Source of the DNA: Hyphomonadaceae bacterium
GTDB taxonomy: Bacteria > Pseudomonadota > Alphaproteobacteria > Caulobacterales > Maricaulaceae
Length of the DNA: 64,000 nucleotides
Assembly: GCA_013001295.1 (NCBI GenBank)
Contig: JABDMW010000046.1
Span: 184,309-248,308 of the forward strand
Direction: 5' to 3'
Shown here: positions 1 through 64,000 of the stretch, one piece after another
How positions within the stretch are numbered: position 1 is the first letter of the stretch
Layout of the letters: every line of letters begins with the position of its first letter
The notes under the pieces: model-generated
The model's database searches: none
What the model was told of the DNA's origin: nothing
Seen by the model: only the letters and a program-made list of their open reading frames with translations
Position numbers and translations under genes: made by a program

Positions 1-3000
1 AATCCTTGCCCAGTTATCGGGTCCATCTCGTCATTCAGCCCGTGAAAATTGCACGACCCGACCCAGGTTTGCTGGATAAATTCAAACTGCCGTTCGATAT
101 CCGCGTTGAGGCACATAAATAAGATGCCCTTTTTGTCCCGCCCTTTGGTATCTGTATACGATCGCCCACGTCTCAAAATACGGTGTCTGTTGGCAATGGC
201 AAGGCTGTCGGGGTTTTCAACATCCAGACCGTCCCGTGGATTGGCCCTGCGGATATGTGAACCGTACGGACATTTGTGCCCTTGTGGGTCTTCTTCGCCC
301 AATAAAAATTCGTTGTCTTCTCGAGAGAAGCGTTTTGAGGTTGGCATACCTGAGAGGGTGACTTTGCCATTCACAGTTTCCATTTTAATCGGGCAGGCTG
401 TCAAGGATTGTCCGTCCGGCCAACGTCCCATCAGCTTGGCTTTGACCATGGTCTCCGCGTCTTTTGATCGTCTCGCTTCAAATCGGGAAGCTTCGCGCTT
501 TACAGCTGCGTTGAATCCATCAACGTCTTGCTCCAATTGCCGAATAACTAAATAAGAACCGTTTCGCCCAAGGTCTCGGAATTTTTCGTCTGCATTTGAT
601 AAGAAGCGCGGGTATCTTTGCGGTTGGGCACGCGGTATAGCCGGTAGAACATTGTCCTCATCTAAATGTGAATTGACCTGGGGTGAGGGCGGATAATATT
701 CGCGATTATCTTTATACCCCATAATGAACTCGCCGGGGTTGACGGCATGAATGGACTGGCCGCGACCTGCGGCCCGTTTCGTGCCTCGCATAATCGGCTG
801 AGATATTCCGTCGACAAATCCGAAGGGCTCGCGCACAGGCCCAGCTTCAGGCAATCTATCAAATTCAATTTCCTTGGTAATCACTAATTTATTGTCAGAA
901 ACCAGTTTGCGGTGTTTTTTTAACAATGCTTTAAATTCGTCACTTTCACTGATTTTGATGTGCCGAACCGCCTTGCTTTTTTTGGAGGATTTGGTTTCAC
1001 CGTAAAGGATCACAACGGCATGAGCCGGGTTTGTTTCATTTCCCCATTGCCAGTTTTCAGATTTGTTATCTTGATGCAGATCGCCAAGAAGCACGGAGCG
1101 GGATTTGCTGTGCATGCCCATAACAAAGGCCGGGGGGAATTTAATGCAATCCTCTTCAAAATTATCCGGATTGTTTTCACTTTGAGACAACCCTTTGTGA
1201 CAGCCCAATCTAGCCATACCGGCAGATGAGAATGCCAGATAAACGGCCTGTCCATCGGGGCGAGATTCTCCGAACGTTACATCTTTTTCAATTTCCGATA
1301 CCCATTTCTGGAAATAGGGGTCAACGCCTTCAACCTGGCTGCGAACAACAAGGCAGCGACCAACTTTTAAATTCCCAGATCCACCAAAAGCCAGGCTTTG
1401 AATTTTATCGGATTGCAGAGCATAATCGGGACGGGGAATTGACCCGATCAGATTGACCCAAGCTTCGGCATCACTCGGTGTTGTGATACGGGCCAGGCCA
1501 TCGCGAATAAGTGTATTGCGCCTGATTTTTTCTGCTGTCAGGTGGGGATAGGCGGAATACCAAAATGACGTCGGCTTCATGGATTTTCTGGCCCACCGTT
1601 TAAAACGGTCCCCATCTGTGGCGCCGTCAAAGAACAGGTTTTTGGCCCGCGGGAAGCCGACGCAATTGCTCCAAATTCCGGTCATGCCTGTCGCGGATTT
1701 GGTAATAAAGTCTTCAAGATAACTTTCCCAGCTCCCGTCATAGTTTGATACAAAGATCAAACGATTGGTGTTCGAAATGTGAACCCACCGGGCGAAATGA
1801 ACTGTACCTACGGATGCCAAAAATCCGGGCCGGTAGCGGTTTTTGCCTAGAATAATTCGAACAATGTGAAGTGCCAGGGGCAAGAAAAACCGGATCCGCC
1901 ATTGTTCCGGAAGTAGAGTTTGAATGCTGATCATGTGATTTTGCGCGATATTTTCATCCTCGCGTTCGAGCATTGTAGCAAGATCATCGACATTCGGATC
2001 ATTATCAATCGGCGTGTTCTTTTGTTCAGATCGGGTCAGCATCGCCCATATAAACCCGGCGACTGCTGCCAAAGCTGCCAGAGTTGCCGGAATAGCCAAG
2101 ACCAGGGCAAGAACAAAGGACCCCAAGCGGTTGGCATCAGGCCATACCGGCCCGCCAAATGTAGTGACGAGCGTCAAGATAAAAACACACAGGAAAAGCC
2201 AAGCGTACATGTCTTTGCGGGTGAAAAGTCGAAATTTTGGATAACTCGCGTTAAACGCAAGAATAGCCGAGCAAATAATCAAAGACACGATCAGCGGGTA
2301 GAATATTAATTGCCCAAGGGATGCCGAGTCCCACCGGTTTAAAACGCGCAAGTCAAATCCATTTATTTGTCCGCTGCTGATAAGGGACGGATAGCTTGCC
2401 ATTAGCCGGATTTGCAAATCGCCGATTGAGAGTATCAACAGGGACATCATACCAAAGGCAACAAGTGCGGATCCTGATTTTGAGAAAGATTTTCGCTCAA
2501 ACAAAAATGTAACGGCACCGAGCACCAATGTGGCCAACAGGGATATTATCCATATTCCGGAGTTGAGGTAAATTCCGTCAACAACCGCCGCTTCTTTATA
2601 ACCGGCACCCCAATCATTCGTGGGCGAAAAGCTGACAAATACAACGAGCGCAAATATAAAGGGGAAAATTGCCCCCATTCGCACCTTTCGGGTTGGCCAG
2701 ATTTTAGAGGACGCGACACTCACGGTTATTGCGAACAGGAATGCAAGAAACAGTCCTTTTAGAATGACAGATACGCTGACAAAAATACCGTCAGGGTTAG
2801 GGGGAACTCCAAATTTTCCTGGAAAAAACCAAGGGTTTTTTGCTGTTGGGACTCCCGATAAATCACCGGCCACCAGAGCAGAATCCGGGGGTACATACTG
2901 AAACAGCAAACTCCAGATGACGCTGGCAATGGCGAGAAAGAGAACGAGAGCGGAAACTTTTACAATATCCGGGGTTGCTTTGATGGCAATCGTGACAGTA

Positions 3001-5117
3001 TCCCAAGCCGATTTCCAGGGCGATTCCGCAACTTCAGCAAAGATCGGTGGCTCAGCGTCTTTGTCAATCCAACGATCTCGTGCTTTGGCTATTGGACCAG
3101 CCTTGATCGCGGAAAGTTTTTCTTTGGTGTCTTTTAAGTTTTTTAGCGGAGACTCCGCGCTGGCTTGACGGACATTATTTTCTACAAATTCGGCGAGAGC
3201 CTGTTCGTCTTCGATTTGCTCAATGGACAAGCCCGGCGTACCGGTAAATCCAAGGCCGTTTCTCCAATTGCCGCTGTAAAATTGCGGCCAGACAGATTGG
3301 ATCATTTCAACACTGTTCGCGACCAGATGATCAAATAAATGTTCGCCTTTAGTTATGAGGCCTGCAGCACGATAAACGCGCAGGAGTTGATCCCCGAAAT
3401 GCCGGCTGACGGCCTCAAGAGCCTGGTCTTTATTCCCGTCTACGGAAAGTTCCATAAAAATATGGTTGGGCTCAACATATTGGTCTTTGCCGTCAATTTT
3501 TTCTCGTGCCCCCTCGACAATATTGATACTCATGAAGTGCACAAGTCCGCTGGCGTCGAGCGCATGTTGAGCATCAGGCAAAGCCGGATTTCCCAAGTCT
3601 TCAATAGCCTTTCTAATGTCTGCAATGTTGCTGTCTTTTGTTTTCGGGATTGCGGAAACAACAGTGACGAAGTTTTGTTGTTTTATCTGCGGCTTTTTAT
3701 AAGTGAACATGGCCGCGTCAGGAATAGCCATGAAACGGGACATTGTGCTATTCTTTCCAGGCTTCGGATCGAGTTCCGGAAATTGTGCCAATCCCGTGAG
3801 CATGGACTTCAATAAAGTGCGTGCCCAATACTGACCGAAACATGGATGCGTATTGTCGGAAGGATTAAATGCATTCGGCGTTAGTTCATTTGGACCAAAA
3901 TTCAGATAATCAAGCCGGTTGCGGCGAAGATTGTCGGCGGGGCCGACGGAAAATTGTTCGGGCTTATCGAACACGAGCGGGTCTTTACAGGCATCGCCTA
4001 TCATCAGGCATATGTATTCCCCCTTCTTTATCGGGTACCCGTTCATTTCAAAATCCGTTTTCGCAACGCGGTATACGCTCGTAGTTGTCGGATTCAGTCG
4101 AAGGGCTTCATCTAAAACAATGTCTCCATGTTGTTCTACGAGCTCGAGAAACCCGTCGATATCCATATTATTATCGTAGATGGTCGCCAGAATATTCGCG
4201 AACGACGTACCGACAAGAATTTGCAGGGCGCCGGCTAATTCAAAAACAATGCTGCGAACATGACTTTCATAGTCCGCATCAGAAATTTCTGGAAATCTGT
4301 GCCGGACATGTTTGAACCGATGAATCAAAGAGTTTCTGGGCGTGTCGTGAGCGCTTTCAAACACCCGACTGATATGAGCGTTGTAATTTTTGGCGGATCC
4401 TGAGGCAAGGACGCTGATCAATTTCTTACGGTCACCGATATTGGCAAACAAGTGCCCGAAAATCATATGTGACCACAAGAGCAATCGAGATGCGGGTGTG
4501 ATTTCTCCAGCCAGCTTGACTTTGCCCGGGCCAACAATGTTGCGCAATTTCATAAAAGCCCGTAATCCCAGAGATGGTTTTTCCGGGAGGGATAGCCCAA
4601 TAAATTCTTTGGCGGCAAGATAGGGAATTAGAAACCCATATTCTCTAACTGCATTGAACGTTCCCGAGCTGTTCGTGGCCTGAAAATGGAGGCGGTTTGC
4701 CGCCGCAGTCGCCTGTGCAGCAATGCCATCGATCTGCTCTATGCTTGTTCTTGAAATGGCAGGGTCCTGCTCCAGAGCCTTCTTCAAAATCGTCCATCTT
4801 TGGTCCTGAGCGTCGTCCTTGACGCCGAGAAAAAATCGTACATCGTCCGCCGAGGCCCCCAGGAGATTGTCATAGTGAGATAAATCAACCTTATCCTTAC
4901 TAGGTCCAGTCAAGATGTCCGTCACATCCCTGTGTCGTGCGAAGCAATGTATAGTGATCGGTGGTTTTTTGCCCTTGGCCTCAACAATATATTTGACGGA
5001 TCTTTTTTTAGCGGGGCCAAAAATCAGAGCGGCTATTTTTTTGAAGTCTTTTTCGCTGGGCGCCGCTCGGCCTCGTAAGACGGTATCTTTTTTCAAGTTG
5101 TTGATTTGCGCATCCAT
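1..5117 (-). CDS. Giant P450 / membrane / DyP-type peroxidase fusion protein (C-terminus beyond window)
   Basis: The minus-strand frame is open from ATG at 5117 to the left edge, at least 1,705 codons; I read it by hand and met no stop. Residues 1 to about 480 look like a cytochrome P450: an ExxR pair at E337/R340, then a D-P-x-V-F block, then a His-Pro-Cys-Phe-Gly haem loop with C426 as expected thiolate ligand. Residues 721-1027 hold several hydrophobic membrane segments. Two related-looking blocks (around H527 and H1107) flank the membrane part. The C-terminal part is DyP-like: GFVDG at 1433-1437 with the catalytic Asp, a CPYGSHIRR motif with proximal His H1621, and an Arg-rich HRILRRG block near 1645-1651. 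Two haem active sites on one membrane protein suggest coupled oxidation of a lipophilic substrate, which is inference. The gene lies 85 bp downstream of the cyclase gene on the same strand. Confidence 0.8.
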   Translation of the reverse strand, partial: MDAQINNLKKDTVLRGRAAPSEKDFKKIAALIFGPAKKRSVKYIVEAKGKKPPITIHCFARHRDVTDILTGPSKDKVDLSHYDNLLGASADDVRFFLGVKDDAQDQRWTILKKALEQDPAISRTSIEQIDGIAAQATAAANRLHFQATNSSGTFNAVREYGFLIPYLAAKEFIGLSLPEKPSLGLRAFMKLRNIVGPGKVKLAGEITPASRLLLWSHMIFGHLFANIGDRKKLISVLASGSAKNYNAHISRVFESAHDTPRNSLIHRFKHVRHRFPEISDADYESHVRSIVFELAGALQILVGTSFANILATIYDNNMDIDGFLELVEQHGDIVLDEALRLNPTTTSVYRVAKTDFEMNGYPIKKGEYICLMIGDACKDPLVFDKPEQFSVGPADNLRRNRLDYLNFGPNELTPNAFNPSDNTHPCFGQYWARTLLKSMLTGLAQFPELDPKPGKNSTMSRFMAIPDAAMFTYKKPQIKQQNFVTVVSAIPKTKDSNIADIRKAIEDLGNPALPDAQHALDASGLVHFMSINIVEGAREKIDGKDQYVEPNHIFMELSVDGNKDQALEAVSRHFGDQLLRVYRAAGLITKGEHLFDHLVANSVEMIQSVWPQFYSGNWRNGLGFTGTPGLSIEQIEDEQALAEFVENNVRQASAESPLKNLKDTKEKLSAIKAGPIAKARDRWIDKDAEPPIFAEVAESPWKSAWDTVTIAIKATPDIVKVSALVLFLAIASVIWSLLFQYVPPDSALVAGDLSGVPTAKNPWFFPGKFGVPPNPDGIFVSVSVILKGLFLAFLFAITVSVASSKIWPTRKVRMGAIFPFIFALVVFVSFSPTNDWGAGYKEAAVVDGIYLNSGIWIISLLATLVLGAVTFLFERKSFSKSGSALVAFGMMSLLILSIGDLQIRLMASYPSLISSGQINGFDLRVLNRWDSASLGQLIFYPLIVSLIICSAILAFNASYPKFRLFTRKDMYAWLFLCVFILTLVTTFGGPVWPDANRLGSFVLALVLAIPATLAALAAVAGFIWAMLTRSEQKNTPIDNDPNVDDLATMLEREDENIAQNHMISIQTLLPEQWRIRFFLPLALHIVRIILGKNRYRPGFLASVGTVHFARWVHISNTNRLIFVSNYDGSWESYLEDFITKSATGMTGIWSNCVGFPRAKNLFFDGATDGDRFKRWARKSMKPTSFWYSAYPHLTAEKIRRNTLIRDGLARITTPSDAEAWVNLIGSIPRPDYALQSDKIQSLAFGGSGNLKVGRCLVVRSQVEGVDPYFQKWVSEIEKDVTFGESRPDGQAVYLAFSSAGMARLGCHKGLSQSENNPDNFEEDCIKFPPAFVMGMHSKSRSVLLGDLHQDNKSENWQWGNETNPAHAVVILYGETKSSKKSKAVRHIKISESDEFKALLKKHRKLVSDNKLVITKEIEFDRLPEAGPVREPFGFVDGISQPIMRGTKRAAGRGQSIHAVNPGEFIMGYKDNREYYPPSPQVNSHLDEDNVLPAIPRAQPQRYPRFLSNADEKFRDLGRNGSYLVIRQLEQDVDGFNAAVKREASRFEARRSKDAETMVKAKLMGRWPDGQSLTACPIKMETVNGKVTLSGMPTSKRFSREDNEFLLGEEDPQGHKCPYGSHIRRANPRDGLDVENPDSLAIANRHRILRRGRSYTDTKGRDKKGILFMCLNADIERQFEFIQQTWVGSCNFHGLNDEMDPITGQG

Positions 5118-5202
5118 TTAGAGGCCCCCCACATGTTGAACACACTACCCGTTTGCTGCTCCGATAAGTGTGATATTCGTCACGGTTTTCGGGCGGGCAA
5201 AA

Positions 5203-8175
5203 TTAATCACTGAGCACGCTTTCGCAGTATTCAACAAGCAAGCTCATTTCACATTCTCGGGCGAGGTTCAGACCGGTTTCCAACTCAGCCACAACTTCCC
5301 TTTTTTGTTTTTTCATTTGGCGCAACAAGTCGGCTTTCTCTACATGGGCGTATGCAAGAGACACCGGATCATTTGTGTCCATCGCCGCTTTCAGCGCTTT
5401 TTGATGGACCCGATAAGCGCTATCGAGCTTTCCTGTTTTAGCCAGGAGCTTCGCTTGGGACGAAAAAATATAGTATCTACCAGAATTTCTCACCGAACTG
5501 ATATGGTCGAGTTCCAGTTCTTGTTTTAAAATCGCCTCGGCGCGTTCGACTTGATCACTGTCTAACAATGCGGCACCCGCCCACGCCGCCGTCATTGGGG
5601 CAATGCCATAAAACGATTCTTCTATACATGTCGCATAGGCTCGCGATAAAACTTCAGCGCCTCGTTCTGACTCTCCGGTCCGGTATAATCGATAACCCAA
5701 TGCAAGATCGCATAATGTTTTCGAATAGCCGTGGTTTTCGTGCTCCGCAATTTTTCGCGCTTTCGTTTCCAGATCTATAGCAAGCTTGATATCGCCGAGG
5801 TCGACAGCATACCAACTGGCAAAGGCGCGCGATATCACACCCGGCAGTGTAATCGTCTGCCCAAATCTAAGCGCTGCGTTTTGACCCTTGAAATAGGCGG
5901 ATGTTTTTGTCAGCCGGTCAACACATTTACGTATTTCTCCGCGGCTGTGCTCCAGGTTCGCAATTGCAAAGCTGGCAAATGTCGTGAGCGGCAAATAGTC
6001 GAACTTTTCAGCAAGTTCGATCGCCTTTTTTGCTTCAATATAGGCTTCATCCGGGTTTCCCGAAATCCATTCGATTGTCGCAATATTTGCTCGAATCAGC
6101 ACTTCTTCATTATCACTTAATCCTTCAAAATCTCGAGCCCGCGCGTCTTGGAAAACGTGCAAAATTTCGTGATGAGCCGCCAGTTGGTGAAGAGCATCAA
6201 ATACCAAGCTGGCAAATTTCACTTTTCGCGTTGCAGCCTCTTCTCCAATTTGATCGCAGATGAATTCTGCACGATGATACAGCCGTTGGGCCGTCCGGAT
6301 CCCTGAGGTTGCAATCGCCTGAGAACATGCATGCCACAGGTGATCCAGAGCCAATTCTAAACGCCCTGCTTCCTGGGCATGATACGCTAAAATTTGAGGC
6401 CCGTGAGAAACCGCTGAGGACATATGTCCATCTTTCGAAACAGACAAGGACTCGTATATCTGTTGATGTATCTCGCGCTTTCGAGACCGCACCATGCTAT
6501 CATAGCAAATTTCCTGATACAGCTGATGAGCGAATCCCAGCACGTCATTTTCAAGTTGAGTGAAAATAGACTTATCGACGCTCTCCGAAACCGCAGCTTG
6601 AAATTTTTCATCTGACCAGCCGAGTATATCTTGTAGCTGCACAGTGTTAAACCTGTTGCCTAAAGCGCTTGCGAATTGAACGAAGTCGCCTGTTTTTGAG
6701 GTAAGTGCATCAAATTTTTGATGTAAAAGTGGTTCTAAAGCCAGCGGCATTTGGTTTAATTTTGTGCCAGCAGTGCGCTGAACCTTAAGAAGTTTTGAAA
6801 ATTCGTGAAGGGCAAGCGGTAGTCCATCAGCGCGCTGAAGTATATCGGCGATTGCTGTTTCAGTCTCTTTTTCAACCTCAATTGCACTGCTTGATGAAAG
6901 CTCGCGTTCAATTAAACGGCGCGAATCTACCGGTGACAAGGGTCTTAAAATTACCTTCGAGTTTAAAATAGTTGACGCCAATTCCGTCGCCTGTGGACGT
7001 GTCGTTAAGATCAAACTAAAAGGGAGTTGCATGCACTGCGCTACTATGTGCTTCAAACATTGAATGCTCTCAAAATCGACATCGTGTACATCTTCCACCA
7101 ATAAAACCAGCGGAGAGTCTGATGCTACTTTTGCGACGACTTCCGAAATGGCTGCCTGAATGGCTTTGCGTTTATCGTCAACTGGGATATCCCAATTGGC
7201 GATGGAGCCTTGTTCTATTGATATCAGTCTTTCAAGCCCGACCTGTTCGCGCTCGCTCAACGGTAAGCCGGTTATCGGTAAAGGTTTAGCAGCTCCTGGC
7301 GTTTTTACGTTTACGCGTAAAAGTTTGTTGGCGAGTGATTTTAGGACAAAAAAAGGTGTATCTTTATAGATGGAAATGCCACCAACCAGCTCTACCCGAA
7401 TATTCTTTTTAACGGCATAAAGTGAGGCTTCACGCACAAGTTTACTTTTGCCAATCCCGGCTTCGCCGATAATACATGTAGAGCTTCTCAAGTTTTGCAT
7501 ATCCGTATCAAATAATGACTTTAGATACTTAAGTTCCTCGTCGCGTCCGATTAGCGAATGTACGTCGTATCGGTCCGTTTTGATTGCATCATGCGGTGAC
7601 GTGATAGAGTTTATTTCAAAGACTTTTAGATCGTTGCCGTCCTGAGAAATATTCGTCTCTGCAAGAGGAACCAGCTCAGCATCGCCGGGTAAGAGGTTTG
7701 CTGTTGTTTCTGACATCGCGACACCGTTGGGCGGGACAATTTGTTCGATTTTGGCTGCGACATGCGCTGTCGAACCCACAGTATCGAGGCCTCCGCCCAT
7801 ATCGTTGTGTTGCCAGCGGACAATGACGTAACCCGAATGCATACCCACTCTAAGAGCTGCCCTCGGGATGCCCGGAATCAGGGACGCAGTCTTAAGCGCC
7901 TCAACCATTTCAAGACCCGCCATCGCAGCCCTTAAAGCGTGGTCTTCCTGAGTACGAGTAGCGCCAAAAACCGCTTTAACACCGTCGCCTTGAACGCGGG
8001 CTACGGTCCCGCCAAAATTGTGGATGCTTCGAATGATTTTATTTATTGCAGGATCCAAAAAGTCGGCTGCATCGTCCGGATCTAGTTTAGAGATAATATC
8101 GGTTGAGCCAACAATGTCGGCATAGAGAACGGTTACGACCCGGCGTTCGGGTTCAATAGGTGTATCGCGGCTCAC
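5203..8175 (-). CDS. Class III adenylate/guanylate cyclase with AAA ATPase and TPR region
   Basis: 990 residues. The N-terminus is a class III cyclase domain with metal-binding D20 (YADIVGST) and D64 (QGDGV). It is followed by an ATPase module with a Walker A loop (GEAGIGKS, Lys about 243) and a Walker B strand (LVLLVEDVHD). The second half is helical and TPR-like. This is the common cyclase / NTPase / TPR architecture of large bacterial signalling proteins, and no membrane segment is evident. It would make cAMP or cGMP in response to a ligand sensed by the ATPase/TPR part; the ligand is unknown. A Crp-type cyclic-nucleotide regulator lies immediately upstream on the same strand, so the two may form a signalling pair. 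Confidence 0.85.
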   Translation of the reverse strand: MSRDTPIEPERRVVTVLYADIVGSTDIISKLDPDDAADFLDPAINKIIRSIHNFGGTVARVQGDGVKAVFGATRTQEDHALRAAMAGLEMVEALKTASLIPGIPRAALRVGMHSGYVIVRWQHNDMGGGLDTVGSTAHVAAKIEQIVPPNGVAMSETTANLLPGDAELVPLAETNISQDGNDLKVFEINSITSPHDAIKTDRYDVHSLIGRDEELKYLKSLFDTDMQNLRSSTCIIGEAGIGKSKLVREASLYAVKKNIRVELVGGISIYKDTPFFVLKSLANKLLRVNVKTPGAAKPLPITGLPLSEREQVGLERLISIEQGSIANWDIPVDDKRKAIQAAISEVVAKVASDSPLVLLVEDVHDVDFESIQCLKHIVAQCMQLPFSLILTTRPQATELASTILNSKVILRPLSPVDSRRLIERELSSSSAIEVEKETETAIADILQRADGLPLALHEFSKLLKVQRTAGTKLNQMPLALEPLLHQKFDALTSKTGDFVQFASALGNRFNTVQLQDILGWSDEKFQAAVSESVDKSIFTQLENDVLGFAHQLYQEICYDSMVRSRKREIHQQIYESLSVSKDGHMSSAVSHGPQILAYHAQEAGRLELALDHLWHACSQAIATSGIRTAQRLYHRAEFICDQIGEEAATRKVKFASLVFDALHQLAAHHEILHVFQDARARDFEGLSDNEEVLIRANIATIEWISGNPDEAYIEAKKAIELAEKFDYLPLTTFASFAIANLEHSRGEIRKCVDRLTKTSAYFKGQNAALRFGQTITLPGVISRAFASWYAVDLGDIKLAIDLETKARKIAEHENHGYSKTLCDLALGYRLYRTGESERGAEVLSRAYATCIEESFYGIAPMTAAWAGAALLDSDQVERAEAILKQELELDHISSVRNSGRYYIFSSQAKLLAKTGKLDSAYRVHQKALKAAMDTNDPVSLAYAHVEKADLLRQMKKQKREVVAELETGLNLARECEMSLLVEYCESVLSD

Positions 8176-8342
8176 TTTGTGAGCCTAATCATAAATTTTG
8201 GTTTCGACATGCCCAAAATATCCCCTCGCCCTATCCCCTGTACACGGGAGCCGGACAATCGGATTCTACATGTCTTATTGCCTAATACCAGTTTAATTTA
8301 AGGAAAGTTGTTAGACTTTTACCCGAATCAATTCGGCGGGTT

Positions 8343-9005
8343 CTACTCCAGTGCCCTTTTGATCAGAGCGTCTTTGTTGAGCACTGTAATTTGACGACCG
8401 TCCTTGCGAATTAATTTTTCTTTCGCCAAGCCTGAAATTGCTCGGGATATGGTCTCCCGGTCCGTGTTCAGTCGACGGGCCATTTGCGCGAGGACGGGGG
8501 ATGGTGAAAGCGGATATTCATTGTTGATATCAGGTAATTCGCCAGTTCTTCTGACGAGTTCGGAGCAAATTCGCTTTGACACATTCAAGGCGACCAGTTC
8601 GTAGATTTGGCGGGTCGATTGATCGAGGCGGGTAACTACGTCCTTAAGGAACCATCGACAGACGTCAATATCAGTGTCCAATATGTTTAAAAATTCTGAT
8701 TGCGTAATCATTGCGGTCTTGGTTTTAGTCACCGTGACAACATTCGCTGTTCGAAGAGATCCTGTGATGGCAGACATTTCACCAAATTGTTGCCCCGTCT
8801 CTAAGCGATTGTGCCAAATTTCCCGCCCGCTGCTTGAAAAGCTCGTAATATCAACAACGCCGTCAAGAATGAAATAGACATACCCGCCTTCATCATTTTC
8901 GCTTAAAATCATAGACTTCGACCGAAAAGTTTTGACGACTGCGTTTTTTTTCAACGCGTCACAATTGCGGATTGGCGGATCGAATGCTGCAAAAATATCT
9001 TTCAT
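8343..9005 (-). CDS. Crp/Fnr family transcriptional regulator
   Basis: 220 residues with the standard two-domain layout. The N-terminal cyclic-nucleotide-binding beta-barrel contains a GEMSAITGSLRTANV segment resembling the phosphate-binding cassette, including the Arg that contacts the cyclic phosphate in Crp. The C-terminal winged helix contains NTDRETISRAISGL as recognition helix. No cysteine cluster like that of Fnr is visible near the N-terminus, so cAMP/cGMP is a more likely effector than an iron-sulfur centre. It sits 167 bp upstream of the cyclase gene on the same strand. Target genes cannot be assigned from the sequence alone. Confidence 0.88.
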   Translation of the reverse strand: MKDIFAAFDPPIRNCDALKKNAVVKTFRSKSMILSENDEGGYVYFILDGVVDITSFSSSGREIWHNRLETGQQFGEMSAITGSLRTANVVTVTKTKTAMITQSEFLNILDTDIDVCRWFLKDVVTRLDQSTRQIYELVALNVSKRICSELVRRTGELPDINNEYPLSPSPVLAQMARRLNTDRETISRAISGLAKEKLIRKDGRQITVLNKDALIKRALE

Positions 9006-9076
9006 ATCGGCTCTCTTTGCCCGTGCGCAATCGTGATCGATTCAGGATCAACCGGGTTATATGCTGATGACATTTA

Positions 9077-10774
9077 TTAAATTTTGTCAGGGTAATTCGG
9101 GGCGATATCTGTAGGAATATGCGATGTTGCGGCCAATAGGCTTTTGGCGTGGCCATCCAGTTTCGCATAAGCTTCCAGAAACGACTTTGCTGCGTCGTAA
9201 TCGCCATCGCCCTGTAAAACAACGACCTTACCAGTCAGGTCTGATATTGCCTGTTCCATTTTTTCAAAATCAATTTTAAATCGTTTCGCGTTTTTATCCC
9301 AGCTAATCGCGCCGGCCTCTTTAAAGAAGGAATATTGATATGCGGCACCTGCTCCGTGCGCAGCATCAATCCCGAAACGCATGGCGCGGAAAAGGCCCGT
9401 AAAATAGGTTGCTAAAAAAGCCTCTTTTTCTGCAATGGGAAGCTCGCCCTTGTCCATCATAAACAGAATATTATAGGCTCCCATGACGTCAGCCTTTCCC
9501 TCTTCGAGCTTTGAGTAGATCTCTTTTAATTGCGCATTGACTGTTGTTTCGACGCCGTCAACGGAAATTGTTCCTGGTCCCAGGGAATGGGAAAGTTCGT
9601 GAAACAGCGTTTCATAAGACATGTATTTTTTAACAAGCATTTTGGACTGCTCGGGTACGAGAATATACTCTCCCATTGGTGCTAAAATTAGATCGAACTT
9701 TGCACCCAGAACATTGTTGAGAAGTACTTTTTTCGCGCCTTTAGCTTCCCGGACTTTCTCATCATTGGGCAGATTAAAAGCAATGGTTTGAACGCCTGGT
9801 ACATTATCGCCTCCGCCGTGAAGTTGATATGTAACAGCGATAGGGCTTTCAAATCCCCGTTTAAAATTTTTGTAGTTTTCTGGCACCGGTAGGTTTGCCT
9901 CCATATCACGGAGATAATTCTTATACTTGTCGAGAGCTGCGCTTTCTTCAGGGTTTTTCACGGTGATGAAGGCTTCGAAAGCGGTTTTATATCCATAGAG
10001 TCCATCTGTATAAATTTCGTAGGGGCCGATAACGACCTCGATCGGTGTATCCTTTAAATCCATCCAGGCCATTTCAGATTCGAAATAGTCATCGGTAAAA
10101 AAGGCGTCAGCGCGCAGTGTCAAAAACTTTTTTAAGGCCGGATTGGATGTGATGTCGGCGGCTTGTCGCATCAAATCTGCGGCGGGCTCCAGCCATTTTT
10201 TGTACGCTTCCGAGTAGGGGATGGCTTTTAATTTTTCTCCATCGCGTCTTATAATCGTATATAATGACCGGAATGCCGCCTCATCTTCAGGGTTCTTTTC
10301 TATCCAGGCTTCAAACTCATCCTTTGTAATGTCCGGCGGGTAAAAGCCGGCTCCGGCAGGGCGAGGACTGTCGCCAAAAAACGCCCGGTTTTCATCAAGC
10401 GTATCCCACGGACCAAAATGCCGGTTGAACATCGAGAGCACAAGATCTTTATTTGAGAGATTTGAGCCTTTAATAGCGTCTCTAATTCCCGGGTTTATCG
10501 GCGAGACCTGTCTGAAATAAATCTCGTCCATATAGGCCGCGGCGTCGATGAGAAGGTTTATGACTTGTCGCTCTTCATCTGTTAAAAATGACGTGTCCAC
10601 GTTCATGTCGACGGGCGCAATCTTGTCATATTGGGCTTTAAGATCATAATTTGATTGTGTGAGCTCTGTTTTCTCCTGACCTGAATTTGGCGACGGCGAT
10701 TGCGTGTCAGGTTGCGAAGGCGCGCAAGCGGTCATCATTGCTAAACAGGCCACATTCATTAAAATTTTTTGCAT
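9077..10774 (-). CDS. M49-like (dipeptidyl peptidase III-related) zinc metallopeptidase lipoprotein
   Basis: 565 residues. The N-terminus is a lipoprotein signal with lipobox MMTAC and Cys near residue 17, so the enzyme is probably membrane-anchored in the envelope. A zinc site HELSH starts at H392 and is followed about 40 residues later by an EEGKAD motif that would give the third ligand. This pairing is typical of the dipeptidyl-peptidase-3-like family; classical DPP III has a six-residue HExxxH, while this protein has the five-residue HExxH form. Its expected role is removal of dipeptides from peptides. It lies between an AraC and a Crp-type regulator, all on the minus strand. Confidence 0.75.
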   Translation of the reverse strand: MQKILMNVACLAMMTACAPSQPDTQSPSPNSGQEKTELTQSNYDLKAQYDKIAPVDMNVDTSFLTDEERQVINLLIDAAAYMDEIYFRQVSPINPGIRDAIKGSNLSNKDLVLSMFNRHFGPWDTLDENRAFFGDSPRPAGAGFYPPDITKDEFEAWIEKNPEDEAAFRSLYTIIRRDGEKLKAIPYSEAYKKWLEPAADLMRQAADITSNPALKKFLTLRADAFFTDDYFESEMAWMDLKDTPIEVVIGPYEIYTDGLYGYKTAFEAFITVKNPEESAALDKYKNYLRDMEANLPVPENYKNFKRGFESPIAVTYQLHGGGDNVPGVQTIAFNLPNDEKVREAKGAKKVLLNNVLGAKFDLILAPMGEYILVPEQSKMLVKKYMSYETLFHELSHSLGPGTISVDGVETTVNAQLKEIYSKLEEGKADVMGAYNILFMMDKGELPIAEKEAFLATYFTGLFRAMRFGIDAAHGAGAAYQYSFFKEAGAISWDKNAKRFKIDFEKMEQAISDLTGKVVVLQGDGDYDAAKSFLEAYAKLDGHAKSLLAATSHIPTDIAPNYPDKI

Positions 10775-10831
10775 CTAAATCCCCATTTTATATCTGTAAG
10801 CTCTAAATCAGTTTGTGTGTTCGTGCCAGTG

Positions 10832-11869
10832 TTAAGGTGCCATCTGGTCAAATGCCGTATCAAACACTTTCATGGCTTTCGCATAGGCTTTGGGTGTTGA
10901 CCCAAACCAATTTTTAAAGGCCCGGTTAAAAGCGCTTTGTTCACTATATCCGAGCCGTTCCGTGATCTCGGACAAAGGAATGCGTTGTTCCAGTAAGTAT
11001 TGTTCACACAGTTTCCTGCGGGTACCCTCCAGGACAGAACGGTAACTTGTGCCTTCATCAGCCAGGTGCCTACGAAGACTTCGCGGGCTAACACCAATAT
11101 GTTCCGCAGTTTGCGATAAATCCGGCGCGCCCGATTTTAACAATGCATATATGCAACGTTCGGTTTTTTCAGAATAGGATTTAGGAGCCTCCAGAGAGGC
11201 CATCAGTTCGTCCAGTTTGACGCAAATTTTTTCAAGCTGATCTTGGTTGGCTTGCGGGAAGGGGATATCTACCAGGCTCGCTTTGAACACAACTGCGTCC
11301 CGCGGTTGGTCAAAATAAACCGGGCACTTAAAAATTTCGTCATATATTTCATGATAATGGGGTTTTGGGTGGCGAAAATGTACAAATTCAATCGGCATTT
11401 CGTGCTGCCAGGTCAACCAACGCCCAAATTGCGCGTGACTGATCAACGTTGCTTCCGTGACGTGGCGGGCTTGTTCAGGGTCTTCTAAATAGGTGTCCCA
11501 ATAATTCCAAGCCAAGTCGTCCATTACAACAATATATGATCGTCCAATTTGCTGAAACAGCGGCTGATATCGATTGATAATTGCGGATCCGTGGCGCAAG
11601 GATTGACTGACCATCAAAGCTTGGCCAACATTTTCAAAAGTGCCGGGTCGAAAGCTCTTTCCGGCCTCCACGCCGACCGCCTTATTTCCCGAAATATTTT
11701 CCGAAGTTTTCAAAACGGATAGAACTGATTCGACCGGAAACCGCGACGATCTATTGTTGAGCGCGGGCTCGCGGCCGGGAATAAATTCTAATAGCGCGTC
11801 TTTATCGACGCCAAGATGTAGGCAAGCATCAAAATACGTCTTTAGATAATTTGCTGATACAGTCCGCAT
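10832..11869 (-). CDS. AraC family transcriptional regulator
   Basis: 345 residues. The N-terminal 230 residues resemble the ligand-binding domain of the OruR/ArgR-like AraC subgroup (Arabinose_bd type). The C-terminus has the double helix-turn-helix: LSQTAEHIGVSPRSLRRHL, then LSEITERLGYSEQSAFNRAF and the conserved FGSTPKAY tail. It is encoded 57 bp upstream of the M49-like peptidase on the same strand, so co-transcription with or control of that gene is plausible. The effector cannot be inferred. Confidence 0.85.
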   Translation of the reverse strand: MRTVSANYLKTYFDACLHLGVDKDALLEFIPGREPALNNRSSRFPVESVLSVLKTSENISGNKAVGVEAGKSFRPGTFENVGQALMVSQSLRHGSAIINRYQPLFQQIGRSYIVVMDDLAWNYWDTYLEDPEQARHVTEATLISHAQFGRWLTWQHEMPIEFVHFRHPKPHYHEIYDEIFKCPVYFDQPRDAVVFKASLVDIPFPQANQDQLEKICVKLDELMASLEAPKSYSEKTERCIYALLKSGAPDLSQTAEHIGVSPRSLRRHLADEGTSYRSVLEGTRRKLCEQYLLEQRIPLSEITERLGYSEQSAFNRAFKNWFGSTPKAYAKAMKVFDTAFDQMAP

Positions 11870-12059
11870 GAACTAGCCTGATTTCCCGATCCATTATAAT
11901 GCTTTGCCATTTATCGATAGATTTGGCCGAATTTGTCAAGAAAAAAGGGCTGTTTGGTCAATACAGTAAAATTAACAATCGCTATAAACTTATTTAAAGA
12001 AGATGTTGGGGCGCCATCGGCAGATGTCACATCTTTTTTAACGCTTGCTGCCGTAGGGG

Positions 12060-12099
12060 GAATTTAAAACCGCCTGCAACGGGGCGCGACGCAGGCGGT
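12060..12099 (-). terminator. Probable rho-independent terminator of the RND efflux operon
   Basis: Arms ACCGCCTGC (12069-12077) and GCAGGCGGT (12091-12099) pair perfectly around a 13-nt loop. On the minus strand the stem is followed by TTTTAAATT. It lies 120 bp downstream of the RND pump stop. Confidence 0.6.
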
Positions 12100-12118
12100 C
12101 CAAAATATCTCAATACTG

Positions 12119-12151
12119 AGATGCCTGCCTTTTTAAGGCAGGCATTTTTTC
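12119..12151 (+). terminator. Plus-strand rho-independent terminator without a plus-strand gene
   Basis: ATGCCTGCC (12121-12129) pairs with GGCAGGCAT (12137-12145), extended by two T-A pairs, and is followed directly by a T-run on the plus strand. No plus-strand protein gene precedes it, so it may end a small RNA or antisense transcript. Confidence 0.6.
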
Positions 12152-12219
12152 TCTGCAAGCGTATATTTTGCAAAATCATGTAAATTTTTGCAGCTAAAGT
12201 GTGGCTTCTTTGATGACCA

Positions 12220-15200
12220 TTATTCGGCGAGCTCCATATTGAAGCTCGGTTGTTTTCTGCGTTTAACAAGTCCAACGAAAAACCGTCGAATATCAGCCCC
12301 AATCCCGTAAAGGGCTGGTACGAAAAACAACGTGACGAACAGGGCAAACAAGATCCCGAAGGCGAGCGCGACACCAATGGGCACCAACCATTGCGCCTGT
12401 AGGGACTTTTCCATCATCAAGGGAAGCAATCCGACAAATGTAGTTAACGAGGTAAGCAAGATCGGACGGAATCTTTTCGTTCCGGCCTCGATAATAGCCT
12501 CGGCACCGGTTCTACCTTGGTCACGTAGGCGGTGGACATAATCGATGAGTACAAGATTATCATTTACCGCCACGCCGGCCGCGGCACTAATCCCCAAATA
12601 AGACAGAAGGGATAAGGGGAGCCCCATCAGGAGATGGCCAATCATCGCGCCTGTGAAGCAGAAGGGTATGGCGGCAAGTAAGATCAGCAATGGTTCCGCG
12701 TAAGACCGAAACGCGACTGCAATCAGGAAGTAAGCGACACCGATCGCGATCAACAAAAAGATGGAGATTTCTTGCATAAATTCCGCTTCGCCTTGTGCTT
12801 GACCGATATTGCCTCGAGTCACTTCGGGATGGCGGAGGTCGAAATCTTCAAAGAAATCATCTTTGAGGGCGTTGCGGATTTCGTTGACACGCTCAGGGAC
12901 AACTTCGGCGCTGATAATAATCGCGCGTTGACGCTCCCGACGCAGGATTTGGGAAATTCCTTTCTCGAAGCGGAGGTCAGCCACTGCAGAAAGCGGAAGT
13001 TCACGTCCATCATTGGCGCGAATCCGAATTTGACCCAGAAAATCGAGGGACTCCCGGTTTACGCGAGGATAACGAACATAAACGCGGACATCTTCACCGT
13101 CCCGGGGCAGGCGTTGTACCTCTTCGCCGAAAAAGCCCTGTCTGACTTGCCTTGAAACGTCAGCAGATGTTATTCCCAAAGCCTCGGCTCCGGGTTTGAG
13201 TTCGAACTGAACTTCATCGGCGCTACTTTCTGTGTCATTGACGACATTATAGACGCCTTCGAAGGATCTTAAATGGTCCATTAGATCTGTTGCCGCGTTA
13301 TTTAAAATCGTCAGGTCTTTGGCGTTCAAAACATATTCCAGTGGCGGTCCATCAAAATTGTTTTGGTAATCAACAGAAATCTTCTCAGCGTCAGGCACTT
13401 CACCAATAAGTGCACGCAACCGATCCGCGGTTTCTTTAGCTGTTAACGTGCGGGTTTCCGGTGGAACCAGTTTGACCAAAGCCAAGACCTGGTTATCGCG
13501 GGAGCGCGTGTACCAATTTTCAATGAGCTCGCCTTTCCCGTCTGTTGATGCGTTAATTTCTTCTACGAGTTCAGCTTCAGCAATTTGAATTTGTCTGAGC
13601 ACTTCTTGGGTCCGAGAATAGGGCGTGCCTTGCGGAAGGTCGACCGTGATGGCGATTTGGTCAGATTCGCCTTCCGGAAAAAAGGCGGTTTTGACCAAGC
13701 CATTCGTTAACAATCCAACAGATAATATCATCATAGAAATGAATACAGCAGATGTTAGATATCGCCGGCGCAAGGCAATCCGTAAGGCCGGATTATAGAT
13801 TCGAGTTGCGACCCAGGTAAGACTATTGGCGATTTTATTTTGAAAACGCGTAATGGGATTCTGGGGATCAACAGGCTCCAAGTGGGACAAATGCGCAGGC
13901 AATATGAGCAGCGACTCGATAAGAGAAAACGTAAGCGCCAATATGACCACCAATGAGATCGCTCGTGTAAATTCGGATGTTCCACCGGACAGATACATCC
14001 ACGGCGCGAAGAATATCATGGTAGTCAGGACGGCGAAAATCACAGGTTTTAGCACCATTGTTGTACCGTTTATGGCGGCCGTGAGACCCGTTTCGCCCAT
14101 TTCCGTTCGCGAATGAATAGCTTCTCCGACTATAATCGCATCATCCACAATAACACCAATCACGAGCAAAAACGCAAATGTGGAAATCATGTTAAACGAA
14201 ACATCATTGATAGGGAGCAGGGCCAACCCACCGGCAAATGCCGTGGCGATACCAATCGCAACCCAAAATGCAATTTTCGGCCTTAAGAATAAGAGCAGGG
14301 TTAAAAACACTAAGATCAGACCCGAAAAGAAATTTTTGCTGATTGACTGGATGCGTCCATTATATGACTCAGCCTGATCGTCCCAGAGAGTCATCGAAAT
14401 ACCGACCGGAAGGGCTTCTCGCTTTTTCTCCATATATTCCCGGACATTTTTGGACATTTTCACAATATCCATGTCCGGCCCGCTTTGGATTTGAACAAGG
14501 ATCGTATGTTCCCCGTTTACTGTAGCCATTAAATCAACCTGCTCAAACCCGTCGATTACGTTGGCAATATCTTTGACTTGAATAATGGCGCCATCCCTAA
14601 GTTGACGCACAACAATGTTTTCAAAATCTTCTTTTGAATCTGCAAGGTTGCGCGTGCGCAGCTGGATATTGCCAACACCCGTTCGTACGTTCCCGGAGGA
14701 CGCGTTTATCGAGGTGGCCCGAACCGCCTCTGCGACTTCGCCCAGGGTAAGCTGATAGCGCTTCAACGCTGCTTCGGAGACCTCAATAGAGACTTCTTCT
14801 CCCCGAACGCCAAATAAATCAACAGCGGGGACATAGGGCAAAAGAGCGATTTCTCGCCGCACAGTTTCTGCCGTACGTTTCAATAGTCTTTCATCCACAT
14901 TCCCCGAGACAGCTATTCGTATAACCTCCTGCTGATTTCGGAAGAGCCTGACAGTTGCTGGCTCGGCTGCAGCGGGAAAAGTGCTGATCGCATCGACCTG
15001 TCGCTTGATGGCTTGCAAGAAGGCGGCTTCATCAGTGTCGGATTTTCCGATGACGACGAGACGGCCAGAACCTTCGCCGGAAAAAGAGAACATGCGATCA
15101 ATCCCATTGACCGTGCTGACCGCTTCTTCCAGACGCACAACAATTTGTTCTTCAATATCTTGTGGGGATGCGCCCAGCCACGTGACATTGACTTGAGCTC

Positions 15201-15336
15201 CGGGGAATTCAACATAGGGGTCCATTTCCCGTTCAATCGTAAAAAAGCTTACCAGACCGCCGATCAAAATGATCAACATCAGCAGGTTTGCAGCGACTTT
15301 ATTTTCAGCCCACCAGGCTACAATGGTTCTCATCAT
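12220..15336 (-). CDS. RND efflux transporter permease subunit
   Basis: 1,038 residues, normal for an inner-membrane RND pump. TM1 lies at the N-terminus. A large periplasmic loop follows, then a TM2-6 block with the proton-relay pair D398-D399 in VIVDDAIIVGEAI. The architecture then repeats with a second loop and a second TM block (VAVNDNLVLIDYVHRLR). Proton-driven export of hydrophobic compounds across the envelope is the expected role. It starts 6 bp after the stop of the adaptor gene, with AGGAGGG just upstream of tandem ATGs at 15336 and 15333, so the pair is an operon. No outer-membrane TolC gene is adjacent, so a TolC encoded elsewhere is assumed. Confidence 0.92.
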   Translation of the reverse strand: MMRTIVAWWAENKVAANLLMLIILIGGLVSFFTIEREMDPYVEFPGAQVNVTWLGASPQDIEEQIVVRLEEAVSTVNGIDRMFSFSGEGSGRLVVIGKSDTDEAAFLQAIKRQVDAISTFPAAAEPATVRLFRNQQEVIRIAVSGNVDERLLKRTAETVRREIALLPYVPAVDLFGVRGEEVSIEVSEAALKRYQLTLGEVAEAVRATSINASSGNVRTGVGNIQLRTRNLADSKEDFENIVVRQLRDGAIIQVKDIANVIDGFEQVDLMATVNGEHTILVQIQSGPDMDIVKMSKNVREYMEKKREALPVGISMTLWDDQAESYNGRIQSISKNFFSGLILVFLTLLLFLRPKIAFWVAIGIATAFAGGLALLPINDVSFNMISTFAFLLVIGVIVDDAIIVGEAIHSRTEMGETGLTAAINGTTMVLKPVIFAVLTTMIFFAPWMYLSGGTSEFTRAISLVVILALTFSLIESLLILPAHLSHLEPVDPQNPITRFQNKIANSLTWVATRIYNPALRIALRRRYLTSAVFISMMILSVGLLTNGLVKTAFFPEGESDQIAITVDLPQGTPYSRTQEVLRQIQIAEAELVEEINASTDGKGELIENWYTRSRDNQVLALVKLVPPETRTLTAKETADRLRALIGEVPDAEKISVDYQNNFDGPPLEYVLNAKDLTILNNAATDLMDHLRSFEGVYNVVNDTESSADEVQFELKPGAEALGITSADVSRQVRQGFFGEEVQRLPRDGEDVRVYVRYPRVNRESLDFLGQIRIRANDGRELPLSAVADLRFEKGISQILRRERQRAIIISAEVVPERVNEIRNALKDDFFEDFDLRHPEVTRGNIGQAQGEAEFMQEISIFLLIAIGVAYFLIAVAFRSYAEPLLILLAAIPFCFTGAMIGHLLMGLPLSLLSYLGISAAAGVAVNDNLVLIDYVHRLRDQGRTGAEAIIEAGTKRFRPILLTSLTTFVGLLPLMMEKSLQAQWLVPIGVALAFGILFALFVTLFFVPALYGIGADIRRFFVGLVKRRKQPSFNMELAE

Positions 15337-15342
15337 GCCCTC

Positions 15343-16602
15343 CTATCGAACTGCATCTTCTGCGGTTAAAACTTTTTCTTTGTTCCCGCCGGGCTTGGCG
15401 ATTTCGATCTTCATACCTTCTGCCACGCTGCGGACAGGAGATGTGATCACTTGATCTCCTTCAGATATCCCGCTGATAATCACGACTTGATCGCGTGCGG
15501 AGGCTGCCACGGCGACTTGACGTATGGAAAGCGTATTGTCAGCGTTTGCGATATAAACTCTATCAGCTCCGCGCAATGCATTTCTAGGAATCACAATTCC
15601 CGAATTGACTACCTTGCCCGCTATTCTCGCACTGACAAATAGACCGGAAGCTAGCGGCGTTCCATTGCTGGCATTTTTGCCATACGGATCTTTAACCTCA
15701 GCATAGGCAAACAATACACGCGTCGAAGCATCATAGCTGCTGTTGGTTCGCACAAGGCGCCCGCGCCATTCCTGCGCTTGACCGGCAACGTCTGCTGTAA
15801 AAATAACTTCAGGTCCTGGGGTGGCGGTTGAATGCTGGAATCCAATGCCCAGGCCGATGCGTCCAAGGTCGCCATCTGTCAACGGTAGTTTCACTTCGAC
15901 GGTTTCAACCCCGTATATACGACCCAGCTTTTGCCCGGGCGTGACATATTCGCCCCGATCGACGAGCTTTTCACGAACGCGTCCATCAAAGGGCGCACGA
16001 ATAATGGTGCGGCTTTGTGAAAGTTTTGCCTCATTTAGCGCTGCAGTTGAGGCCGCAACCCGGGCTCTGGCTTCCGCAACCTGGGGCTGGCGAAGTGTGA
16101 GCGCAGATGCCTGACCTGCGCCCAGATCTTCCCAATCTTGCTTAGCGATGTCGGCCTCAGACAATTCCCGCGTCAGAGCTGTTTCTGCTTGCGCGACATT
16201 AGCCATAGCCTGTGTCACGCGTAAATCATATTCGGTTGATTCGATTCGTAGGAGGATTTCGCCTTTTTTGAATTGTCCACCTTCGAGATAATTGGGCGAG
16301 ATGTAATTTATTTTGCCGCCCACTTGCGCCGCAAAATTTATCTCACTGCGAGGCCGGACCTCTCCTTGAGACGTTACGAATAGCTCGACATCTTGTTGTA
16401 TGGCGCTTGCTGTCACCACAGGTGCAGCGCGGGGAGGTTCGGTTTTAGTTTCTGGTTGAGGTTTCAATTTCCCCATTTGCATAAATGCAAATACCGCCAA
16501 TAGCAGAACAATCAACGGTAACATAAATAACAAAAATCTCTTCACTTTGCCCGGGCGTTTTGCGGGACCGGTATTCCCTGAAGATGTGTTTTCATTTGCC
16601 AT
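15343..16602 (-). CDS. RND efflux periplasmic adaptor (membrane fusion protein)
   Basis: 419 residues. A cytoplasmic, basic N-terminus is followed by one membrane anchor (about residues 25-43). A lipoyl-like half (EINFAAQVGGKINYI), a coiled-coil hairpin rich in Ala/Glu/Leu, a second lipoyl half (IIRAPFDGRVREKLVDRGEYV) and the beta-barrel/membrane-proximal domain come next. This is the standard AcrA/MexA layout. It bridges the RND pump encoded immediately downstream to a TolC-type channel. The promoter must lie in the AT-rich divergent region at 16603-16845. Confidence 0.9.
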   Translation of the reverse strand: MANENTSSGNTGPAKRPGKVKRFLLFMLPLIVLLLAVFAFMQMGKLKPQPETKTEPPRAAPVVTASAIQQDVELFVTSQGEVRPRSEINFAAQVGGKINYISPNYLEGGQFKKGEILLRIESTEYDLRVTQAMANVAQAETALTRELSEADIAKQDWEDLGAGQASALTLRQPQVAEARARVAASTAALNEAKLSQSRTIIRAPFDGRVREKLVDRGEYVTPGQKLGRIYGVETVEVKLPLTDGDLGRIGLGIGFQHSTATPGPEVIFTADVAGQAQEWRGRLVRTNSSYDASTRVLFAYAEVKDPYGKNASNGTPLASGLFVSARIAGKVVNSGIVIPRNALRGADRVYIANADNTLSIRQVAVAASARDQVVIISGISEGDQVITSPVRSVAEGMKIEIAKPGGNKEKVLTAEDAVR

Positions 16603-16672
16603 ATCGACCTCCTCCGAACCGGCTTTAGCAGCTACAATAGCTTGTAATTATCGAAAATCAATAAATAAATAG

Positions 16673-16705
16673 TGAAAAACAATAATATATAAATGAAAAA
16701 CAATA
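16673..16705. promoter_or_regulatory. Direct repeat in divergent promoter region
   Basis: TGAAAAACAATA occurs at 16673-16684 and again at 16694-16705, spaced 21 bp start to start (two helical turns). It lies between the divergent RND operon and the first DUF11 gene, so it could bind one regulator for both directions. No regulator is identified. Confidence 0.35.
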
Positions 16706-16845
16706 TGTGAACGTCGAATGAATAGAATATTGACCGGCTATCTGAGGCCTCAAAATTGCAGTAATATTCAAAGATTATTAAACATAGTCGGTTTGAATAT
16801 GGGCAAATTCCAAACTTGGAAGAATTTAAGAATAAAGGTGAAATT

Positions 16846-17319
16846 ATGAAGCGAGCGATAATTGCAGCACTTGTGGCAGGCACGGCACTGATCGGCACAT
16901 CGTCCTGGGCGTTGACAGCAGAGCAAACCGTTGAGCGGGAAATCATCGTAAAAAATGAAGATGGTTCCGAGACGGTGAAGCGAGAAGAGGCCGATACTGT
17001 CGTTCCGGGCGAGAGCATCGTCTACTCGATTAATTATTATAATGATTTGGACAAGCCGGCGGAAAATGTCGTGTTGGTTATGCCTGTTCCAACTGAACTC
17101 ACATTTTCTGAAGGATCAGCAGATTTTGATGGCGTCCAGACAACGTTTTCGACAGACGGCGGAAAAACATTCGCATTGCGTGAAAGTGTCGTTGTGAAAC
17201 GGGATGACAACTCAACCCGAGCAGCCGACGCCGCTGATATCACGCACGTCAAATGGGTTGTTGCTTCGATAACCCCGGACCAACGAGGCTCCCTGTCATT
17301 TAAGGGCAAACTGAACTAA
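16846..17319 (+). CDS. Secreted single-domain DUF11-like protein
   Basis: 157 residues from the ATG at 16846, preceded by AAAGGTG; an upstream in-frame ATG at 16816 lacks a ribosome site. The signal peptide is clear: MKRAIIAALVAG, then a hydrophobic stretch ending in SSWALTAEQ. The mature part fits one beta-sandwich of the DUF11/conserved-repeat type, with a V-V-P-G-E-S-I-V-Y-S-I start, DKPAENVVLVMPVP, and a LSFKGKL end. Such domains are extracellular structural modules. It is the first of three consecutive genes carrying this type of domain and has its own strong terminator. Confidence 0.75.
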   Translation: MKRAIIAALVAGTALIGTSSWALTAEQTVEREIIVKNEDGSETVKREEADTVVPGESIVYSINYYNDLDKPAENVVLVMPVPTELTFSEGSADFDGVQTTFSTDGGKTFALRESVVVKRDDNSTRAADAADITHVKWVVASITPDQRGSLSFKGKLN

Positions 17320-17350
17320 AAAGTCTTATAGATTTATGATTGCGCGAAAG

Positions 17351-17374
17351 GCCACCTTCGGGTGGCTTTTTTTT
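17351..17374 (+). terminator. Rho-independent terminator after first DUF11 gene
   Basis: GCCACC (17351-17356), UUCG-type loop, GGTGGC (17361-17366), then eight T. It lies 31 bp after the stop at 17319 and shows that this gene can be transcribed as a separate unit. Confidence 0.9.
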
Positions 17375-17635
17375 GGCCTAAAAATACGAATTAATCTTAA
17401 ACTCGGAGACTGAACCATCGGATCAAACCGTGCCGGGTATTTATTCTCAGGTTTGCAACCTGAAACATTTGATGATTTGTCTAAGATGAACAGCACATGA
17501 ACAAGTTCCTGTTTTATGGGGTTAACCCCCTGTTTTAAAGCGTTTTTTAATTCCAAATTAACCATGCTGCTTTGCGGTGAGTTAACCAATATTTGCTAGA
17601 AACCTGCATCACAAGAATAGAAGGACTGTGGGACT
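17375..17635 (+). other. Intergenic leader before second DUF11 gene
   Basis: Together with the terminator this makes a 316-bp gap. I see no gene in it. It presumably contains the promoter and 5' leader of the 388-residue protein; GAAGGA (17620-17625) precedes the start codon. Confidence 0.4.
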
Positions 17636-18802
17636 ATGACTAATTTGGGAAAACTTTCGAAAGGACTGCTGTGTGCGTCGGCTCTTTCGTTATTCATGGG
17701 TGGGAATGCTTTTGCGGCACCGCTTAATTTAACGCCAGCCGGAACCAACGTGCAAAACACGTTCACTTTGGACTATCAGGTGTCCGGTGTTGACCAACCA
17801 ACTATAGATACCGGGACGTCCGGTACCAATACGCCAACGGAATTCACTGTTGACCGTTTGATCGACTTGACCGTTGACAGCACGGCCGATTCTAATGTCG
17901 CGCCGGGTGCTACGGGTGAAACACTGGAATTTTCAGTGACAAATACGGGTAATGATACTCAAGCTTACGATTTGTCACTGTTTGATCCAACAACCGATAC
18001 ATTCGAAGCGACCAGTTTGTCTGTTTTATATTATGTCGATGATGGTGACGGCATCTTTGATCCGGACACAGGGTCCGGTGGTACCGACGGTGTTGGTGTA
18101 CCTTATGTGCCGGGGACTACGGGTCCGACTGCGGATATCGCCGCCGATGGCATACTTTGGGTTGTTGTAACTGGTGACATTCCTGGCACTGCAACTGATG
18201 GACAAACCGATGCGATCGTATTGGTCGCCGATACGCTTGAGCCGACGACGGGATCTACACCAGGTGCTCCGGTGGTTGCCGATACAGGTGGCAATACGCT
18301 GACAGGCGCAGCTGAAAATGTGCTTGGTGACGGATCTGGTACTGCACCTGCCGACGCTGCAAATGCCGGCGATCATTCTGCAACAGGAACATTTATCATC
18401 GCTGCGGCTGACGTTTCCGCGTCGAAATCCGTAACGGTCTTCCTTGAAGACGGTGTGGATGCAGCGACATGCGGTACAATTCCGGGTACGGGGGACACAG
18501 ATCCTTTGTCTATTCCTGGATCATGTGTTGAGTATGTAATTTCGGCAACAAATGCTGGTACCGCGAGTGCAACAGCAACCGCGATTTCAATATCTGACTT
18601 CTTACCGGAAGAATTGATTTTTGCTGGCGCTGTCACGTCTGGCTTCGGTGGAACGCCGGCTCCGACACTGAGCACGCCGGCAGTTGGTACCGATTGTACG
18701 ATTACAACAGCACCGCAAACTACTTGTGAAGTCACGCTGACAGGAGCCGAATTGGCACCGGGCGCGACCGGAACAGTTACTATTCGCGCGCTGGTCGAAT
18801 AG
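17636..18802 (+). CDS. Secreted DUF11-domain protein
   Basis: 388 residues. The signal peptide covers about 1-27 (LLCASALSLFMGGNAFA, then APLNL). The mature protein is rich in Thr, Gly, Asp and Ala with few charged Lys/Arg residues, typical of calcium-stabilised extracellular beta-sandwiches. Repeated motifs of the conserved-repeat family are visible: PGATGETLEFSVTNTGNDTQ and later SCVEYVISATNAGTASATAT. Two cysteines flank an acidic loop in the last domain, with a further pair near the C-terminus. No anchor or C-terminal sorting signal is seen. It probably assembles at the surface with the giant barrel protein downstream; this is inference from gene order and domain similarity. Confidence 0.78.
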   Translation: MTNLGKLSKGLLCASALSLFMGGNAFAAPLNLTPAGTNVQNTFTLDYQVSGVDQPTIDTGTSGTNTPTEFTVDRLIDLTVDSTADSNVAPGATGETLEFSVTNTGNDTQAYDLSLFDPTTDTFEATSLSVLYYVDDGDGIFDPDTGSGGTDGVGVPYVPGTTGPTADIAADGILWVVVTGDIPGTATDGQTDAIVLVADTLEPTTGSTPGAPVVADTGGNTLTGAAENVLGDGSGTAPADAANAGDHSATGTFIIAAADVSASKSVTVFLEDGVDAATCGTIPGTGDTDPLSIPGSCVEYVISATNAGTASATATAISISDFLPEELIFAGAVTSGFGGTPAPTLSTPAVGTDCTITTAPQTTCEVTLTGAELAPGATGTVTIRALVE

Positions 18803-18821
18803 GCCAAGCGTAAGAGAAACA

Positions 18822-18860
18822 GGATTGCGGCGCGATGGTCGTGCCGCAATCCACATTATT
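18822..18860 (+). terminator. Hairpin between second and third DUF11 genes (terminator or attenuator)
   Basis: GGATTGCGGC (18822-18831) and GCCGCAATCC (18843-18852) form a perfect 10-bp stem, followed by ACATTATTTTTG. The interrupted T-run suggests partial termination, letting the small protein be made in excess over the giant one. Confidence 0.6.
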
Positions 18861-18925
18861 TTTGGTTGCTTTTGAGCAGAACACGGCGGTCAAGATCGTG
18901 AATGTGAAAAGGTGTGGGAACTAAA

Positions 18926-21900
18926 ATGGCCAATCAAGAAGTCTTATTGTGGGCAAGACGTCTGGCAGTAGCTGCCGGGTCTATTGCTGCCTACGGGACT
19001 GTCAGCGCCCATGCAGCTGATCTCGGCCAAACCGTAACCAATATCGCTGTCGTCAGTTATGAGAACGCGGACGGTGGACGATTAAGGGTTATCACCAATC
19101 CGGCACAATTTGTTGTAGAGGCCGAACGTACGGCTTCGACAATTGAATTCTTTCGCTATTCACCAAATGGCGCAAACGCCGACATTGTTCAAATCAATGG
19201 GGCGGACTATAGCGCAACGGGCGACACCAATGGAACATTCGCAGCAATGCCCTTGCCAACACTGGGCCAAAACACACCTCTAAATCTCGGCGATTCTATT
19301 CCGCTTATCCCCGCATCCATGTATAATGCCGGCGAGATCATGTTTGTCCGTGTGACGGATCCGGGGCAGAATGGCAACCCAAATGAGATTGAAACCATCG
19401 TTGTCACGATTGAGACCGACGCTGGCGACACTATAACTCTGAGATTATATGAGTCAGGCCCGGATACAGGCCACTTTTGGGCTTATGTCCCGTCGACGCG
19501 TAAAATCACACCCATCAATGACACGGAACTGACGACTGAACAAGGCACGCAAATAACTGCGACTTATATAGATTCTTTTGATTCTACTGAGATTTCAATA
19601 GATACGGCTCTCGTTGATCCACACGGCCGCGTGTTTAACGGGCTGACAGGTGAATTGGTCAACAACGCTCGCGTAACATTGATCGACTATACAACCGGAT
19701 TGCCTGCCGTCGTTTACGGCGTAGACGGCGTCTCGGAATTTCCGGCGCAATATCTAACTGGGTCGACGGTTGCAGACGAAAGCGGTCTCCCGTATGAGCT
19801 TCGTTCGGGCGAGTTTCGCTTTCCCATCGTTCCGGCGGGACAATATGAAATCCGGGTCGAGCCGCCGCAGGGATTAAGTTTTGCGTCTTCGCTTGCGCCG
19901 GAAGATTTTGATGGCTTGGACAATGCGCCGTTTACGGTTGAAGACACGGCGTCTTACGGTCTTACTTTTACACAGGAGATCGCAGGGCCGCTGCATTTCG
20001 ATATTCCACTCGACGCCGATACAGAGTTGTTGGTCGGGAAAACAGCCAATGTTGAATACGGAGATGTTGGCGATTTCATCACCTACACGGTAAACGTTGA
20101 AAACTCCGGTCTGGCCGGTGCGCCCGTTATTTTGCGTGACACGCTTCCTGACGGGTTTCGCTATGTGTCAGGCTCAACGCGCGTGGGCGGGCAAAGCTTT
20201 GCGGAGCCTCAAATTGCAGCAGATGGTGAAGAGCTGATCTTTGATTTGGGCACATTGTCATCCGCACTAGCAGTGAACCTCACTTATGTTTTAGAAATCG
20301 GTGCCGGCGTTGAGCCAGGGGACGATGCCGTGAATGCGGTTGTGGCGATCGATCGAAATGGCAATTCCATTTCCAACATCGCGCGGAAAGAAATTGCTAT
20401 CCGGGAAGATCTGTTCCGGACACGCAGCACGCTTGTCGGCCGGATTTCAGAACAATCCTGTGACGGCGAAGAAGACTGGGCACGTGAAATCACAAAAGGC
20501 ATCGGCGTCGAAGGCGTCCGCCTTTATATGGAAACCGGTGCTTACGCGGTAACCGACGAAGACGGCCTATATCACTTTGAGGGAGTGACCGGCGGCACCC
20601 ATGTTGTTCAACTCGACGAGGAAACATTACCACAAGGCTATGAGCCGATGGTGTGTGAAGAAAGCACGCGCTATGCCGATAATCCGACTTCAAAATTTAT
20701 TGAAATTCAAGGCGGGGGGCTATGGCGCGCCAATTTTTATCTCAAAAGAACCGGTGAGGTTGTTGAAGAGAAAAAAGTAGAAGCCTTCAATGATCTGGTC
20801 GAATACAAACGATATAACGGAGAATGGCTGGCAACACAGACTGACGAAGTAGATTGGGTTTATCCATCGCCGGACCGCACGCCGTCAATTCCTTCGACCA
20901 ATATCGGGATCAAACATGCGCCGAATCAAAGGGTTGAACTAACCCTTAATGGCCGTGACATCCCCTCATTTAACAAGGCGGGACGCGATACGGATGCGCA
21001 GCGCACAGTCATGATCAGTCGCTGGCGCGGTGTGGATTTGCTCGAAGGCCGCAACGATTTTGTCGCCAAAGTACTCGATGCTGATGGCACCACGATCAGA
21101 ACGATCAAGCAAGACATCCATTTTGTAAAAAATATCAGCCGGGCTTCGGCCGTTCCGGATCAGTCGATTCTGGTTGCGGACGGACGCACCAATCCTGAAT
21201 TGGCGATACGTCTGGAAGATGAAGCCGGTCGGCCTGTGCATGCAGGTCGCGTGGCGCAAATCGATATCGAGGCGCCGTACCGTTTGTTCAACCAAGCCCA
21301 GATTGAGGGTGAAGCCGAACTCGTGACGCCCAATTCCGCACGGACCAATGTGTCTGTGGGAGCGGATGGAATTGCACGTATCAAGCTTGAGCCTACGCTT
21401 AAGACCGGCAAGGTCACAGTGGTTGTCACTTTAGATAATGGCCGCAAGGTCGAACTGTTCATGTATTTACAGCCAGAGAAGCGCGATTGGATTTTGGTTG
21501 GTTTAGCGGAAGGCAGTATTGCCTATAATGCATTAACTAATAAGGCGCGAACATTGGCCGGCGGCGCCCTTCAGGACCTTGAGGGAGATGGCCGGGTTGC
21601 CTTTTTCGCCAAAGGCATGGTTAAAGGCGATTGGTTGATGACGCTGGCCGTAGATACGGACAAGCGTCGTGGGGACCGTGATGGAGACTTCAATACTGAA
21701 ATCGACCCCAATGCCTATTACACACTGTATGGTGATCGTTCGTACAACGAATTTGAAGCGGTCAGTCGGTATCCGGTATACTTAAAACTCGAGAAAAAAT
21801 CCTTTTACGCTATGTTTGGGGACTTCAATACGGATATCACCGAAGGCAAACTAACCCGGTATTCCCGTCATTTGTCTGGTTTTAAAGGCGAGTATCTCGG

Positions 21901-24007
21901 CGAGGCTTTTCAAGCCGCGGCTTTTGCTGCGGAAACCAATCAGGGCTTCGCCAAAGACGAGATCGCAGCCAATGGGACGAGCGGACCATACCGCTTGTCG
22001 AACAACCGTGTCCTGGCCAATTCAGAAACGATTACAATTGAAACCCGCGACCGTGTACGCGCGGACCTGATATTGGAAAGCCGTCGTCTTATTCGGCATC
22101 TTGATTATACGATCGACAACTTCACCGGTGAGATCATTTTCAAATCGCCCGTTGACGTCACGGATTCCGGCTTTAATCCAAATGTGATTGTGGTTGATTA
22201 CGAAACCGCGAACGACAGCGAGCGCAATGTGACCTATGGCGGTCGCGTCCAAAAGCAAATTTTGGATAAGAAAATTCAAATCGGGTCAACATTCGTCCAT
22301 GAAGGCGGCAACAGCGCCGTTGCCGGCGGCGAAGCCGAGATGATCGGCATCGATGCCGTGGCGAAGGTTGGAAAAGGGACGGAAGTCCGGGCCGAATACG
22401 CCCGCGCCCGCAATAGCGATGATGAACTGGGCTCTGAGAGCGTGACCAGCGAAGCATACTTAGCCGAGATTATCCATACGAGCGAAAAACTGCGGGCCGA
22501 TGCCTATGTGCGTCAGGAAGAGGGAGGTTTCGGTCTGGGACAAAGAGGGTCCGCGACCAATGACCGTCGCCGCTATGGTGCTAACGTAGCCTACAAAATC
22601 GACGAAATTGAGAACGAGGACGGCGGCGAACGCGGCGAGCGCAACGTCACGGCCAGCCTCTATAAAGAAGATAATCTGACGACGGGTGATAGCCGGCGTC
22701 TGAGCGAAGTAACATTTAATCACGACACGAAAAATTTCGGCGCCTCGGCTGGTTTACGGCAGGTAAAAGATGATTTGGAAACGGGCTCAGACCGCGACTC
22801 AGTACTTGCATTGATCAGTGCCCGCTTTCATGTCCCGAAACATGGTGCGACATTCGAGGTGTCGCACGAACAGCCACTGGGGAGCGAAGATACAGTCAGT
22901 GATTTCCCGGAGCGTACCCGTTTAAGTGTTGAAAAGTCCATCACGTCCAAAGCGCGTGTTCGGGTTAGTCATGATATTTTGGGGGGCGAAAACAATGGCG
23001 GCCAGAATACCGTCCTCGGTGTGAGTTATAAACCCTGGAACGGTACGGAGCTTACCGGCGGTACAGATGTGGTGACATCGGATTCTGGACGCCGCATTGG
23101 CGCCACCGTCGGCGTTGACCAGCAAATCCAGATAAATAATAAATGGACGGCCTCCGCAGGGGTTTCAAACCGTCAGATTATCGGGTCGGACGGCCCGATC
23201 GAACAGGTTGCGCCCGATGCTGCGGTTTCTTCGTTTGAACGAAACGAATCTTTCACGGCCGCCTATGTGGGTGTCGGATACCGCAACAAAAATACCAGCG
23301 CGTCTGCGCGGATCGAAGCGCGGGAAACAAGCGCGACCGACACCTATACGGCCGTGCTAGGTGCGGCCCGCGAAGTCTCAGAAGAATTATCATTTGCCGG
23401 CGCATTGCGCGCCACCCATGCGGACGAGACCGCGAACATTGCTGAAAATGATATTATCGCGACAAACCGAAATACGGATCGTTTGGATGGGCGTCTCGGC
23501 CTGGCATGGCGGCCGAAGGATGAAGACATCATTGTCTTAAACCGTTTTGACATTGGTTATAACGACCAGGTCAATGGCGATAAAACATTTAAAGTCGTCA
23601 ACAATCTGGCTGTCAATGCGCAGGTCACAGACCGATGGCAGCTCAGCGCCAACCATGGTGTAAAATATGTAGAATCTTCAGCAGGCGGCGATACCTATTC
23701 CGGTACAACGCATTTACTGGGCGCAGAAACCCGCTACGACATTACTGAGAAAGTTGATCTTGGTCTGCATGGCTCCGTTGTCCATAGTCCGGGAGCGGAC
23801 ACCACAAGTTATGCCTTCGGGCCCTCAATCGGCGTTTCCCCCGTTGAAAATGTCTGGGTCAGTTTGGGCTATAATGTCACCGGGTATAGTGACCGTGATT
23901 TCCAGGCAGCCGAATATTCACGCAAAGGTGTTTATGTGAAAATGCGTGTTAAATTCGATCAAAACGCAGCGAAGGAAATATTGGATATTATTTCACCGTC
24001 TAACTAG
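18926..24007 (+). CDS. Giant DUF11/SdrD-B-like protein with C-terminal outer-membrane beta-barrel
   Basis: 1,693 residues from ATG at 18926; a GTG at 18914 is in frame, but GGGA sits 7-8 bp before the ATG. A signal peptide ends near SAHAADL. A DUF11-like domain lies at about 365-495 (GDVGDFITYTVNVENSG). An SdrD-B/carboxypeptidase-regulatory-like domain lies at about 500-610 (VRLYMETGAYAVTDEDGLYHFEGV). An Ig-like domain lies at about 740-850. From about 852 to the end come many alternating amphipathic strands with acidic turns, ending in YVKMRVKFDQ and a short tail, as expected for an outer-membrane barrel. A large surface-exposed, barrel-anchored protein is inferred. I do not recognise a named family for the whole protein. 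Confidence 0.75.
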   Translation: MANQEVLLWARRLAVAAGSIAAYGTVSAHAADLGQTVTNIAVVSYENADGGRLRVITNPAQFVVEAERTASTIEFFRYSPNGANADIVQINGADYSATGDTNGTFAAMPLPTLGQNTPLNLGDSIPLIPASMYNAGEIMFVRVTDPGQNGNPNEIETIVVTIETDAGDTITLRLYESGPDTGHFWAYVPSTRKITPINDTELTTEQGTQITATYIDSFDSTEISIDTALVDPHGRVFNGLTGELVNNARVTLIDYTTGLPAVVYGVDGVSEFPAQYLTGSTVADESGLPYELRSGEFRFPIVPAGQYEIRVEPPQGLSFASSLAPEDFDGLDNAPFTVEDTASYGLTFTQEIAGPLHFDIPLDADTELLVGKTANVEYGDVGDFITYTVNVENSGLAGAPVILRDTLPDGFRYVSGSTRVGGQSFAEPQIAADGEELIFDLGTLSSALAVNLTYVLEIGAGVEPGDDAVNAVVAIDRNGNSISNIARKEIAIREDLFRTRSTLVGRISEQSCDGEEDWAREITKGIGVEGVRLYMETGAYAVTDEDGLYHFEGVTGGTHVVQLDEETLPQGYEPMVCEESTRYADNPTSKFIEIQGGGLWRANFYLKRTGEVVEEKKVEAFNDLVEYKRYNGEWLATQTDEVDWVYPSPDRTPSIPSTNIGIKHAPNQRVELTLNGRDIPSFNKAGRDTDAQRTVMISRWRGVDLLEGRNDFVAKVLDADGTTIRTIKQDIHFVKNISRASAVPDQSILVADGRTNPELAIRLEDEAGRPVHAGRVAQIDIEAPYRLFNQAQIEGEAELVTPNSARTNVSVGADGIARIKLEPTLKTGKVTVVVTLDNGRKVELFMYLQPEKRDWILVGLAEGSIAYNALTNKARTLAGGALQDLEGDGRVAFFAKGMVKGDWLMTLAVDTDKRRGDRDGDFNTEIDPNAYYTLYGDRSYNEFEAVSRYPVYLKLEKKSFYAMFGDFNTDITEGKLTRYSRHLSGFKGEYLGEAFQAAAFAAETNQGFAKDEIAANGTSGPYRLSNNRVLANSETITIETRDRVRADLILESRRLIRHLDYTIDNFTGEIIFKSPVDVTDSGFNPNVIVVDYETANDSERNVTYGGRVQKQILDKKIQIGSTFVHEGGNSAVAGGEAEMIGIDAVAKVGKGTEVRAEYARARNSDDELGSESVTSEAYLAEIIHTSEKLRADAYVRQEEGGFGLGQRGSATNDRRRYGANVAYKIDEIENEDGGERGERNVTASLYKEDNLTTGDSRRLSEVTFNHDTKNFGASAGLRQVKDDLETGSDRDSVLALISARFHVPKHGATFEVSHEQPLGSEDTVSDFPERTRLSVEKSITSKARVRVSHDILGGENNGGQNTVLGVSYKPWNGTELTGGTDVVTSDSGRRIGATVGVDQQIQINNKWTASAGVSNRQIIGSDGPIEQVAPDAAVSSFERNESFTAAYVGVGYRNKNTSASARIEARETSATDTYTAVLGAAREVSEELSFAGALRATHADETANIAENDIIATNRNTDRLDGRLGLAWRPKDEDIIVLNRFDIGYNDQVNGDKTFKVVNNLAVNAQVTDRWQLSANHGVKYVESSAGGDTYSGTTHLLGAETRYDITEKVDLGLHGSVVHSPGADTTSYAFGPSIGVSPVENVWVSLGYNVTGYSDRDFQAAEYSRKGVYVKMRVKFDQNAAKEILDIISPSN

Positions 24008-24071
24008 TTGCATTTGTCCAGATGTCAGTCTTGTTAATCAAAAACAGTCGCCATCTGTGCAACTGTTTTCA

Positions 24072-27041
24072 CTAAGCAGACAGGGCCTGTTGTTGCTTTT
24101 GACGAAGTTGTTTGCGCCGGGCGAACCGGATCGAGCTGAATAATTCGCTGACGATAACCGGTTTGGTCAGGAATACATCAGCGCCAGCAGCTAAACATTC
24201 CGCATTGTTTTCTGCCGATGCGTCTGCAGTTAAAGCAATAATCGCCGTATTGCATTGTGGTTCGGGTAGACTGCGAATAGCTTTTGTCGCCTCGATCCCG
24301 TCCATTACCGGCATACGGATATCCATGATAACTGCATCAAATGATTGTGCGTTCATTATGTCTATTGCCACTTGGCCGTTCTCGGCACAACTGACTGAAC
24401 ACCCGACGGGTTCTAAAAGCGAGCGCAGGATTTCCAGATTGGCTTCAATGTCTTCAACTACCAATATGTTGAGGCCGGTTAACTGGTCGGGCTCAATTTC
24501 CGGCGAATCAGATCTGGGTTGTTGACGGGAGAAACCTGCGCGGGGATTTTCTGTGGATTTTGGGACTGACAAAGTTTCGTTGCCCAGATTCGGCGACTCG
24601 GTTGATTGTTCGGACTGATCGGTGATGTCTCCAGCAATTGTTTCAAATTCTGCCTCGTCCTCGTCTGTAAGTTCGAATTCGTCGCTTTCGGCCTCGCGCT
24701 CGGAATTAATTGGCTCTTCGACGGCAGGCGTTAGCGATTCCTGTTCTAATTGAGCTTTTTCTCTGGCCGCCAAATCCGCCCGTAATTTTTCTATTGAGAC
24801 AGCTGGTGAGAAGTCAATTTTCGTGGATTCGGTCGGTACTACTTCGAAGATCGGACGGTTTGTTGCAGGGTTTATTGCTGCATCTGTAGCCGCGCAAGTT
24901 TTCACGACCATTTTAAACTCTGAGCCGCGCCCTGCTGTTGACGTCATCGTGACGTCGCCACCCATAAGTCGCGAAAGGCCGCGGGTAACGGCGAGACCAA
25001 TTCCGGCTCCGTCATGACTTCGCGTGAGTGAGCTATCGGCCTGAACAAAGGGCTTAAACAGTTTCTCTTTGACCTCATCAGTAATACCTTGACCGGTATC
25101 CGCAACGATCATGGTCAAGTCGCGCACACCCTTGCGGTCCGGATCGCTCATTGTCGCATGAATATGAATGCGGCCTTCCTCAGTAAATCTCACGGCATTG
25201 GCGATTAAATTAGACAGGCCCTGTTTCACGCGGATGCTGTCGAGCATAAGATCGTCCGGTACATTGTCGGCGACGAAACACGTAAATTGAACTTTGGAGT
25301 CGTCAACATCCGCCTTGGCAGCCTGATACAGCCCGTTAATAATTTCACGGATGCTGGCGGGCGCCGTGACAATGCTAAGTTTTCCTGATTCCATTTGTGC
25401 CATATCCAAAATTCCGCTGAGCAATTGAAGGAGGTTTTCACCTGATTTCAAGATCAACTTATTGTAGTTTCTAAGCTCTTCGGTTTCCCCTTTCTCCGAT
25501 AATATACCCGCAATTCCTATTATCCCGTTAAGAGGTGTGCGTAATTCATGGCTCATGACCGATAAGAATTGCGACTTGGCGCGATCGCCGGCTTCCGCAT
25601 CAAGAGCGGCAATTTCGAGTATTTTACTTATTTTTTGACTCCAAATTGCAAATGCAATCGCTGCCGCGGCAATCAGGAGGAGCGAGCCTGCCAAGGCCAT
25701 CAAAAACACATTTGAGCGTTGCTTGGCTTCCAGTTCACTTTGTTTGAGTTCTGCTTCGCGTAAGAGGGCCACTTCACGCTCGGCTTGGCGATCTTTGTCA
25801 TTTTCGAGATTGGCCTGGAGACTTTGAATGCCTTTGGATTGACGGCTAAGCTGCAATTGGACAATTGACTTTAATTGATCATTTAGGAGTTTAGCCGTTG
25901 AGGGAGCATCGTTTTTGGCGATAGCAATTAATGCTTGAACCTTAAGTTTTATGGCTTGGTGTTCGTTGGGGCTCAGTTTGGATTGGGCTAATAATTTTTC
26001 GTATTCGTGTAAGCTGTTTTCCGCTTTATCAATCTGATTCAGGCCGGCGAAAGAAATGGCGCGGGCAAGTTCAAGGCTAGGTTTCAGGTCCGGATCGTCA
26101 GTTAGCGCAATCCCTTCGTTCAATGTTTCCAACGCTTCCGCATAATGACCACCGTTATTTTGAGCCTGCCCATAGCGATAATACGCTAAGTCGTTTTTAT
26201 TGCCGTCAACTTGTTGGCTGAGACGGAAAAGGGCGCCGGCGAGGAGTTCTGCAGTTTCGAATTCCTGCCAGGAATTGAAGACATAGGTCAAGTTATTGAT
26301 CAACCCAATGCCGTCAATTGCGCGGTTTTGGGCGATCCCTTTGTTGAGTATCTGCTCAGTTGTTTCGACGCCGAGTTCGATATTGATGAGCGAAAGTTGA
26401 ATAAAAGCGATTTGATCATAGGTTTCGTATTGGGCTTCAATGACGTCATCGGATAACTCGCTCGGGATTAATCGAAGAGCGTTTTGCGTGTCCCTTAAAG
26501 CGATATCGAAATTACCCTGGTAAGTAGGGAGCGTCGATTCCATTAACGCTGCCCTCTGCGCAACGAACCAATCCGGGTTGCTTCTGTACTGTTGGAGGGC
26601 GTTTAGGTTCGATTTTCGGATTGTCTCGTCGTTTTCTTCGCCTTGCAGCAAGAGTTGCAACCGAATGATTTCTGCGATTGCTGCATCCCGATGGCTTCCT
26701 GTCTGTTCGGCAAATGACCTGTATGCGGGTAATAAATCCTCAATAGGAGCGCCGTTGCGGAAAACTGAATCCATCACGAGGCGGCGTAAAGAAACTAATT
26801 TCTCGCCGTGGGGTTTACTCGACCGAATGACATCTTCTGCTGTAGCTGCTGCTTGAACAAACAGTCGTTGTTGTTCAATTTTCTGCGCTAATTCAAGAGC
26901 CTTAGATTTAGTTTCATCCGGTACGATCGAATTTGTTTGAGCATGTGTTGGGTTTGTAAACACAACAAAAAGGGCAATCAAAAAAAATAGCCCCGTTAGG
27001 TATGTTCGAATCTTACTTGTCTGAAAACGTTGCCGAAACAC
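24072..27041 (-). CDS. Hybrid histidine kinase with periplasmic TPR sensor region and receiver domain
   Basis: 989 residues starting at GTG 27041, with AGGAT 7 bp upstream. A signal/anchor segment occupies about 13-35. About 400 residues of TPR-like helices follow and should lie in the periplasm. A single membrane helix spans about 444-467. The HisKA dimerisation helix has phospho-acceptor H498 (SVMSHELRTPLNG). A HATPase domain with G-box (GQGITDEV, GAGIGLAVTRGL) and an acidic linker follow. The C-terminal receiver has phospho-acceptor D907 (AVIMDIRMPVMDG). No output domain is present, so phosphate must go to a phosphotransferase encoded elsewhere. It lies directly downstream of the repeat-peptide gene, which has its own terminator. 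TPR domains commonly bind peptides, so a link is worth testing. Confidence 0.88.
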   Translation of the reverse strand: MFRQRFQTSKIRTYLTGLFFLIALFVVFTNPTHAQTNSIVPDETKSKALELAQKIEQQRLFVQAAATAEDVIRSSKPHGEKLVSLRRLVMDSVFRNGAPIEDLLPAYRSFAEQTGSHRDAAIAEIIRLQLLLQGEENDETIRKSNLNALQQYRSNPDWFVAQRAALMESTLPTYQGNFDIALRDTQNALRLIPSELSDDVIEAQYETYDQIAFIQLSLINIELGVETTEQILNKGIAQNRAIDGIGLINNLTYVFNSWQEFETAELLAGALFRLSQQVDGNKNDLAYYRYGQAQNNGGHYAEALETLNEGIALTDDPDLKPSLELARAISFAGLNQIDKAENSLHEYEKLLAQSKLSPNEHQAIKLKVQALIAIAKNDAPSTAKLLNDQLKSIVQLQLSRQSKGIQSLQANLENDKDRQAEREVALLREAELKQSELEAKQRSNVFLMALAGSLLLIAAAAIAFAIWSQKISKILEIAALDAEAGDRAKSQFLSVMSHELRTPLNGIIGIAGILSEKGETEELRNYNKLILKSGENLLQLLSGILDMAQMESGKLSIVTAPASIREIINGLYQAAKADVDDSKVQFTCFVADNVPDDLMLDSIRVKQGLSNLIANAVRFTEEGRIHIHATMSDPDRKGVRDLTMIVADTGQGITDEVKEKLFKPFVQADSSLTRSHDGAGIGLAVTRGLSRLMGGDVTMTSTAGRGSEFKMVVKTCAATDAAINPATNRPIFEVVPTESTKIDFSPAVSIEKLRADLAAREKAQLEQESLTPAVEEPINSEREAESDEFELTDEDEAEFETIAGDITDQSEQSTESPNLGNETLSVPKSTENPRAGFSRQQPRSDSPEIEPDQLTGLNILVVEDIEANLEILRSLLEPVGCSVSCAENGQVAIDIMNAQSFDAVIMDIRMPVMDGIEATKAIRSLPEPQCNTAIIALTADASAENNAECLAAGADVFLTKPVIVSELFSSIRFARRKQLRQKQQQALSA

Positions 27042-27111
27042 AATTTAATCCTGTTTAACGGTCAGGATTTCATGAATATCTTAGCAATTCCCTACTTTTT
27101 AGTCCCCGTGC

Positions 27112-27140
27112 ATAAAAAAAACCCGCTTTTCAGCGGGTTT
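27112..27140 (-). terminator. Strong rho-independent terminator of the repeat-peptide gene
   Basis: On the minus strand AAACCCGCT (27140-27132) pairs with AGCGGGTTT (27127-27119) around a 4-nt loop, with eight U completing and following the 3' arm. It begins 42 bp after the peptide stop codon and isolates that gene from the kinase gene. Confidence 0.92.
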
Positions 27141-27182
27141 CCACATTCGTAATTATTTGAAGTGACGATTAGATCGGTTCAA

Positions 27183-27308
27183 TTAAGTTTTAATTGAGCG
27201 ACCGCTTGTTTTAATCGAGCGATTGCCCGTCTTAATTGAGCGACTGCTGGTCTTAATAGAGCGACCACCTACAACAACTTCAATTTCTTTTTTGGTTAGT
27301 TCACGCAT
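27183..27308 (-). CDS. Double-glycine-leader precursor peptide with four RSIKT repeats
   Basis: A 41-codon gene. The leader MRELTKKEIEVVVGG has the hallmarks of double-glycine export leaders: hydrophobic positions spaced along a short helix (L4, I9, V12, V13) and GG at -2/-1. The 26-residue core consists of four RSIKT pentapeptides separated by the dipeptides SS, GN and SG. It contains four Arg, four Lys and no acidic residue, so it is strongly cationic. The four units differ at synonymous positions: the Thr codons are ACC, ACG, ACA and ACT, Ser is TCT/TCA/TCG/TCA and Lys is AAG or AAA, while the amino acids are identical. This is strong evidence for translation and selection on the peptide. 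GGGGAA lies 6 nt before the ATG. The C39 exporter gene ends 136 bp upstream on the same strand. I know no described family with this core; function (bacteriocin, signal, other) is unknown. Confidence 0.85.
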   Translation of the reverse strand: MRELTKKEIEVVVGGRSIKTSSRSIKTGNRSIKTSGRSIKT

Positions 27309-27314
27309 AATGAA

Positions 27315-27320
27315 TTCCCC
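27315..27320 (-). promoter_or_regulatory. Ribosome binding site of the repeat-peptide gene
   Basis: GGGGAA on the minus strand with a 6-nt gap to the ATG at 27308. It supports the start codon of this short gene. Confidence 0.8.
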
Positions 27321-27330
27321 AGTCGTTAAT

Positions 27331-27352
27331 ATAGTAACCAAATCGTTACTAT
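27331..27352 (-). promoter_or_regulatory. Perfect palindrome at the start of the peptide transcript (operator or hairpin)
   Basis: ATAGTAAC and GTTACTAT are perfect 8-bp inverted arms around a 6-nt spacer. They lie immediately after the predicted -10 box and just before the ribosome site. The site could be a repressor operator or a 5' UTR hairpin controlling translation. Confidence 0.65.
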
Positions 27353-27358
27353 GTATGG

Positions 27359-27387
27359 TAAATAACTGATTAATAGGGCTTTTTCAA
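27359..27387 (-). promoter_or_regulatory. Predicted sigma-70-type promoter of the repeat-peptide gene
   Basis: On the minus strand TTGAAA (27387-27382), a 17-bp spacer and TATTTA (27364-27359). It predicts a transcription start near 27352, at the edge of the palindrome. Confidence 0.55.
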
Positions 27388-27444
27388 GGCGAATCCGCAT
27401 TAATAATTCAATTATATGGGGAATCGCCCATGGAATCGGAGATT

Positions 27445-29517
27445 CTAGAGCTTTTCAATCTTGTGAATCGCGTCCGATCTATCGATTAACTGTGGCCGAT
27501 GTGCAACAATTACGCGGGTAATTTGCATGGATTCCAGTACATCGGCGATTTTTTCCTCTGTTTCCGGATCCAGATTGGCTGTTCCCTCGTCCAAAAACAG
27601 AATTTTCGGGTCATGATACAATGCGCGGGCCAGCAATATTCGCTGTTTTTGGCCTCCAGACAGCACGCTACCCATATCGCCAACATGCGAAAGGAAATTC
27701 ATAGGCATATCTGCGATTTCATCGAAAATCTGAGCGTTTCGTGCGGCCTGATAGACTTTTTCCATATCGACTTGGGGATCAAAAAAACTGATATTGTCGG
27801 CGATGGTGCCCGAAAGGAGTTTGTCGTCTTGCATAACGACACCGATTTGCGAGCGCCAATGCCCCATCCCGATATCCGAGAGAGGCTTGCCGTCTATTTC
27901 GATTTTCCCGTCTGTAGGCGGATAAAGCCCTAAAATCAACTTCATCAGCGTTGTTTTACCGCCGCCGCTGACACCAGTGATCGCCACCATACTGCCGGCC
28001 CCGATCTCCATATTCAGATCTTTGAGAACCCAGGGATCATTGTCCGAATACCGAAAACTGACATTCTGGATTGAAATTTTTCCCGCAATCTCTGCGCTTT
28101 GGGATTGTACAAGCGAGAGATTTTCGCCGTCCGCATAGACAATATCGGCCAGCCGGTCGAGATGGAGCCCCAACAACCTGAATTCAATCCCTTTTTGCAA
28201 CAACTGTTTAATCGACTCGGTAAAATGTTGTTGATAGCCCAAAAAAGCAAAAAGCATGCCGACAGAGAATGCGCTGGCGTCGCCCATGATTAATTTGGCA
28301 CCGAGATATACGGCGATGACGATTTGCAGGCCTATGAGCAAAGTCTCGAAAAATTTTTGCGATACCAGAAATTTTCCGTGGGCCGTGCTGGCATTTATCG
28401 TGTCCGCAAATAAGTTGCGCCAGATCGCTTCCCGTGCGGCCTCGCGGCCGAACAGTTTAATGGTTGTAGAGGCGCGTATGCTTTCAATGACATGGCTTTC
28501 TTCGATCGCTTGTGAAACGATCGCTTCCTCTTCGGTGCGGCGCAGGTGCGGATAAAGCACCCAAGTCGCAAGCGCGAGCAGAGCGGTCATCACCAGGACA
28601 ATTGCGCCAAGAAGTGGCGAGTACATGAACAGCACCACGAGCGTCAGTACAGCCATGATCCCGTCGAGAAGAATAGCAACCACGGATTCCGTCAAGGCCT
28701 CCTGTATGGGCCGCACCGAGCCAATCCGGGAGATTAGATCGCCGATATGCCGTTTTTCGAAATATGAAGTTGGCAGCCTGATCAGATGCCTGAAAATATT
28801 GCCCACCATCTGGAAGGTCATCTGGTTGCCATAGACAATTATCGCCCATCCGCGGACCGCTTCTGATACGGCACGAATAATGACAAGACCGCCAAACCCT
28901 AAAAGCAAGGACCAAAGGAGATTGGCATCATTGGGGCCAATAGCCTTGTCAACCACCAACTGCAAGTAAAATGGAGCGGCCAATGCCGCGAACTGTAAAA
29001 TAATCGACAGGGTCAGGGTTTGAAAAATGGCCCGTTTTAACCCGGTCATTTTTTGCCACAGATCTGACAATCTTGGCTTCAGCCTGTTCTCGATCTTATT
29101 GAAATCCGCGGCCGGAGTGAGTTCAAGGACAACACCGGAAAAATGATCGGAAACTTTGGCCATCGACATGATGCGCAGGCCGCGGCCCGGATCAATAAAA
29201 TGAACCTTGCCGTTTTTGACCTGCTTAAGCACGACAAAATGATTCAGGTCCCAGTGCAGAATTGCCGGCGTTTGCAATTTGTGAAGATGCTCCAGATCAA
29301 CGCGCAAGGCGCGGGACGTCAGGTGCAAATCGCTGGCGGTCGCCATGATTTGATTCAGGCTCGCCCCTTTCAACGATATCGCCGCTGTTTTGCGCATGGC
29401 ATTGAGGTCGACATCCTGTCCATGATAGCTGGCAATCATAACGAGACAGGCGAGACCGCATTCCGTCGCTTCGGTTTGCAGAACCGTAGGGAGATACTTG
29501 CGGCCCGGCAGAGTCAT
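27445..29517 (-). CDS. Peptidase C39-containing ABC exporter (bacteriocin/double-glycine peptide type)
   Basis: 690 residues from ATG 29517, which overlaps the stop of the upstream remnant as ATGA; a more distal ATG at 29544 is possible but less family-like. The N-terminal C39 protease has oxyanion Q14, catalytic C20 (TECGLACL), H93 (NHFVVL) and D109 (FIDPGRG), so it looks active. A six-helix transmembrane domain follows. The nucleotide-binding domain has Walker A GVSGGGKTT (Lys 521), signature LSGGQKQR and Walker B KILFLDEGTANLD. Such proteins cut double-glycine leaders and export the core using ATP. The repeat-peptide gene downstream is the obvious cargo. Dedicated lantibiotic or radical-SAM modification enzymes are not encoded nearby. 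Confidence 0.92.
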   Translation of the reverse strand: MTLPGRKYLPTVLQTEATECGLACLVMIASYHGQDVDLNAMRKTAAISLKGASLNQIMATASDLHLTSRALRVDLEHLHKLQTPAILHWDLNHFVVLKQVKNGKVHFIDPGRGLRIMSMAKVSDHFSGVVLELTPAADFNKIENRLKPRLSDLWQKMTGLKRAIFQTLTLSIILQFAALAAPFYLQLVVDKAIGPNDANLLWSLLLGFGGLVIIRAVSEAVRGWAIIVYGNQMTFQMVGNIFRHLIRLPTSYFEKRHIGDLISRIGSVRPIQEALTESVVAILLDGIMAVLTLVVLFMYSPLLGAIVLVMTALLALATWVLYPHLRRTEEEAIVSQAIEESHVIESIRASTTIKLFGREAAREAIWRNLFADTINASTAHGKFLVSQKFFETLLIGLQIVIAVYLGAKLIMGDASAFSVGMLFAFLGYQQHFTESIKQLLQKGIEFRLLGLHLDRLADIVYADGENLSLVQSQSAEIAGKISIQNVSFRYSDNDPWVLKDLNMEIGAGSMVAITGVSGGGKTTLMKLILGLYPPTDGKIEIDGKPLSDIGMGHWRSQIGVVMQDDKLLSGTIADNISFFDPQVDMEKVYQAARNAQIFDEIADMPMNFLSHVGDMGSVLSGGQKQRILLARALYHDPKILFLDEGTANLDPETEEKIADVLESMQITRVIVAHRPQLIDRSDAIHKIEKL

Positions 29518-29729
29518 GTTGAAGATCCGATCGCCCATTTCCATATCGGGGTCGCAGTGCCATCAATATTTATTGTACCGAAGAGGCCAAAACAGACGAT
29601 GCCGGCGAAAATCAACGCGAGCAGTCCCGTGATGATCCATGTGCTGATCGGACCCGCCAGTATAACCTCGCCAAAAAGCGCCCGGGTGCGGTGTTTTACC
29701 GCTTCTTCGCGAAACAAATCATCGGTCAT
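29514..29729 (-). pseudogene. Truncated HlyD-type adaptor: N-terminal anchor only
   Basis: 71 codons. The first 60 match the start of HlyD/CvaA adaptors that partner C39 exporters: FREEAVKHRTRALFGEVILAGP, shown here only in part, then one membrane helix (about 31-52) and a GTxxxDGTATP turn. The reading frame then continues for ten unrelated residues and stops at the exporter start. The coiled-coil and beta-barrel portions that reach the outer membrane are missing, as if deleted at about 29550. The stop TGA overlaps the exporter ATG (ATGA), so the remnant may still be translated and coupled to the exporter. It could be a simple pseudogene or a retained small membrane subunit. Confidence 0.75.
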
Positions 29730-29868
29730 GTGAAAACAGTAAGGAATTCAGGTGATTTGCCAATATGAAAATAAAATCTGATCCAAAGGATTCATATTTA
29801 CAGCCTTCACGCCCATGTGATGTAACTGTGTCTGGAAATATGGAGGCGGGCCCGATAAAAGCCAATTC

Positions 29869-30618
29869 ATGAAAAATATTTCCTTGGTACTCGTCCCTTC
29901 AGCATTCTTTTTGGCCGGCGCCTTCGCATTGGCGGCTCCCCAGGCAGTCCTCGCGGCACAAGTGTCCACCTTGGAAATTAGCCAAAAAAATATTGCGCTC
30001 ACTTATCCGAAAACCGTCGTGGAGCTATTTACCTCGCAAGGGTGCTCGTCTTGTCCTCCGAGCAACAAATTGGTGCGCGATATTGCCGACACGGATGGTC
30101 TTTTGGCCTTGTCTTATTCGGTTGATTATTGGGATTATCTGGGGTGGAAAGATACGCATGGCAGCCCGACTTTTTCCGAGCGCCAACGAGACTACGGCAA
30201 AAGGCAATTTCAGGGCCAAGTCTATACGCCCCAAATTATTCTCAATGGCGAAACCCATGCCGCACGTTTCAAATCGGATCAAATAACCCAGCACAAATTG
30301 ACTGAAGATAAATCAGGTCTGGTTCTGCACCGCAACAATGCCGGGTTAAACGTCAAAGCAAAGGGGCTTGCGGGCACGCTAATTGAAGTCAGATACACTG
30401 CGGGCACTCAATCTGTTCCGGTGGCCAGAGGCGAGAACCGCGGCCGTACCATCACGCTGGCCAATGTGGTCACGTCGGTAAAAACACTTGGCGAATGTGA
30501 TGAAAACAAAGTGTTTGAAACAGTTGTGCCGCCGCCGTCTGACGGCGAAGGACTGGCAATATTGATGCAAGACGGGAAGGGCGGACCGATCATTACGGCA
30601 GCCAATTACACGCCTTGA
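29869..30618 (+). CDS. DUF1223 family secreted thioredoxin-like protein
   Basis: 249 residues. A signal peptide is obvious (KNISLVLVPSAFFLAGAFAL, then AAPQAVLAAQ). The DUF1223 hallmark VVELFTSQGCSSCPPSN follows, with cysteines C59 and C62 as a CxxC redox pair. A YSVDYWDYLGWKD segment and YTPQIILNGE complete the thioredoxin-like fold. It is widespread in alphaproteobacteria with unknown physiological role; a periplasmic thiol function is inferred from the CxxC. It is divergent from the exporter remnant, and nothing ties it to the peptide system except position. Confidence 0.9.
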   Translation: MKNISLVLVPSAFFLAGAFALAAPQAVLAAQVSTLEISQKNIALTYPKTVVELFTSQGCSSCPPSNKLVRDIADTDGLLALSYSVDYWDYLGWKDTHGSPTFSERQRDYGKRQFQGQVYTPQIILNGETHAARFKSDQITQHKLTEDKSGLVLHRNNAGLNVKAKGLAGTLIEVRYTAGTQSVPVARGENRGRTITLANVVTSVKTLGECDENKVFETVVPPPSDGEGLAILMQDGKGGPIITAANYTP

Positions 30619-30635
30619 CCCTCCAGAAACATTAA

Positions 30636-30666
30636 AGCCCTGTCTTTTGTGGGAAAAGACAGGGCT
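30636..30666. terminator. Long hairpin after DUF1223 gene
   Basis: AGCCCTGTCTTTT (30636-30648) and AAAAGACAGGGCT (30654-30666) form a perfect 13-bp stem with a 5-nt loop. No T-run follows on the plus strand, so termination efficiency is uncertain. Confidence 0.55.
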
Positions 30667-33452
<2,786 letters not shown>

Positions 33453-33558
33453 GACCCGGACCAACCCATGACGACAAGATCGAAAAATTTATCTTTTGCA
33501 CTTGGTAGACGGAATGGCTTGCGGTTATACCACATGTTTAATGTGAAAGTTGCCCTGA

Positions 33559-34125
33559 ATGAGTAAAGCGCCTTCAAAAGAAAAGAAGTCCAAGAAGACA
33601 AAACCGACAAAAAATCGGTTTCAACAGATCTCTGATGCTGCAAACTTATATGGCGAGCGCAGCTTCAATAATTATGCACAAATCCGATCTGTTGCCGAGC
33701 AGGTCAGAGACGGACTTTGTGAATATCTGGACAGTGAAAGAAAGTGTGTTTTTCTTGTCCCGCCGCAAGGCGCATTCGTTTCCCAAAACTATGGGTCCGC
33801 TGCGTTTTCGGCGACCGGCAAAGGATTTTTACCACTAGAGCCAATCAGCTTTGGTCTGGCAGTGCGCGTCTCCGAATCCGGTGATTTTATGCGCATGGTT
33901 CTGCACTGCCGAAAAGAGGGTGATCATCTCTATATGCAGGTCGAAGAAGACAGGACTTATGACTTTGACCTTCCCTTGAACGAGACTGAATTAAACGCTT
34001 GCCTTGAGGGTTTGTTTCAATATTTATTGCACTGGTTTAAAGACCGGGTCGAACGCTATGATCACGGCAATTACGGCAGCTCGGATATTGGTTTTGATAT
34101 CCAGCGCGTCAATGTAGAAAACTAG
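33559..34125 (+). CDS. Hypothetical protein with Lys-rich N-terminus
   Basis: 188 residues; I do not recognise the family. The first 20 residues are very Lys-rich, followed by a mixed alpha/beta soluble domain (NYAQIRSVAEQVRDGL, FLVPPQGAFVSQNYG, MRMVLHCRKEGDHLY). No signal peptide or membrane helix is visible, so it is probably cytoplasmic. It lies between gyrB and the antiporter gene on the same strand, 22 bp before the latter, so co-transcription with it is likely. Start-site support is weak because no clear ribosome site precedes the ATG. Confidence 0.65.
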   Translation: MSKAPSKEKKSKKTKPTKNRFQQISDAANLYGERSFNNYAQIRSVAEQVRDGLCEYLDSERKCVFLVPPQGAFVSQNYGSAAFSATGKGFLPLEPISFGLAVRVSESGDFMRMVLHCRKEGDHLYMQVEEDRTYDFDLPLNETELNACLEGLFQYLLHWFKDRVERYDHGNYGSSDIGFDIQRVNVEN

Positions 34126-34147
34126 AGACAACGCAAGGGGGAAGTCA

Positions 34148-36118
34148 TTGTCTGAGGTTGTTCATCACGTCACCAACATGTTGCCGGTCAAAATCGCGTT
34201 GATCGGAGTTTTGGGAATAGGGGCGCAGTGGCTGGCTTGGCGCTTGCAACGTCCCGCAATCGTTCTGATGGCCATTGCAGGTTTACTGTTTGGCCCGTTT
34301 TTGTCCTGGATACTAACGCTTCCATTCGTTGATGGCTCCGACGGGCTCCGATCCGTGGTCGAAGCCATGCATTTGAATCCTGAAAAAGATTTTGGCGATT
34401 TATATCGTCCCATGGTTGGAATTGCGGTTGCGATTATCTTGTTTGAAGGTGGGCTGAACCTGCGATTTAAAGATTTAAGGGATGCCAGTCATGCTGTGAC
34501 GCGTATGGTCGTAGTGGCGGCGCCTATTGCCTGGGCGCTGGGCGCTGCGGCAGCTCATTATATTGTCGGATTGCAATGGGATATTGCCATTATGGTTGGC
34601 GGATTGTTTGTCGTGACCGGCCCGACTGTGATCATTCCCCTGCTCAGGCAGGCCCATCTCCCGGGCCGCACTGCGGCGGTTCTGAAATGGGAAGGCATTG
34701 TCAACGACCCGCTGGGCGCACTGTTTGCGGTTGGTGGATACGAATTGATCAGGTTCAGAATGATGGGCGAAAACCTTGAATTTGCCATGATCAAACTTGT
34801 GACCGCTGCTGTAATCGGCGCCCTGTTCGGCGTTTTATCGGGCTGGGCGCTCGCGTGGGCGTTCCGACGCGGACACGTACCAGAATATTTAAAGGCACCA
34901 GTCGTCCTCATTTGGGTCCTGTTTATCTATGTAATGGCCAACGAAGTTGCCGAAGAAACCGGACTGTTGGCAGTTACCACGCTCGGGATCGCCATGGCCA
35001 ATTCCAAATTCGCGTCCATGCAAGAAATGCGCAGATTTAAAGAAAACATAGCAGTTCTATTGGTATCCGGCATTTTCGTCGTTCTGACAGCCACTTTGAC
35101 GCCAGAGGTTTTACAAATGTTCGACTGGCGCGTCTTCGGGTTTGTTCTCGCGATGATGTTCGTTGTACGGCCCATTGCGGTGGTCGTATCGACCATCTGG
35201 TCAGGACTGAATTGGCGGGAAACATTGCTCGTGAGCTGGATCGCGCCGCGCGGTGTAGTTGCCGTGTCTGTTGCCGGTCTATTTGCCAGTGAATTGCAAG
35301 AAATTGGACGTCCGGATGGGGCAATCTTTGTCCCGCTTGCTTTCGCACTTGTGTTTGCAACGGTGCTGTCGTCAGGATTTACCATTACACCGCTTACCCG
35401 GTGGCTTGGGTTGGCCAAAGAGGAAGAAACCGAAGGTGTGCTGATCGTGGGGGCGAACCCCTGGTCATTGGGTCTCGCCAAAGCTTTGAAAGATATGGAT
35501 ATCCCGGTTCTGGTCGCCGATACCAATTGGCGGAGGCTCCGGGGCGCCCGTCTTGAGGGACACAATGTGTTCTACGGAGAAGTTCTGTCTGAAAACGCCG
35601 ACCACCGCTTGGACCACTCCGCCTTCGATCACTTGATCGCAGCGACACCTAATGATGCGTACAATGCGCTTGTGTGCGTCGAGTTCGCGCCTGAACTAGG
35701 GCGTCACCGCGTTTTTCAGGTCGCCGGTACCGAACAAGAGGAGTCCGATCCCACGGCTATTACATTCACGGCCCGTGGTCGTACGCTTTCAACGCACGGA
35801 CGTTCATTTGATGCCCTGACCCGCGATTGGTGGAGTGGCTGGCGATTCCGTTCAACCACTTTGTCGGACACATATTCCTATGATGATTTTATCCGCGACC
35901 GCGGGGAGAATATCGATGTTCTTGTTGCCAAGCGTCCTGATGGCACGCTTGATTTCCTCAATCCTGAGCAAAAATCAAAAGCGGAAGGGTCAACCTTGCT
36001 GAGCTTCGGTCCGGTAGCTAAGGAAGAGGCAGAACGGGGGACGGGCGCCAGCGCCGCTGCGCCGGTAACCAGTGATGGATCTGCGCCCATGGGGTCAAAG
36101 GGTCCGCTGCCAAGCTAG
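34148..36118 (+). CDS. CPA1-type cation:proton antiporter with RCK/TrkA-N domain
   Basis: 656 residues. About twelve hydrophobic segments occupy residues 1 to 415, with the CPA motifs ILFEGGLNL, GPTVIIPLLR and EGIVNDPLGALFAV (the ND pair characteristic of Na+/H+ or K+/H+ exchange). A Rossmann-like RCK_N domain follows (GVLIVGANPWSLGLAKAL), suggesting regulation by nucleotide. The start is TTG at 34148 with AAGGGGGA just upstream; no ATG fits better. It mediates cation efflux and pH homeostasis in the inner membrane. Ion specificity cannot be read from sequence. Confidence 0.9.
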   Translation: MSEVVHHVTNMLPVKIALIGVLGIGAQWLAWRLQRPAIVLMAIAGLLFGPFLSWILTLPFVDGSDGLRSVVEAMHLNPEKDFGDLYRPMVGIAVAIILFEGGLNLRFKDLRDASHAVTRMVVVAAPIAWALGAAAAHYIVGLQWDIAIMVGGLFVVTGPTVIIPLLRQAHLPGRTAAVLKWEGIVNDPLGALFAVGGYELIRFRMMGENLEFAMIKLVTAAVIGALFGVLSGWALAWAFRRGHVPEYLKAPVVLIWVLFIYVMANEVAEETGLLAVTTLGIAMANSKFASMQEMRRFKENIAVLLVSGIFVVLTATLTPEVLQMFDWRVFGFVLAMMFVVRPIAVVVSTIWSGLNWRETLLVSWIAPRGVVAVSVAGLFASELQEIGRPDGAIFVPLAFALVFATVLSSGFTITPLTRWLGLAKEEETEGVLIVGANPWSLGLAKALKDMDIPVLVADTNWRRLRGARLEGHNVFYGEVLSENADHRLDHSAFDHLIAATPNDAYNALVCVEFAPELGRHRVFQVAGTEQEESDPTAITFTARGRTLSTHGRSFDALTRDWWSGWRFRSTTLSDTYSYDDFIRDRGENIDVLVAKRPDGTLDFLNPEQKSKAEGSTLLSFGPVAKEEAERGTGASAAAPVTSDGSAPMGSKGPLPS

Positions 36119-36119
36119 T

Positions 36120-37313
36120 TTAAAGAACCGCCAGAATTGCGTCGGCCAAGCCGTCAATCATTTCAGCGCGTGCGCCGGCAATATTGATCCGCCCGGAATT
36201 CAGTAAGTAAACTGAATGTTCAGAGCGCAATTTTTCTGCTTGCTCGGGGGATACGGGTAGCAAGGAAAACATACCTTTTTGTGAGGCAATGGCGTTCGCC
36301 ATTTGCTCGGCACCTTGAACGCTTAAGGCTTCTGCAAGCGACTGCCGAAGTCCTGACATTCGCAGGCGCATGGTTTCCAACTCTGAAAGCCAATCGGCTT
36401 TTAAGTCCGGCGTCGATAAAATTTTGGCAACAAGCGCCGCCCCATGATCCGGCGGCATGGAAATCATCCGTCGCATAATTAAACCAATTTGAGACCGGCA
36501 TAAATCCGCCTCCTCGGGTGTTCTGGCGATGGCTGCAACCATTCCGGTGCGCTCGCGGTAAAGCCCGAAATTTTTTGAACACGATGTTGCTAAAACAAGT
36601 TCTGGACACTTATCCACGAGCAGGCGAAGACCGAATGTGTCTGCATCGAGCCCGTCCCCGAGTCCGGTATAGGCCAGGTCAACAAACGGCATCAGGGATT
36701 TTTCTATCAGAAGATCTGCGATGATGCGCCACTGGTCCTGGCTCAAATCTGCTCCGGTCGGATTGTGACAACATCCATGCAGGACAACGACATCACCCGG
36801 TTTTGCCTCATTGCGCAGTGTTGCGCACATGTCGTCAAAATCGATAGTTTGCGTTTCTTTATTATAGTAGGGGTAGGGCTTTACGGGAAGACCGGTTGAT
36901 CCGATCAAGGGTGTATGATTTGCCCAGGTCGGCGTACTGACCCAGACGGTCGTACCCGGATTGGCCATTTTGATCAATTCTGTTCCAAGCCGAAGAGCAC
37001 CGCTGCCGCCGGCAGATTGTGCAACGGCCAGACGACCCGAGGTCAATATTTCTGCACCGTCTCCAAATGTCAGTTCAGAAAACAGGCGATTAAACTCAGG
37101 ATTTCCGTGAATGCCGATATATTTTTTACTGTCTTCTTCATCGAACCACAGACGCTCTGCCTTTTTAACAGCCCGCATGACCGGCGTCGCGCCAACTTCG
37201 TCCTGGTAAATGCCAACGCCCAAATCAATTTTTTTCGGGCTCGTGTCCGCGGCTGCAATCTTGATCATTTCGACAATTGCATCGGGGGCGGTTTTATTCA
37301 GAGTTTCAAACAT
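36120..37313 (-). CDS. Aromatic/aspartate aminotransferase (class I, AspC/TyrB-like)
   Basis: 397 residues, the typical length of the AspC/TyrB subgroup. Characteristic motifs are IDLGVGIYQDE near the N-terminus, the PLP-contacting HGCCHNPTGADL, FVDLAYTGLGDG and the PLP-lysine segment SCSKNFGLYRERTG. It should transfer the amino group between aromatic amino acids or aspartate and 2-oxoglutarate in the cytoplasm. Convergent with the antiporter gene, with stops 2 bp apart. The pterin dehydratase gene about 2 kb away hints at aromatic amino acid metabolism in the region, but they are not an operon. Confidence 0.92.
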   Translation of the reverse strand: MFETLNKTAPDAIVEMIKIAAADTSPKKIDLGVGIYQDEVGATPVMRAVKKAERLWFDEEDSKKYIGIHGNPEFNRLFSELTFGDGAEILTSGRLAVAQSAGGSGALRLGTELIKMANPGTTVWVSTPTWANHTPLIGSTGLPVKPYPYYNKETQTIDFDDMCATLRNEAKPGDVVVLHGCCHNPTGADLSQDQWRIIADLLIEKSLMPFVDLAYTGLGDGLDADTFGLRLLVDKCPELVLATSCSKNFGLYRERTGMVAAIARTPEEADLCRSQIGLIMRRMISMPPDHGAALVAKILSTPDLKADWLSELETMRLRMSGLRQSLAEALSVQGAEQMANAIASQKGMFSLLPVSPEQAEKLRSEHSVYLLNSGRINIAGARAEMIDGLADAILAVL

Positions 37314-37476
37314 TGCAGGGCTCTCGCTGGATTAAAACCAGACCTCGCTAACCCATTCCAGCCCGAATGAAAAGACCTCAAATCGACACATGTAAAATTT
37401 GTCCGGATTTTCTTCTTTGCAAGCGACAATGCACCCCTTATGGTCTGCCGAAATTCATACTCGAGGGGATATTTTC

Positions 37477-38973
37477 GTGGAAGCATTCAATCAAATTTTG
37501 ATCACAATTTCGGACATCCTCTGGGGGTCGTTAAACTCCCTGTTTGGACTTAGCATCCCTGCTTTAGGGGATTTGCCGATCCTCGCGATATTATTGCTGG
37601 GGACAGGGTTTTATCTGACGGTACTTTTACGGTTTATGCCGATTTACCGCATTCCGGCCGCATTTGGTATGTTGTGGAAGGGCCGGAAAGCCGGCGCCGG
37701 TGAAGAAGGACAAATCACGCCCTTTGCGGCGCTGATGACTGCTCTCTCGTCCACGGTCGGTACCGGTAATCTGGCAGGCGTGGCGACAGCAATCACGCTA
37801 GGCGGCCCTGGCGCGATATTCTGGATGTGGATGACGGCTCTTGTCGGCATGGCCACGAAATATGCGGAAAGCCTGTTGGCGGTACGCTACCGCGAAGTGG
37901 ATGAAAACGGAAACTTCAAAGGCGGACCTATGTATTACATTAAAAACGGTCTGGGCCCGAAATGGAAATGGTTGGCGGTTTTGTTCTCCCTGGGTGCGCT
38001 CGCTTCCGCCGCATTTGCCGGCAATATGGTGCAAGCCAACGGCATTGCCGAGGTGGTCAATGAAAACTTTGGTGCGCCGAATATGGCGACCGGATTTATT
38101 ATTGCGGCCATGGCCTTTGCCGTGATCATCGGCGGCATTAAAAGTATTGGCGCCTTCGCATCGAAACTCGTTCCGTTTATGGCCTTCAGTTATATCGCCG
38201 CAGCGGTTGTCGTTCTGATTATGAATGCATCCGGGATTCCTGACGCATTTAGACTGATCTTCCACGATGCGTTTAATGGCCATGCAGCCGTCGGTGGTTT
38301 CTCCGGCGCTGTGATCGCTCAGGCCATCCGCTTTGGTATTGCGCGCGGTCTTTTCTCGAACGAGGCGGGGCAAGGTTCAGCCCCGATCGCTCACGCGGCC
38401 GCAAAAACCAAAGACCCGGTACAACAGGGTACCATTGCCATGCTCGGCACGTTTATCGATACCATCGTCATTTGTACGATGACTGCTTTGGTGATCTTGA
38501 CTGTGAGCGGTAATTTTGTCGGCGTCGACGCCAACGGGGTTGAACATGCCGTGAATCACGCCTGGCAGTCAAACCTTGAGGGAGCACGGATCACGTCTGC
38601 CGCCTTTGAGGCCGGCATACCGGGCGGGAAATGGATCATTACATTTGCATTGATGGTCTTTGCCTTCACGACCATCCTCGGCTGGTCTTACTATGGCGAG
38701 CGGGCAATTTCATACTTGATCGGCGAAAACGCTGTATTTCCGTTCCGTATTGTCTGGTGTATTTTCACCTTTGGCGGCGCGATTTTGAGCGTGAAAGCGG
38801 TTTGGACATTGGGCGATATCGGCAATGCACTCATGGCAGCTCCAAATCTGGTGGCGGTGCTTCTGTTGTCGGGTGTCGTGGCTTCCATGACCCGCGGCGG
38901 CGAATATCACCGCAAAATCCAGCCACATGATGACAGTGCCCATGCCAAGGGTCTGCATGACGTCGATGCATAA
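37477..38973 (+). CDS. Alanine/glycine:cation symporter (AGCS family)
   Basis: 498 residues from GTG 37477, preceded by GAGGGGA at a good distance; the longer frame from 37399 has no ribosome site. Family motifs are GTGFYLTVLLRF, FAALMTALSSTVGTGNLAGVATAI, GPGAIFWMWMTALVGMATKYAES and GLFSNEAGQGSAPIAHAAAKT. About eleven membrane helices are present. Sodium- or proton-coupled uptake of alanine or glycine is expected. A strong terminator follows. It is divergent from the aminotransferase gene, with 163 bp between the starts. Confidence 0.93.
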   Translation: MEAFNQILITISDILWGSLNSLFGLSIPALGDLPILAILLLGTGFYLTVLLRFMPIYRIPAAFGMLWKGRKAGAGEEGQITPFAALMTALSSTVGTGNLAGVATAITLGGPGAIFWMWMTALVGMATKYAESLLAVRYREVDENGNFKGGPMYYIKNGLGPKWKWLAVLFSLGALASAAFAGNMVQANGIAEVVNENFGAPNMATGFIIAAMAFAVIIGGIKSIGAFASKLVPFMAFSYIAAAVVVLIMNASGIPDAFRLIFHDAFNGHAAVGGFSGAVIAQAIRFGIARGLFSNEAGQGSAPIAHAAAKTKDPVQQGTIAMLGTFIDTIVICTMTALVILTVSGNFVGVDANGVEHAVNHAWQSNLEGARITSAAFEAGIPGGKWIITFALMVFAFTTILGWSYYGERAISYLIGENAVFPFRIVWCIFTFGGAILSVKAVWTLGDIGNALMAAPNLVAVLLLSGVVASMTRGGEYHRKIQPHDDSAHAKGLHDVDA

Positions 38974-38996
38974 TTTAAGGCCGACAGATTGAATAC

Positions 38997-39021
38997 AAAG
39001 CCCCCGCAAGGGGGCTTTTTT
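38997..39021 (+). terminator. Rho-independent terminator of the AGCS symporter gene
   Basis: AAAGCCCCC, GCAA loop, GGGGGCTTT and T-run; it overlaps the 3' end of the convergent VanZ gene. Confidence 0.92.
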
Positions 39022-39409
39022 ATGGTCGGAGTTTGGTGACGAATTTCCAGAACAGAAGGGCTGTAAACGCGCCGGCTATATTGGTTGCGGCGTCAAACAC
39101 ATCTGCTGTTCGCCCCCTGTCCGTAATGCCTTGGCCGATTTCGATCAAGCCGCCAAACAGTCCGAGCCCGGCGACAACCCAGATCGGTGAGATGCGGGGA
39201 AGGGCAGGGAGCGCGAAAACGGTCAGCGCGCCATATGCGATAAAGTGCACAACTTTATCCAAATGAGGAATGCTTTGCTGCGCATTTGAGACGCTCAACG
39301 ATTGCTGTGCGATAATCGCCGCCAATACAATAGCGATCAGTTGACATACAAGTCGGACCCGGGGTGTGTAACGCACATACACGAGAAACGGTGTTTTTGC
39401 AGCGGGCAT
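39020..39409 (-). CDS. VanZ-like family membrane protein
   Basis: 129 residues with four predicted membrane helices. The VanZ-like pattern is visible: IPHLDKVVHFIAYGALTVFAL, then a GGLIEIGQGITDRGRTADVFDAATNIAGA segment (quoted in part elsewhere by family descriptions) carrying the conserved E/Q-x-x-x-x-R-x-x-x-D-x-x-x-N pattern. The molecular role of such short VanZ-like proteins is not established. Single gene, convergent with the AGCS symporter. Confidence 0.8.
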   Translation of the reverse strand: MPAAKTPFLVYVRYTPRVRLVCQLIAIVLAAIIAQQSLSVSNAQQSIPHLDKVVHFIAYGALTVFALPALPRISPIWVVAGLGLFGGLIEIGQGITDRGRTADVFDAATNIAGAFTALLFWKFVTKLRP

Positions 39410-39512
39410 TTGAGCTGGTTTCCTTTAGAATAAACCGGATTCGGTTTGTACTTACGTCTAATTGTGGCATGTTTAAGTTCAAGGCAAATACAAAATCAAA
39501 AGTGAGCGAAAC

Positions 39513-39785
39513 ATGAATGTATTAAATCCCAAAGAGGCAGTGGAAGACTTGCCCGGATGGACGGGTGGCGATGATTTCATCACCAAGGTGTTCAAATTTG
39601 ATGATTTCGCCGGGGCTTTCGGCTTTATGAGTGAGATCGCTGTCGTCGCCGAAGGTATGAACCATCATCCTGAATGGTTTAATGTCTACAACCGGGTCGA
39701 TGTCACCCTGACCACCCATGATGCCGGCGGTGTGACCGAGAAAGACGTGACCCTGGCCAAACGCATGGAAGCCGCTGCACGCTAG
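39513..39785 (+). CDS. 4a-hydroxytetrahydrobiopterin dehydratase (pterin-4-alpha-carbinolamine dehydratase)
   Basis: 90 residues, the normal size. The active-site block is [21 protein letters not shown] with the His-His-Pro motif, and [13 protein letters not shown] follows. It dehydrates 4a-hydroxytetrahydrobiopterin, recycling the cofactor of aromatic amino acid hydroxylases; some homologues have coactivator roles. Three base pairs separate it from gluQ downstream, so they are co-transcribed. No phenylalanine hydroxylase gene is visible in the window. Confidence 0.94.
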
Positions 39786-39788
39786 TCC

Positions 39789-40625
39789 ATGTCTGCTGTG
39801 ATTACCCGTTTCGCCCCGTCTCCGACCGGCTATTTGCATCTGGGAACGGTGGCCGCTGCCATCCATGCATTTGGCTTTGCCGAAAAGACGGGCGGCACCT
39901 GCCTGCTGCGGATCGAAGATATTGACCGCACCCGCTGCAAGCCGGAATATGAGCGGGCCATCTATGAGGATCTCGACTGGCTCGGATTTGACTGGCCGCT
40001 CCCGGTGCGCAGGCAGAGCGATCATTTCGCAGACTATGCCCGCGCGCTTGAACATTTGCGCGATCTGGGCGTTGTGTATCGCTGCACCAAAACCCGCAAA
40101 GAGATTATGGAAGATATTTCCCGGGCCCCGCACGGTATCGGTGAAGTGTATGTTCGTCCCGACGGCGACCCGGATGACGACCCGGATGACGACCCGGGCG
40201 ACCAACCCTTTGCCTGGCGGTTGTCTCTGGAGGCGTGTAAGCGCAGGCTCGGCGCGCGCTATGACCAGCTCACCTTTATGAATAATGGCAGTTTGGTGCA
40301 TGCCGTTCCCGATCTGCTCGGGGATGTGATCCTGGCCCGGAAAGATGTGGGAACGAGTTACCATCTTGCCTGTTGCCATGACGATGCCCTGCAGGGAGTG
40401 ACCGACATTGTCCGCGGCACGGACTTGTTTGAAAGCACGTTGATTCATCGGCTGTTGCAAGAACTGATGGGCTGGCCGGTGCCTAATTATCATCATCATG
40501 AATTGCTCTTGGATGATGAAGGCCGTAAATATTCTAAACGCTATGGATCCTCGACAATCCGCTCTTTGCGGGCCGAACATCTGGCGCCCAAGAATGTGCT
40601 GGCGATGGCACAGGGCTTACGCTAA
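39789..40625 (+). CDS. gluQ: Glutamyl-Q tRNA(Asp) synthetase
   Basis: 278 residues, the size of a truncated glutamyl-tRNA synthetase without anticodon-binding domain. The HIGH-like motif is FAPSPTGYLHLGT and the KMSKS-like element is DEGRKYSKRYGSS. LRIEDIDRTRC and DVILARKDVGTSYHLAC are also characteristic. It attaches glutamate to queuosine at position 34 of tRNA-Asp. The zinc-ligand region typical of many homologues is not clear. Instead there is an acidic DPDD-DPDD-DPGD insertion encoded by a 12-bp tandem repeat. Co-transcribed with the pterin dehydratase and the Rieske gene. Confidence 0.92.
   Translation: MSAVITRFAPSPTGYLHLGTVAAAIHAFGFAEKTGGTCLLRIEDIDRTRCKPEYERAIYEDLDWLGFDWPLPVRRQSDHFADYARALEHLRDLGVVYRCTKTRKEIMEDISRAPHGIGEVYVRPDGDPDDDPDDDPGDQPFAWRLSLEACKRRLGARYDQLTFMNNGSLVHAVPDLLGDVILARKDVGTSYHLACCHDDALQGVTDIVRGTDLFESTLIHRLLQELMGWPVPNYHHHELLLDDEGRKYSKRYGSSTIRSLRAEHLAPKNVLAMAQGLR
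40167..40202 (+). repeat. 12-bp tandem repeat inside gluQ
   Basis: GACCCGGATGAC occurs twice, followed by a third copy GACCCGGGCGAC, encoding DPDD, DPDD and DPGD. In-frame copy change would alter loop length without disrupting the gene. Confidence 0.9.
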
Positions 40626-40633
40626 AACGCGCC

Positions 40634-41680
40634 ATGGCCACTCAATCTTCATTCGTTCTGGACATCTGGTATTTCGCTGGCTTTAAGCCCGAAATTAAAC
40701 CGGGCAAGATGCAGCGCGTGATCATTGCCGGACACCCGGTCAATCTCGGGCGTCGGCGCGATGGCTCCCTGTTTGCCCTGCGCGATATCTGTCCACACCG
40801 CGCCGCGCCGCTCTCAGCCGGCAAGATTATCGATGGCGAGGTGCAATGCCCCTATCATGGCTGGAAGTTTGCTACGGAGGACGGTCAATGCACCGAAATC
40901 CCGTCCATGTGCGCCGACCAGAAAGACCCGTCCGCGGGTATCAAAGTCAGGACCTATCCGGTGCAAGAGCAGGGCAATCTGGTCTGGGTTTATATCGCGG
41001 CGGACAAGAAATTTACCGGCACGCCCGAAATCGACCCGCCGCAGTTTGAGGCGGCCCGGTTCAAGCCGCGCCTGATCCGCAAATTGAAGCTCAATTGTCA
41101 TGTCGATCATGCGGTCGTCGGGTTGATGGATCCGGCCCACGGCCCGTTCGTGCATCAGCAATGGTGGTGGCGCTCGCAAAAATCCATACATAAAAAAGCC
41201 AAAGCTTTTGAGCCGCGCTCGCGCGGTTTTGCCATGGCACCGCACAGCCCGTCGTCAAATTCCCTGGCTTACAAAATCCTCGGCGGCAAACCGGTCACCG
41301 AGATCATGTTCCAGCTGCCCAACGTACGCACCGAAGAGATCAAGGTCGGCAAGCGCACGCTGCTCTCTTTCACCGCCGTGACGCCGCTGGATGAAAACAG
41401 CACCGAAATCACCCAGGCATTCTTCACTGATCACGGCTTGATCAAGTTTTTGAGCCCGGTCATGGGCGGGTTTGTCGAAGCCTTCCTGCATCAGGACGGC
41501 GACATGGTCGATCTGCAGCAATCGGGCCTGAAATATGATCCGAAACTGATGCTGATCGAAGACGCGGATACGCAGGCGAAATGGTATTATGCGCTCAAGA
41601 AAGAATGGGCCGCATCACGCAAAGACGAGCGCGCATTTAAAAACCCCGTGAAAGCCCGGGTCTTAAAATGGCGCTCCTAA
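40634..41680 (+). CDS. Rieske [2Fe-2S] aromatic ring-hydroxylating oxygenase, alpha-like subunit
   Basis: 348 residues. The Rieske site is CPHRAAP then CPYHGWKF, giving the Cys-His/Cys-His ligands. The C-terminal non-haem iron domain shows CHVDHAVVGLMDPAHGPFVH with the His-x4-His pair. This is a single-component terminal oxygenase of the VanA/KshA type; electrons must come from a reductase encoded elsewhere. The substrate is unknown. It starts 8 bp after gluQ, but the metabolic link is unclear. It overlaps the convergent GNAT gene by 4 bp at the stop codons. Confidence 0.9.
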   Translation: MATQSSFVLDIWYFAGFKPEIKPGKMQRVIIAGHPVNLGRRRDGSLFALRDICPHRAAPLSAGKIIDGEVQCPYHGWKFATEDGQCTEIPSMCADQKDPSAGIKVRTYPVQEQGNLVWVYIAADKKFTGTPEIDPPQFEAARFKPRLIRKLKLNCHVDHAVVGLMDPAHGPFVHQQWWWRSQKSIHKKAKAFEPRSRGFAMAPHSPSSNSLAYKILGGKPVTEIMFQLPNVRTEEIKVGKRTLLSFTAVTPLDENSTEITQAFFTDHGLIKFLSPVMGGFVEAFLHQDGDMVDLQQSGLKYDPKLMLIEDADTQAKWYYALKKEWAASRKDERAFKNPVKARVLKWRS

Positions 41681-42201
41681 AGCAGTTTACGCATGCGGGT
41701 ATTGGGGACGGAAACCCCGTCATCTTCAGGAATATCCTCCATCGGCTTATATCCGCGTTTTTCATATAACAGTATGCCCGATGCGGTGGCGCCGAGTTCC
41801 ATGGCTTTAAACCCTTCCGCCCGCGCAGCGTCTTCGCCCAATGACAGGATCAAGCTGCCGATTCCGCGGCGGGTAAAGTCCGGATGTGTGTACATGGCGC
41901 GTGTCTTGGCTGGCTCGGTGTGTGGATCGGCGAGGCTGTCATCACGCGCGACCATATGATCACCGCCGTAGAGCGTGCGCCGCCGTGACCAGCCGCCGCA
42001 TCCGGCTAGCGCGCCGTCTGAAAACACCAGGAAATAAGTCCCGTCCTTGATCAAGCCGGTATCCAGTCCCATCGTTGCATAGGAGTTCTTTACCTGAACC
42101 GGGGTGAGCACATCCGGCAGCAAGCCTTCCATGGACGCGCGCATCAATTGCTTGATGGCCGGGATATCATCAAGGGTGGCGAGACGGTGGGTCAGGGACA
42201 T
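41677..42201 (-). CDS. GNAT family N-acetyltransferase
   Basis: 174 residues. The acetyl-CoA-binding motif A is YTHPDFTRRGIGSLILSLGEDAARAEGF with the R-R-G-I-G-S loop, and motif B is SGILLYEKRGYKPMED. It transfers an acetyl group from acetyl-CoA to an amine; substrate unknown. It starts 3 bp after the stop of the M50-like protease gene, so the two are one transcript on the minus strand. Confidence 0.9.
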   Translation of the reverse strand: MSLTHRLATLDDIPAIKQLMRASMEGLLPDVLTPVQVKNSYATMGLDTGLIKDGTYFLVFSDGALAGCGGWSRRRTLYGGDHMVARDDSLADPHTEPAKTRAMYTHPDFTRRGIGSLILSLGEDAARAEGFKAMELGATASGILLYEKRGYKPMEDIPEDDGVSVPNTRMRKLL

Positions 42202-42204
42202 GGC

Positions 42205-43032
42205 TTAGGCCCCACCGCGTTGTGCACTGGCTTTGTCCAAAAGTTCATTAAACACTTTGCTGTTAAACGGCGCGCCGACCATGGGTTCAAGATGTTCCCA
42301 TTCCGCGTCACTCACGAGTTCCGTTGACAAGTTTGCTGTCTCCAGCCGGACTTTCGCCCACAGATCAGCGGTCCACCCGTCTTTGCGCAGATATCCAAGG
42401 ATATGCAGCCCGTCACTGCCGCCGCCCAATGTCCAACGCAACGGGATCAGATTGGCCACGGCGTCAAGAATGAAAAAACCGCCGAGCCAGAGCACCGTTA
42501 TCGGATAGGACGGCGTGTCGATGCTCGAGGTCAACGGATCGGTGGCCGGGGTAAGAAGTGCGCCGGCGGCCAGGATCAACACGCCGACAAGACCGGTTGC
42601 CAAAGGTCCACCGAGCGACACCCAGATTGATTTGTCATGACTGAGGTCCGGCCATGTCGGGCTGACCTGCACATAGCCCGCATATTCGGCGTTAGCCGGG
42701 ATTTTGATGCGCATAATTTGCTTGAGGTCCGGCGCATAGCCGAGAATGCCGACGCAAATCATATGTACTCGCCGGCCGACTTTCCACGCGGCCAGGGCAT
42801 GGCCCATTTCATGAATGAAGACCTGGATAAAATTGAGCACAAACGCCAGCACGAAGATAGCAATCACCGGCCCGATTTGATTGGCACCGGAGATGGTCTC
42901 GGCCTGCGATGTGGCGTCAGCGCCGAGCACGATGAAGGCGGCGCAGGCAAAGGAAAAGCCAAGCCGGAACACCATGGCGATCAGTCCAATGCTGAGCAAT
43001 ATCCAATGATCATCTGTGGGTTGCGGTGACAT
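42205..43032 (-). CDS. M50-like (site-2 protease family) membrane metalloprotein
   Basis: 275 residues from ATG 43032, which has AAGGA 7 bp upstream; the longer frame from 43080 lacks support. Several membrane helices are predicted. The zinc motif HEMGH lies in FIHEMGHALAAWKVGRR. A later NLIPLRWTLGGGSDG segment matches the second M50 motif, in which an Asp ligates the zinc (NxxPxxxxDG-like). Intramembrane proteolysis is the family role; substrate unknown. Operonic with the GNAT gene. Confidence 0.78.
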   Translation of the reverse strand: MSPQPTDDHWILLSIGLIAMVFRLGFSFACAAFIVLGADATSQAETISGANQIGPVIAIFVLAFVLNFIQVFIHEMGHALAAWKVGRRVHMICVGILGYAPDLKQIMRIKIPANAEYAGYVQVSPTWPDLSHDKSIWVSLGGPLATGLVGVLILAAGALLTPATDPLTSSIDTPSYPITVLWLGGFFILDAVANLIPLRWTLGGGSDGLHILGYLRKDGWTADLWAKVRLETANLSTELVSDAEWEHLEPMVGAPFNSKVFNELLDKASAQRGGA

Positions 43033-43111
43033 AAAAATCCTTGGTTCAATCGCCAATTTCTTATCACGGAGAAATCCCAATGAATAGAGTCGCTTTACCC
43101 GTCACCATTCT

Positions 43112-43205
43112 ACCCCCTCACCCTCGCCGCGCGTTTCTTTCGAAACACCCGGCTCGACCTCTCCCCGAGCGTTTCGAGAGAAACGCGTGGGGAGAGGGTG
43201 AGGGG
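43112..43205. repeat. Intergenic palindromic repeat element
   Basis: CCCCTCACCCTC at the left and GAGGGTGAGGGG at the right form the outer arms. An inner hairpin is made of CTCTCCCC and GGGGAGAG flanking GCGTTTC-type arms. The element could form a long cruciform or RNA hairpin. It has the look of an interspersed REP-like repeat or a two-way terminator, lying between divergently transcribed genes. Confidence 0.65.
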
Positions 43206-43267
43206 ATTGGATTTATCAAGTGAGTACGCTTAACGCGGCCACAATCTCACCCGCCGCCACATCATGC

Positions 43268-43303
43268 TTGACAATACGTGCATATGTGTGCACATATACA
43301 GAT
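43268..43303 (+). promoter_or_regulatory. Promoter and palindromic operator of arsR-alkB
   Basis: TTGACA (43268-43273) is followed by the palindrome ATATGTG-TG-CACATAT (43282-43297), whose right arm would overlap the -10 region. The predicted transcription start falls at or near the ATG at 43304, so the arsR mRNA may be leaderless. The position suits autorepression by the ArsR protein. Confidence 0.6.
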
Positions 43304-43684
43304 ATGCAAAATGATAACACCCGCCAAACTCAAGAATACCGCGACATGGCCGAGGCGGCCAGCGCGGTTCTTGATACCAAATTCTTGAAAGCCTTGTCTG
43401 ACCCGACCCGGGTCGAGATCTTGAAAAAACTGATCAATGTCGGCGCCTGCGATATTTCAACTATCGCGCAGGGCCTGTCCCAGGACCGCTCGGTGATCTC
43501 GCGCCATCTCGCCACGCTCGAGCGCGCCCATATCTGCGCCTCGACCAAACAAGGCCGCCATGTTCTTTATGATCTCGACGGGCCTTATATCGTCGCCAAG
43601 GTCCAGAGCATCTTAGACGCGATCGCCGCCATGGCTGAGCTGTGCCAGCCGTTTTCAGACCTCCCCCAATCCGGAGCCGCTTAA
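43304..43684 (+). CDS. ArsR family transcriptional repressor
   Basis: 126 residues from ATG 43304; a longer frame from 43220 would run through the promoter palindrome and is unlikely. The winged helix is typical: FLKALSDPTRVEILKKLINVG, then ISTIAQGLSQDRSVISRHLATLERAHI. One Cys in the alpha3 region (GACDIS) is not enough for a classical metal site, so the inducer may be organic. The alkB gene begins at the very next base after its stop, so it very likely controls alkB and itself through the palindrome upstream. Confidence 0.88.
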   Translation: MQNDNTRQTQEYRDMAEAASAVLDTKFLKALSDPTRVEILKKLINVGACDISTIAQGLSQDRSVISRHLATLERAHICASTKQGRHVLYDLDGPYIVAKVQSILDAIAAMAELCQPFSDLPQSGAA

Positions 43685-44899
43685 ATGACCACAATTCCCC
43701 TCAAAACCTTCTCTGGAACCGCCGACGATGGCAGCAAAGTTTTCTACACAGATAAAAAACGCCATCTCTGGTGGCTCGGCTTTTTTGGCCCGGCACTGAT
43801 CTTTGCATCGATCTGGGCCCATTTCGCGTCCGGCGGCAACCCGATTTTCACTCTCGTGCCTGCCCTTTATATCTATGGCCTTAACCCGCTCATCGATTAT
43901 TTCATGGGCGAAGACACTCACAACCCGCCTGAAGCAGTGGTCGAAGATATGTCGTCCGACGGCTATTACCGCTTTCATGTGCATATCCGCGTCTATGTGG
44001 GGATTGCGCTGTTCCTGACCTATGTCTGGTTTGTCGGCACGCAAGACCTGCCCTGGTGGTCGATCATCGCCCTGATCATTGGCGTCGGCGCGGCGTCCGG
44101 TGGCATTATGACCATGACCCATGAGCTCGGTCACAAGTCCAACAAATGGGACCGGCTTTCGGCCAAGATCGGCAATATGATTATCGGATATGGGCATTTT
44201 AACATTGAACATAACCGCGGCCATCACACCCATGTCTCAACCCCCGAAGATCCGGCCAGTGCCCGCATGGGCGAAAGCATTTACCGGTTCGCGGTGCGTG
44301 AGATTTCCGGTACGGTCAAACGCGGGCTGATGCACGAAAAGAAACGCCTCGCAGCCCAAGGCAGAGGCTTCTGGTCAATCCACAATGATGTATTGCAAGT
44401 CTATGCCGCCGCCCTGATCACCTTTGTCGTGGCCAGCGTGCTGTTCGGCCCGTGGATTCTATTGTTCCTGATCCCGCACCATGCCTTTGGCTGGTATGCG
44501 CTGACCCAGGCCAATTATGTCGAGCATTACGGCCTGCTGCGGCAAAAGCTCGCAAACGGCAAATATGAGCGCTGTCAGCCCAAGCATAGCTGGAACACCA
44601 ACCACACATTTTCAAACATGATGCTGTTCCATCTGCAGCGCCATTCCGATCATCATGCCCACCCGCAGCGCCCCTATCAGGTCCTGCGCGATTTCCCCGA
44701 TGTGCCGGCCCTGCCCACGGGCTATGGCGGCTGCTTTGCTGTCGCCGCCGTGCCGTATTTCTGGTATAAAATGATGGACCATCGGGTCATGGACTGGGCC
44801 GGTGGCGATCTCTCAAAAGTCAATGTCGACCCGAAACACCGGGCCCGGCTCGAGAAGAAATATGGGTCACAGTCTCCGGTGGCCGCGGCCGCAGAGTAA
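43685..44899 (+). CDS. alkB: Alkane 1-monooxygenase
   Basis: 404 residues with about six membrane helices. The diiron histidine motifs are all present: HELGHK, EHNRGHHTH, LQRHSDHHAH, plus the signature NYVEHYGLLR. This integral membrane enzyme hydroxylates medium-chain n-alkanes at the terminal carbon, using electrons from rubredoxin and rubredoxin reductase, neither of which is encoded here. It starts directly after the arsR stop codon. An ArsR-type regulator for alkB differs from the well-known AlkS (LuxR/MalT-like) control. Confidence 0.95.
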   Translation: MTTIPLKTFSGTADDGSKVFYTDKKRHLWWLGFFGPALIFASIWAHFASGGNPIFTLVPALYIYGLNPLIDYFMGEDTHNPPEAVVEDMSSDGYYRFHVHIRVYVGIALFLTYVWFVGTQDLPWWSIIALIIGVGAASGGIMTMTHELGHKSNKWDRLSAKIGNMIIGYGHFNIEHNRGHHTHVSTPEDPASARMGESIYRFAVREISGTVKRGLMHEKKRLAAQGRGFWSIHNDVLQVYAAALITFVVASVLFGPWILLFLIPHHAFGWYALTQANYVEHYGLLRQKLANGKYERCQPKHSWNTNHTFSNMMLFHLQRHSDHHAHPQRPYQVLRDFPDVPALPTGYGGCFAVAAVPYFWYKMMDHRVMDWAGGDLSKVNVDPKHRARLEKKYGSQSPVAAAAE

Positions 44900-44913
44900 A
44901 AGCTGAGTTTAGA

Positions 44914-45774
44914 TTACTGGCGCGCCCGCAAAGCCGCGATCCGGTCATCGAGTGAGGGATGGGTTGCGAGCAATCCGCCGAGCTTTGATTTGAAATTCGA
45001 CGAAATCCCGAACGCCGCCATCCGTTCCGGCAGCGCCGGATGCGGGCTCACCGGGTGCTTTAAACGCTCCAGTGCACTCGCCATCGCATGCGGGGAGGTC
45101 AGGCGCGCCCCCGCCTCATCGGCGCGAAACTCGCGGCGGCGGGAAAACCACATCACAATCATCGAGGCTAAAATACCAAAGATCGCCTGAAACACCCAGG
45201 TCGTGAGATGATAGCCGATTGTGCCCATGGCCCGGTTGCGCGCCGCCCCGGCAATCACCATCGCCGCCATACGCGCAAAGAACAGAACGAAAGTATTGGT
45301 GATGCCCTGGATCAGGGTCAGGGTGATCATATCGCCATTGGCCACATGGCCGATTTCATGTGCCAGTACCGCGTCGACTTCTTCGCGCGGGAAATTATTG
45401 AGCAAGCCCGCACTGACCGCCACCAGGGATTTGTTCTTGTTCCACCCGGTGGCAAAGGCGTTGGGCTGGGGCGAGGCAAATATGCCCACCTCCGGCATGC
45501 CAATGTTAGAAGCCTTGGCGTGCGCCGCAATGCGGTCATGCAGCCATTGCTCGGTCTCGTTGGCGGGTGTCTCGATGATCTGGGTACCACTGCCGCGCTT
45601 GGCCATGGACTTGGACATCAACAGGGACACAAATGACCCGCCAAACCCGAACACGGCGCAAAAGAACAACATGCCCATGGTGCTGCCTTGATCCAGGCCC
45701 AACAGGCTCATAATCACGCCGGCCACCATCAAAACGGCAAAATTGGTCGCAAGTAATAATCCAATGCGCATCAT
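44914..45774 (-). CDS. htpX: Membrane protease HtpX
   Basis: 286 residues. Two N-terminal membrane helices are followed by the M48 motif HEIGHVANGD, two further helices and the third zinc ligand region RRREFRADEAGA. It degrades misfolded inner-membrane proteins, complementing FtsH. AGGAGAG precedes the tandem ATGs. It is convergent with alkB, whose stop lies 15 bp away. It follows the fructokinase gene on the same strand at about 120 bp, but probably has its own promoter. Confidence 0.95.
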   Translation of the reverse strand: MMRIGLLLATNFAVLMVAGVIMSLLGLDQGSTMGMLFFCAVFGFGGSFVSLLMSKSMAKRGSGTQIIETPANETEQWLHDRIAAHAKASNIGMPEVGIFASPQPNAFATGWNKNKSLVAVSAGLLNNFPREEVDAVLAHEIGHVANGDMITLTLIQGITNTFVLFFARMAAMVIAGAARNRAMGTIGYHLTTWVFQAIFGILASMIVMWFSRRREFRADEAGARLTSPHAMASALERLKHPVSPHPALPERMAAFGISSNFKSKLGGLLATHPSLDDRIAALRARQ

Positions 45775-45895
45775 AGCGGCTCTCCTGGCGATTAAGGTCA
45801 GTCTTTATATAGGGGAGCGGTGGAGGAGGCGCAATGCGGGGAGGTGTGATTGGGGTGGGGTTATATCCCCTTAGCGGACTTAACAGCTTTCCCAT

Positions 45896-46807
45896 TTAGT
45901 CGGATCGCAAGGCGAGAATACCTCCGCCCATTAAGCCCGCATTCTCGCCAAGCGCCGGCGGTGTAATCATTTTCTCAATTTCTATACTCGAAATACCGGC
46001 ATAATTGTTAAGCCGGTCAATAATCCGGTTTCGGATTTGCGGGATAATATGAGGTGCCTGCATAAGCCCGCCGCCAAGCAGTATTCTCTCAGGCCGCAAT
46101 GTATAGATTAGTGAAAGACAGGCTTGGGCCAAATAATCTGCGGTAATCGCCCATCCCGCGTGATCCGGCCCCAGCTTTTCAGGATTACCGAACCTGTCTG
46201 TAAGTGCCGGTGCCGAGGCCAGACCTTCCAAACAGCTGCCGTGAAAGCTGCACCGGCCATTAAAGTCTTTATCCATCGGGTGCCGTTCTACAGCGATGTG
46301 TCCAAATTCCGGGTGATGTTTGCCGCCCAAAAGGCCCCCGTTCGCATAAATTCCGGCTCCGATACCTGTGCCGACGGTAATATATACCGAGGTTTCCGAA
46401 TTTTGTGCCGCGCCCCATTGTCTTTCCGCAAGCAGCGCCGCATTAACGTCCGTTTCTATATGAACCGGAATGGCCAGGGCCCGCTCAAAATAGTGTTTGG
46501 CATTTGCCCCACTCCAGCCCGGCTTTGGCGTATTGTGAATCATCCCGTAATCGGGCGAGGACCGGTCAAGGGTGAGCGGTCCGAAACAAGCGATCCCGAG
46601 CGATTTTATTTCAATTCCATTGGTTGTGTTTTCGTTGAAAAACGCCCTGCACTGATCAAATGTCTGCTCCGGAGACGTCGTAGGAATACGCCGGGAAGCG
46701 ACGATTCCGCGGTCAGGCGTCAGCACAGCGCACTTAAACGTTGTGCCGCCAGCGTCGATTGCGCCGACCAAAGGGCTTGATTGTGTCGCTTGTTGGTTTT
46801 CTGTCAT
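45896..46807 (-). CDS. ROK family fructokinase
   Basis: 303 residues from ATG 46807, which has AAGGAG just upstream; a longer frame to 46879 would cross the promoter. The ATP-binding motif is AIDAGGTTFKCAVL. The catalytic region has TDVNAALLAE, and the ROK zinc/sugar segment is GGLLGGKHHPEFGHIAVERH followed by CSFHGSCLEG. This resembles YdhR/GmuE-type fructokinases, which phosphorylate fructose at C6 with ATP. It is divergent from the permease and GH68 genes, with a LacI-type operator between them, consistent with use of fructose released from sucrose or fructan. Confidence 0.88.
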   Translation of the reverse strand: MTENQQATQSSPLVGAIDAGGTTFKCAVLTPDRGIVASRRIPTTSPEQTFDQCRAFFNENTTNGIEIKSLGIACFGPLTLDRSSPDYGMIHNTPKPGWSGANAKHYFERALAIPVHIETDVNAALLAERQWGAAQNSETSVYITVGTGIGAGIYANGGLLGGKHHPEFGHIAVERHPMDKDFNGRCSFHGSCLEGLASAPALTDRFGNPEKLGPDHAGWAITADYLAQACLSLIYTLRPERILLGGGLMQAPHIIPQIRNRIIDRLNNYAGISSIEIEKMITPPALGENAGLMGGGILALRSD

Positions 46808-46885
46808 CGCCCACTCCTTAAAGATGCGGTCAAATGGTCGGTTCGAGGCTATATTCAGGCTTAGTTTATGAAACAACATAAAACA

Positions 46886-46905
46886 AATTGCAATCGATTG
46901 TATTT
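46886..46905. promoter_or_regulatory. LacI-type operator 1 (fructokinase / permease-GH68)
   Basis: Palindrome CAATCGATTG (46891-46900) in the context AAATTG-core-TATTT, between two divergent promoters. It matches the other three sites in the cluster. Confidence 0.75.
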
Positions 46906-47000
46906 TTAGTGTAAGAGAGGGTTGAAAACCAAAACAGAGGCCAATTTACGTCGCATGACCAACTCGTCGTGTACGCAAATGCAGGCAGGGGGATTTGACA

Positions 47001-48392
47001 ATGAGCACAAAGAAGCCGGATACAGCTCCGCTCTCGCTTACCGAAAAGATCGGTTATGGCCTTGGCGATATGGCGTCGAATTTCTATATGGGGTTCTTCG
47101 GTATTTTCCTGCTGATTTACTACACAGATGTCTACGGTATTTCACCCGCGGCTGCCGGTACTATGTTTCTTGTGACCAAGGTTGTCGATGCGGTGACAGA
47201 TCCGGCAATGGGCCTCATCGCGGACCGCACGTCAACCAAGTGGGGTAAATACCGGCCCTACTTGCTCTGGATGGCGATCCCTTATGCACTGTTAGGATAT
47301 CTTCTGTTTCTCGGTCCGGACTTCGGAGAGACAGGAAAGCTGGTTTTTGCCTATGTCTCCTACTCACTCGTCATGCTGGCCTATACCGCGATCAATGTGC
47401 CTTACTCCGCGCTATTGGCTGTTATCCATCCGAAGTCCGCCGAGCGTGAAAAAGCGACGCAATGGCGCTTCATATTTGCATCGTTGGGAACGATAGTTGT
47501 TGGCGCAACGGCGAAACCTTTGGTCGATACATTTGGCGGCGGCAATGAATTGCTGGGATACCGCCTGACCATCATCTTATTCGCGGTCTTGTCAGTCGCA
47601 TTATTTTGGTCAGTGTTTTTCTTAACACGAGAACGTGTTGCGCCCAAACGTGAAGGGGGATCTATTGGACGCGACTTTAGTGTCTTGTTTCAAAACGTAT
47701 CCTGGATCGTGTTGGCCATATCGGGCATCTTGATTGTCGTAGGCCTGATCGCGCGCATTTCATCGGCGACCTTTTATCTTAAATATTATGTGCCATCAGG
47801 CGAACAGAGTGGTCTGTGGTGGATGGACCGCACATCCCTGCTCATCACGCTCGGATTCGTAGGTCAGCTGTTCGGGGCCATGTTGACTCCGACATTCTTA
47901 AAGGTTTTCGACAAGCGTCAATTGATGATCTTCATGGCAATATTGAATGCGTCACTGCTGGTCGGGTGTTACTTTGTTCCCCCTAGCTGGTATTGGACAG
48001 TCACCACTTTTCACGTCGCCAGTATATTCACTTTCGGCGTCATGATTACGCTACTCTTCGCTATGTATACGGATTGCGCTGAATATGGTGAATGGAAATC
48101 GGGAGTGAACAGCGCCGGCCTTACTGTGTCCGCCTCCATGTTCTCCCTCAAATTTGGGTCTGCCTTCGGTAGTGCTGTTCCGGCGTTTATTCTGGCCGGC
48201 TTCGGTTTTGTCGCGAATGAAGTGCAGACACCGGAGTCCATAAAGGGCATCCGAATAATGTTTAACTTCGTACCTGCCATTTTCTTCTTCGCAGCCGGTT
48301 TGTTGATGACTTTATACAAGCTCAACGGGGCAACGGTGAAAGAAATGGAGCAGGCTATGCTGCAGCGCCGGTCCGAAGCTCAATCAGTTTAA
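47001..48392 (+). CDS. GPH-type MFS sugar:cation symporter
   Basis: 463 residues from ATG 47001, with AGGGGGA 8 bp upstream. Twelve membrane helices are expected. The glycoside-pentoside-hexuronide family motifs are visible: EKIGYGLGDMASNFYMGFF, VVDAVTDPAMGLIADRTSTKWGKYRPYLLW (partly) and YTDCAEYGEWKSGVNSAGL. It would import a disaccharide or small fructan across the inner membrane. It is followed 22 bp later by the GH68 gene, so sucrose is the likely substrate. Controlled by operator 1. Confidence 0.9.
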   Translation: MSTKKPDTAPLSLTEKIGYGLGDMASNFYMGFFGIFLLIYYTDVYGISPAAAGTMFLVTKVVDAVTDPAMGLIADRTSTKWGKYRPYLLWMAIPYALLGYLLFLGPDFGETGKLVFAYVSYSLVMLAYTAINVPYSALLAVIHPKSAEREKATQWRFIFASLGTIVVGATAKPLVDTFGGGNELLGYRLTIILFAVLSVALFWSVFFLTRERVAPKREGGSIGRDFSVLFQNVSWIVLAISGILIVVGLIARISSATFYLKYYVPSGEQSGLWWMDRTSLLITLGFVGQLFGAMLTPTFLKVFDKRQLMIFMAILNASLLVGCYFVPPSWYWTVTTFHVASIFTFGVMITLLFAMYTDCAEYGEWKSGVNSAGLTVSASMFSLKFGSAFGSAVPAFILAGFGFVANEVQTPESIKGIRIMFNFVPAIFFFAAGLLMTLYKLNGATVKEMEQAMLQRRSEAQSV

Positions 48393-48414
48393 ACTTGGAA
48401 TTAGAATTTTCACT

Positions 48415-49533
48415 ATGGTTCGCGTGATGCCTCAAACAAAAATAAAACCTTTGCTCGATGCCGCGGCGCCGTCAGGCGTGCCTATACCCGAGTCTTACCC
48501 GCAGCCATTTCGCAATGGTATCGCGCATCCCGAGCTATGGCTATGGGATAGCTGGTTTTTGGTGGAAGACACAACCTGTCACTTATATTGTTTGGCGCTA
48601 TCGCGAACCGACAAAGATGGGCAGCTTATCCCCCCTCAGGATCGCAATCTGCATCAGTTCCATATACGCCATTTTATCAGTCAGGATGGCGGGAGGAGCT
48701 GGTTGGATAAGGGGGTTTACTTCAAACCCGAAATTACCTCCGATGGCTATTTTGACCGCAATATCTGGAGCGGTTCAATCCTGAAGGTGAATGACAACCG
48801 CTATCTCACTGGGTTCACAGCGATCCGCAGTAAAGATGCCGAGCATCCCTTCGTGCAATCAATCGGTCTTGCTGTGTCGGGAGATGATAAATCCGTGGAC
48901 CATGTGCAGGATAGGCCCTTGTCGTGCCCTGTCAGAGATTATGAGCAGATCACGTCGTTGGGATATTATCTGGGGCCAAAAGAAAGCCTTGGCCACGAAG
49001 ACGGCGAAGAAGGCGGTCCTATTTTGGCCTGGCGTGATCCCTATCTCTATCAAGATGGTGATGGGCGTATACATGCCTTCTGGTCTGCGAAAGTATCCCC
49101 GAAAGAAGGGGCTATGGCACATGCAACACTCTCGGAAAGAGACAACGGCTTTGTCATTGAAAAATTACACCCGCCTATCCGTTTCCCGGACAGTGAAAAA
49201 TTTACGCAGGCAGAAGTCCCGAAAATTTATAATAGTCCCGCTACAGATGAATATTACTGCCTGCTTGCCGCTTGTGACCGGCTTTATGAAGGGCAGCCTG
49301 ATAGCCAAGTGACGAAAGTCACGCGGCTTTACAAAGCTCCGACAATAAGAGGTCCGTGGCAGGCCTTCGGTCAGGAGACTTCAAAACTTGAAGGTTTGGA
49401 TAATCTGTTTGGATGTAGCATAATCGAAGCCGATTTTGATGCCGGAAAACTTGTGCTTGTCGCGCCAGTGACCGAAATGGCGGCAAAGGATGTTCAACTG
49501 ACGTTCGCGGACATCATCACGCTACACATTTAA
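48415..49533 (+). CDS. GH68 family beta-fructosidase/fructosyltransferase
   Basis: 372 residues. The GH68 five-bladed propeller motifs are present: nucleophile D45 in LWLWDSW, NIWSGS, transition-state stabiliser D208 in WRDPYLY, and the likely acid/base E267 in QAEVPKIY. No signal peptide is present, unlike levansucrases, so it likely acts in the cytoplasm as an invertase-like sucrose hydrolase or produces fructosyl transfer products internally. Coupling to a permease (upstream) and fructokinase (divergent) supports sucrose catabolism. The start is uncertain: ATG 48427 is an alternative and neither has a strong ribosome site. Confidence 0.85.
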   Translation: MVRVMPQTKIKPLLDAAAPSGVPIPESYPQPFRNGIAHPELWLWDSWFLVEDTTCHLYCLALSRTDKDGQLIPPQDRNLHQFHIRHFISQDGGRSWLDKGVYFKPEITSDGYFDRNIWSGSILKVNDNRYLTGFTAIRSKDAEHPFVQSIGLAVSGDDKSVDHVQDRPLSCPVRDYEQITSLGYYLGPKESLGHEDGEEGGPILAWRDPYLYQDGDGRIHAFWSAKVSPKEGAMAHATLSERDNGFVIEKLHPPIRFPDSEKFTQAEVPKIYNSPATDEYYCLLAACDRLYEGQPDSQVTKVTRLYKAPTIRGPWQAFGQETSKLEGLDNLFGCSIIEADFDAGKLVLVAPVTEMAAKDVQLTFADIITLHI

Positions 49534-49537
49534 GGCT

Positions 49538-50548
49538 TCATGCGCCGCTTGAACGTCTGACGACCAGCTCTGTTTTTGTGAAGGCTGATTTAACTGGCTT
49601 CCCATCAATTTTATCGAGCAAGAGATTAACGAGCATCTGACCGCCCTGCGTGATGTGCTGATCAATCGTGGTCAGGGACGGGGTCGACATAGAGGCCTGT
49701 CCGACATTATCATATCCGACAACGGCAATATCTTCTGGTACACGCTTACTAGCCGATTGCACGGCTTGGATCGCTGCCATTGCCAGAACGTCCGAGGCTG
49801 CGAAGATGGCATCAAATTCATGACCCGCCGCCAAAAAGTCTTTCAAGGCGTGAAACGCCGTCTCGCCGCCGAAATTCTGTCGCAGGATTAGACTGTCATC
49901 AAATGCCACCTCGGCTTCTTCATGTGCCAGTTTGTAACCTTCATAGCGAAGCGCGACTTCGGGCAGGTCAATATCGCCCAGGAACAAAATTCTTTTGCGT
50001 CCCAGAGACAATAAATGTTCGCTCGCCAGACGCCCGCCCCGCTTATTATCACTCCCGACCAGTGTATAATTCGGATTGCCTTCACGGCCACCCCAGACGA
50101 CGATGTTACTTTTTAATGTGTTGAGCTTGTTTAAGCGTTCTGAACGTCCAGCCTGACCAATGACGATCAGACCATCAGCCCGGCCAGTCAGCAACAGACG
50201 GCGCTCTGCAATTTCCGTCTCGCTTTGCGGGACAGAGACAATCAAATCATAGCCTTTTTGCGAGGCTGCGTGCGAAACCGCGCCAACCATTTCCAGAAAA
50301 AACGGATCGGAAATTGTTTGTCCTGAGCCCGGTGCCATCGGGATGACAATGCCGATAGCCTGTGCCGATTGGCGGCGCAAATTCCGGGCAGACGCATTGA
50401 CCACATACCCTGTTTCAGCCGCAATTTTAAGCACATGCGCTTTGGTATCCGCCTTGACCAACGGACTGTCATTGAGTGCGCGCGACACAGTAGAGACATC
50501 TACATCTGCGAGTCGCGCCAATTCCGCCATTGTAATTTTCTTTGTCAT
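49538..50548 (-). CDS. LacI family transcriptional repressor
   Basis: 336 residues. The DNA-binding head is ITMAELARLADVDVSTVSRALND with the hinge helix SARNLRRQSAQ. The periplasmic-binding-protein-like core follows, with IAVVGYDNVGQASMSTPSLTTIDQ near the end. It is tail-to-tail with GH68 and 27 bp downstream of the first halogenase-like gene, so it is co-transcribed with the latter. It is the obvious candidate to bind the four ACAAWCGATTGT-type operators of the locus, with sucrose, fructose or a phosphorylated sugar as inducer. Confidence 0.92.
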   Translation of the reverse strand: MTKKITMAELARLADVDVSTVSRALNDSPLVKADTKAHVLKIAAETGYVVNASARNLRRQSAQAIGIVIPMAPGSGQTISDPFFLEMVGAVSHAASQKGYDLIVSVPQSETEIAERRLLLTGRADGLIVIGQAGRSERLNKLNTLKSNIVVWGGREGNPNYTLVGSDNKRGGRLASEHLLSLGRKRILFLGDIDLPEVALRYEGYKLAHEEAEVAFDDSLILRQNFGGETAFHALKDFLAAGHEFDAIFAASDVLAMAAIQAVQSASKRVPEDIAVVGYDNVGQASMSTPSLTTIDQHITQGGQMLVNLLLDKIDGKPVKSAFTKTELVVRRSSGA

Positions 50549-50575
50549 TTCAATTCAAATCCCACCATACTTTGT

Positions 50576-52096
50576 TCACTGTGCAAGTGTTTTTGCGAGC
50601 CAGTTTTCGTGTAACGGCAACTTGGCATAACATTTATCCAGCGTTTCTTGCAGACTAAAATGCGCCGACTGCGATTGGGCAGCGCAGTCAGATACATAGC
50701 CCATTCCGAACAACAAATACTCATAGCTTTCAAGCGAAAATAGCCTGTGGGTGCTAAGCAAATCCATGTCATGCGGCGGCCGCCCTTTCCATTCGCCCAT
50801 CAGAAATTTCAGACCATCCGGCACACGGCTTGGATCTGTCGCATCGCGCCAAAAAATGGAGTCGCGGCGATTAGACGTCAAATAGTGAAGTGCGACATAT
50901 CCAAATATTTCGTCGAACAAGGATTGCATTAGCCTGTTGAATTGCGACGTGGTCGCAGGTGTAAAAACCGGATTTAACCGCAAAATATCGGCCACGCTTT
51001 GCGCCGCGAACTGCATCATATAAAGCCCGGTTGATTCCAGGGGTTCTACAAACCCGTCGGACAATCCAATGGCGATACAATTGCGATGCCAGGATTTGAT
51101 ACGTTTATAGGTCTTAAACCGGATATGTTTGGCCTCAAGCCCTTCTGTGTGCGGACCTTCGTGTCGCCGCATTTCAGTCTCCGCTGCTTCAGCGGAAATA
51201 TGGGAGCTGGAATGGACATAGCCCAGGCTTCGCCGTGATTGCAGATTGATGTCCCATAGCCATCCGGCACTGCGCGCATTTGCAGAAGTATAAGGCAATA
51301 TGTGATCGGGGCGATAAACATCATAGGGAATCGAAAGTGTTACGGCGCGGTCACATAATAGGTGCTTGGAGTAATCTCGCGTTTCCGCCATGGTTTGACC
51401 TGCCAGGTGTGCGGAAAATCCGGTGCAGTCAATGAAAAGATCAGCCGTAAATTGTTCACCGCTTTCACTTATTAGCGCAGCGATGTCACCCGCTTCGGTC
51501 ATTTCGACTTTTTCGATTCTGGCCAATATATGTTCGATGCCCCGCTCAGTGCCAAACCGCGTGAGCAATTGTCCCAGTTTGACCGCGTCCAGATGATAGG
51601 CATAGGGAAATGTAGACTGGTATTCCGGCCACCCGATAGCCTTCGGGGCCAACATGCGGGAACTCGTATTGGATAGAACCGAAAACTTTGTAGAAAAGCT
51701 GTTCCCGCCACCTTTACTGCCGGCCAGCCAGGAGAGTGCAGCCGCGTCGGTCTGAGGGCGTTCGCGCCGATCGAACGGATGATCAAAATGCTCGCCCGCG
51801 TTCCAGTTTTCAAAACGGATCAAGGACTTGAACGTCGCGTCGGCACCGCGCATAAAATCCTGTTCGCTAATTCCTATTGCCTGCAGTGTCCGCCGGATGC
51901 TCGGAACCGTCGCCTCACCAACACCAATGACCGGAATGTCAGGTGCTTCGATAAGGGAAATCTTGATTGGGTTTTTTGCGTCGCTATTTAGCCGGGCATT
52001 CAACAGGCAGGCGGTCATCCAGCCTGAACTGCCGCCGCCGACAATCACGATTTTTTTTACCTGTCGGGAACTCGATTGATCTTGATTTTTGTCCAT
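50576..52096 (-). CDS. Tryptophan halogenase-like flavoprotein 1
   Basis: 506 residues from ATG 52096 (GGGGAAA upstream); the longer frame from 52150 enters the operator region. FAD site VIVGGGSSGWMTACLL. The catalytic-type lysine K90 (ATFKSLIRFENW) aligns with the essential Lys of PrnA. A WLWDI motif and EPLESTG are also present, covering the halogenase signatures. Members of this family are often found in TonB-receptor polysaccharide loci, where no halogenated product is known. No flavin reductase is encoded nearby. Divergent from halogenase 2; followed by lacI. The substrate is unknown. Confidence 0.85.
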   Translation of the reverse strand: MDKNQDQSSSRQVKKIVIVGGGSSGWMTACLLNARLNSDAKNPIKISLIEAPDIPVIGVGEATVPSIRRTLQAIGISEQDFMRGADATFKSLIRFENWNAGEHFDHPFDRRERPQTDAAALSWLAGSKGGGNSFSTKFSVLSNTSSRMLAPKAIGWPEYQSTFPYAYHLDAVKLGQLLTRFGTERGIEHILARIEKVEMTEAGDIAALISESGEQFTADLFIDCTGFSAHLAGQTMAETRDYSKHLLCDRAVTLSIPYDVYRPDHILPYTSANARSAGWLWDINLQSRRSLGYVHSSSHISAEAAETEMRRHEGPHTEGLEAKHIRFKTYKRIKSWHRNCIAIGLSDGFVEPLESTGLYMMQFAAQSVADILRLNPVFTPATTSQFNRLMQSLFDEIFGYVALHYLTSNRRDSIFWRDATDPSRVPDGLKFLMGEWKGRPPHDMDLLSTHRLFSLESYEYLLFGMGYVSDCAAQSQSAHFSLQETLDKCYAKLPLHENWLAKTLAQ

Positions 52097-52142
52097 ATTT
52101 CCCCGGCTCGTTATGCATTGAGAATAGCAATAATCTGTGTAA

Positions 52143-52160
52143 AAATACAATCGATTTCAG
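52143..52160. promoter_or_regulatory. LacI-type operator 2 (between the divergent halogenase genes)
   Basis: ATACAATCGATTTCAG, core CAATCGATTT (52148-52157), matches operator 1 in nine of ten core positions. It is placed between the two halogenase-like starts, 9 bp before the halogenase 2 ATG. Confidence 0.65.
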
Positions 52161-52168
52161 AGGATGCT

Positions 52169-53722
52169 ATGCACGACGAACATTTTAAGATCATAATCGT
52201 CGGCGGCGGCACGGCCGGATGGCTTTCGGCCGCTTTTCTCAGTCAGCAACTCCCCATTACATCGGGCCGGAAAATCCAAATTACGTTGATCGAAGCCTCT
52301 GACATCCCAACCATCGGCGTCGGAGAAGCTACGGTGCCGTCCTTGCGCCAAACCTTGGCTGCGTGCGGAATCTCAGAAGTCGATTTCCTGAGCTCATGCG
52401 GCGCGACATTCAAACACGGCATCAAGTTCGTGAACTGGAAACGGGCACCTGATGAGGATCCAGGTGAGTCTTATTTTCATCCCTTTGGCGAACCCTTGAA
52501 AGTCGGCACGATTGACCCGATCCGAGCATGGTCGAAACTTGCACCTGAAACCCGCGGAAATATCGCGGACGTATTTTCTGTCCAATCGGAAATGGCCGAA
52601 GCGGGGCGCGCACCTAAGCATCTTAAAGACCGGCCTTATGACGGGGCCTTGTCATATGCCTACCATCTCGATGCGGGTGCATTTGCTGATTATCTAAAAC
52701 AACGTTTTCGCACCGAAGGGGTAAGTCAAATCATCGGCAAGGTCACGTCAGTAAATTTCGACCAGAGAACACAAAATATAAACGGGCTTGTATTGGAAGA
52801 CGGGAGCGAACATTCAGCTGATTTGTATATTGATTGTACCGGTTTCGCAGCGCGCCTGATCAATGCCGACAAGCAAAATCCATTTGAGGATAAAAACGGC
52901 GTCTTGTTCGTGGACCGAGCCGTGACGACACGGATTGAGCATGACGGCATTCGCAACATCAATGGCTATACGACGTGCACGGCGCAAACCGCCGGTTGGA
53001 TTTGGGATATCGTCCTGCAAAACCGTCGCGGCGTTGGTCACGTCTATAGTTCAAAATACATCGACGACGACACGGCCAAAAATCAGCTGGCGGATTACCT
53101 TAACGTCGCACATGACGAAATTGAAACACGGCAACTCTCTATGCGCATTGGCTATCACAAGGAACAGTGGCGCGGAAACTGCGTCGCCATTGGATTGGCC
53201 AGCGGGTTTTTGGAGCCTTTGGAGTCGACGGGCATATATCTGACGGAAATGGCCAATTGGGCTCTCATTGATTTACTGCCGCGTTTTATGGCGGACCCGA
53301 ATTCACAAAATGGTCCGCAAGCGCAATTTACCGACGCCATGTCCCATCACTATGAGAATATAGTTGATTTTCTTAAACTGCATTACGCCATCAGTGGAAG
53401 GCTGGATTCAGATTTCTGGCGCGATAACGCCAATCCGGATACCTGGCCGAATAGCCTTGCGGCCCACTTGGATGCCTGGCGCAATGATGCTCCATCGGTC
53501 TATGACTTTGGACGATCCATCCAGTGTTTTTCCGCAAACAATTATCAATTTGTTTTGTATGGGATGGGATGGAAAGGCCATGACGAGCCGACACCGCTCT
53601 CGCCGCAATCAGAAACGCTGATGCAGGAATTGTCAATTCGGCGCAGTCGTTTGAAGGACTTCGTCTTGCGCGACACTTTACCGAACGGCGAATTTTTCAA
53701 ACCGATTTCAGATCAGCAATAA
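52169..53722 (+). CDS. Tryptophan halogenase-like flavoprotein 2
   Basis: 517 residues from ATG 52169 (AGAGGA upstream); the upstream in-frame extension from 52076 lies within the intergenic operator region. FAD site IIIVGGGTAGWLSAAFL. The catalytic-type lysine is K82 (ATFKHGIKFVNW). WIWDI and EPLESTG are present. It is related to but clearly divergent from the neighbouring halogenase 1. Both retain the residues needed for hypohalite-dependent chemistry, so activity is plausible; substrate unknown. It is convergent with the TonB receptor gene, separated by a bidirectional terminator. Confidence 0.85.
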   Translation: MHDEHFKIIIVGGGTAGWLSAAFLSQQLPITSGRKIQITLIEASDIPTIGVGEATVPSLRQTLAACGISEVDFLSSCGATFKHGIKFVNWKRAPDEDPGESYFHPFGEPLKVGTIDPIRAWSKLAPETRGNIADVFSVQSEMAEAGRAPKHLKDRPYDGALSYAYHLDAGAFADYLKQRFRTEGVSQIIGKVTSVNFDQRTQNINGLVLEDGSEHSADLYIDCTGFAARLINADKQNPFEDKNGVLFVDRAVTTRIEHDGIRNINGYTTCTAQTAGWIWDIVLQNRRGVGHVYSSKYIDDDTAKNQLADYLNVAHDEIETRQLSMRIGYHKEQWRGNCVAIGLASGFLEPLESTGIYLTEMANWALIDLLPRFMADPNSQNGPQAQFTDAMSHHYENIVDFLKLHYAISGRLDSDFWRDNANPDTWPNSLAAHLDAWRNDAPSVYDFGRSIQCFSANNYQFVLYGMGWKGHDEPTPLSPQSETLMQELSIRRSRLKDFVLRDTLPNGEFFKPISDQQ

Positions 53723-53730
53723 GGCAGAGA

Positions 53731-53760
53731 AAAAGCCCGCCAAAATAGCGGGCTTTTCCT
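53731..53760. terminator. Bidirectional terminator between halogenase 2 and TonB receptor genes
   Basis: AAAAGCCCGC (53731-53740) and GCGGGCTTTT (53748-53757) pair perfectly around a 7-nt loop, giving U-runs in both directions. Confidence 0.92.
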
Positions 53761-53786
53761 TTTCAAAATCGCGGGGCGCGGCGATT

Positions 53787-56246
53787 TTAGAATTTATATC
53801 GCAATCTCGCGGACGCTGTGCGGCCCGTGATTGAACGACCGATTGTTTGGTCGAGCATTCCATCTCCATTCGTGTCCCAACCGTTACGGCCATCATTTGC
53901 TGATTCCGTGATGCCGGACTTATCGAATGCATTATTGACATTGATTGAAATTTCCAATGCATCTGTCACATTGACGGCACCATATAGGTGAACAACGGAA
54001 TACCCTTCCTGTACCAAAAGATTATCGTCCAGCGAGAAGCTGTCGGATGTTCCGACCCAGCTACCACCAACCCGGAACCGATCATATGTATAGCTTGGTG
54101 ACACGGTCCAGATCAAATCGGCCTGGCGCTGCGGCGTGTTACCTTCAAGAGCGGTATTTGCCACCCCGTTGTCCTCGGCGCGGGTAATTTCCGCATCGGT
54201 AAATGTGGCTGTCGCGAACAGGTTAAACCCGCCATTGTCATAGTTGGCTTCAAGTTCGACACCTTTAGAGTCATATTCGCGTACACGACCGTTTGGCGCG
54301 CCACCAACAATTTCGACGTTTGATTCTTCAGTATCCGTAAGGAAACCGGTTACATAAAAGTCGAGATCACCACCGGCAATCTCGCGGTTCTGTAGTTTTA
54401 AACCAAACTCATACTGGTCAGCCTGATCAACATAAGCGTCCTCGCCACCGGGCCGCAATGTCCCGTCTGCATTTCGAACGCCAAAGTCCAAGGCACGGTC
54501 GAAATTGAAGCTTGCGCCGCTTGAAGCGCGGGCAAAGACCGACATGCCGTCATTGACGAGGAAGTTACCGCCAACCGACCATGCGGTGTTGTCGACTTCC
54601 AAATTCGCGCGTGCACCAACCGTGCCGTTATTAAGCGAAACACTGGCTTCAGACCCCGTGATTGCGCCGTCATTGTTAAGGTCGACCGCACCGCCGTTCG
54701 CTTCGAGACGAACACCGGTTTGCGTCATGCTGTCAAAGCGCACACTTGCATCAAGAGTAATCCTGTCATTTGTCCAGGACGCTGCTGCGAATGGCGCACT
54801 CACCTCTGCTTCCAGATCATAATTCCGGTTTGATCCGTCCCAACCGAATGCCTGATTAACACCGTGTAATCCATTTATTGATTGTGGTGTGGCGATCAAG
54901 ACAGCGTCATTCTCGGTTGTTGTCCGAATTTCAGACCAATGCCAGTCCTGATTAAAGTTTTGGTTCATAAAGAAATGACCCAATGTCACATCAACAGTAG
55001 ATCCTCCATCCAAATCAAAGCTTTTTGATAATTTCAACTCATTGGCAAAATTGCTCATATCGTCGATTTCAACATCAAATATTGCGACATTGGACGCGAC
55101 ACCGTTTGGAAGATTTGCCTGCGTAACAGCTGTTCCCGCATTGGGACCATTAAAATAGGTTGATCCGGCACCCAGATCGGCAGCTGTTGACAGGCCGTTT
55201 GTGAACCCACCCAAGAATCGTCCTTTTATATCCTGATAACGAACTTTGTTGTTCAGGTTAATGCCACTGCCAAGATCAAAATCAACTTCGGCGCCGATGG
55301 CTTTGACTTTATGGTCCAATCCATCCGCCAGGTCATATGGCAGAATGTTGCCAGATCCGTCTACGGCCAGGCCGTTGCGCGTAAAGTTACTGTAAACGCT
55401 GTGGCTTTGTGATTCGAAACTACCAATCGAGTCAAGGACAACGCCGTTACCGTTCCCATCATCCGTTCTCGAAACCAGCTGCGGGAAATAGGCTGCATCT
55501 TTTTTGTCGAGCCACTTACCTGTAACACGGATAAAACCGTTTTCGAACTCTTTGGTCAGCGAGCCGCGCACTTGGCCGCCCGAGATCGGATCATAGCCAG
55601 AATCGCGGAAGTCGCCGCCTTGCTGGAAATGTCCGCCAAGATGAAAATACATATCGTCGGCAAGCGCGCCGCCATATTCTGCATCAAAACGGAGATCGTC
55701 ATGATCGAGACCGTATGAGATCGAGGCACTGCCGCCTTCTTGTTGACCGGTTTTCCCGATGATGTTGATGATGCCACCTACGCCATTGGTTGTCAGAGTT
55801 GAAGCAGTACCACCGCGTACGGATTCGATCCGTGCAATCGTGGAATCAGCTTTTACGAAACCGTCAGCCGGCGCGAACAAGTGATCACCGAATAAAAGAG
55901 TAGGCAAACCGTCTTCTTGCGTAGAAAGATATTTCGCACCGCCAGTTGAAATGGGAAGACCCCGGACTGCGACATTGGAGTTACCGCCGCCTGATGAACT
56001 CTCAGACCGAATGCCCGGGAGGTTACGGTATACTTCCGCGAGATTAGTTGGTGCCGTATCTTGTATCTTGTCGTAATTGATCGCCGAGACAGAAATCGAG
56101 GTGTCGATTCTATTCTTACCTTTTGAACTGACCACACCTGTTGTGATGATTTCATCCATATCTGCGTCTTGCGCAAATGCGGGTGCGGTTACTAAAGCCG
56201 CGATTGCTGCTGTAGCTAATAATTTGTGGCTGGAACGAATGAACAT
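53787..56246 (-). CDS. TonB-dependent receptor
   Basis: 819 residues. The signal peptide ends at APAFAQDAD. The plug domain follows (ISVSAINYDKIQDTAPTNLAEVYRNLPGIR cited in part, then IESVRGGTASTLTTNGVGGIINIIGK). A 22-strand barrel runs to the C-terminal TASARLRYKF, whose last residue is the expected Phe. GGGGAG precedes the ATG. Energy-dependent uptake of sucrose or fructo-oligosaccharide through the outer membrane is inferred from the operators upstream and the neighbouring genes; the sequence itself does not show the ligand. Confidence 0.93.
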   Translation of the reverse strand: MFIRSSHKLLATAAIAALVTAPAFAQDADMDEIITTGVVSSKGKNRIDTSISVSAINYDKIQDTAPTNLAEVYRNLPGIRSESSSGGGNSNVAVRGLPISTGGAKYLSTQEDGLPTLLFGDHLFAPADGFVKADSTIARIESVRGGTASTLTTNGVGGIINIIGKTGQQEGGSASISYGLDHDDLRFDAEYGGALADDMYFHLGGHFQQGGDFRDSGYDPISGGQVRGSLTKEFENGFIRVTGKWLDKKDAAYFPQLVSRTDDGNGNGVVLDSIGSFESQSHSVYSNFTRNGLAVDGSGNILPYDLADGLDHKVKAIGAEVDFDLGSGINLNNKVRYQDIKGRFLGGFTNGLSTAADLGAGSTYFNGPNAGTAVTQANLPNGVASNVAIFDVEIDDMSNFANELKLSKSFDLDGGSTVDVTLGHFFMNQNFNQDWHWSEIRTTTENDAVLIATPQSINGLHGVNQAFGWDGSNRNYDLEAEVSAPFAAASWTNDRITLDASVRFDSMTQTGVRLEANGGAVDLNNDGAITGSEASVSLNNGTVGARANLEVDNTAWSVGGNFLVNDGMSVFARASSGASFNFDRALDFGVRNADGTLRPGGEDAYVDQADQYEFGLKLQNREIAGGDLDFYVTGFLTDTEESNVEIVGGAPNGRVREYDSKGVELEANYDNGGFNLFATATFTDAEITRAEDNGVANTALEGNTPQRQADLIWTVSPSYTYDRFRVGGSWVGTSDSFSLDDNLLVQEGYSVVHLYGAVNVTDALEISINVNNAFDKSGITESANDGRNGWDTNGDGMLDQTIGRSITGRTASARLRYKF

Positions 56247-56335
56247 CTAGATCTCCCCTTTGGCCGGTTTCATTTTTTATTGCAGGCGACGTTTCTCAAG
56301 TCACCTAAACACAAGTGCGACCCTGACATACCGCA

Positions 56336-56353
56336 TTTACAAACGATTGCAAT
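56336..56353. promoter_or_regulatory. LacI-type operator 3 (TonB receptor)
   Basis: Core CAAACGATTG (56340-56349) with flanks TTTA and CAAT. It lies 90 bp upstream of the receptor start, 23 bp from operator 4 (centre to centre). Confidence 0.7.
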
Positions 56354-56357
56354 AAAA

Positions 56358-56377
56358 AAATACAAACGATTGTATTT
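56358..56377. promoter_or_regulatory. LacI-type operator 4 (TonB receptor)
   Basis: Core CAAACGATTG (56363-56372) with flanks AATA and TATT; the most extended palindrome of the four sites. Confidence 0.75.
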
Positions 56378-56506
56378 CCGGATCAATTAGTATGACACTG
56401 TGATAAAAAAGTCACAATTTATGTAAGTGCGTTTAAACGATACAATCCCGCCATCAATTTTGAAGTGATTTCGGAATGTCCGCAATGCCCCCAAAGCAGA
56501 CCCCCC

Positions 56507-57358
56507 CTAAAACAATTCCTCCGACCCGATCACGCCTAACTCCGTCTCAAACGCTTTGATCTCCGTCGCATCGAAACTCTCAAACAGATCATCAAAAGCG
56601 CGGCGGGCTTTGGCATAGCCTTTGCGCGAGGCTTTGTCGTAAAACCGGGCGGCGCGCACCCGGTCTTGGTCGCGGCCTTGGCCGTGTTCATGGGCGTGGC
56701 CCAACAGATACAGACTTTTCATATGGCCGCGTTTGGCGGCGGGCTCGAGATGGGTGAAGGCCTGCGCGTACTGCCCGTCCATATACAAATCGCGCCCCGG
56801 GCGGTAATCCTTGTCCGCCCCGTCCGAGAGCATTTTATACCCCTTATCGCGCGCCCGTTGCCACAGCCATAAGGCGGGCAGGGCGCTCAAAACCGCAAAT
56901 TTGAACAGATTGCCAGGAAACGGATCGGTGTCCGTGAACAGCCCGATCACCCCGTAAACAAGAACGAGCGCGGGGATGGCCAGCACATAGGCTTTGCGGA
57001 AATCGCGGTTGCGTTCAGCACAAAAGAAGGCGACGGCAATCAGGAAAAACGCGATGATGAACAGCTGAATATCGCTGGGGTTGAGATCAAAGAAGGTGCG
57101 CGCGATCTGGCCCATCAAGATGACGCTAATCACAAACGGCGCAATGAATAAGACAAACCATGTGGTGAAGCTGCGCTTGGCATAGCGCATATGGATTTTG
57201 AAAAATCCGGGAATACGAATGCCGAAAATGGTTGGCGCATGCTGCTTGATCAGCCGCCGTGTGGGCGAGTTGGCGGCCCGCTCTTTCGCTGCCTGCTTTT
57301 TGGCTAATTTTGCGGCCTTCTGTTCGGCCTTTAGGGCTTTTCTGTCTTGTCGGCTCAT
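56507..57358 (-). CDS. Membrane protein with Sel1-like repeats
   Basis: 283 residues. The N-terminus is a long Lys/Ala-rich stretch (about 1-35). Three to four membrane helices follow at about 65-165 (TWFVLFIAPFVISVILMG, IQLFIIAFFLIAVAFF, and YVLAIPALVLVYGVIGLF). The C-terminal third is Sel1/TPR-like: YAQAFTHLEPAAKRGHMKSLYLLGHAHEHG and RVRAARFYDKASRKGYAKA. A scaffold role in the membrane is possible but unassigned. It is preceded by no related gene; the TonB receptor operators lie downstream. Confidence 0.7.
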   Translation of the reverse strand: MSRQDRKALKAEQKAAKLAKKQAAKERAANSPTRRLIKQHAPTIFGIRIPGFFKIHMRYAKRSFTTWFVLFIAPFVISVILMGQIARTFFDLNPSDIQLFIIAFFLIAVAFFCAERNRDFRKAYVLAIPALVLVYGVIGLFTDTDPFPGNLFKFAVLSALPALWLWQRARDKGYKMLSDGADKDYRPGRDLYMDGQYAQAFTHLEPAAKRGHMKSLYLLGHAHEHGQGRDQDRVRAARFYDKASRKGYAKARRAFDDLFESFDATEIKAFETELGVIGSEELF

Positions 57359-57457
57359 GATCGGCAGGCTACCGATTTTCGGTCGCGAGGGGAAGATATT
57401 CCTTTGCGCTCAATCCTTTAGTCCGATACGCTGGGCTACGTTAAATAGGAGAGCGCA

Positions 57458-57601
57458 ATGAACAAGAACAATAAGACACTATTGATTATCGGCCTTTTGG
57501 TGATTGCGGTCGGCGTTGGCTTTATGATGAGCCAGAAAAGTAATGAACCGGATTTGTCAATTAAAGTCGATGAAAGCGGGATCGAAATCGACGGAAAATA
57601 A
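57458..57601 (+). CDS. 47-residue small membrane-anchored protein
   Basis: A short gene with AGGAG 6-8 bp before ATG 57458. The product has a short charged N-terminus (MNKNNK), one membrane helix (TLLIIGLLVIAVGVGFMM) and an acidic tail rich in Lys/Asp/Glu ending in EIDGK. Its stop lies 10 bp before the start of the beta-helix lipoprotein gene, so it heads that operon. No family is recognised. It could be a small partner of the envelope pair. Confidence 0.7.
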   Translation: MNKNNKTLLIIGLLVIAVGVGFMMSQKSNEPDLSIKVDESGIEIDGK

Positions 57602-57611
57602 AGAGGGCATT

Positions 57612-58865
57612 ATGGGCGCGTATCAATTTGCAAAACGGGGCTTGCTGGCCGCGAGTGTGATCGGTTTAACTTTAACTGCCTGCGCGCCGAGTGAGACGGG
57701 CACGAGCGCCGACGCGGATCTGAGCTATCAGGAAACCCTGCAAACGCAATTGCTCGACGCCAAGCCCGGTGATGTCATCACTATCCCGGAAGGTGTGTTC
57801 TCGTTTGACCGCTCATTATCCCTCACCGTGGACGGGGTGACCATTCGCGGTGCCGGCATGGACAAATCCATCCTGTCGTTCAAGGGTCAGATCACCGGGG
57901 CCGAGGGCCTGCTCGTCACGGCCAGTGATTTCACCATTGAAAACCTGGCCATTGAAGACACCAGGGGCGACGCGCTCAAAATAAATGAGGGCGAAAATAT
58001 CATCATCCGCGGTGTGCGCACCGAGTGGACCGGCGGGCCCAAGACCTCGAACGGGGCCTACGGCATTTATCCGGTGCAAACCACCAATGTATTGATGGAG
58101 GACAATGTCGCCATCGCCGCGTCGGACGCCGGGCTGTATATCGGTCAGTCGAAAAACGTTGTGGTGCGGCGCAACCGGGTCGAGCGCAATGTCGCCGGCA
58201 TCGAGATTGAAAACACGGTTGATGCGGATGTGTATGACAATATCGCCACCGGCAATACCGGCGGCATTTTGGTGTTCAACATGCCGAACCTGCCCCAGGA
58301 CGGGCGGCGCACCCGCGTGTTTAACAACAAAGTTTATGAGAATAATCACAAGAATTTCGGCCATAAGGGCACGCCGGTGGCGAGCGTACCGGCCGGCTCG
58401 GGCATCATGGTCAATTCCAATGATCAGGTCGAGATTTTCGGCAATGAAATCCGTGATAACCGCACCGCCAATATCATCCTCTCAAGCGTCTATTCCGCCA
58501 ATTACGCGGATCAGGAAGCCGTCGAAGGCTATGACCCGTATCCGGAAGCCATTTATATTTATGACAATGAGCTGTCCGGCGGTGGTGACAAACCGGACGG
58601 TGCCGACCTCAAAGCCTTGAAGCTGTTGAAATTCGGCATTGGCGGCAGCCTGCCGCACATTTTGTGGGACGGGTTTGAAGATACGGGAAAATGGATCGAC
58701 GGCAAAATGCCGGACGATTTGCGCATCTGTATCAATAATGGCGATCTGGAGATTTTGAACGCTGACGGGCCCAATAAGTATAAAGACCCAAGCGTGCAGC
58801 CGGCCGCTGATTATGCCTGCGATCATGAAAAACTTCCGGCGGTCGCGCTTGCCTCCGCCGGTTAA
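57612..58865 (+). CDS. Parallel beta-helix repeat lipoprotein (TIGR03805-like)
   Basis: 417 residues from ATG 57612, with AGAGGG upstream; a longer frame from 57543 overlaps the small gene. Lipobox LTAC in GLTLTACAPSETG. The body is a right-handed parallel beta-helix, with many N-V-V-V-R-R-N, D-N-I-A-x-G-N-T-G-G and N-x-I-R-D-N-x-x-x-N turns. It matches my knowledge of a family that occurs in two-gene pairs with the cytochrome encoded next; the function of the pair is not established. It overlaps the downstream gene by 53 bp, which argues for tight co-expression. Confidence 0.85.
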   Translation: MGAYQFAKRGLLAASVIGLTLTACAPSETGTSADADLSYQETLQTQLLDAKPGDVITIPEGVFSFDRSLSLTVDGVTIRGAGMDKSILSFKGQITGAEGLLVTASDFTIENLAIEDTRGDALKINEGENIIIRGVRTEWTGGPKTSNGAYGIYPVQTTNVLMEDNVAIAASDAGLYIGQSKNVVVRRNRVERNVAGIEIENTVDADVYDNIATGNTGGILVFNMPNLPQDGRRTRVFNNKVYENNHKNFGHKGTPVASVPAGSGIMVNSNDQVEIFGNEIRDNRTANIILSSVYSANYADQEAVEGYDPYPEAIYIYDNELSGGGDKPDGADLKALKLLKFGIGGSLPHILWDGFEDTGKWIDGKMPDDLRICINNGDLEILNADGPNKYKDPSVQPAADYACDHEKLPAVALASAG

Positions 58866-59976
58866 ATGGCTGTGTGTGTTTTGGGCGCTGATGTGTTCTT
58901 TGGGGCTGAGCGCCTGCGGGGCGGCTGACAAAACCCTGACGCCGACATTCCACGCTGAAGGCAATCCACCTTTGCTGTCCGATTGGGGGGTTGTGGGCAT
59001 TACGGGCGGCGAATTGGCGTTAGGCTCGGATGTGCTCGCCTATGATCTCAACACGCCCCTGTTTACCGACTATGCCCATAAGCTGCGCACCGTCTGGATG
59101 CCCGCCGGCACCTCAGCAACATATCACCCGACCGACAGTTTTGAGTTCCCGGTCGGCACCATCATATCCAAAACCTTTTATTATCCCAAAGGCGAGACGG
59201 CGGGCGAGGTTTTGAAATCCGAAATTGTCGAACCGGCGCCGCTGGACCTCTCCAAATACCGGCTGATCGAAACCCGGATACTGGCGAACCGGGCCGAGGG
59301 CTGGGTGGCGCTACCCTATGTCTGGGACGCGGATCAAAGTGAAGCTCACTTAAAACGCATTGGCGACATTAAACACCTGACCCTGGTGTCGGACGCGGGG
59401 GCCGAGAACTTCCCCTATGTGGTGCCCAACGCCAATCAATGCGCCGGTTGTCATGCCACCAATGCCACGACGAAACAGCTATTGCCGATCGGCCCGAAAG
59501 CCCGTCATCTCAACAAAAATTACGGCGCGAATGAAGTGGGTCAGTTAGAGGCTTGGCAAGCCGCTGGATACTTAAATGAATCTTTAAAAAACGAAGCTGA
59601 AATACAAAAGGCGGCGGTCTGGAATGATCCGGATTATTCCTTGGACGCGCGGGCGCGCAGCTATCTCGATATCAATTGTGCCCATTGTCATAATAAGGTC
59701 GGGCCGGCCGATACATCGGGCCTGCATTTTGAACCGGAAACCGAAACCGGTGTGCATCTCGGCCTGTGTAAATCCCCGATCGCAGCCGGCAGTGGTACCG
59801 GTGGCCGCCCCTTTGATATCGTGCCGGGGGACCCCGAAAGCTCCATTACCGTTTACCGCATGCAGGCCACTGATCCGTCAGAAATGATGCCGGAGCTCGG
59901 CCGCTCCCTCGCCCACGCTGAAGGGGTTGAATTGATCCGGGAATGGGTCACTGGTCTTGAGGGCGATTGCGGTTAA
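58813..59976 (+). CDS. Diheme c-type cytochrome lipoprotein (SO2930/HNE_0200-like)
   Basis: 387 residues; start at 58813 or the ATG at 58825. The lipobox is LSAC in SLGLSACGAAD. Two CxxCH haem sites are visible: CAGCH at 210-214 and CAHCH at 289-293. The region before the first site (PLFTDYAHKLRTVWMP, FPVGTIISKTFYYP) is the conserved part of the family that pairs with the beta-helix protein. It probably transfers electrons in the envelope while acting on or with the beta-helix partner; the reaction is unknown. Convergent with the pabBC gene, overlapping by 4 bp. Confidence 0.87.
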   Translation: MPAIMKNFRRSRLPPPVKWLCVFWALMCSLGLSACGAADKTLTPTFHAEGNPPLLSDWGVVGITGGELALGSDVLAYDLNTPLFTDYAHKLRTVWMPAGTSATYHPTDSFEFPVGTIISKTFYYPKGETAGEVLKSEIVEPAPLDLSKYRLIETRILANRAEGWVALPYVWDADQSEAHLKRIGDIKHLTLVSDAGAENFPYVVPNANQCAGCHATNATTKQLLPIGPKARHLNKNYGANEVGQLEAWQAAGYLNESLKNEAEIQKAAVWNDPDYSLDARARSYLDINCAHCHNKVGPADTSGLHFEPETETGVHLGLCKSPIAAGSGTGGRPFDIVPGDPESSITVYRMQATDPSEMMPELGRSLAHAEGVELIREWVTGLEGDCG

Positions 59977-61736
59977 TGCTCTTCTGAGTCGATGAGCTGG
60001 GCCGGCACCAGACCGCGCACTGAATTGCCCACATAAATCGCGTCCGCACTTAACAGATCGTCGCGGGTCAGGGTCTTGGCTTTGACGTCGTTATTGGCCA
60101 ACAAGGTCTTGCGCAACACGCCGGGTAACAGGCCGGAACGTAAGGCCGGCGTTAGCATTTTGCCGTCTTTCTTAATGAAGACATTGGTGAAACTGCCTTC
60201 GCACAACTCATCGCGTTGGTTAAAAAACAGCACTTCCTGACAGCCGGTCAGTTTTGATACACGTTCCCGTTCTCCGTCATAAAACTGGCGCTGGGTGGTT
60301 TTGTGGCGCAGCATGCGGTCGCGGGAGTTGAGGCGGTTTTTCGACAGTGACACCGGCCAAGGTGTGTCCATGCCGGACAATTTAAGCGGCGTCGCGCTGG
60401 TATTGACCTCGCCATTATGAGCCAATGTCATGCGGATTTTATGCGGGCCGTTCAAAAGGCTGACCGCCTTGTCCAACTCTTGCCGAACCCGGGATTTACG
60501 AAACGCATAGCCAAACACAAATGCCGAGGCGGCCAACCGTTCCAGATGTAGATCCAGGTGCATGAATCCGATCTTTGGATCCCAACCAATGGTCTCGATC
60601 AGTTCAAACGATCCGCCGGTCAGGAAGGCGGCTTTCAGCAAGCATTCTTCATATTCCGCCGCGCCGGTTGAGTCCGCAACAACGCCGCTGCCGACCGGGT
60701 AGGACAGGCTCCCGTCGGCGCTAAGGGACAAGGTGCGGATGCCGACATTAAACCGCGATTTTCCGTCCGGATCGATCATGCCGATGGCGCCGCAATAGGC
60801 ACCGCGCGGCACGGTCTCAAGCTCACGGATAATTTCCATGGCCCTGATCTTGGGCGCACCGGTCACCGACCCGCACGGGAACAGGGCGTGCAGGAGTTGT
60901 TTCAGCTCCGTGTCCGGCTTTAATTTGGCTTCAATTCCCGATGTCATGGTGTGCAGGCTCGGATAGGTCTCAATGGAAAAAAGATCATCGACCTTGACCG
61001 ATCCCGGTTCTGATATCCGCGACAAATCATTGCGCAATAAGTCGACAATCATCAGGTTTTCCGCCCGGTTTTTGATGTCATGTTGCAGCTCATTTGCCAG
61101 GGCCACATCTTCGGATTCGGTTGCGCCGCGTTTAATCGTCCCTTTCATCGGCCGCATTTTGATATGTTGCCCGTCCTGCTCATAAAACAGTTCCGGTGAC
61201 AGGGTGATGATTGGCGTGTCAGAGAGTTGGATGACACCACCATATTGAACCGGTTGGCGCTTCTTTAAAAACCCGTAAAGCGCGGCTGCAGACCCTTCGG
61301 CCCGCCCGCGCAAGGGAAAGGTCAAATTAATCTGATACACATCCCCGGCCTGGATATAGGCGGCGACTTGCTCGAACTTCTTTTTGTACTCACTCTTTGT
61401 CCAGTCCGGAGTCATCCAGCCTATTGAAGCCGTTCCATGACTTTGTAATTCGGAGCGCTCAAAAGACCGGAAGGCACCAAACTGCAACAAGGGCGTATCG
61501 CGGTTTTCTGGCAAGAGTGGCGTAAGTGCATCTTCCAGCAAATAGCCCAGTTCATAAGAAAAATGTCCGGCGAGATACAGGCCATCCTCCCGCAACGCTT
61601 GCAGGCGCTGCAGCGCGGGCTCGACTTCTTGAGGTGTCCACGCAGCAATAATCTCGGTCGGGTTTATATACAGGCGTCGTTGCCACGGTCCGCCTTTAAC
61701 CAGTTGATCTTCAAAATATACATAATGGCTGGTCAT
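59973..61736 (-). CDS. pabBC: Aminodeoxychorismate synthase component I / aminodeoxychorismate lyase fusion
   Basis: 587 residues from ATG 61736; the much longer frame from 62018 would run into the neighbouring flavoprotein gene and is a shadow. The N-terminal two thirds are a chorismate-binding PabB domain with the MRPMKGTIKRG loop, MIVDLLRNDLSRI and FPCGSVTGAPKIRAMEII. The C-terminal third is a class IV PLP aminotransferase fold (LHLERLAASAFVFGY, VLFFNQRDELCEGSFTNVFI). Together they make 4-aminobenzoate from chorismate for folate synthesis. A glutamine amidotransferase PabA must be encoded elsewhere. Confidence 0.93.
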   Translation of the reverse strand: MTSHYVYFEDQLVKGGPWQRRLYINPTEIIAAWTPQEVEPALQRLQALREDGLYLAGHFSYELGYLLEDALTPLLPENRDTPLLQFGAFRSFERSELQSHGTASIGWMTPDWTKSEYKKKFEQVAAYIQAGDVYQINLTFPLRGRAEGSAAALYGFLKKRQPVQYGGVIQLSDTPIITLSPELFYEQDGQHIKMRPMKGTIKRGATESEDVALANELQHDIKNRAENLMIVDLLRNDLSRISEPGSVKVDDLFSIETYPSLHTMTSGIEAKLKPDTELKQLLHALFPCGSVTGAPKIRAMEIIRELETVPRGAYCGAIGMIDPDGKSRFNVGIRTLSLSADGSLSYPVGSGVVADSTGAAEYEECLLKAAFLTGGSFELIETIGWDPKIGFMHLDLHLERLAASAFVFGYAFRKSRVRQELDKAVSLLNGPHKIRMTLAHNGEVNTSATPLKLSGMDTPWPVSLSKNRLNSRDRMLRHKTTQRQFYDGERERVSKLTGCQEVLFFNQRDELCEGSFTNVFIKKDGKMLTPALRSGLLPGVLRKTLLANNDVKAKTLTRDDLLSADAIYVGNSVRGLVPAQLIDSEEH

Positions 61737-61806
61737 GAATGAGCGGCATCTACATTGAATAAACTGATTTAGTATACGGGCTTTGCGATGGGCGCCAGAT
61801 TTAGTT

Positions 61807-63000
61807 TTAAACCACCTTTCCAGCGGCAACCGCACTGGCCCAGGCCCATTGGAAATTGTGCCCGCCCAAATGACCGGTGACATCGACAACCTCACCGATG
61901 AAATAAAGCCCGGGCACCGATTTGGCCTGCATGGTTTTGGACGAGAGCTCATTGGTGTCGACACCGCCAAGCGCCACTTCTGCCGTGCGGTAGCCTTCTG
62001 TTCCTGCCGGTTTGACAATCCACTGATTAACTGCCGCTGCCAATGAGGAAAGCGCCTTATTGTTCATGTCCGCCAGTCGCTCATAATTGACGCCTTGAGC
62101 AATATATTCAGCCAGCCGATCCGGAAGGAAAGTTTTCAAAAATCCAACCGGGCTGAGTTTCGGGCGGTCTTGCCGGGCGCGGGTCAAAGCCTCAGCAATA
62201 TTGTGCGCCGGCGCTAAATTAATTTCGATTTCATCACCCGGTTGCCAGTAAGATGAGATTTGCAATATGGCGGGCCCGGAAAGTCCGCGGTGTGTAATCA
62301 GTAAAGCCTCGTCAAAACGGGTTTTGTCGTGACGGACGATGACGTCGGTACTGACACCCGAAAGTGATTTCAACGGTGTTTTCAAATCGTCGGTAAAGGT
62401 GAGGGGAACCAGTCCTGCCCGGGGCTCTACAATTTTCAAGCCAAATTGTTCCGCCACTTTATAGCCAAACCCGGTTGCGCCCATTTTGGGAATAGACGGA
62501 CCACCGCAGGCCACAACAAGTGAGCGCGTAGATACGGCTCCTTTGCTGGTGGCGACGTGAAACAGGCCGTCCCGATGTTCGATATTACGGATTTCCGTTT
62601 GCAGCTGGATTTTATTGCCGGCCTTTGCGCATTCATCGAGAAGCATTTGGATAATCTGGCCCGAGCGTCCATCACAAAACAGTTGCCCTTTGGTTTTTTC
62701 GTGCCAGGAGATGCCGTGACTTTCCACCAAATCTATAAAATCCTGGGGCGTGTATGACGCCAGAGCCGATTTGCAGAAATGCGGATTTTGCGACAGAAAA
62801 TTTTTATGCGTTGAGTGAATATTAGTGAAATTACAGCGCCCGCCGCCGGAGATACGGATTTTTTCACCCGCGGCTTTGGCGTGATCCAGGATCAAGACGG
62901 ATTTACCGCGTGCACCGGCGACTGCCCCGCACATCATCCCGGCGGCCCCTGCGCCTATGATCAAAATATCGTAGTCCGGCGTTATCATTGTATTGATCAC
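61807..63000 (-). CDS. YhiN/HI0933-like FAD-dependent oxidoreductase
   Basis: 397 residues; the start is GTG 63000 or ATG 62988, neither with a strong ribosome site. The dinucleotide fold is DILIIGAGAAGMMCGAVAG. The family hallmarks are GEKIRISGGGRCNFTN near residue 50 and GGVDTNELSSKTMQAK with GLYFIGEVVDVTGHLGGHNFQWAWASA at the C-terminus (partial). This family is widespread; its physiological reaction is poorly defined, though some homologues reduce bile-acid or pyrimidine-related substrates. It lies 70 bp upstream of pabBC on the same strand. Confidence 0.9.
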   Translation of the reverse strand: MINTMITPDYDILIIGAGAAGMMCGAVAGARGKSVLILDHAKAAGEKIRISGGGRCNFTNIHSTHKNFLSQNPHFCKSALASYTPQDFIDLVESHGISWHEKTKGQLFCDGRSGQIIQMLLDECAKAGNKIQLQTEIRNIEHRDGLFHVATSKGAVSTRSLVVACGGPSIPKMGATGFGYKVAEQFGLKIVEPRAGLVPLTFTDDLKTPLKSLSGVSTDVIVRHDKTRFDEALLITHRGLSGPAILQISSYWQPGDEIEINLAPAHNIAEALTRARQDRPKLSPVGFLKTFLPDRLAEYIAQGVNYERLADMNNKALSSLAAAVNQWIVKPAGTEGYRTAEVALGGVDTNELSSKTMQAKSVPGLYFIGEVVDVTGHLGGHNFQWAWASAVAAGKVV

Positions 63001-63083
63001 AATCTCGTAATTACTGTTCAGAGTGATTGAACCAATTGCAATTTGATGGCAAGAAATAACGCAAATACTGCAATAGGGTTATT

Positions 63084-64000
63084 ATGCGTTTTATTAAATA
63101 TGGATTTGCGATTATCGCAGCGATATCGGTTGCCAGCTGTGGCGGTGGAAGCGGAAGCTCTGCGCCGCCCGTCGTGGTCGCGCCGCCGCCGCCCGTTTCC
63201 ACGGGTCCGACCTGGACGAATGGTGTGTTCGAACCGGCGTCCAACTTCAAGAGCCGATGCGAAACGCCGCGTGCAGGAACGAGTGATTTGGCAGGATCAA
63301 TCCTGGAAGAAAATCACTGGCTGCGGTCGTGGAGTAATGAAACCTATTTATGGTATAATGAAATCACAGATGTAGATCCGGGCACAGTTAATGTTCCGAC
63401 GGATTATTTTGATCTGCTTAAAACCAATGCCATCACCCCGTCTGGAAATCCGCAGGACCAATTCCATTTTACCCGTAATACGGAAGAGTATCAGGAACTG
63501 GTGAATAGTGGAGCGTCCGCGGGATATGGCGCTCGAGTCGCCCTTATTTCCGCATCTGTGCCAAGAGAGATTAAGGTTGCGTACGTCGAAGCCGGATCAC
63601 CCGCATCTTCGGCCCCCGCCAATTTAATGCGCGGGACGGAAATCATACAAATCGATGGTGCCAATGTTGTGGATGGGTCAGCCGATATATTAAATGCCGG
63701 ACTTTTCCCGGCGGACCCTGGCGAAACGCATACCTTTACCGTGCGAGACGTTGGAGCGACGGCGACACGGACATTTGATATGGTGTCGCAAACGGTTACG
63801 ACATTGCCGGTAAACGTTGCGACAACTCTGGATACACCATCCGGCAAAGTCGGATATCTGCATTTTACGACCTTCGGAACCGATTCAGCGGAAGAAGCCG
63901 TGTATAATGCGATGACCGATTTTTCAAACGCCGGCGTGGATGAATTGGTTCTCGATTTGCGGTATAATGGCGGCGGATTTTTAGATATCGCCGGGCAAAT
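63084..64000 (+). CDS. S41 family (C-terminal-processing type) peptidase lipoprotein, N-terminal part
   Basis: 305 complete codons are visible and the gene continues past the right edge. A lipoprotein signal ends at SVASCGGG, followed by a Gly/Ser/Pro-rich linker. A cap-like helical segment (ENHWLRSWSNETYLWYNEI) and a PDZ-like domain (VAYVEAGSPASSAPANLMRGTEIIQIDG) come next. The start of the protease core is recognisable at GKVGYLHFTTF and VDELVLDLRYNGGGFLDIAGQ; the catalytic Ser lies beyond the window. It would be an envelope protease on peptide C-termini or unfolded proteins. Confidence 0.88.
   Translation, partial: MRFIKYGFAIIAAISVASCGGGSGSSAPPVVVAPPPPVSTGPTWTNGVFEPASNFKSRCETPRAGTSDLAGSILEENHWLRSWSNETYLWYNEITDVDPGTVNVPTDYFDLLKTNAITPSGNPQDQFHFTRNTEEYQELVNSGASAGYGARVALISASVPREIKVAYVEAGSPASSAPANLMRGTEIIQIDGANVVDGSADILNAGLFPADPGETHTFTVRDVGATATRTFDMVSQTVTTLPVNVATTLDTPSGKVGYLHFTTFGTDSAEEAVYNAMTDFSNAGVDELVLDLRYNGGGFLDIAGQ

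Follow-up and report, generated by a model that had tools for sequence, protein, structure and literature searches.

We propose that a 41-codon gene in a Hyphomonadaceae genome, lying within the 64,000-nucleotide stretch of DNA that was analysed (hereafter, the window), encodes a precursor of several copies of a five-residue signal, that the adjacent C39 exporter cuts it and moves it across the inner membrane, and that a TPR hybrid histidine kinase reads it; we put the probability of this reading at about 0.6. The four-gene cassette to which the precursor belongs is best read as a Gram-negative system for signalling by short peptides, which are made as multi-copy precursors and probably act in or through the periplasm. 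The proposal builds on the precursor sequence, the four-gene arrangement, relatives with single and with tandem cores, silent codon drift between the copies, and leaderless cores in three assemblies.

The cassette in the window

The four genes of the cassette encode, in this order, an HlyD truncated to a stub, a C39 exporter, a double-glycine (GG) precursor of very small size, and a hybrid histidine kinase whose TPR sensor is predicted to be periplasmic. The features of the cassette in the window are:

29514–29729, minus strand: HlyD N-terminal stub, 71 aa, one predicted membrane helix, without hairpin or barrel part
27445–29517, minus strand: C39 peptidase ABC exporter (Pfam PF03412, E 6.5e-34; longest frame from 29544)
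27183–27308, minus strand: GG precursor gene, 41 aa (41 codons plus stop), four RSIKT units, from frame and translation
27264–27308, minus strand: 15-residue double-glycine leader MRELTKKEIEVVVGG, from the translation and the leader consensus of 37 precursors
27249–27263, minus strand: unit 1, RSIKT, then linker SS (27243–27248)
27228–27242, minus strand: unit 2, RSIKT, then linker GN (27222–27227)
27207–27221, minus strand: unit 3, RSIKT, then linker SG (27201–27206)
27186–27200, minus strand: unit 4, RSIKT, stop codon directly after
27141–27145, minus strand: TGTGG motif immediately ahead of the terminator hairpin, seen in relatives too
27114–27140, minus strand: intrinsic terminator between precursor and kinase gene, hairpin CCCGCT-GAAA-AGCGGG plus eight T, −13.3 kcal/mol
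24072–27041, minus strand: hybrid histidine kinase, 989 aa, with N-terminal membrane helix or signal, TPR sensor, second membrane helix (445–463), HisKA, HATPase and receiver
25722–26936, minus strand: TPR sensor region, residues 36–440, predicted periplasmic

The precursor reads MRELTKKEIEVVVGG-RSIKT-SS-RSIKT-GN-RSIKT-SG-RSIKT followed by a stop, confirming the 41-codon minus-strand frame with GG leader and four joined repeats that an earlier note had described from the sequence alone. The synonymous divergence that it had reported is likewise borne out: the Thr codons of units 1 to 4 are ACC, ACG, ACA and ACT, all different, the Ser codons inside the units are TCT, TCA, TCG and TCA, and the Lys codons are AAG, AAG, AAA and AAA, so that the copies differ by no fewer than six silent changes and by no replacement. 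The 26-residue core holds eight basic and no acidic residues. Searches with the 40 residues that follow the start Met (27183–27305) found the peptide in single copy in its own genome (3.49 Mb, 59 contigs searched), no match to Pfam or NCBIfam models, no match among proteins at E ≤ 1 and, in 99 relatives, weak matches only (best 0.015), many of them inside unrelated long frames. The RSIKT sequence was found in none of the relatives examined, either in the direct search of the 99 or in the precursors read beside exporters.

A ribosome-binding-like GGGGA lies ahead of the precursor at 27316–27320, in agreement with the ribosome site noted earlier. The terminator also noted then was recovered, as hairpin and T run, by a separate scan of our own, though the automated scanner lists none at this locus, we think because part of the T run is paired into the stem. 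A terminator-like T run follows the precursor stop at 25–68 nt in 31 of 33 cassettes, and TGTGG occurs within 70 nt of the stop in 20 of 33, against 2.4 expected by shuffling. The promoter boxes of the earlier note we drop as chance level: the promoter scanner gave 0 sites where 1.3 are expected by chance, and the best box pair matches at 8 of 12 positions, with relatives' best pairs, picked in the same way, at 8–11 of 12.

The exporter ends 136 bp from the precursor start codon, the distance given previously, and its C39 domain is confirmed. Its ATG at 29517 and the stop codon of the HlyD stub share the four bases ATGA. Residues Q23, C29, H102 and D118, which by their spacing we take to be the C39 catalytic residues, are invariant across 17 aligned exporters. 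Cassette stubs (63–119 aa in 41 loci, compared with 406–428 aa in 9 other loci) consist of the N-terminal part and one membrane helix only, so that a full-length membrane fusion protein, a criterion for type I secretion, is absent from the cassette operons. A partner may still be encoded away from the cassette; the window genome has, at another place (G000:C15:95011-98477; L246, L249), a second ABC protein with weak likeness to C39 exporters, together with an HlyD-like protein. Divergent from the stub is a gene for a DUF1223 protein (29869–30618, plus strand), which adjoins the cassette in L062 and L087 too.

The cassette in relatives

Exporter orthologues were found in 36 of 99 relatives' genomes at E ≤ 1e-60 and in 61 of 137 family genomes at E ≤ 1e-200, exporters of other kinds included in both counts. 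The peptide family surfaced only through the sequence downstream of these exporters, not through peptide searches. Our locus counts cover 72 exporter loci, window included, and leave aside the order-level loci L027, L096, L097 and L098, where no TPR-kinase match was seen. The gene ahead of the exporter was a stub of 63–119 aa at 41 loci, an HlyD of 406–428 aa at nine and one of 167 aa at a single locus, and none was detected at 21, a class that includes some full-length HlyD genes on the other strand, as the scan covered the exporter's strand only. The 167-aa form (L080) is intermediate between stub and full length, and neither a kinase nor a short precursor was found with it.

Of the 41 stub loci, 33 have a GG precursor after the exporter, the contigs of the other eight ending within 208 bp, and 32 have the TPR hybrid kinase downstream, the other nine contigs ending within 425 bp. 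None of the 31 stub-less loci has a TPR kinase within 2.5 kb at more than 100 bits. That a GG precursor occupies this position both in the window and in 32 other readable stub loci is more than chance would give. The earlier note had named loss of the frame in relatives that keep the exporter as evidence against the gene; the outcome favours the gene, the precursor being retained in all 33 readable stub cassettes, although RSIKT itself was found in none of the relatives.

The cassette occurs in one alphaproteobacterial family (Robiginitomaculum, Hellea, Litorimonas and Algimonas), and its carriers include a named strain, Litorimonas cladophorae KCTC 23968, with the core NPIVIDF. Scanning GTDB genomes gave at least 569 confirmed relatives, and among the best 80, which were analysed, a short stub occurred in 11, from the same four genera and from further Caulobacterales or alphaproteobacteria; in the other 69 HlyD was longer or went undetected, and the pattern search gave no precursor whose core was shorter than 12 residues. 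One of these 69, from Pleionea (L135), has a hybrid kinase of 1384 aa, a distant match at 139 bits, which begins 744 bp after an exporter with full-length HlyD and is possibly part of a related arrangement beyond the family.

Single and tandem cores

We compared 37 GG precursors, namely the 33 of the cassettes and those of L254, L257, L258 and L259, which lie beside kinases on other contigs. All 37 have a canonical leader, with L at −12, E at −8, hydrophobic residues at −7 and −4, and GG or GA at −2/−1. Single-core precursors (28 of 37) are 20–26 residues long and end in a core of 5–9 residues (once 11), often of the form xPIVIxx. Precursors of the family include MRELTLEEIEIVTGG-SPIVIDF, MRDLTMEEVEIVTGG-FPILINN and MRELTIEELEIVTGG-TPIVIRN. 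Eight are tandem:

window: RSIKT, four units
L075: FPIDIEV, two units
L082: LPADIEW, four units
L219: FPIIIG, three units
L223: TPIDIEL, three units
L227: IPVIDF, four units
L254: SGPVIIET, three units
L259: LPIDIEV, three units

Two of the 37 precursors depart from this pattern: L079, with a 31-residue core, TKSAEKTEKQATESAIPEIDCLNRRRRACGA, and L214 (MPILTGGIGEN), with a second GG.

Within each tandem precursor the units share one protein sequence but are spelled with different codons. For six of these eight precursors we counted 34 minimal changes in units, all silent, a count biased by the fact that identical units help to define tandem genes; the other two were read by eye. At the level of codons, this silent drift still shows that the tandem copies did not arise recently. 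Of the 11 rows for its genus on the exporter tree the window alone is tandem, as is L219 alone in a clade of 19; a hand-coded count gives at least four gains or losses of the tandem state.

As far as gene order and sequence go, these comparisons support two suggestions of the earlier note, namely that the peptide is the exporter's cargo (a GG precursor in 33 of 33 readable stub cassettes, a canonical leader in 37 of 37) and that the repeats represent several copies of one short peptide, given that 28 of 37 precursors carry a single core. Its suggestion of trimming at Arg/Lys is not supported as a general rule, since only L227 of the seven other tandem precursors has a linker Lys.

It is rather unlikely that the 26-residue core instead stays whole and binds the TPR solenoid multivalently, the repeats serving avidity and not several free peptides. 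The solenoid could offer several similar grooves, and the linkers (SS, GN, SG; ATA; GKA, EKA, DKA; VVGT and others) share no clear cleavage motif. However, the 28 single-unit precursors go with the same type of receptor, and linkers mostly vary (SS/GN/SG, GKA/EKA/DKA, IAGS/IVSA, APGV/EPSV, AEAPTSA/VEASA; ATA throughout in L082) where units do not.

Cores beside kinases without an adjacent exporter

The sensor domain occurs in 43 of 137 family genomes, in seven of which no cassette exporter was found; four of the seven are readable upstream of the kinase. The kinases of L252, L253 and L260 start too near a contig end for the peptide region to be read, and a C39 fragment present in G122, one of the genomes concerned, may represent a cassette exporter that is cut off. 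In L254 (G014) the three-unit GG precursor starts 196 bp before the kinase, and its exporter, with a full-length HlyD, is about 1.3 Mb away. L251 (G123), L255 (G032) and L256 (G106) have leaderless mini-genes of 8–11 codons, encoding MRGPIIIL, MTKNPIIIG and MSIRKQPIVDF, each followed by a terminator-like hairpin (by eye in L251 and L255) and then by the kinase. A frame of this leaderless type, a pattern defined after the cases had been seen, arose in 5, 0 and 2 of 2000 dinucleotide shuffles of the L251, L255 and L256 stretches and, with the same proviso, upstream of 0 of 16 order-level kinase homologues. The G106 kinase matches the sensor profile weakly (64.8 bits). In G123 (96% complete) no C39 domain was found at E ≤ 0.001, and the C39 domains found elsewhere in G032 (73%) and G106 (92%) are of another kind as far as scores tell. 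At these loci, then, the core remains beside the kinase, and a leader is lacking where no cassette exporter was found.

The kinase and its predicted sensor

The sensor is predicted to lie in the periplasm; hydropathy gives the kinase two membrane segments, one on either side of the sensor, and not a polytopic layout. A structural model predicts that the sensor resembles RRNPPA peptide-pheromone receptors in their TPR peptide-receptor fold. A contrast model of peptide-free sensor homologues also resembles these receptors, so that the fold alone is no proof of peptide binding. In sequence, hhalign detected no relationship between the sensor and AimR (probability 0.2%). N250 is invariant in 26 of 26 sensors, and the NN pair is also common among the peptide-free homologues.

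Other families of the order have TPR kinases homologous to this one (L291–L306), many of which adjoin an aroA-like gene and none of which was found with a peptide gene; their sensor model resembles Rap receptors with a higher Z, and they may sense peptides from other sources. Upstream of 16 order-level homologues we saw other small frames only and no short core of the cassette kind. Facing the window kinase is a gene for a 1697-aa DUF11/SdrD-like protein (18914–24007, plus strand), relatives of which adjoin the kinase in L076 and L079.

With exporter divergence removed, peptide and sensor similarity showed no covariation (partial r −0.06, p 0.70, n = 25), and the correlation of core with sensor charge was not significant (rho −0.26, p 0.21, n = 25); within the genus, post hoc, it was rho −0.64 (p 0.07, n = 9). 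Among the nine genus members compared, the window ranks first both in the basicity of its unit and in the acidity of its sensor, a pairing that is suggestive only.

The negative covariation test, together with the fixed gene neighbourhood, fits the idea that the peptide is a maturation or quality factor for the exporter or the envelope and that the kinase monitors export, not the peptide. We regard this as improbable, because core and kinase occur together at four loci without an adjacent exporter.

Proposed mechanism

In the reading that we prefer, of a multi-copy signal precursor, the precursor would be translated and its leader recognised and cut after GG by the C39 domain, as the canonical leader and the conserved residues suggest. 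The peptide would be released on the periplasmic side, since the HlyD stub is without the parts reaching an outer-membrane channel. Some peptidase would separate the units at the small-residue linkers, and the peptide would bind the TPR domain and control the phosphorelay. Units of about 600–800 Da, a size range that suits porin passage, might also leave through porins, so that the loop could be autocrine (private, periplasmic) or population-wide. For the window species the calculated [M+H]+ values are 604.378 for RSIKT, 778.442, 775.442 and 748.431 for the units plus linker, and 2849.639 for the entire core.

A secreted cationic bacteriocin or microcin-like peptide, as the earlier note had also considered, appears highly improbable. 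A GG leader with a C39 exporter is the usual layout of such systems, and the window core is strongly basic as described; yet 21 of 25 scored cores are neutral or acidic, HlyD is reduced to a stub, the cassettes listed have no further frame of at least 60 aa from stub to kinase that might be an immunity gene, though a smaller or more distant one may exist, and the window peptide matches no Pfam or NCBIfam precursor family (a relative's leader reached 14.2 bits against TIGR03949, where 21.5 are needed), the cassette holding a sensor kinase instead. Least probable of all is a translated leader peptide that attenuates transcription of the kinase gene, for although the T runs, the Ile/Val-rich majority of cores and the leaderless mini-frames kept without an exporter accord with an arrangement of Ile/Val-rich frame, terminator and kinase, none of 31 cassettes has an upstream run complementary to the 5′ arm of the terminator beyond shuffles (p < 0.05; mean 5.2 against 4.7 bases), each unit of the window core has one Ile, and the GG leader and exporter are left unaccounted for.

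The interpretation first given to this DNA is thus partly supported: the cargo and multi-copy readings stand, while promoter, general Arg/Lys trimming and bacteriocin are not supported, and its picture is changed by two neighbours missing from it, the upstream HlyD stub and the downstream TPR hybrid kinase.

Comparison with known systems

Dedicated receptors for linear signalling peptides are, to our knowledge, a Gram-positive theme. Streptococcal ComAB-ComC-ComDE combines a GG precursor with a core of about 17 residues, a C39 exporter and a polytopic histidine kinase, and the cassette is alike in encoding such a precursor, exporter and kinase together. It differs from ComD in its TPR hybrid kinase with two predicted membrane segments, and from ComC in its cores of 5–9 residues and its tandem units. 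The yeast alpha-factor precursor, with several pheromone units split by spacers, has a similar multi-unit layout, but its secretion and processing are eukaryotic and it has no relation to the cassette.

As in the cassette, the RRNPPA systems (Rap-Phr, NprR-NprX, AimR-AimP) place a TPR solenoid receptor beside a tiny peptide gene, aimP lying directly after aimR in phi3T. PhrF, the pentapeptide QRGMI, binds extended along the TPR groove (PMC3601957). The receptors are intracellular and described for Gram-positives (PMC3601957, PMC13220807), where a 2026 review also files RRNPP-type linear peptide receptors (PMC13220807). RRNPPA systems also occur in phages of Gram-positives, whereas the TPR part of the cassette is predicted to be periplasmic and is fused to a hybrid kinase in a Gram-negative, with HisKA, HATPase and receiver instead of an HTH or 3-helix effector. 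The invariant N250 is a mere candidate counterpart of the strictly conserved backbone-holding Asn of RRNPPA receptors (RapF Asn227). We suggest tentatively, at a little under even odds, that periplasmic TPR hybrid kinases read linear 5–9-residue peptides from C39 exporters with HlyD stubs, their genes ranging from tandem to leaderless ones of 8–11 codons, as an extracytoplasmic Gram-negative counterpart of RRNPPA.

By analogy, the closest stated open problem is HetC of Nostoc PCC 7120, a Gram-negative C39 exporter with no fusion protein gene nearby, for which periplasmic export has been proposed and a signalling peptide is suspected, the substrate being unknown and no GG gene lying nearby (PMC10986499). 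The same 2024 paper describes evidence for Gram-negative C39 exporters acting beyond toxin export as absent (PMC10986499). The cassette exporter differs from HetC in that a candidate substrate and a candidate receptor both adjoin it. A literature search by titles and abstract openings, with subscription journals mostly outside its scope, found no paper describing the cassette. Its natural series of one to four units and leaderless cores shows how a peptide signal gene may grow or shrink, and the cassette, which in little space brings together exporter, candidate peptide and candidate receptor and recurs in dozens of genomes, that of a named strain among them, makes the proposal directly testable.
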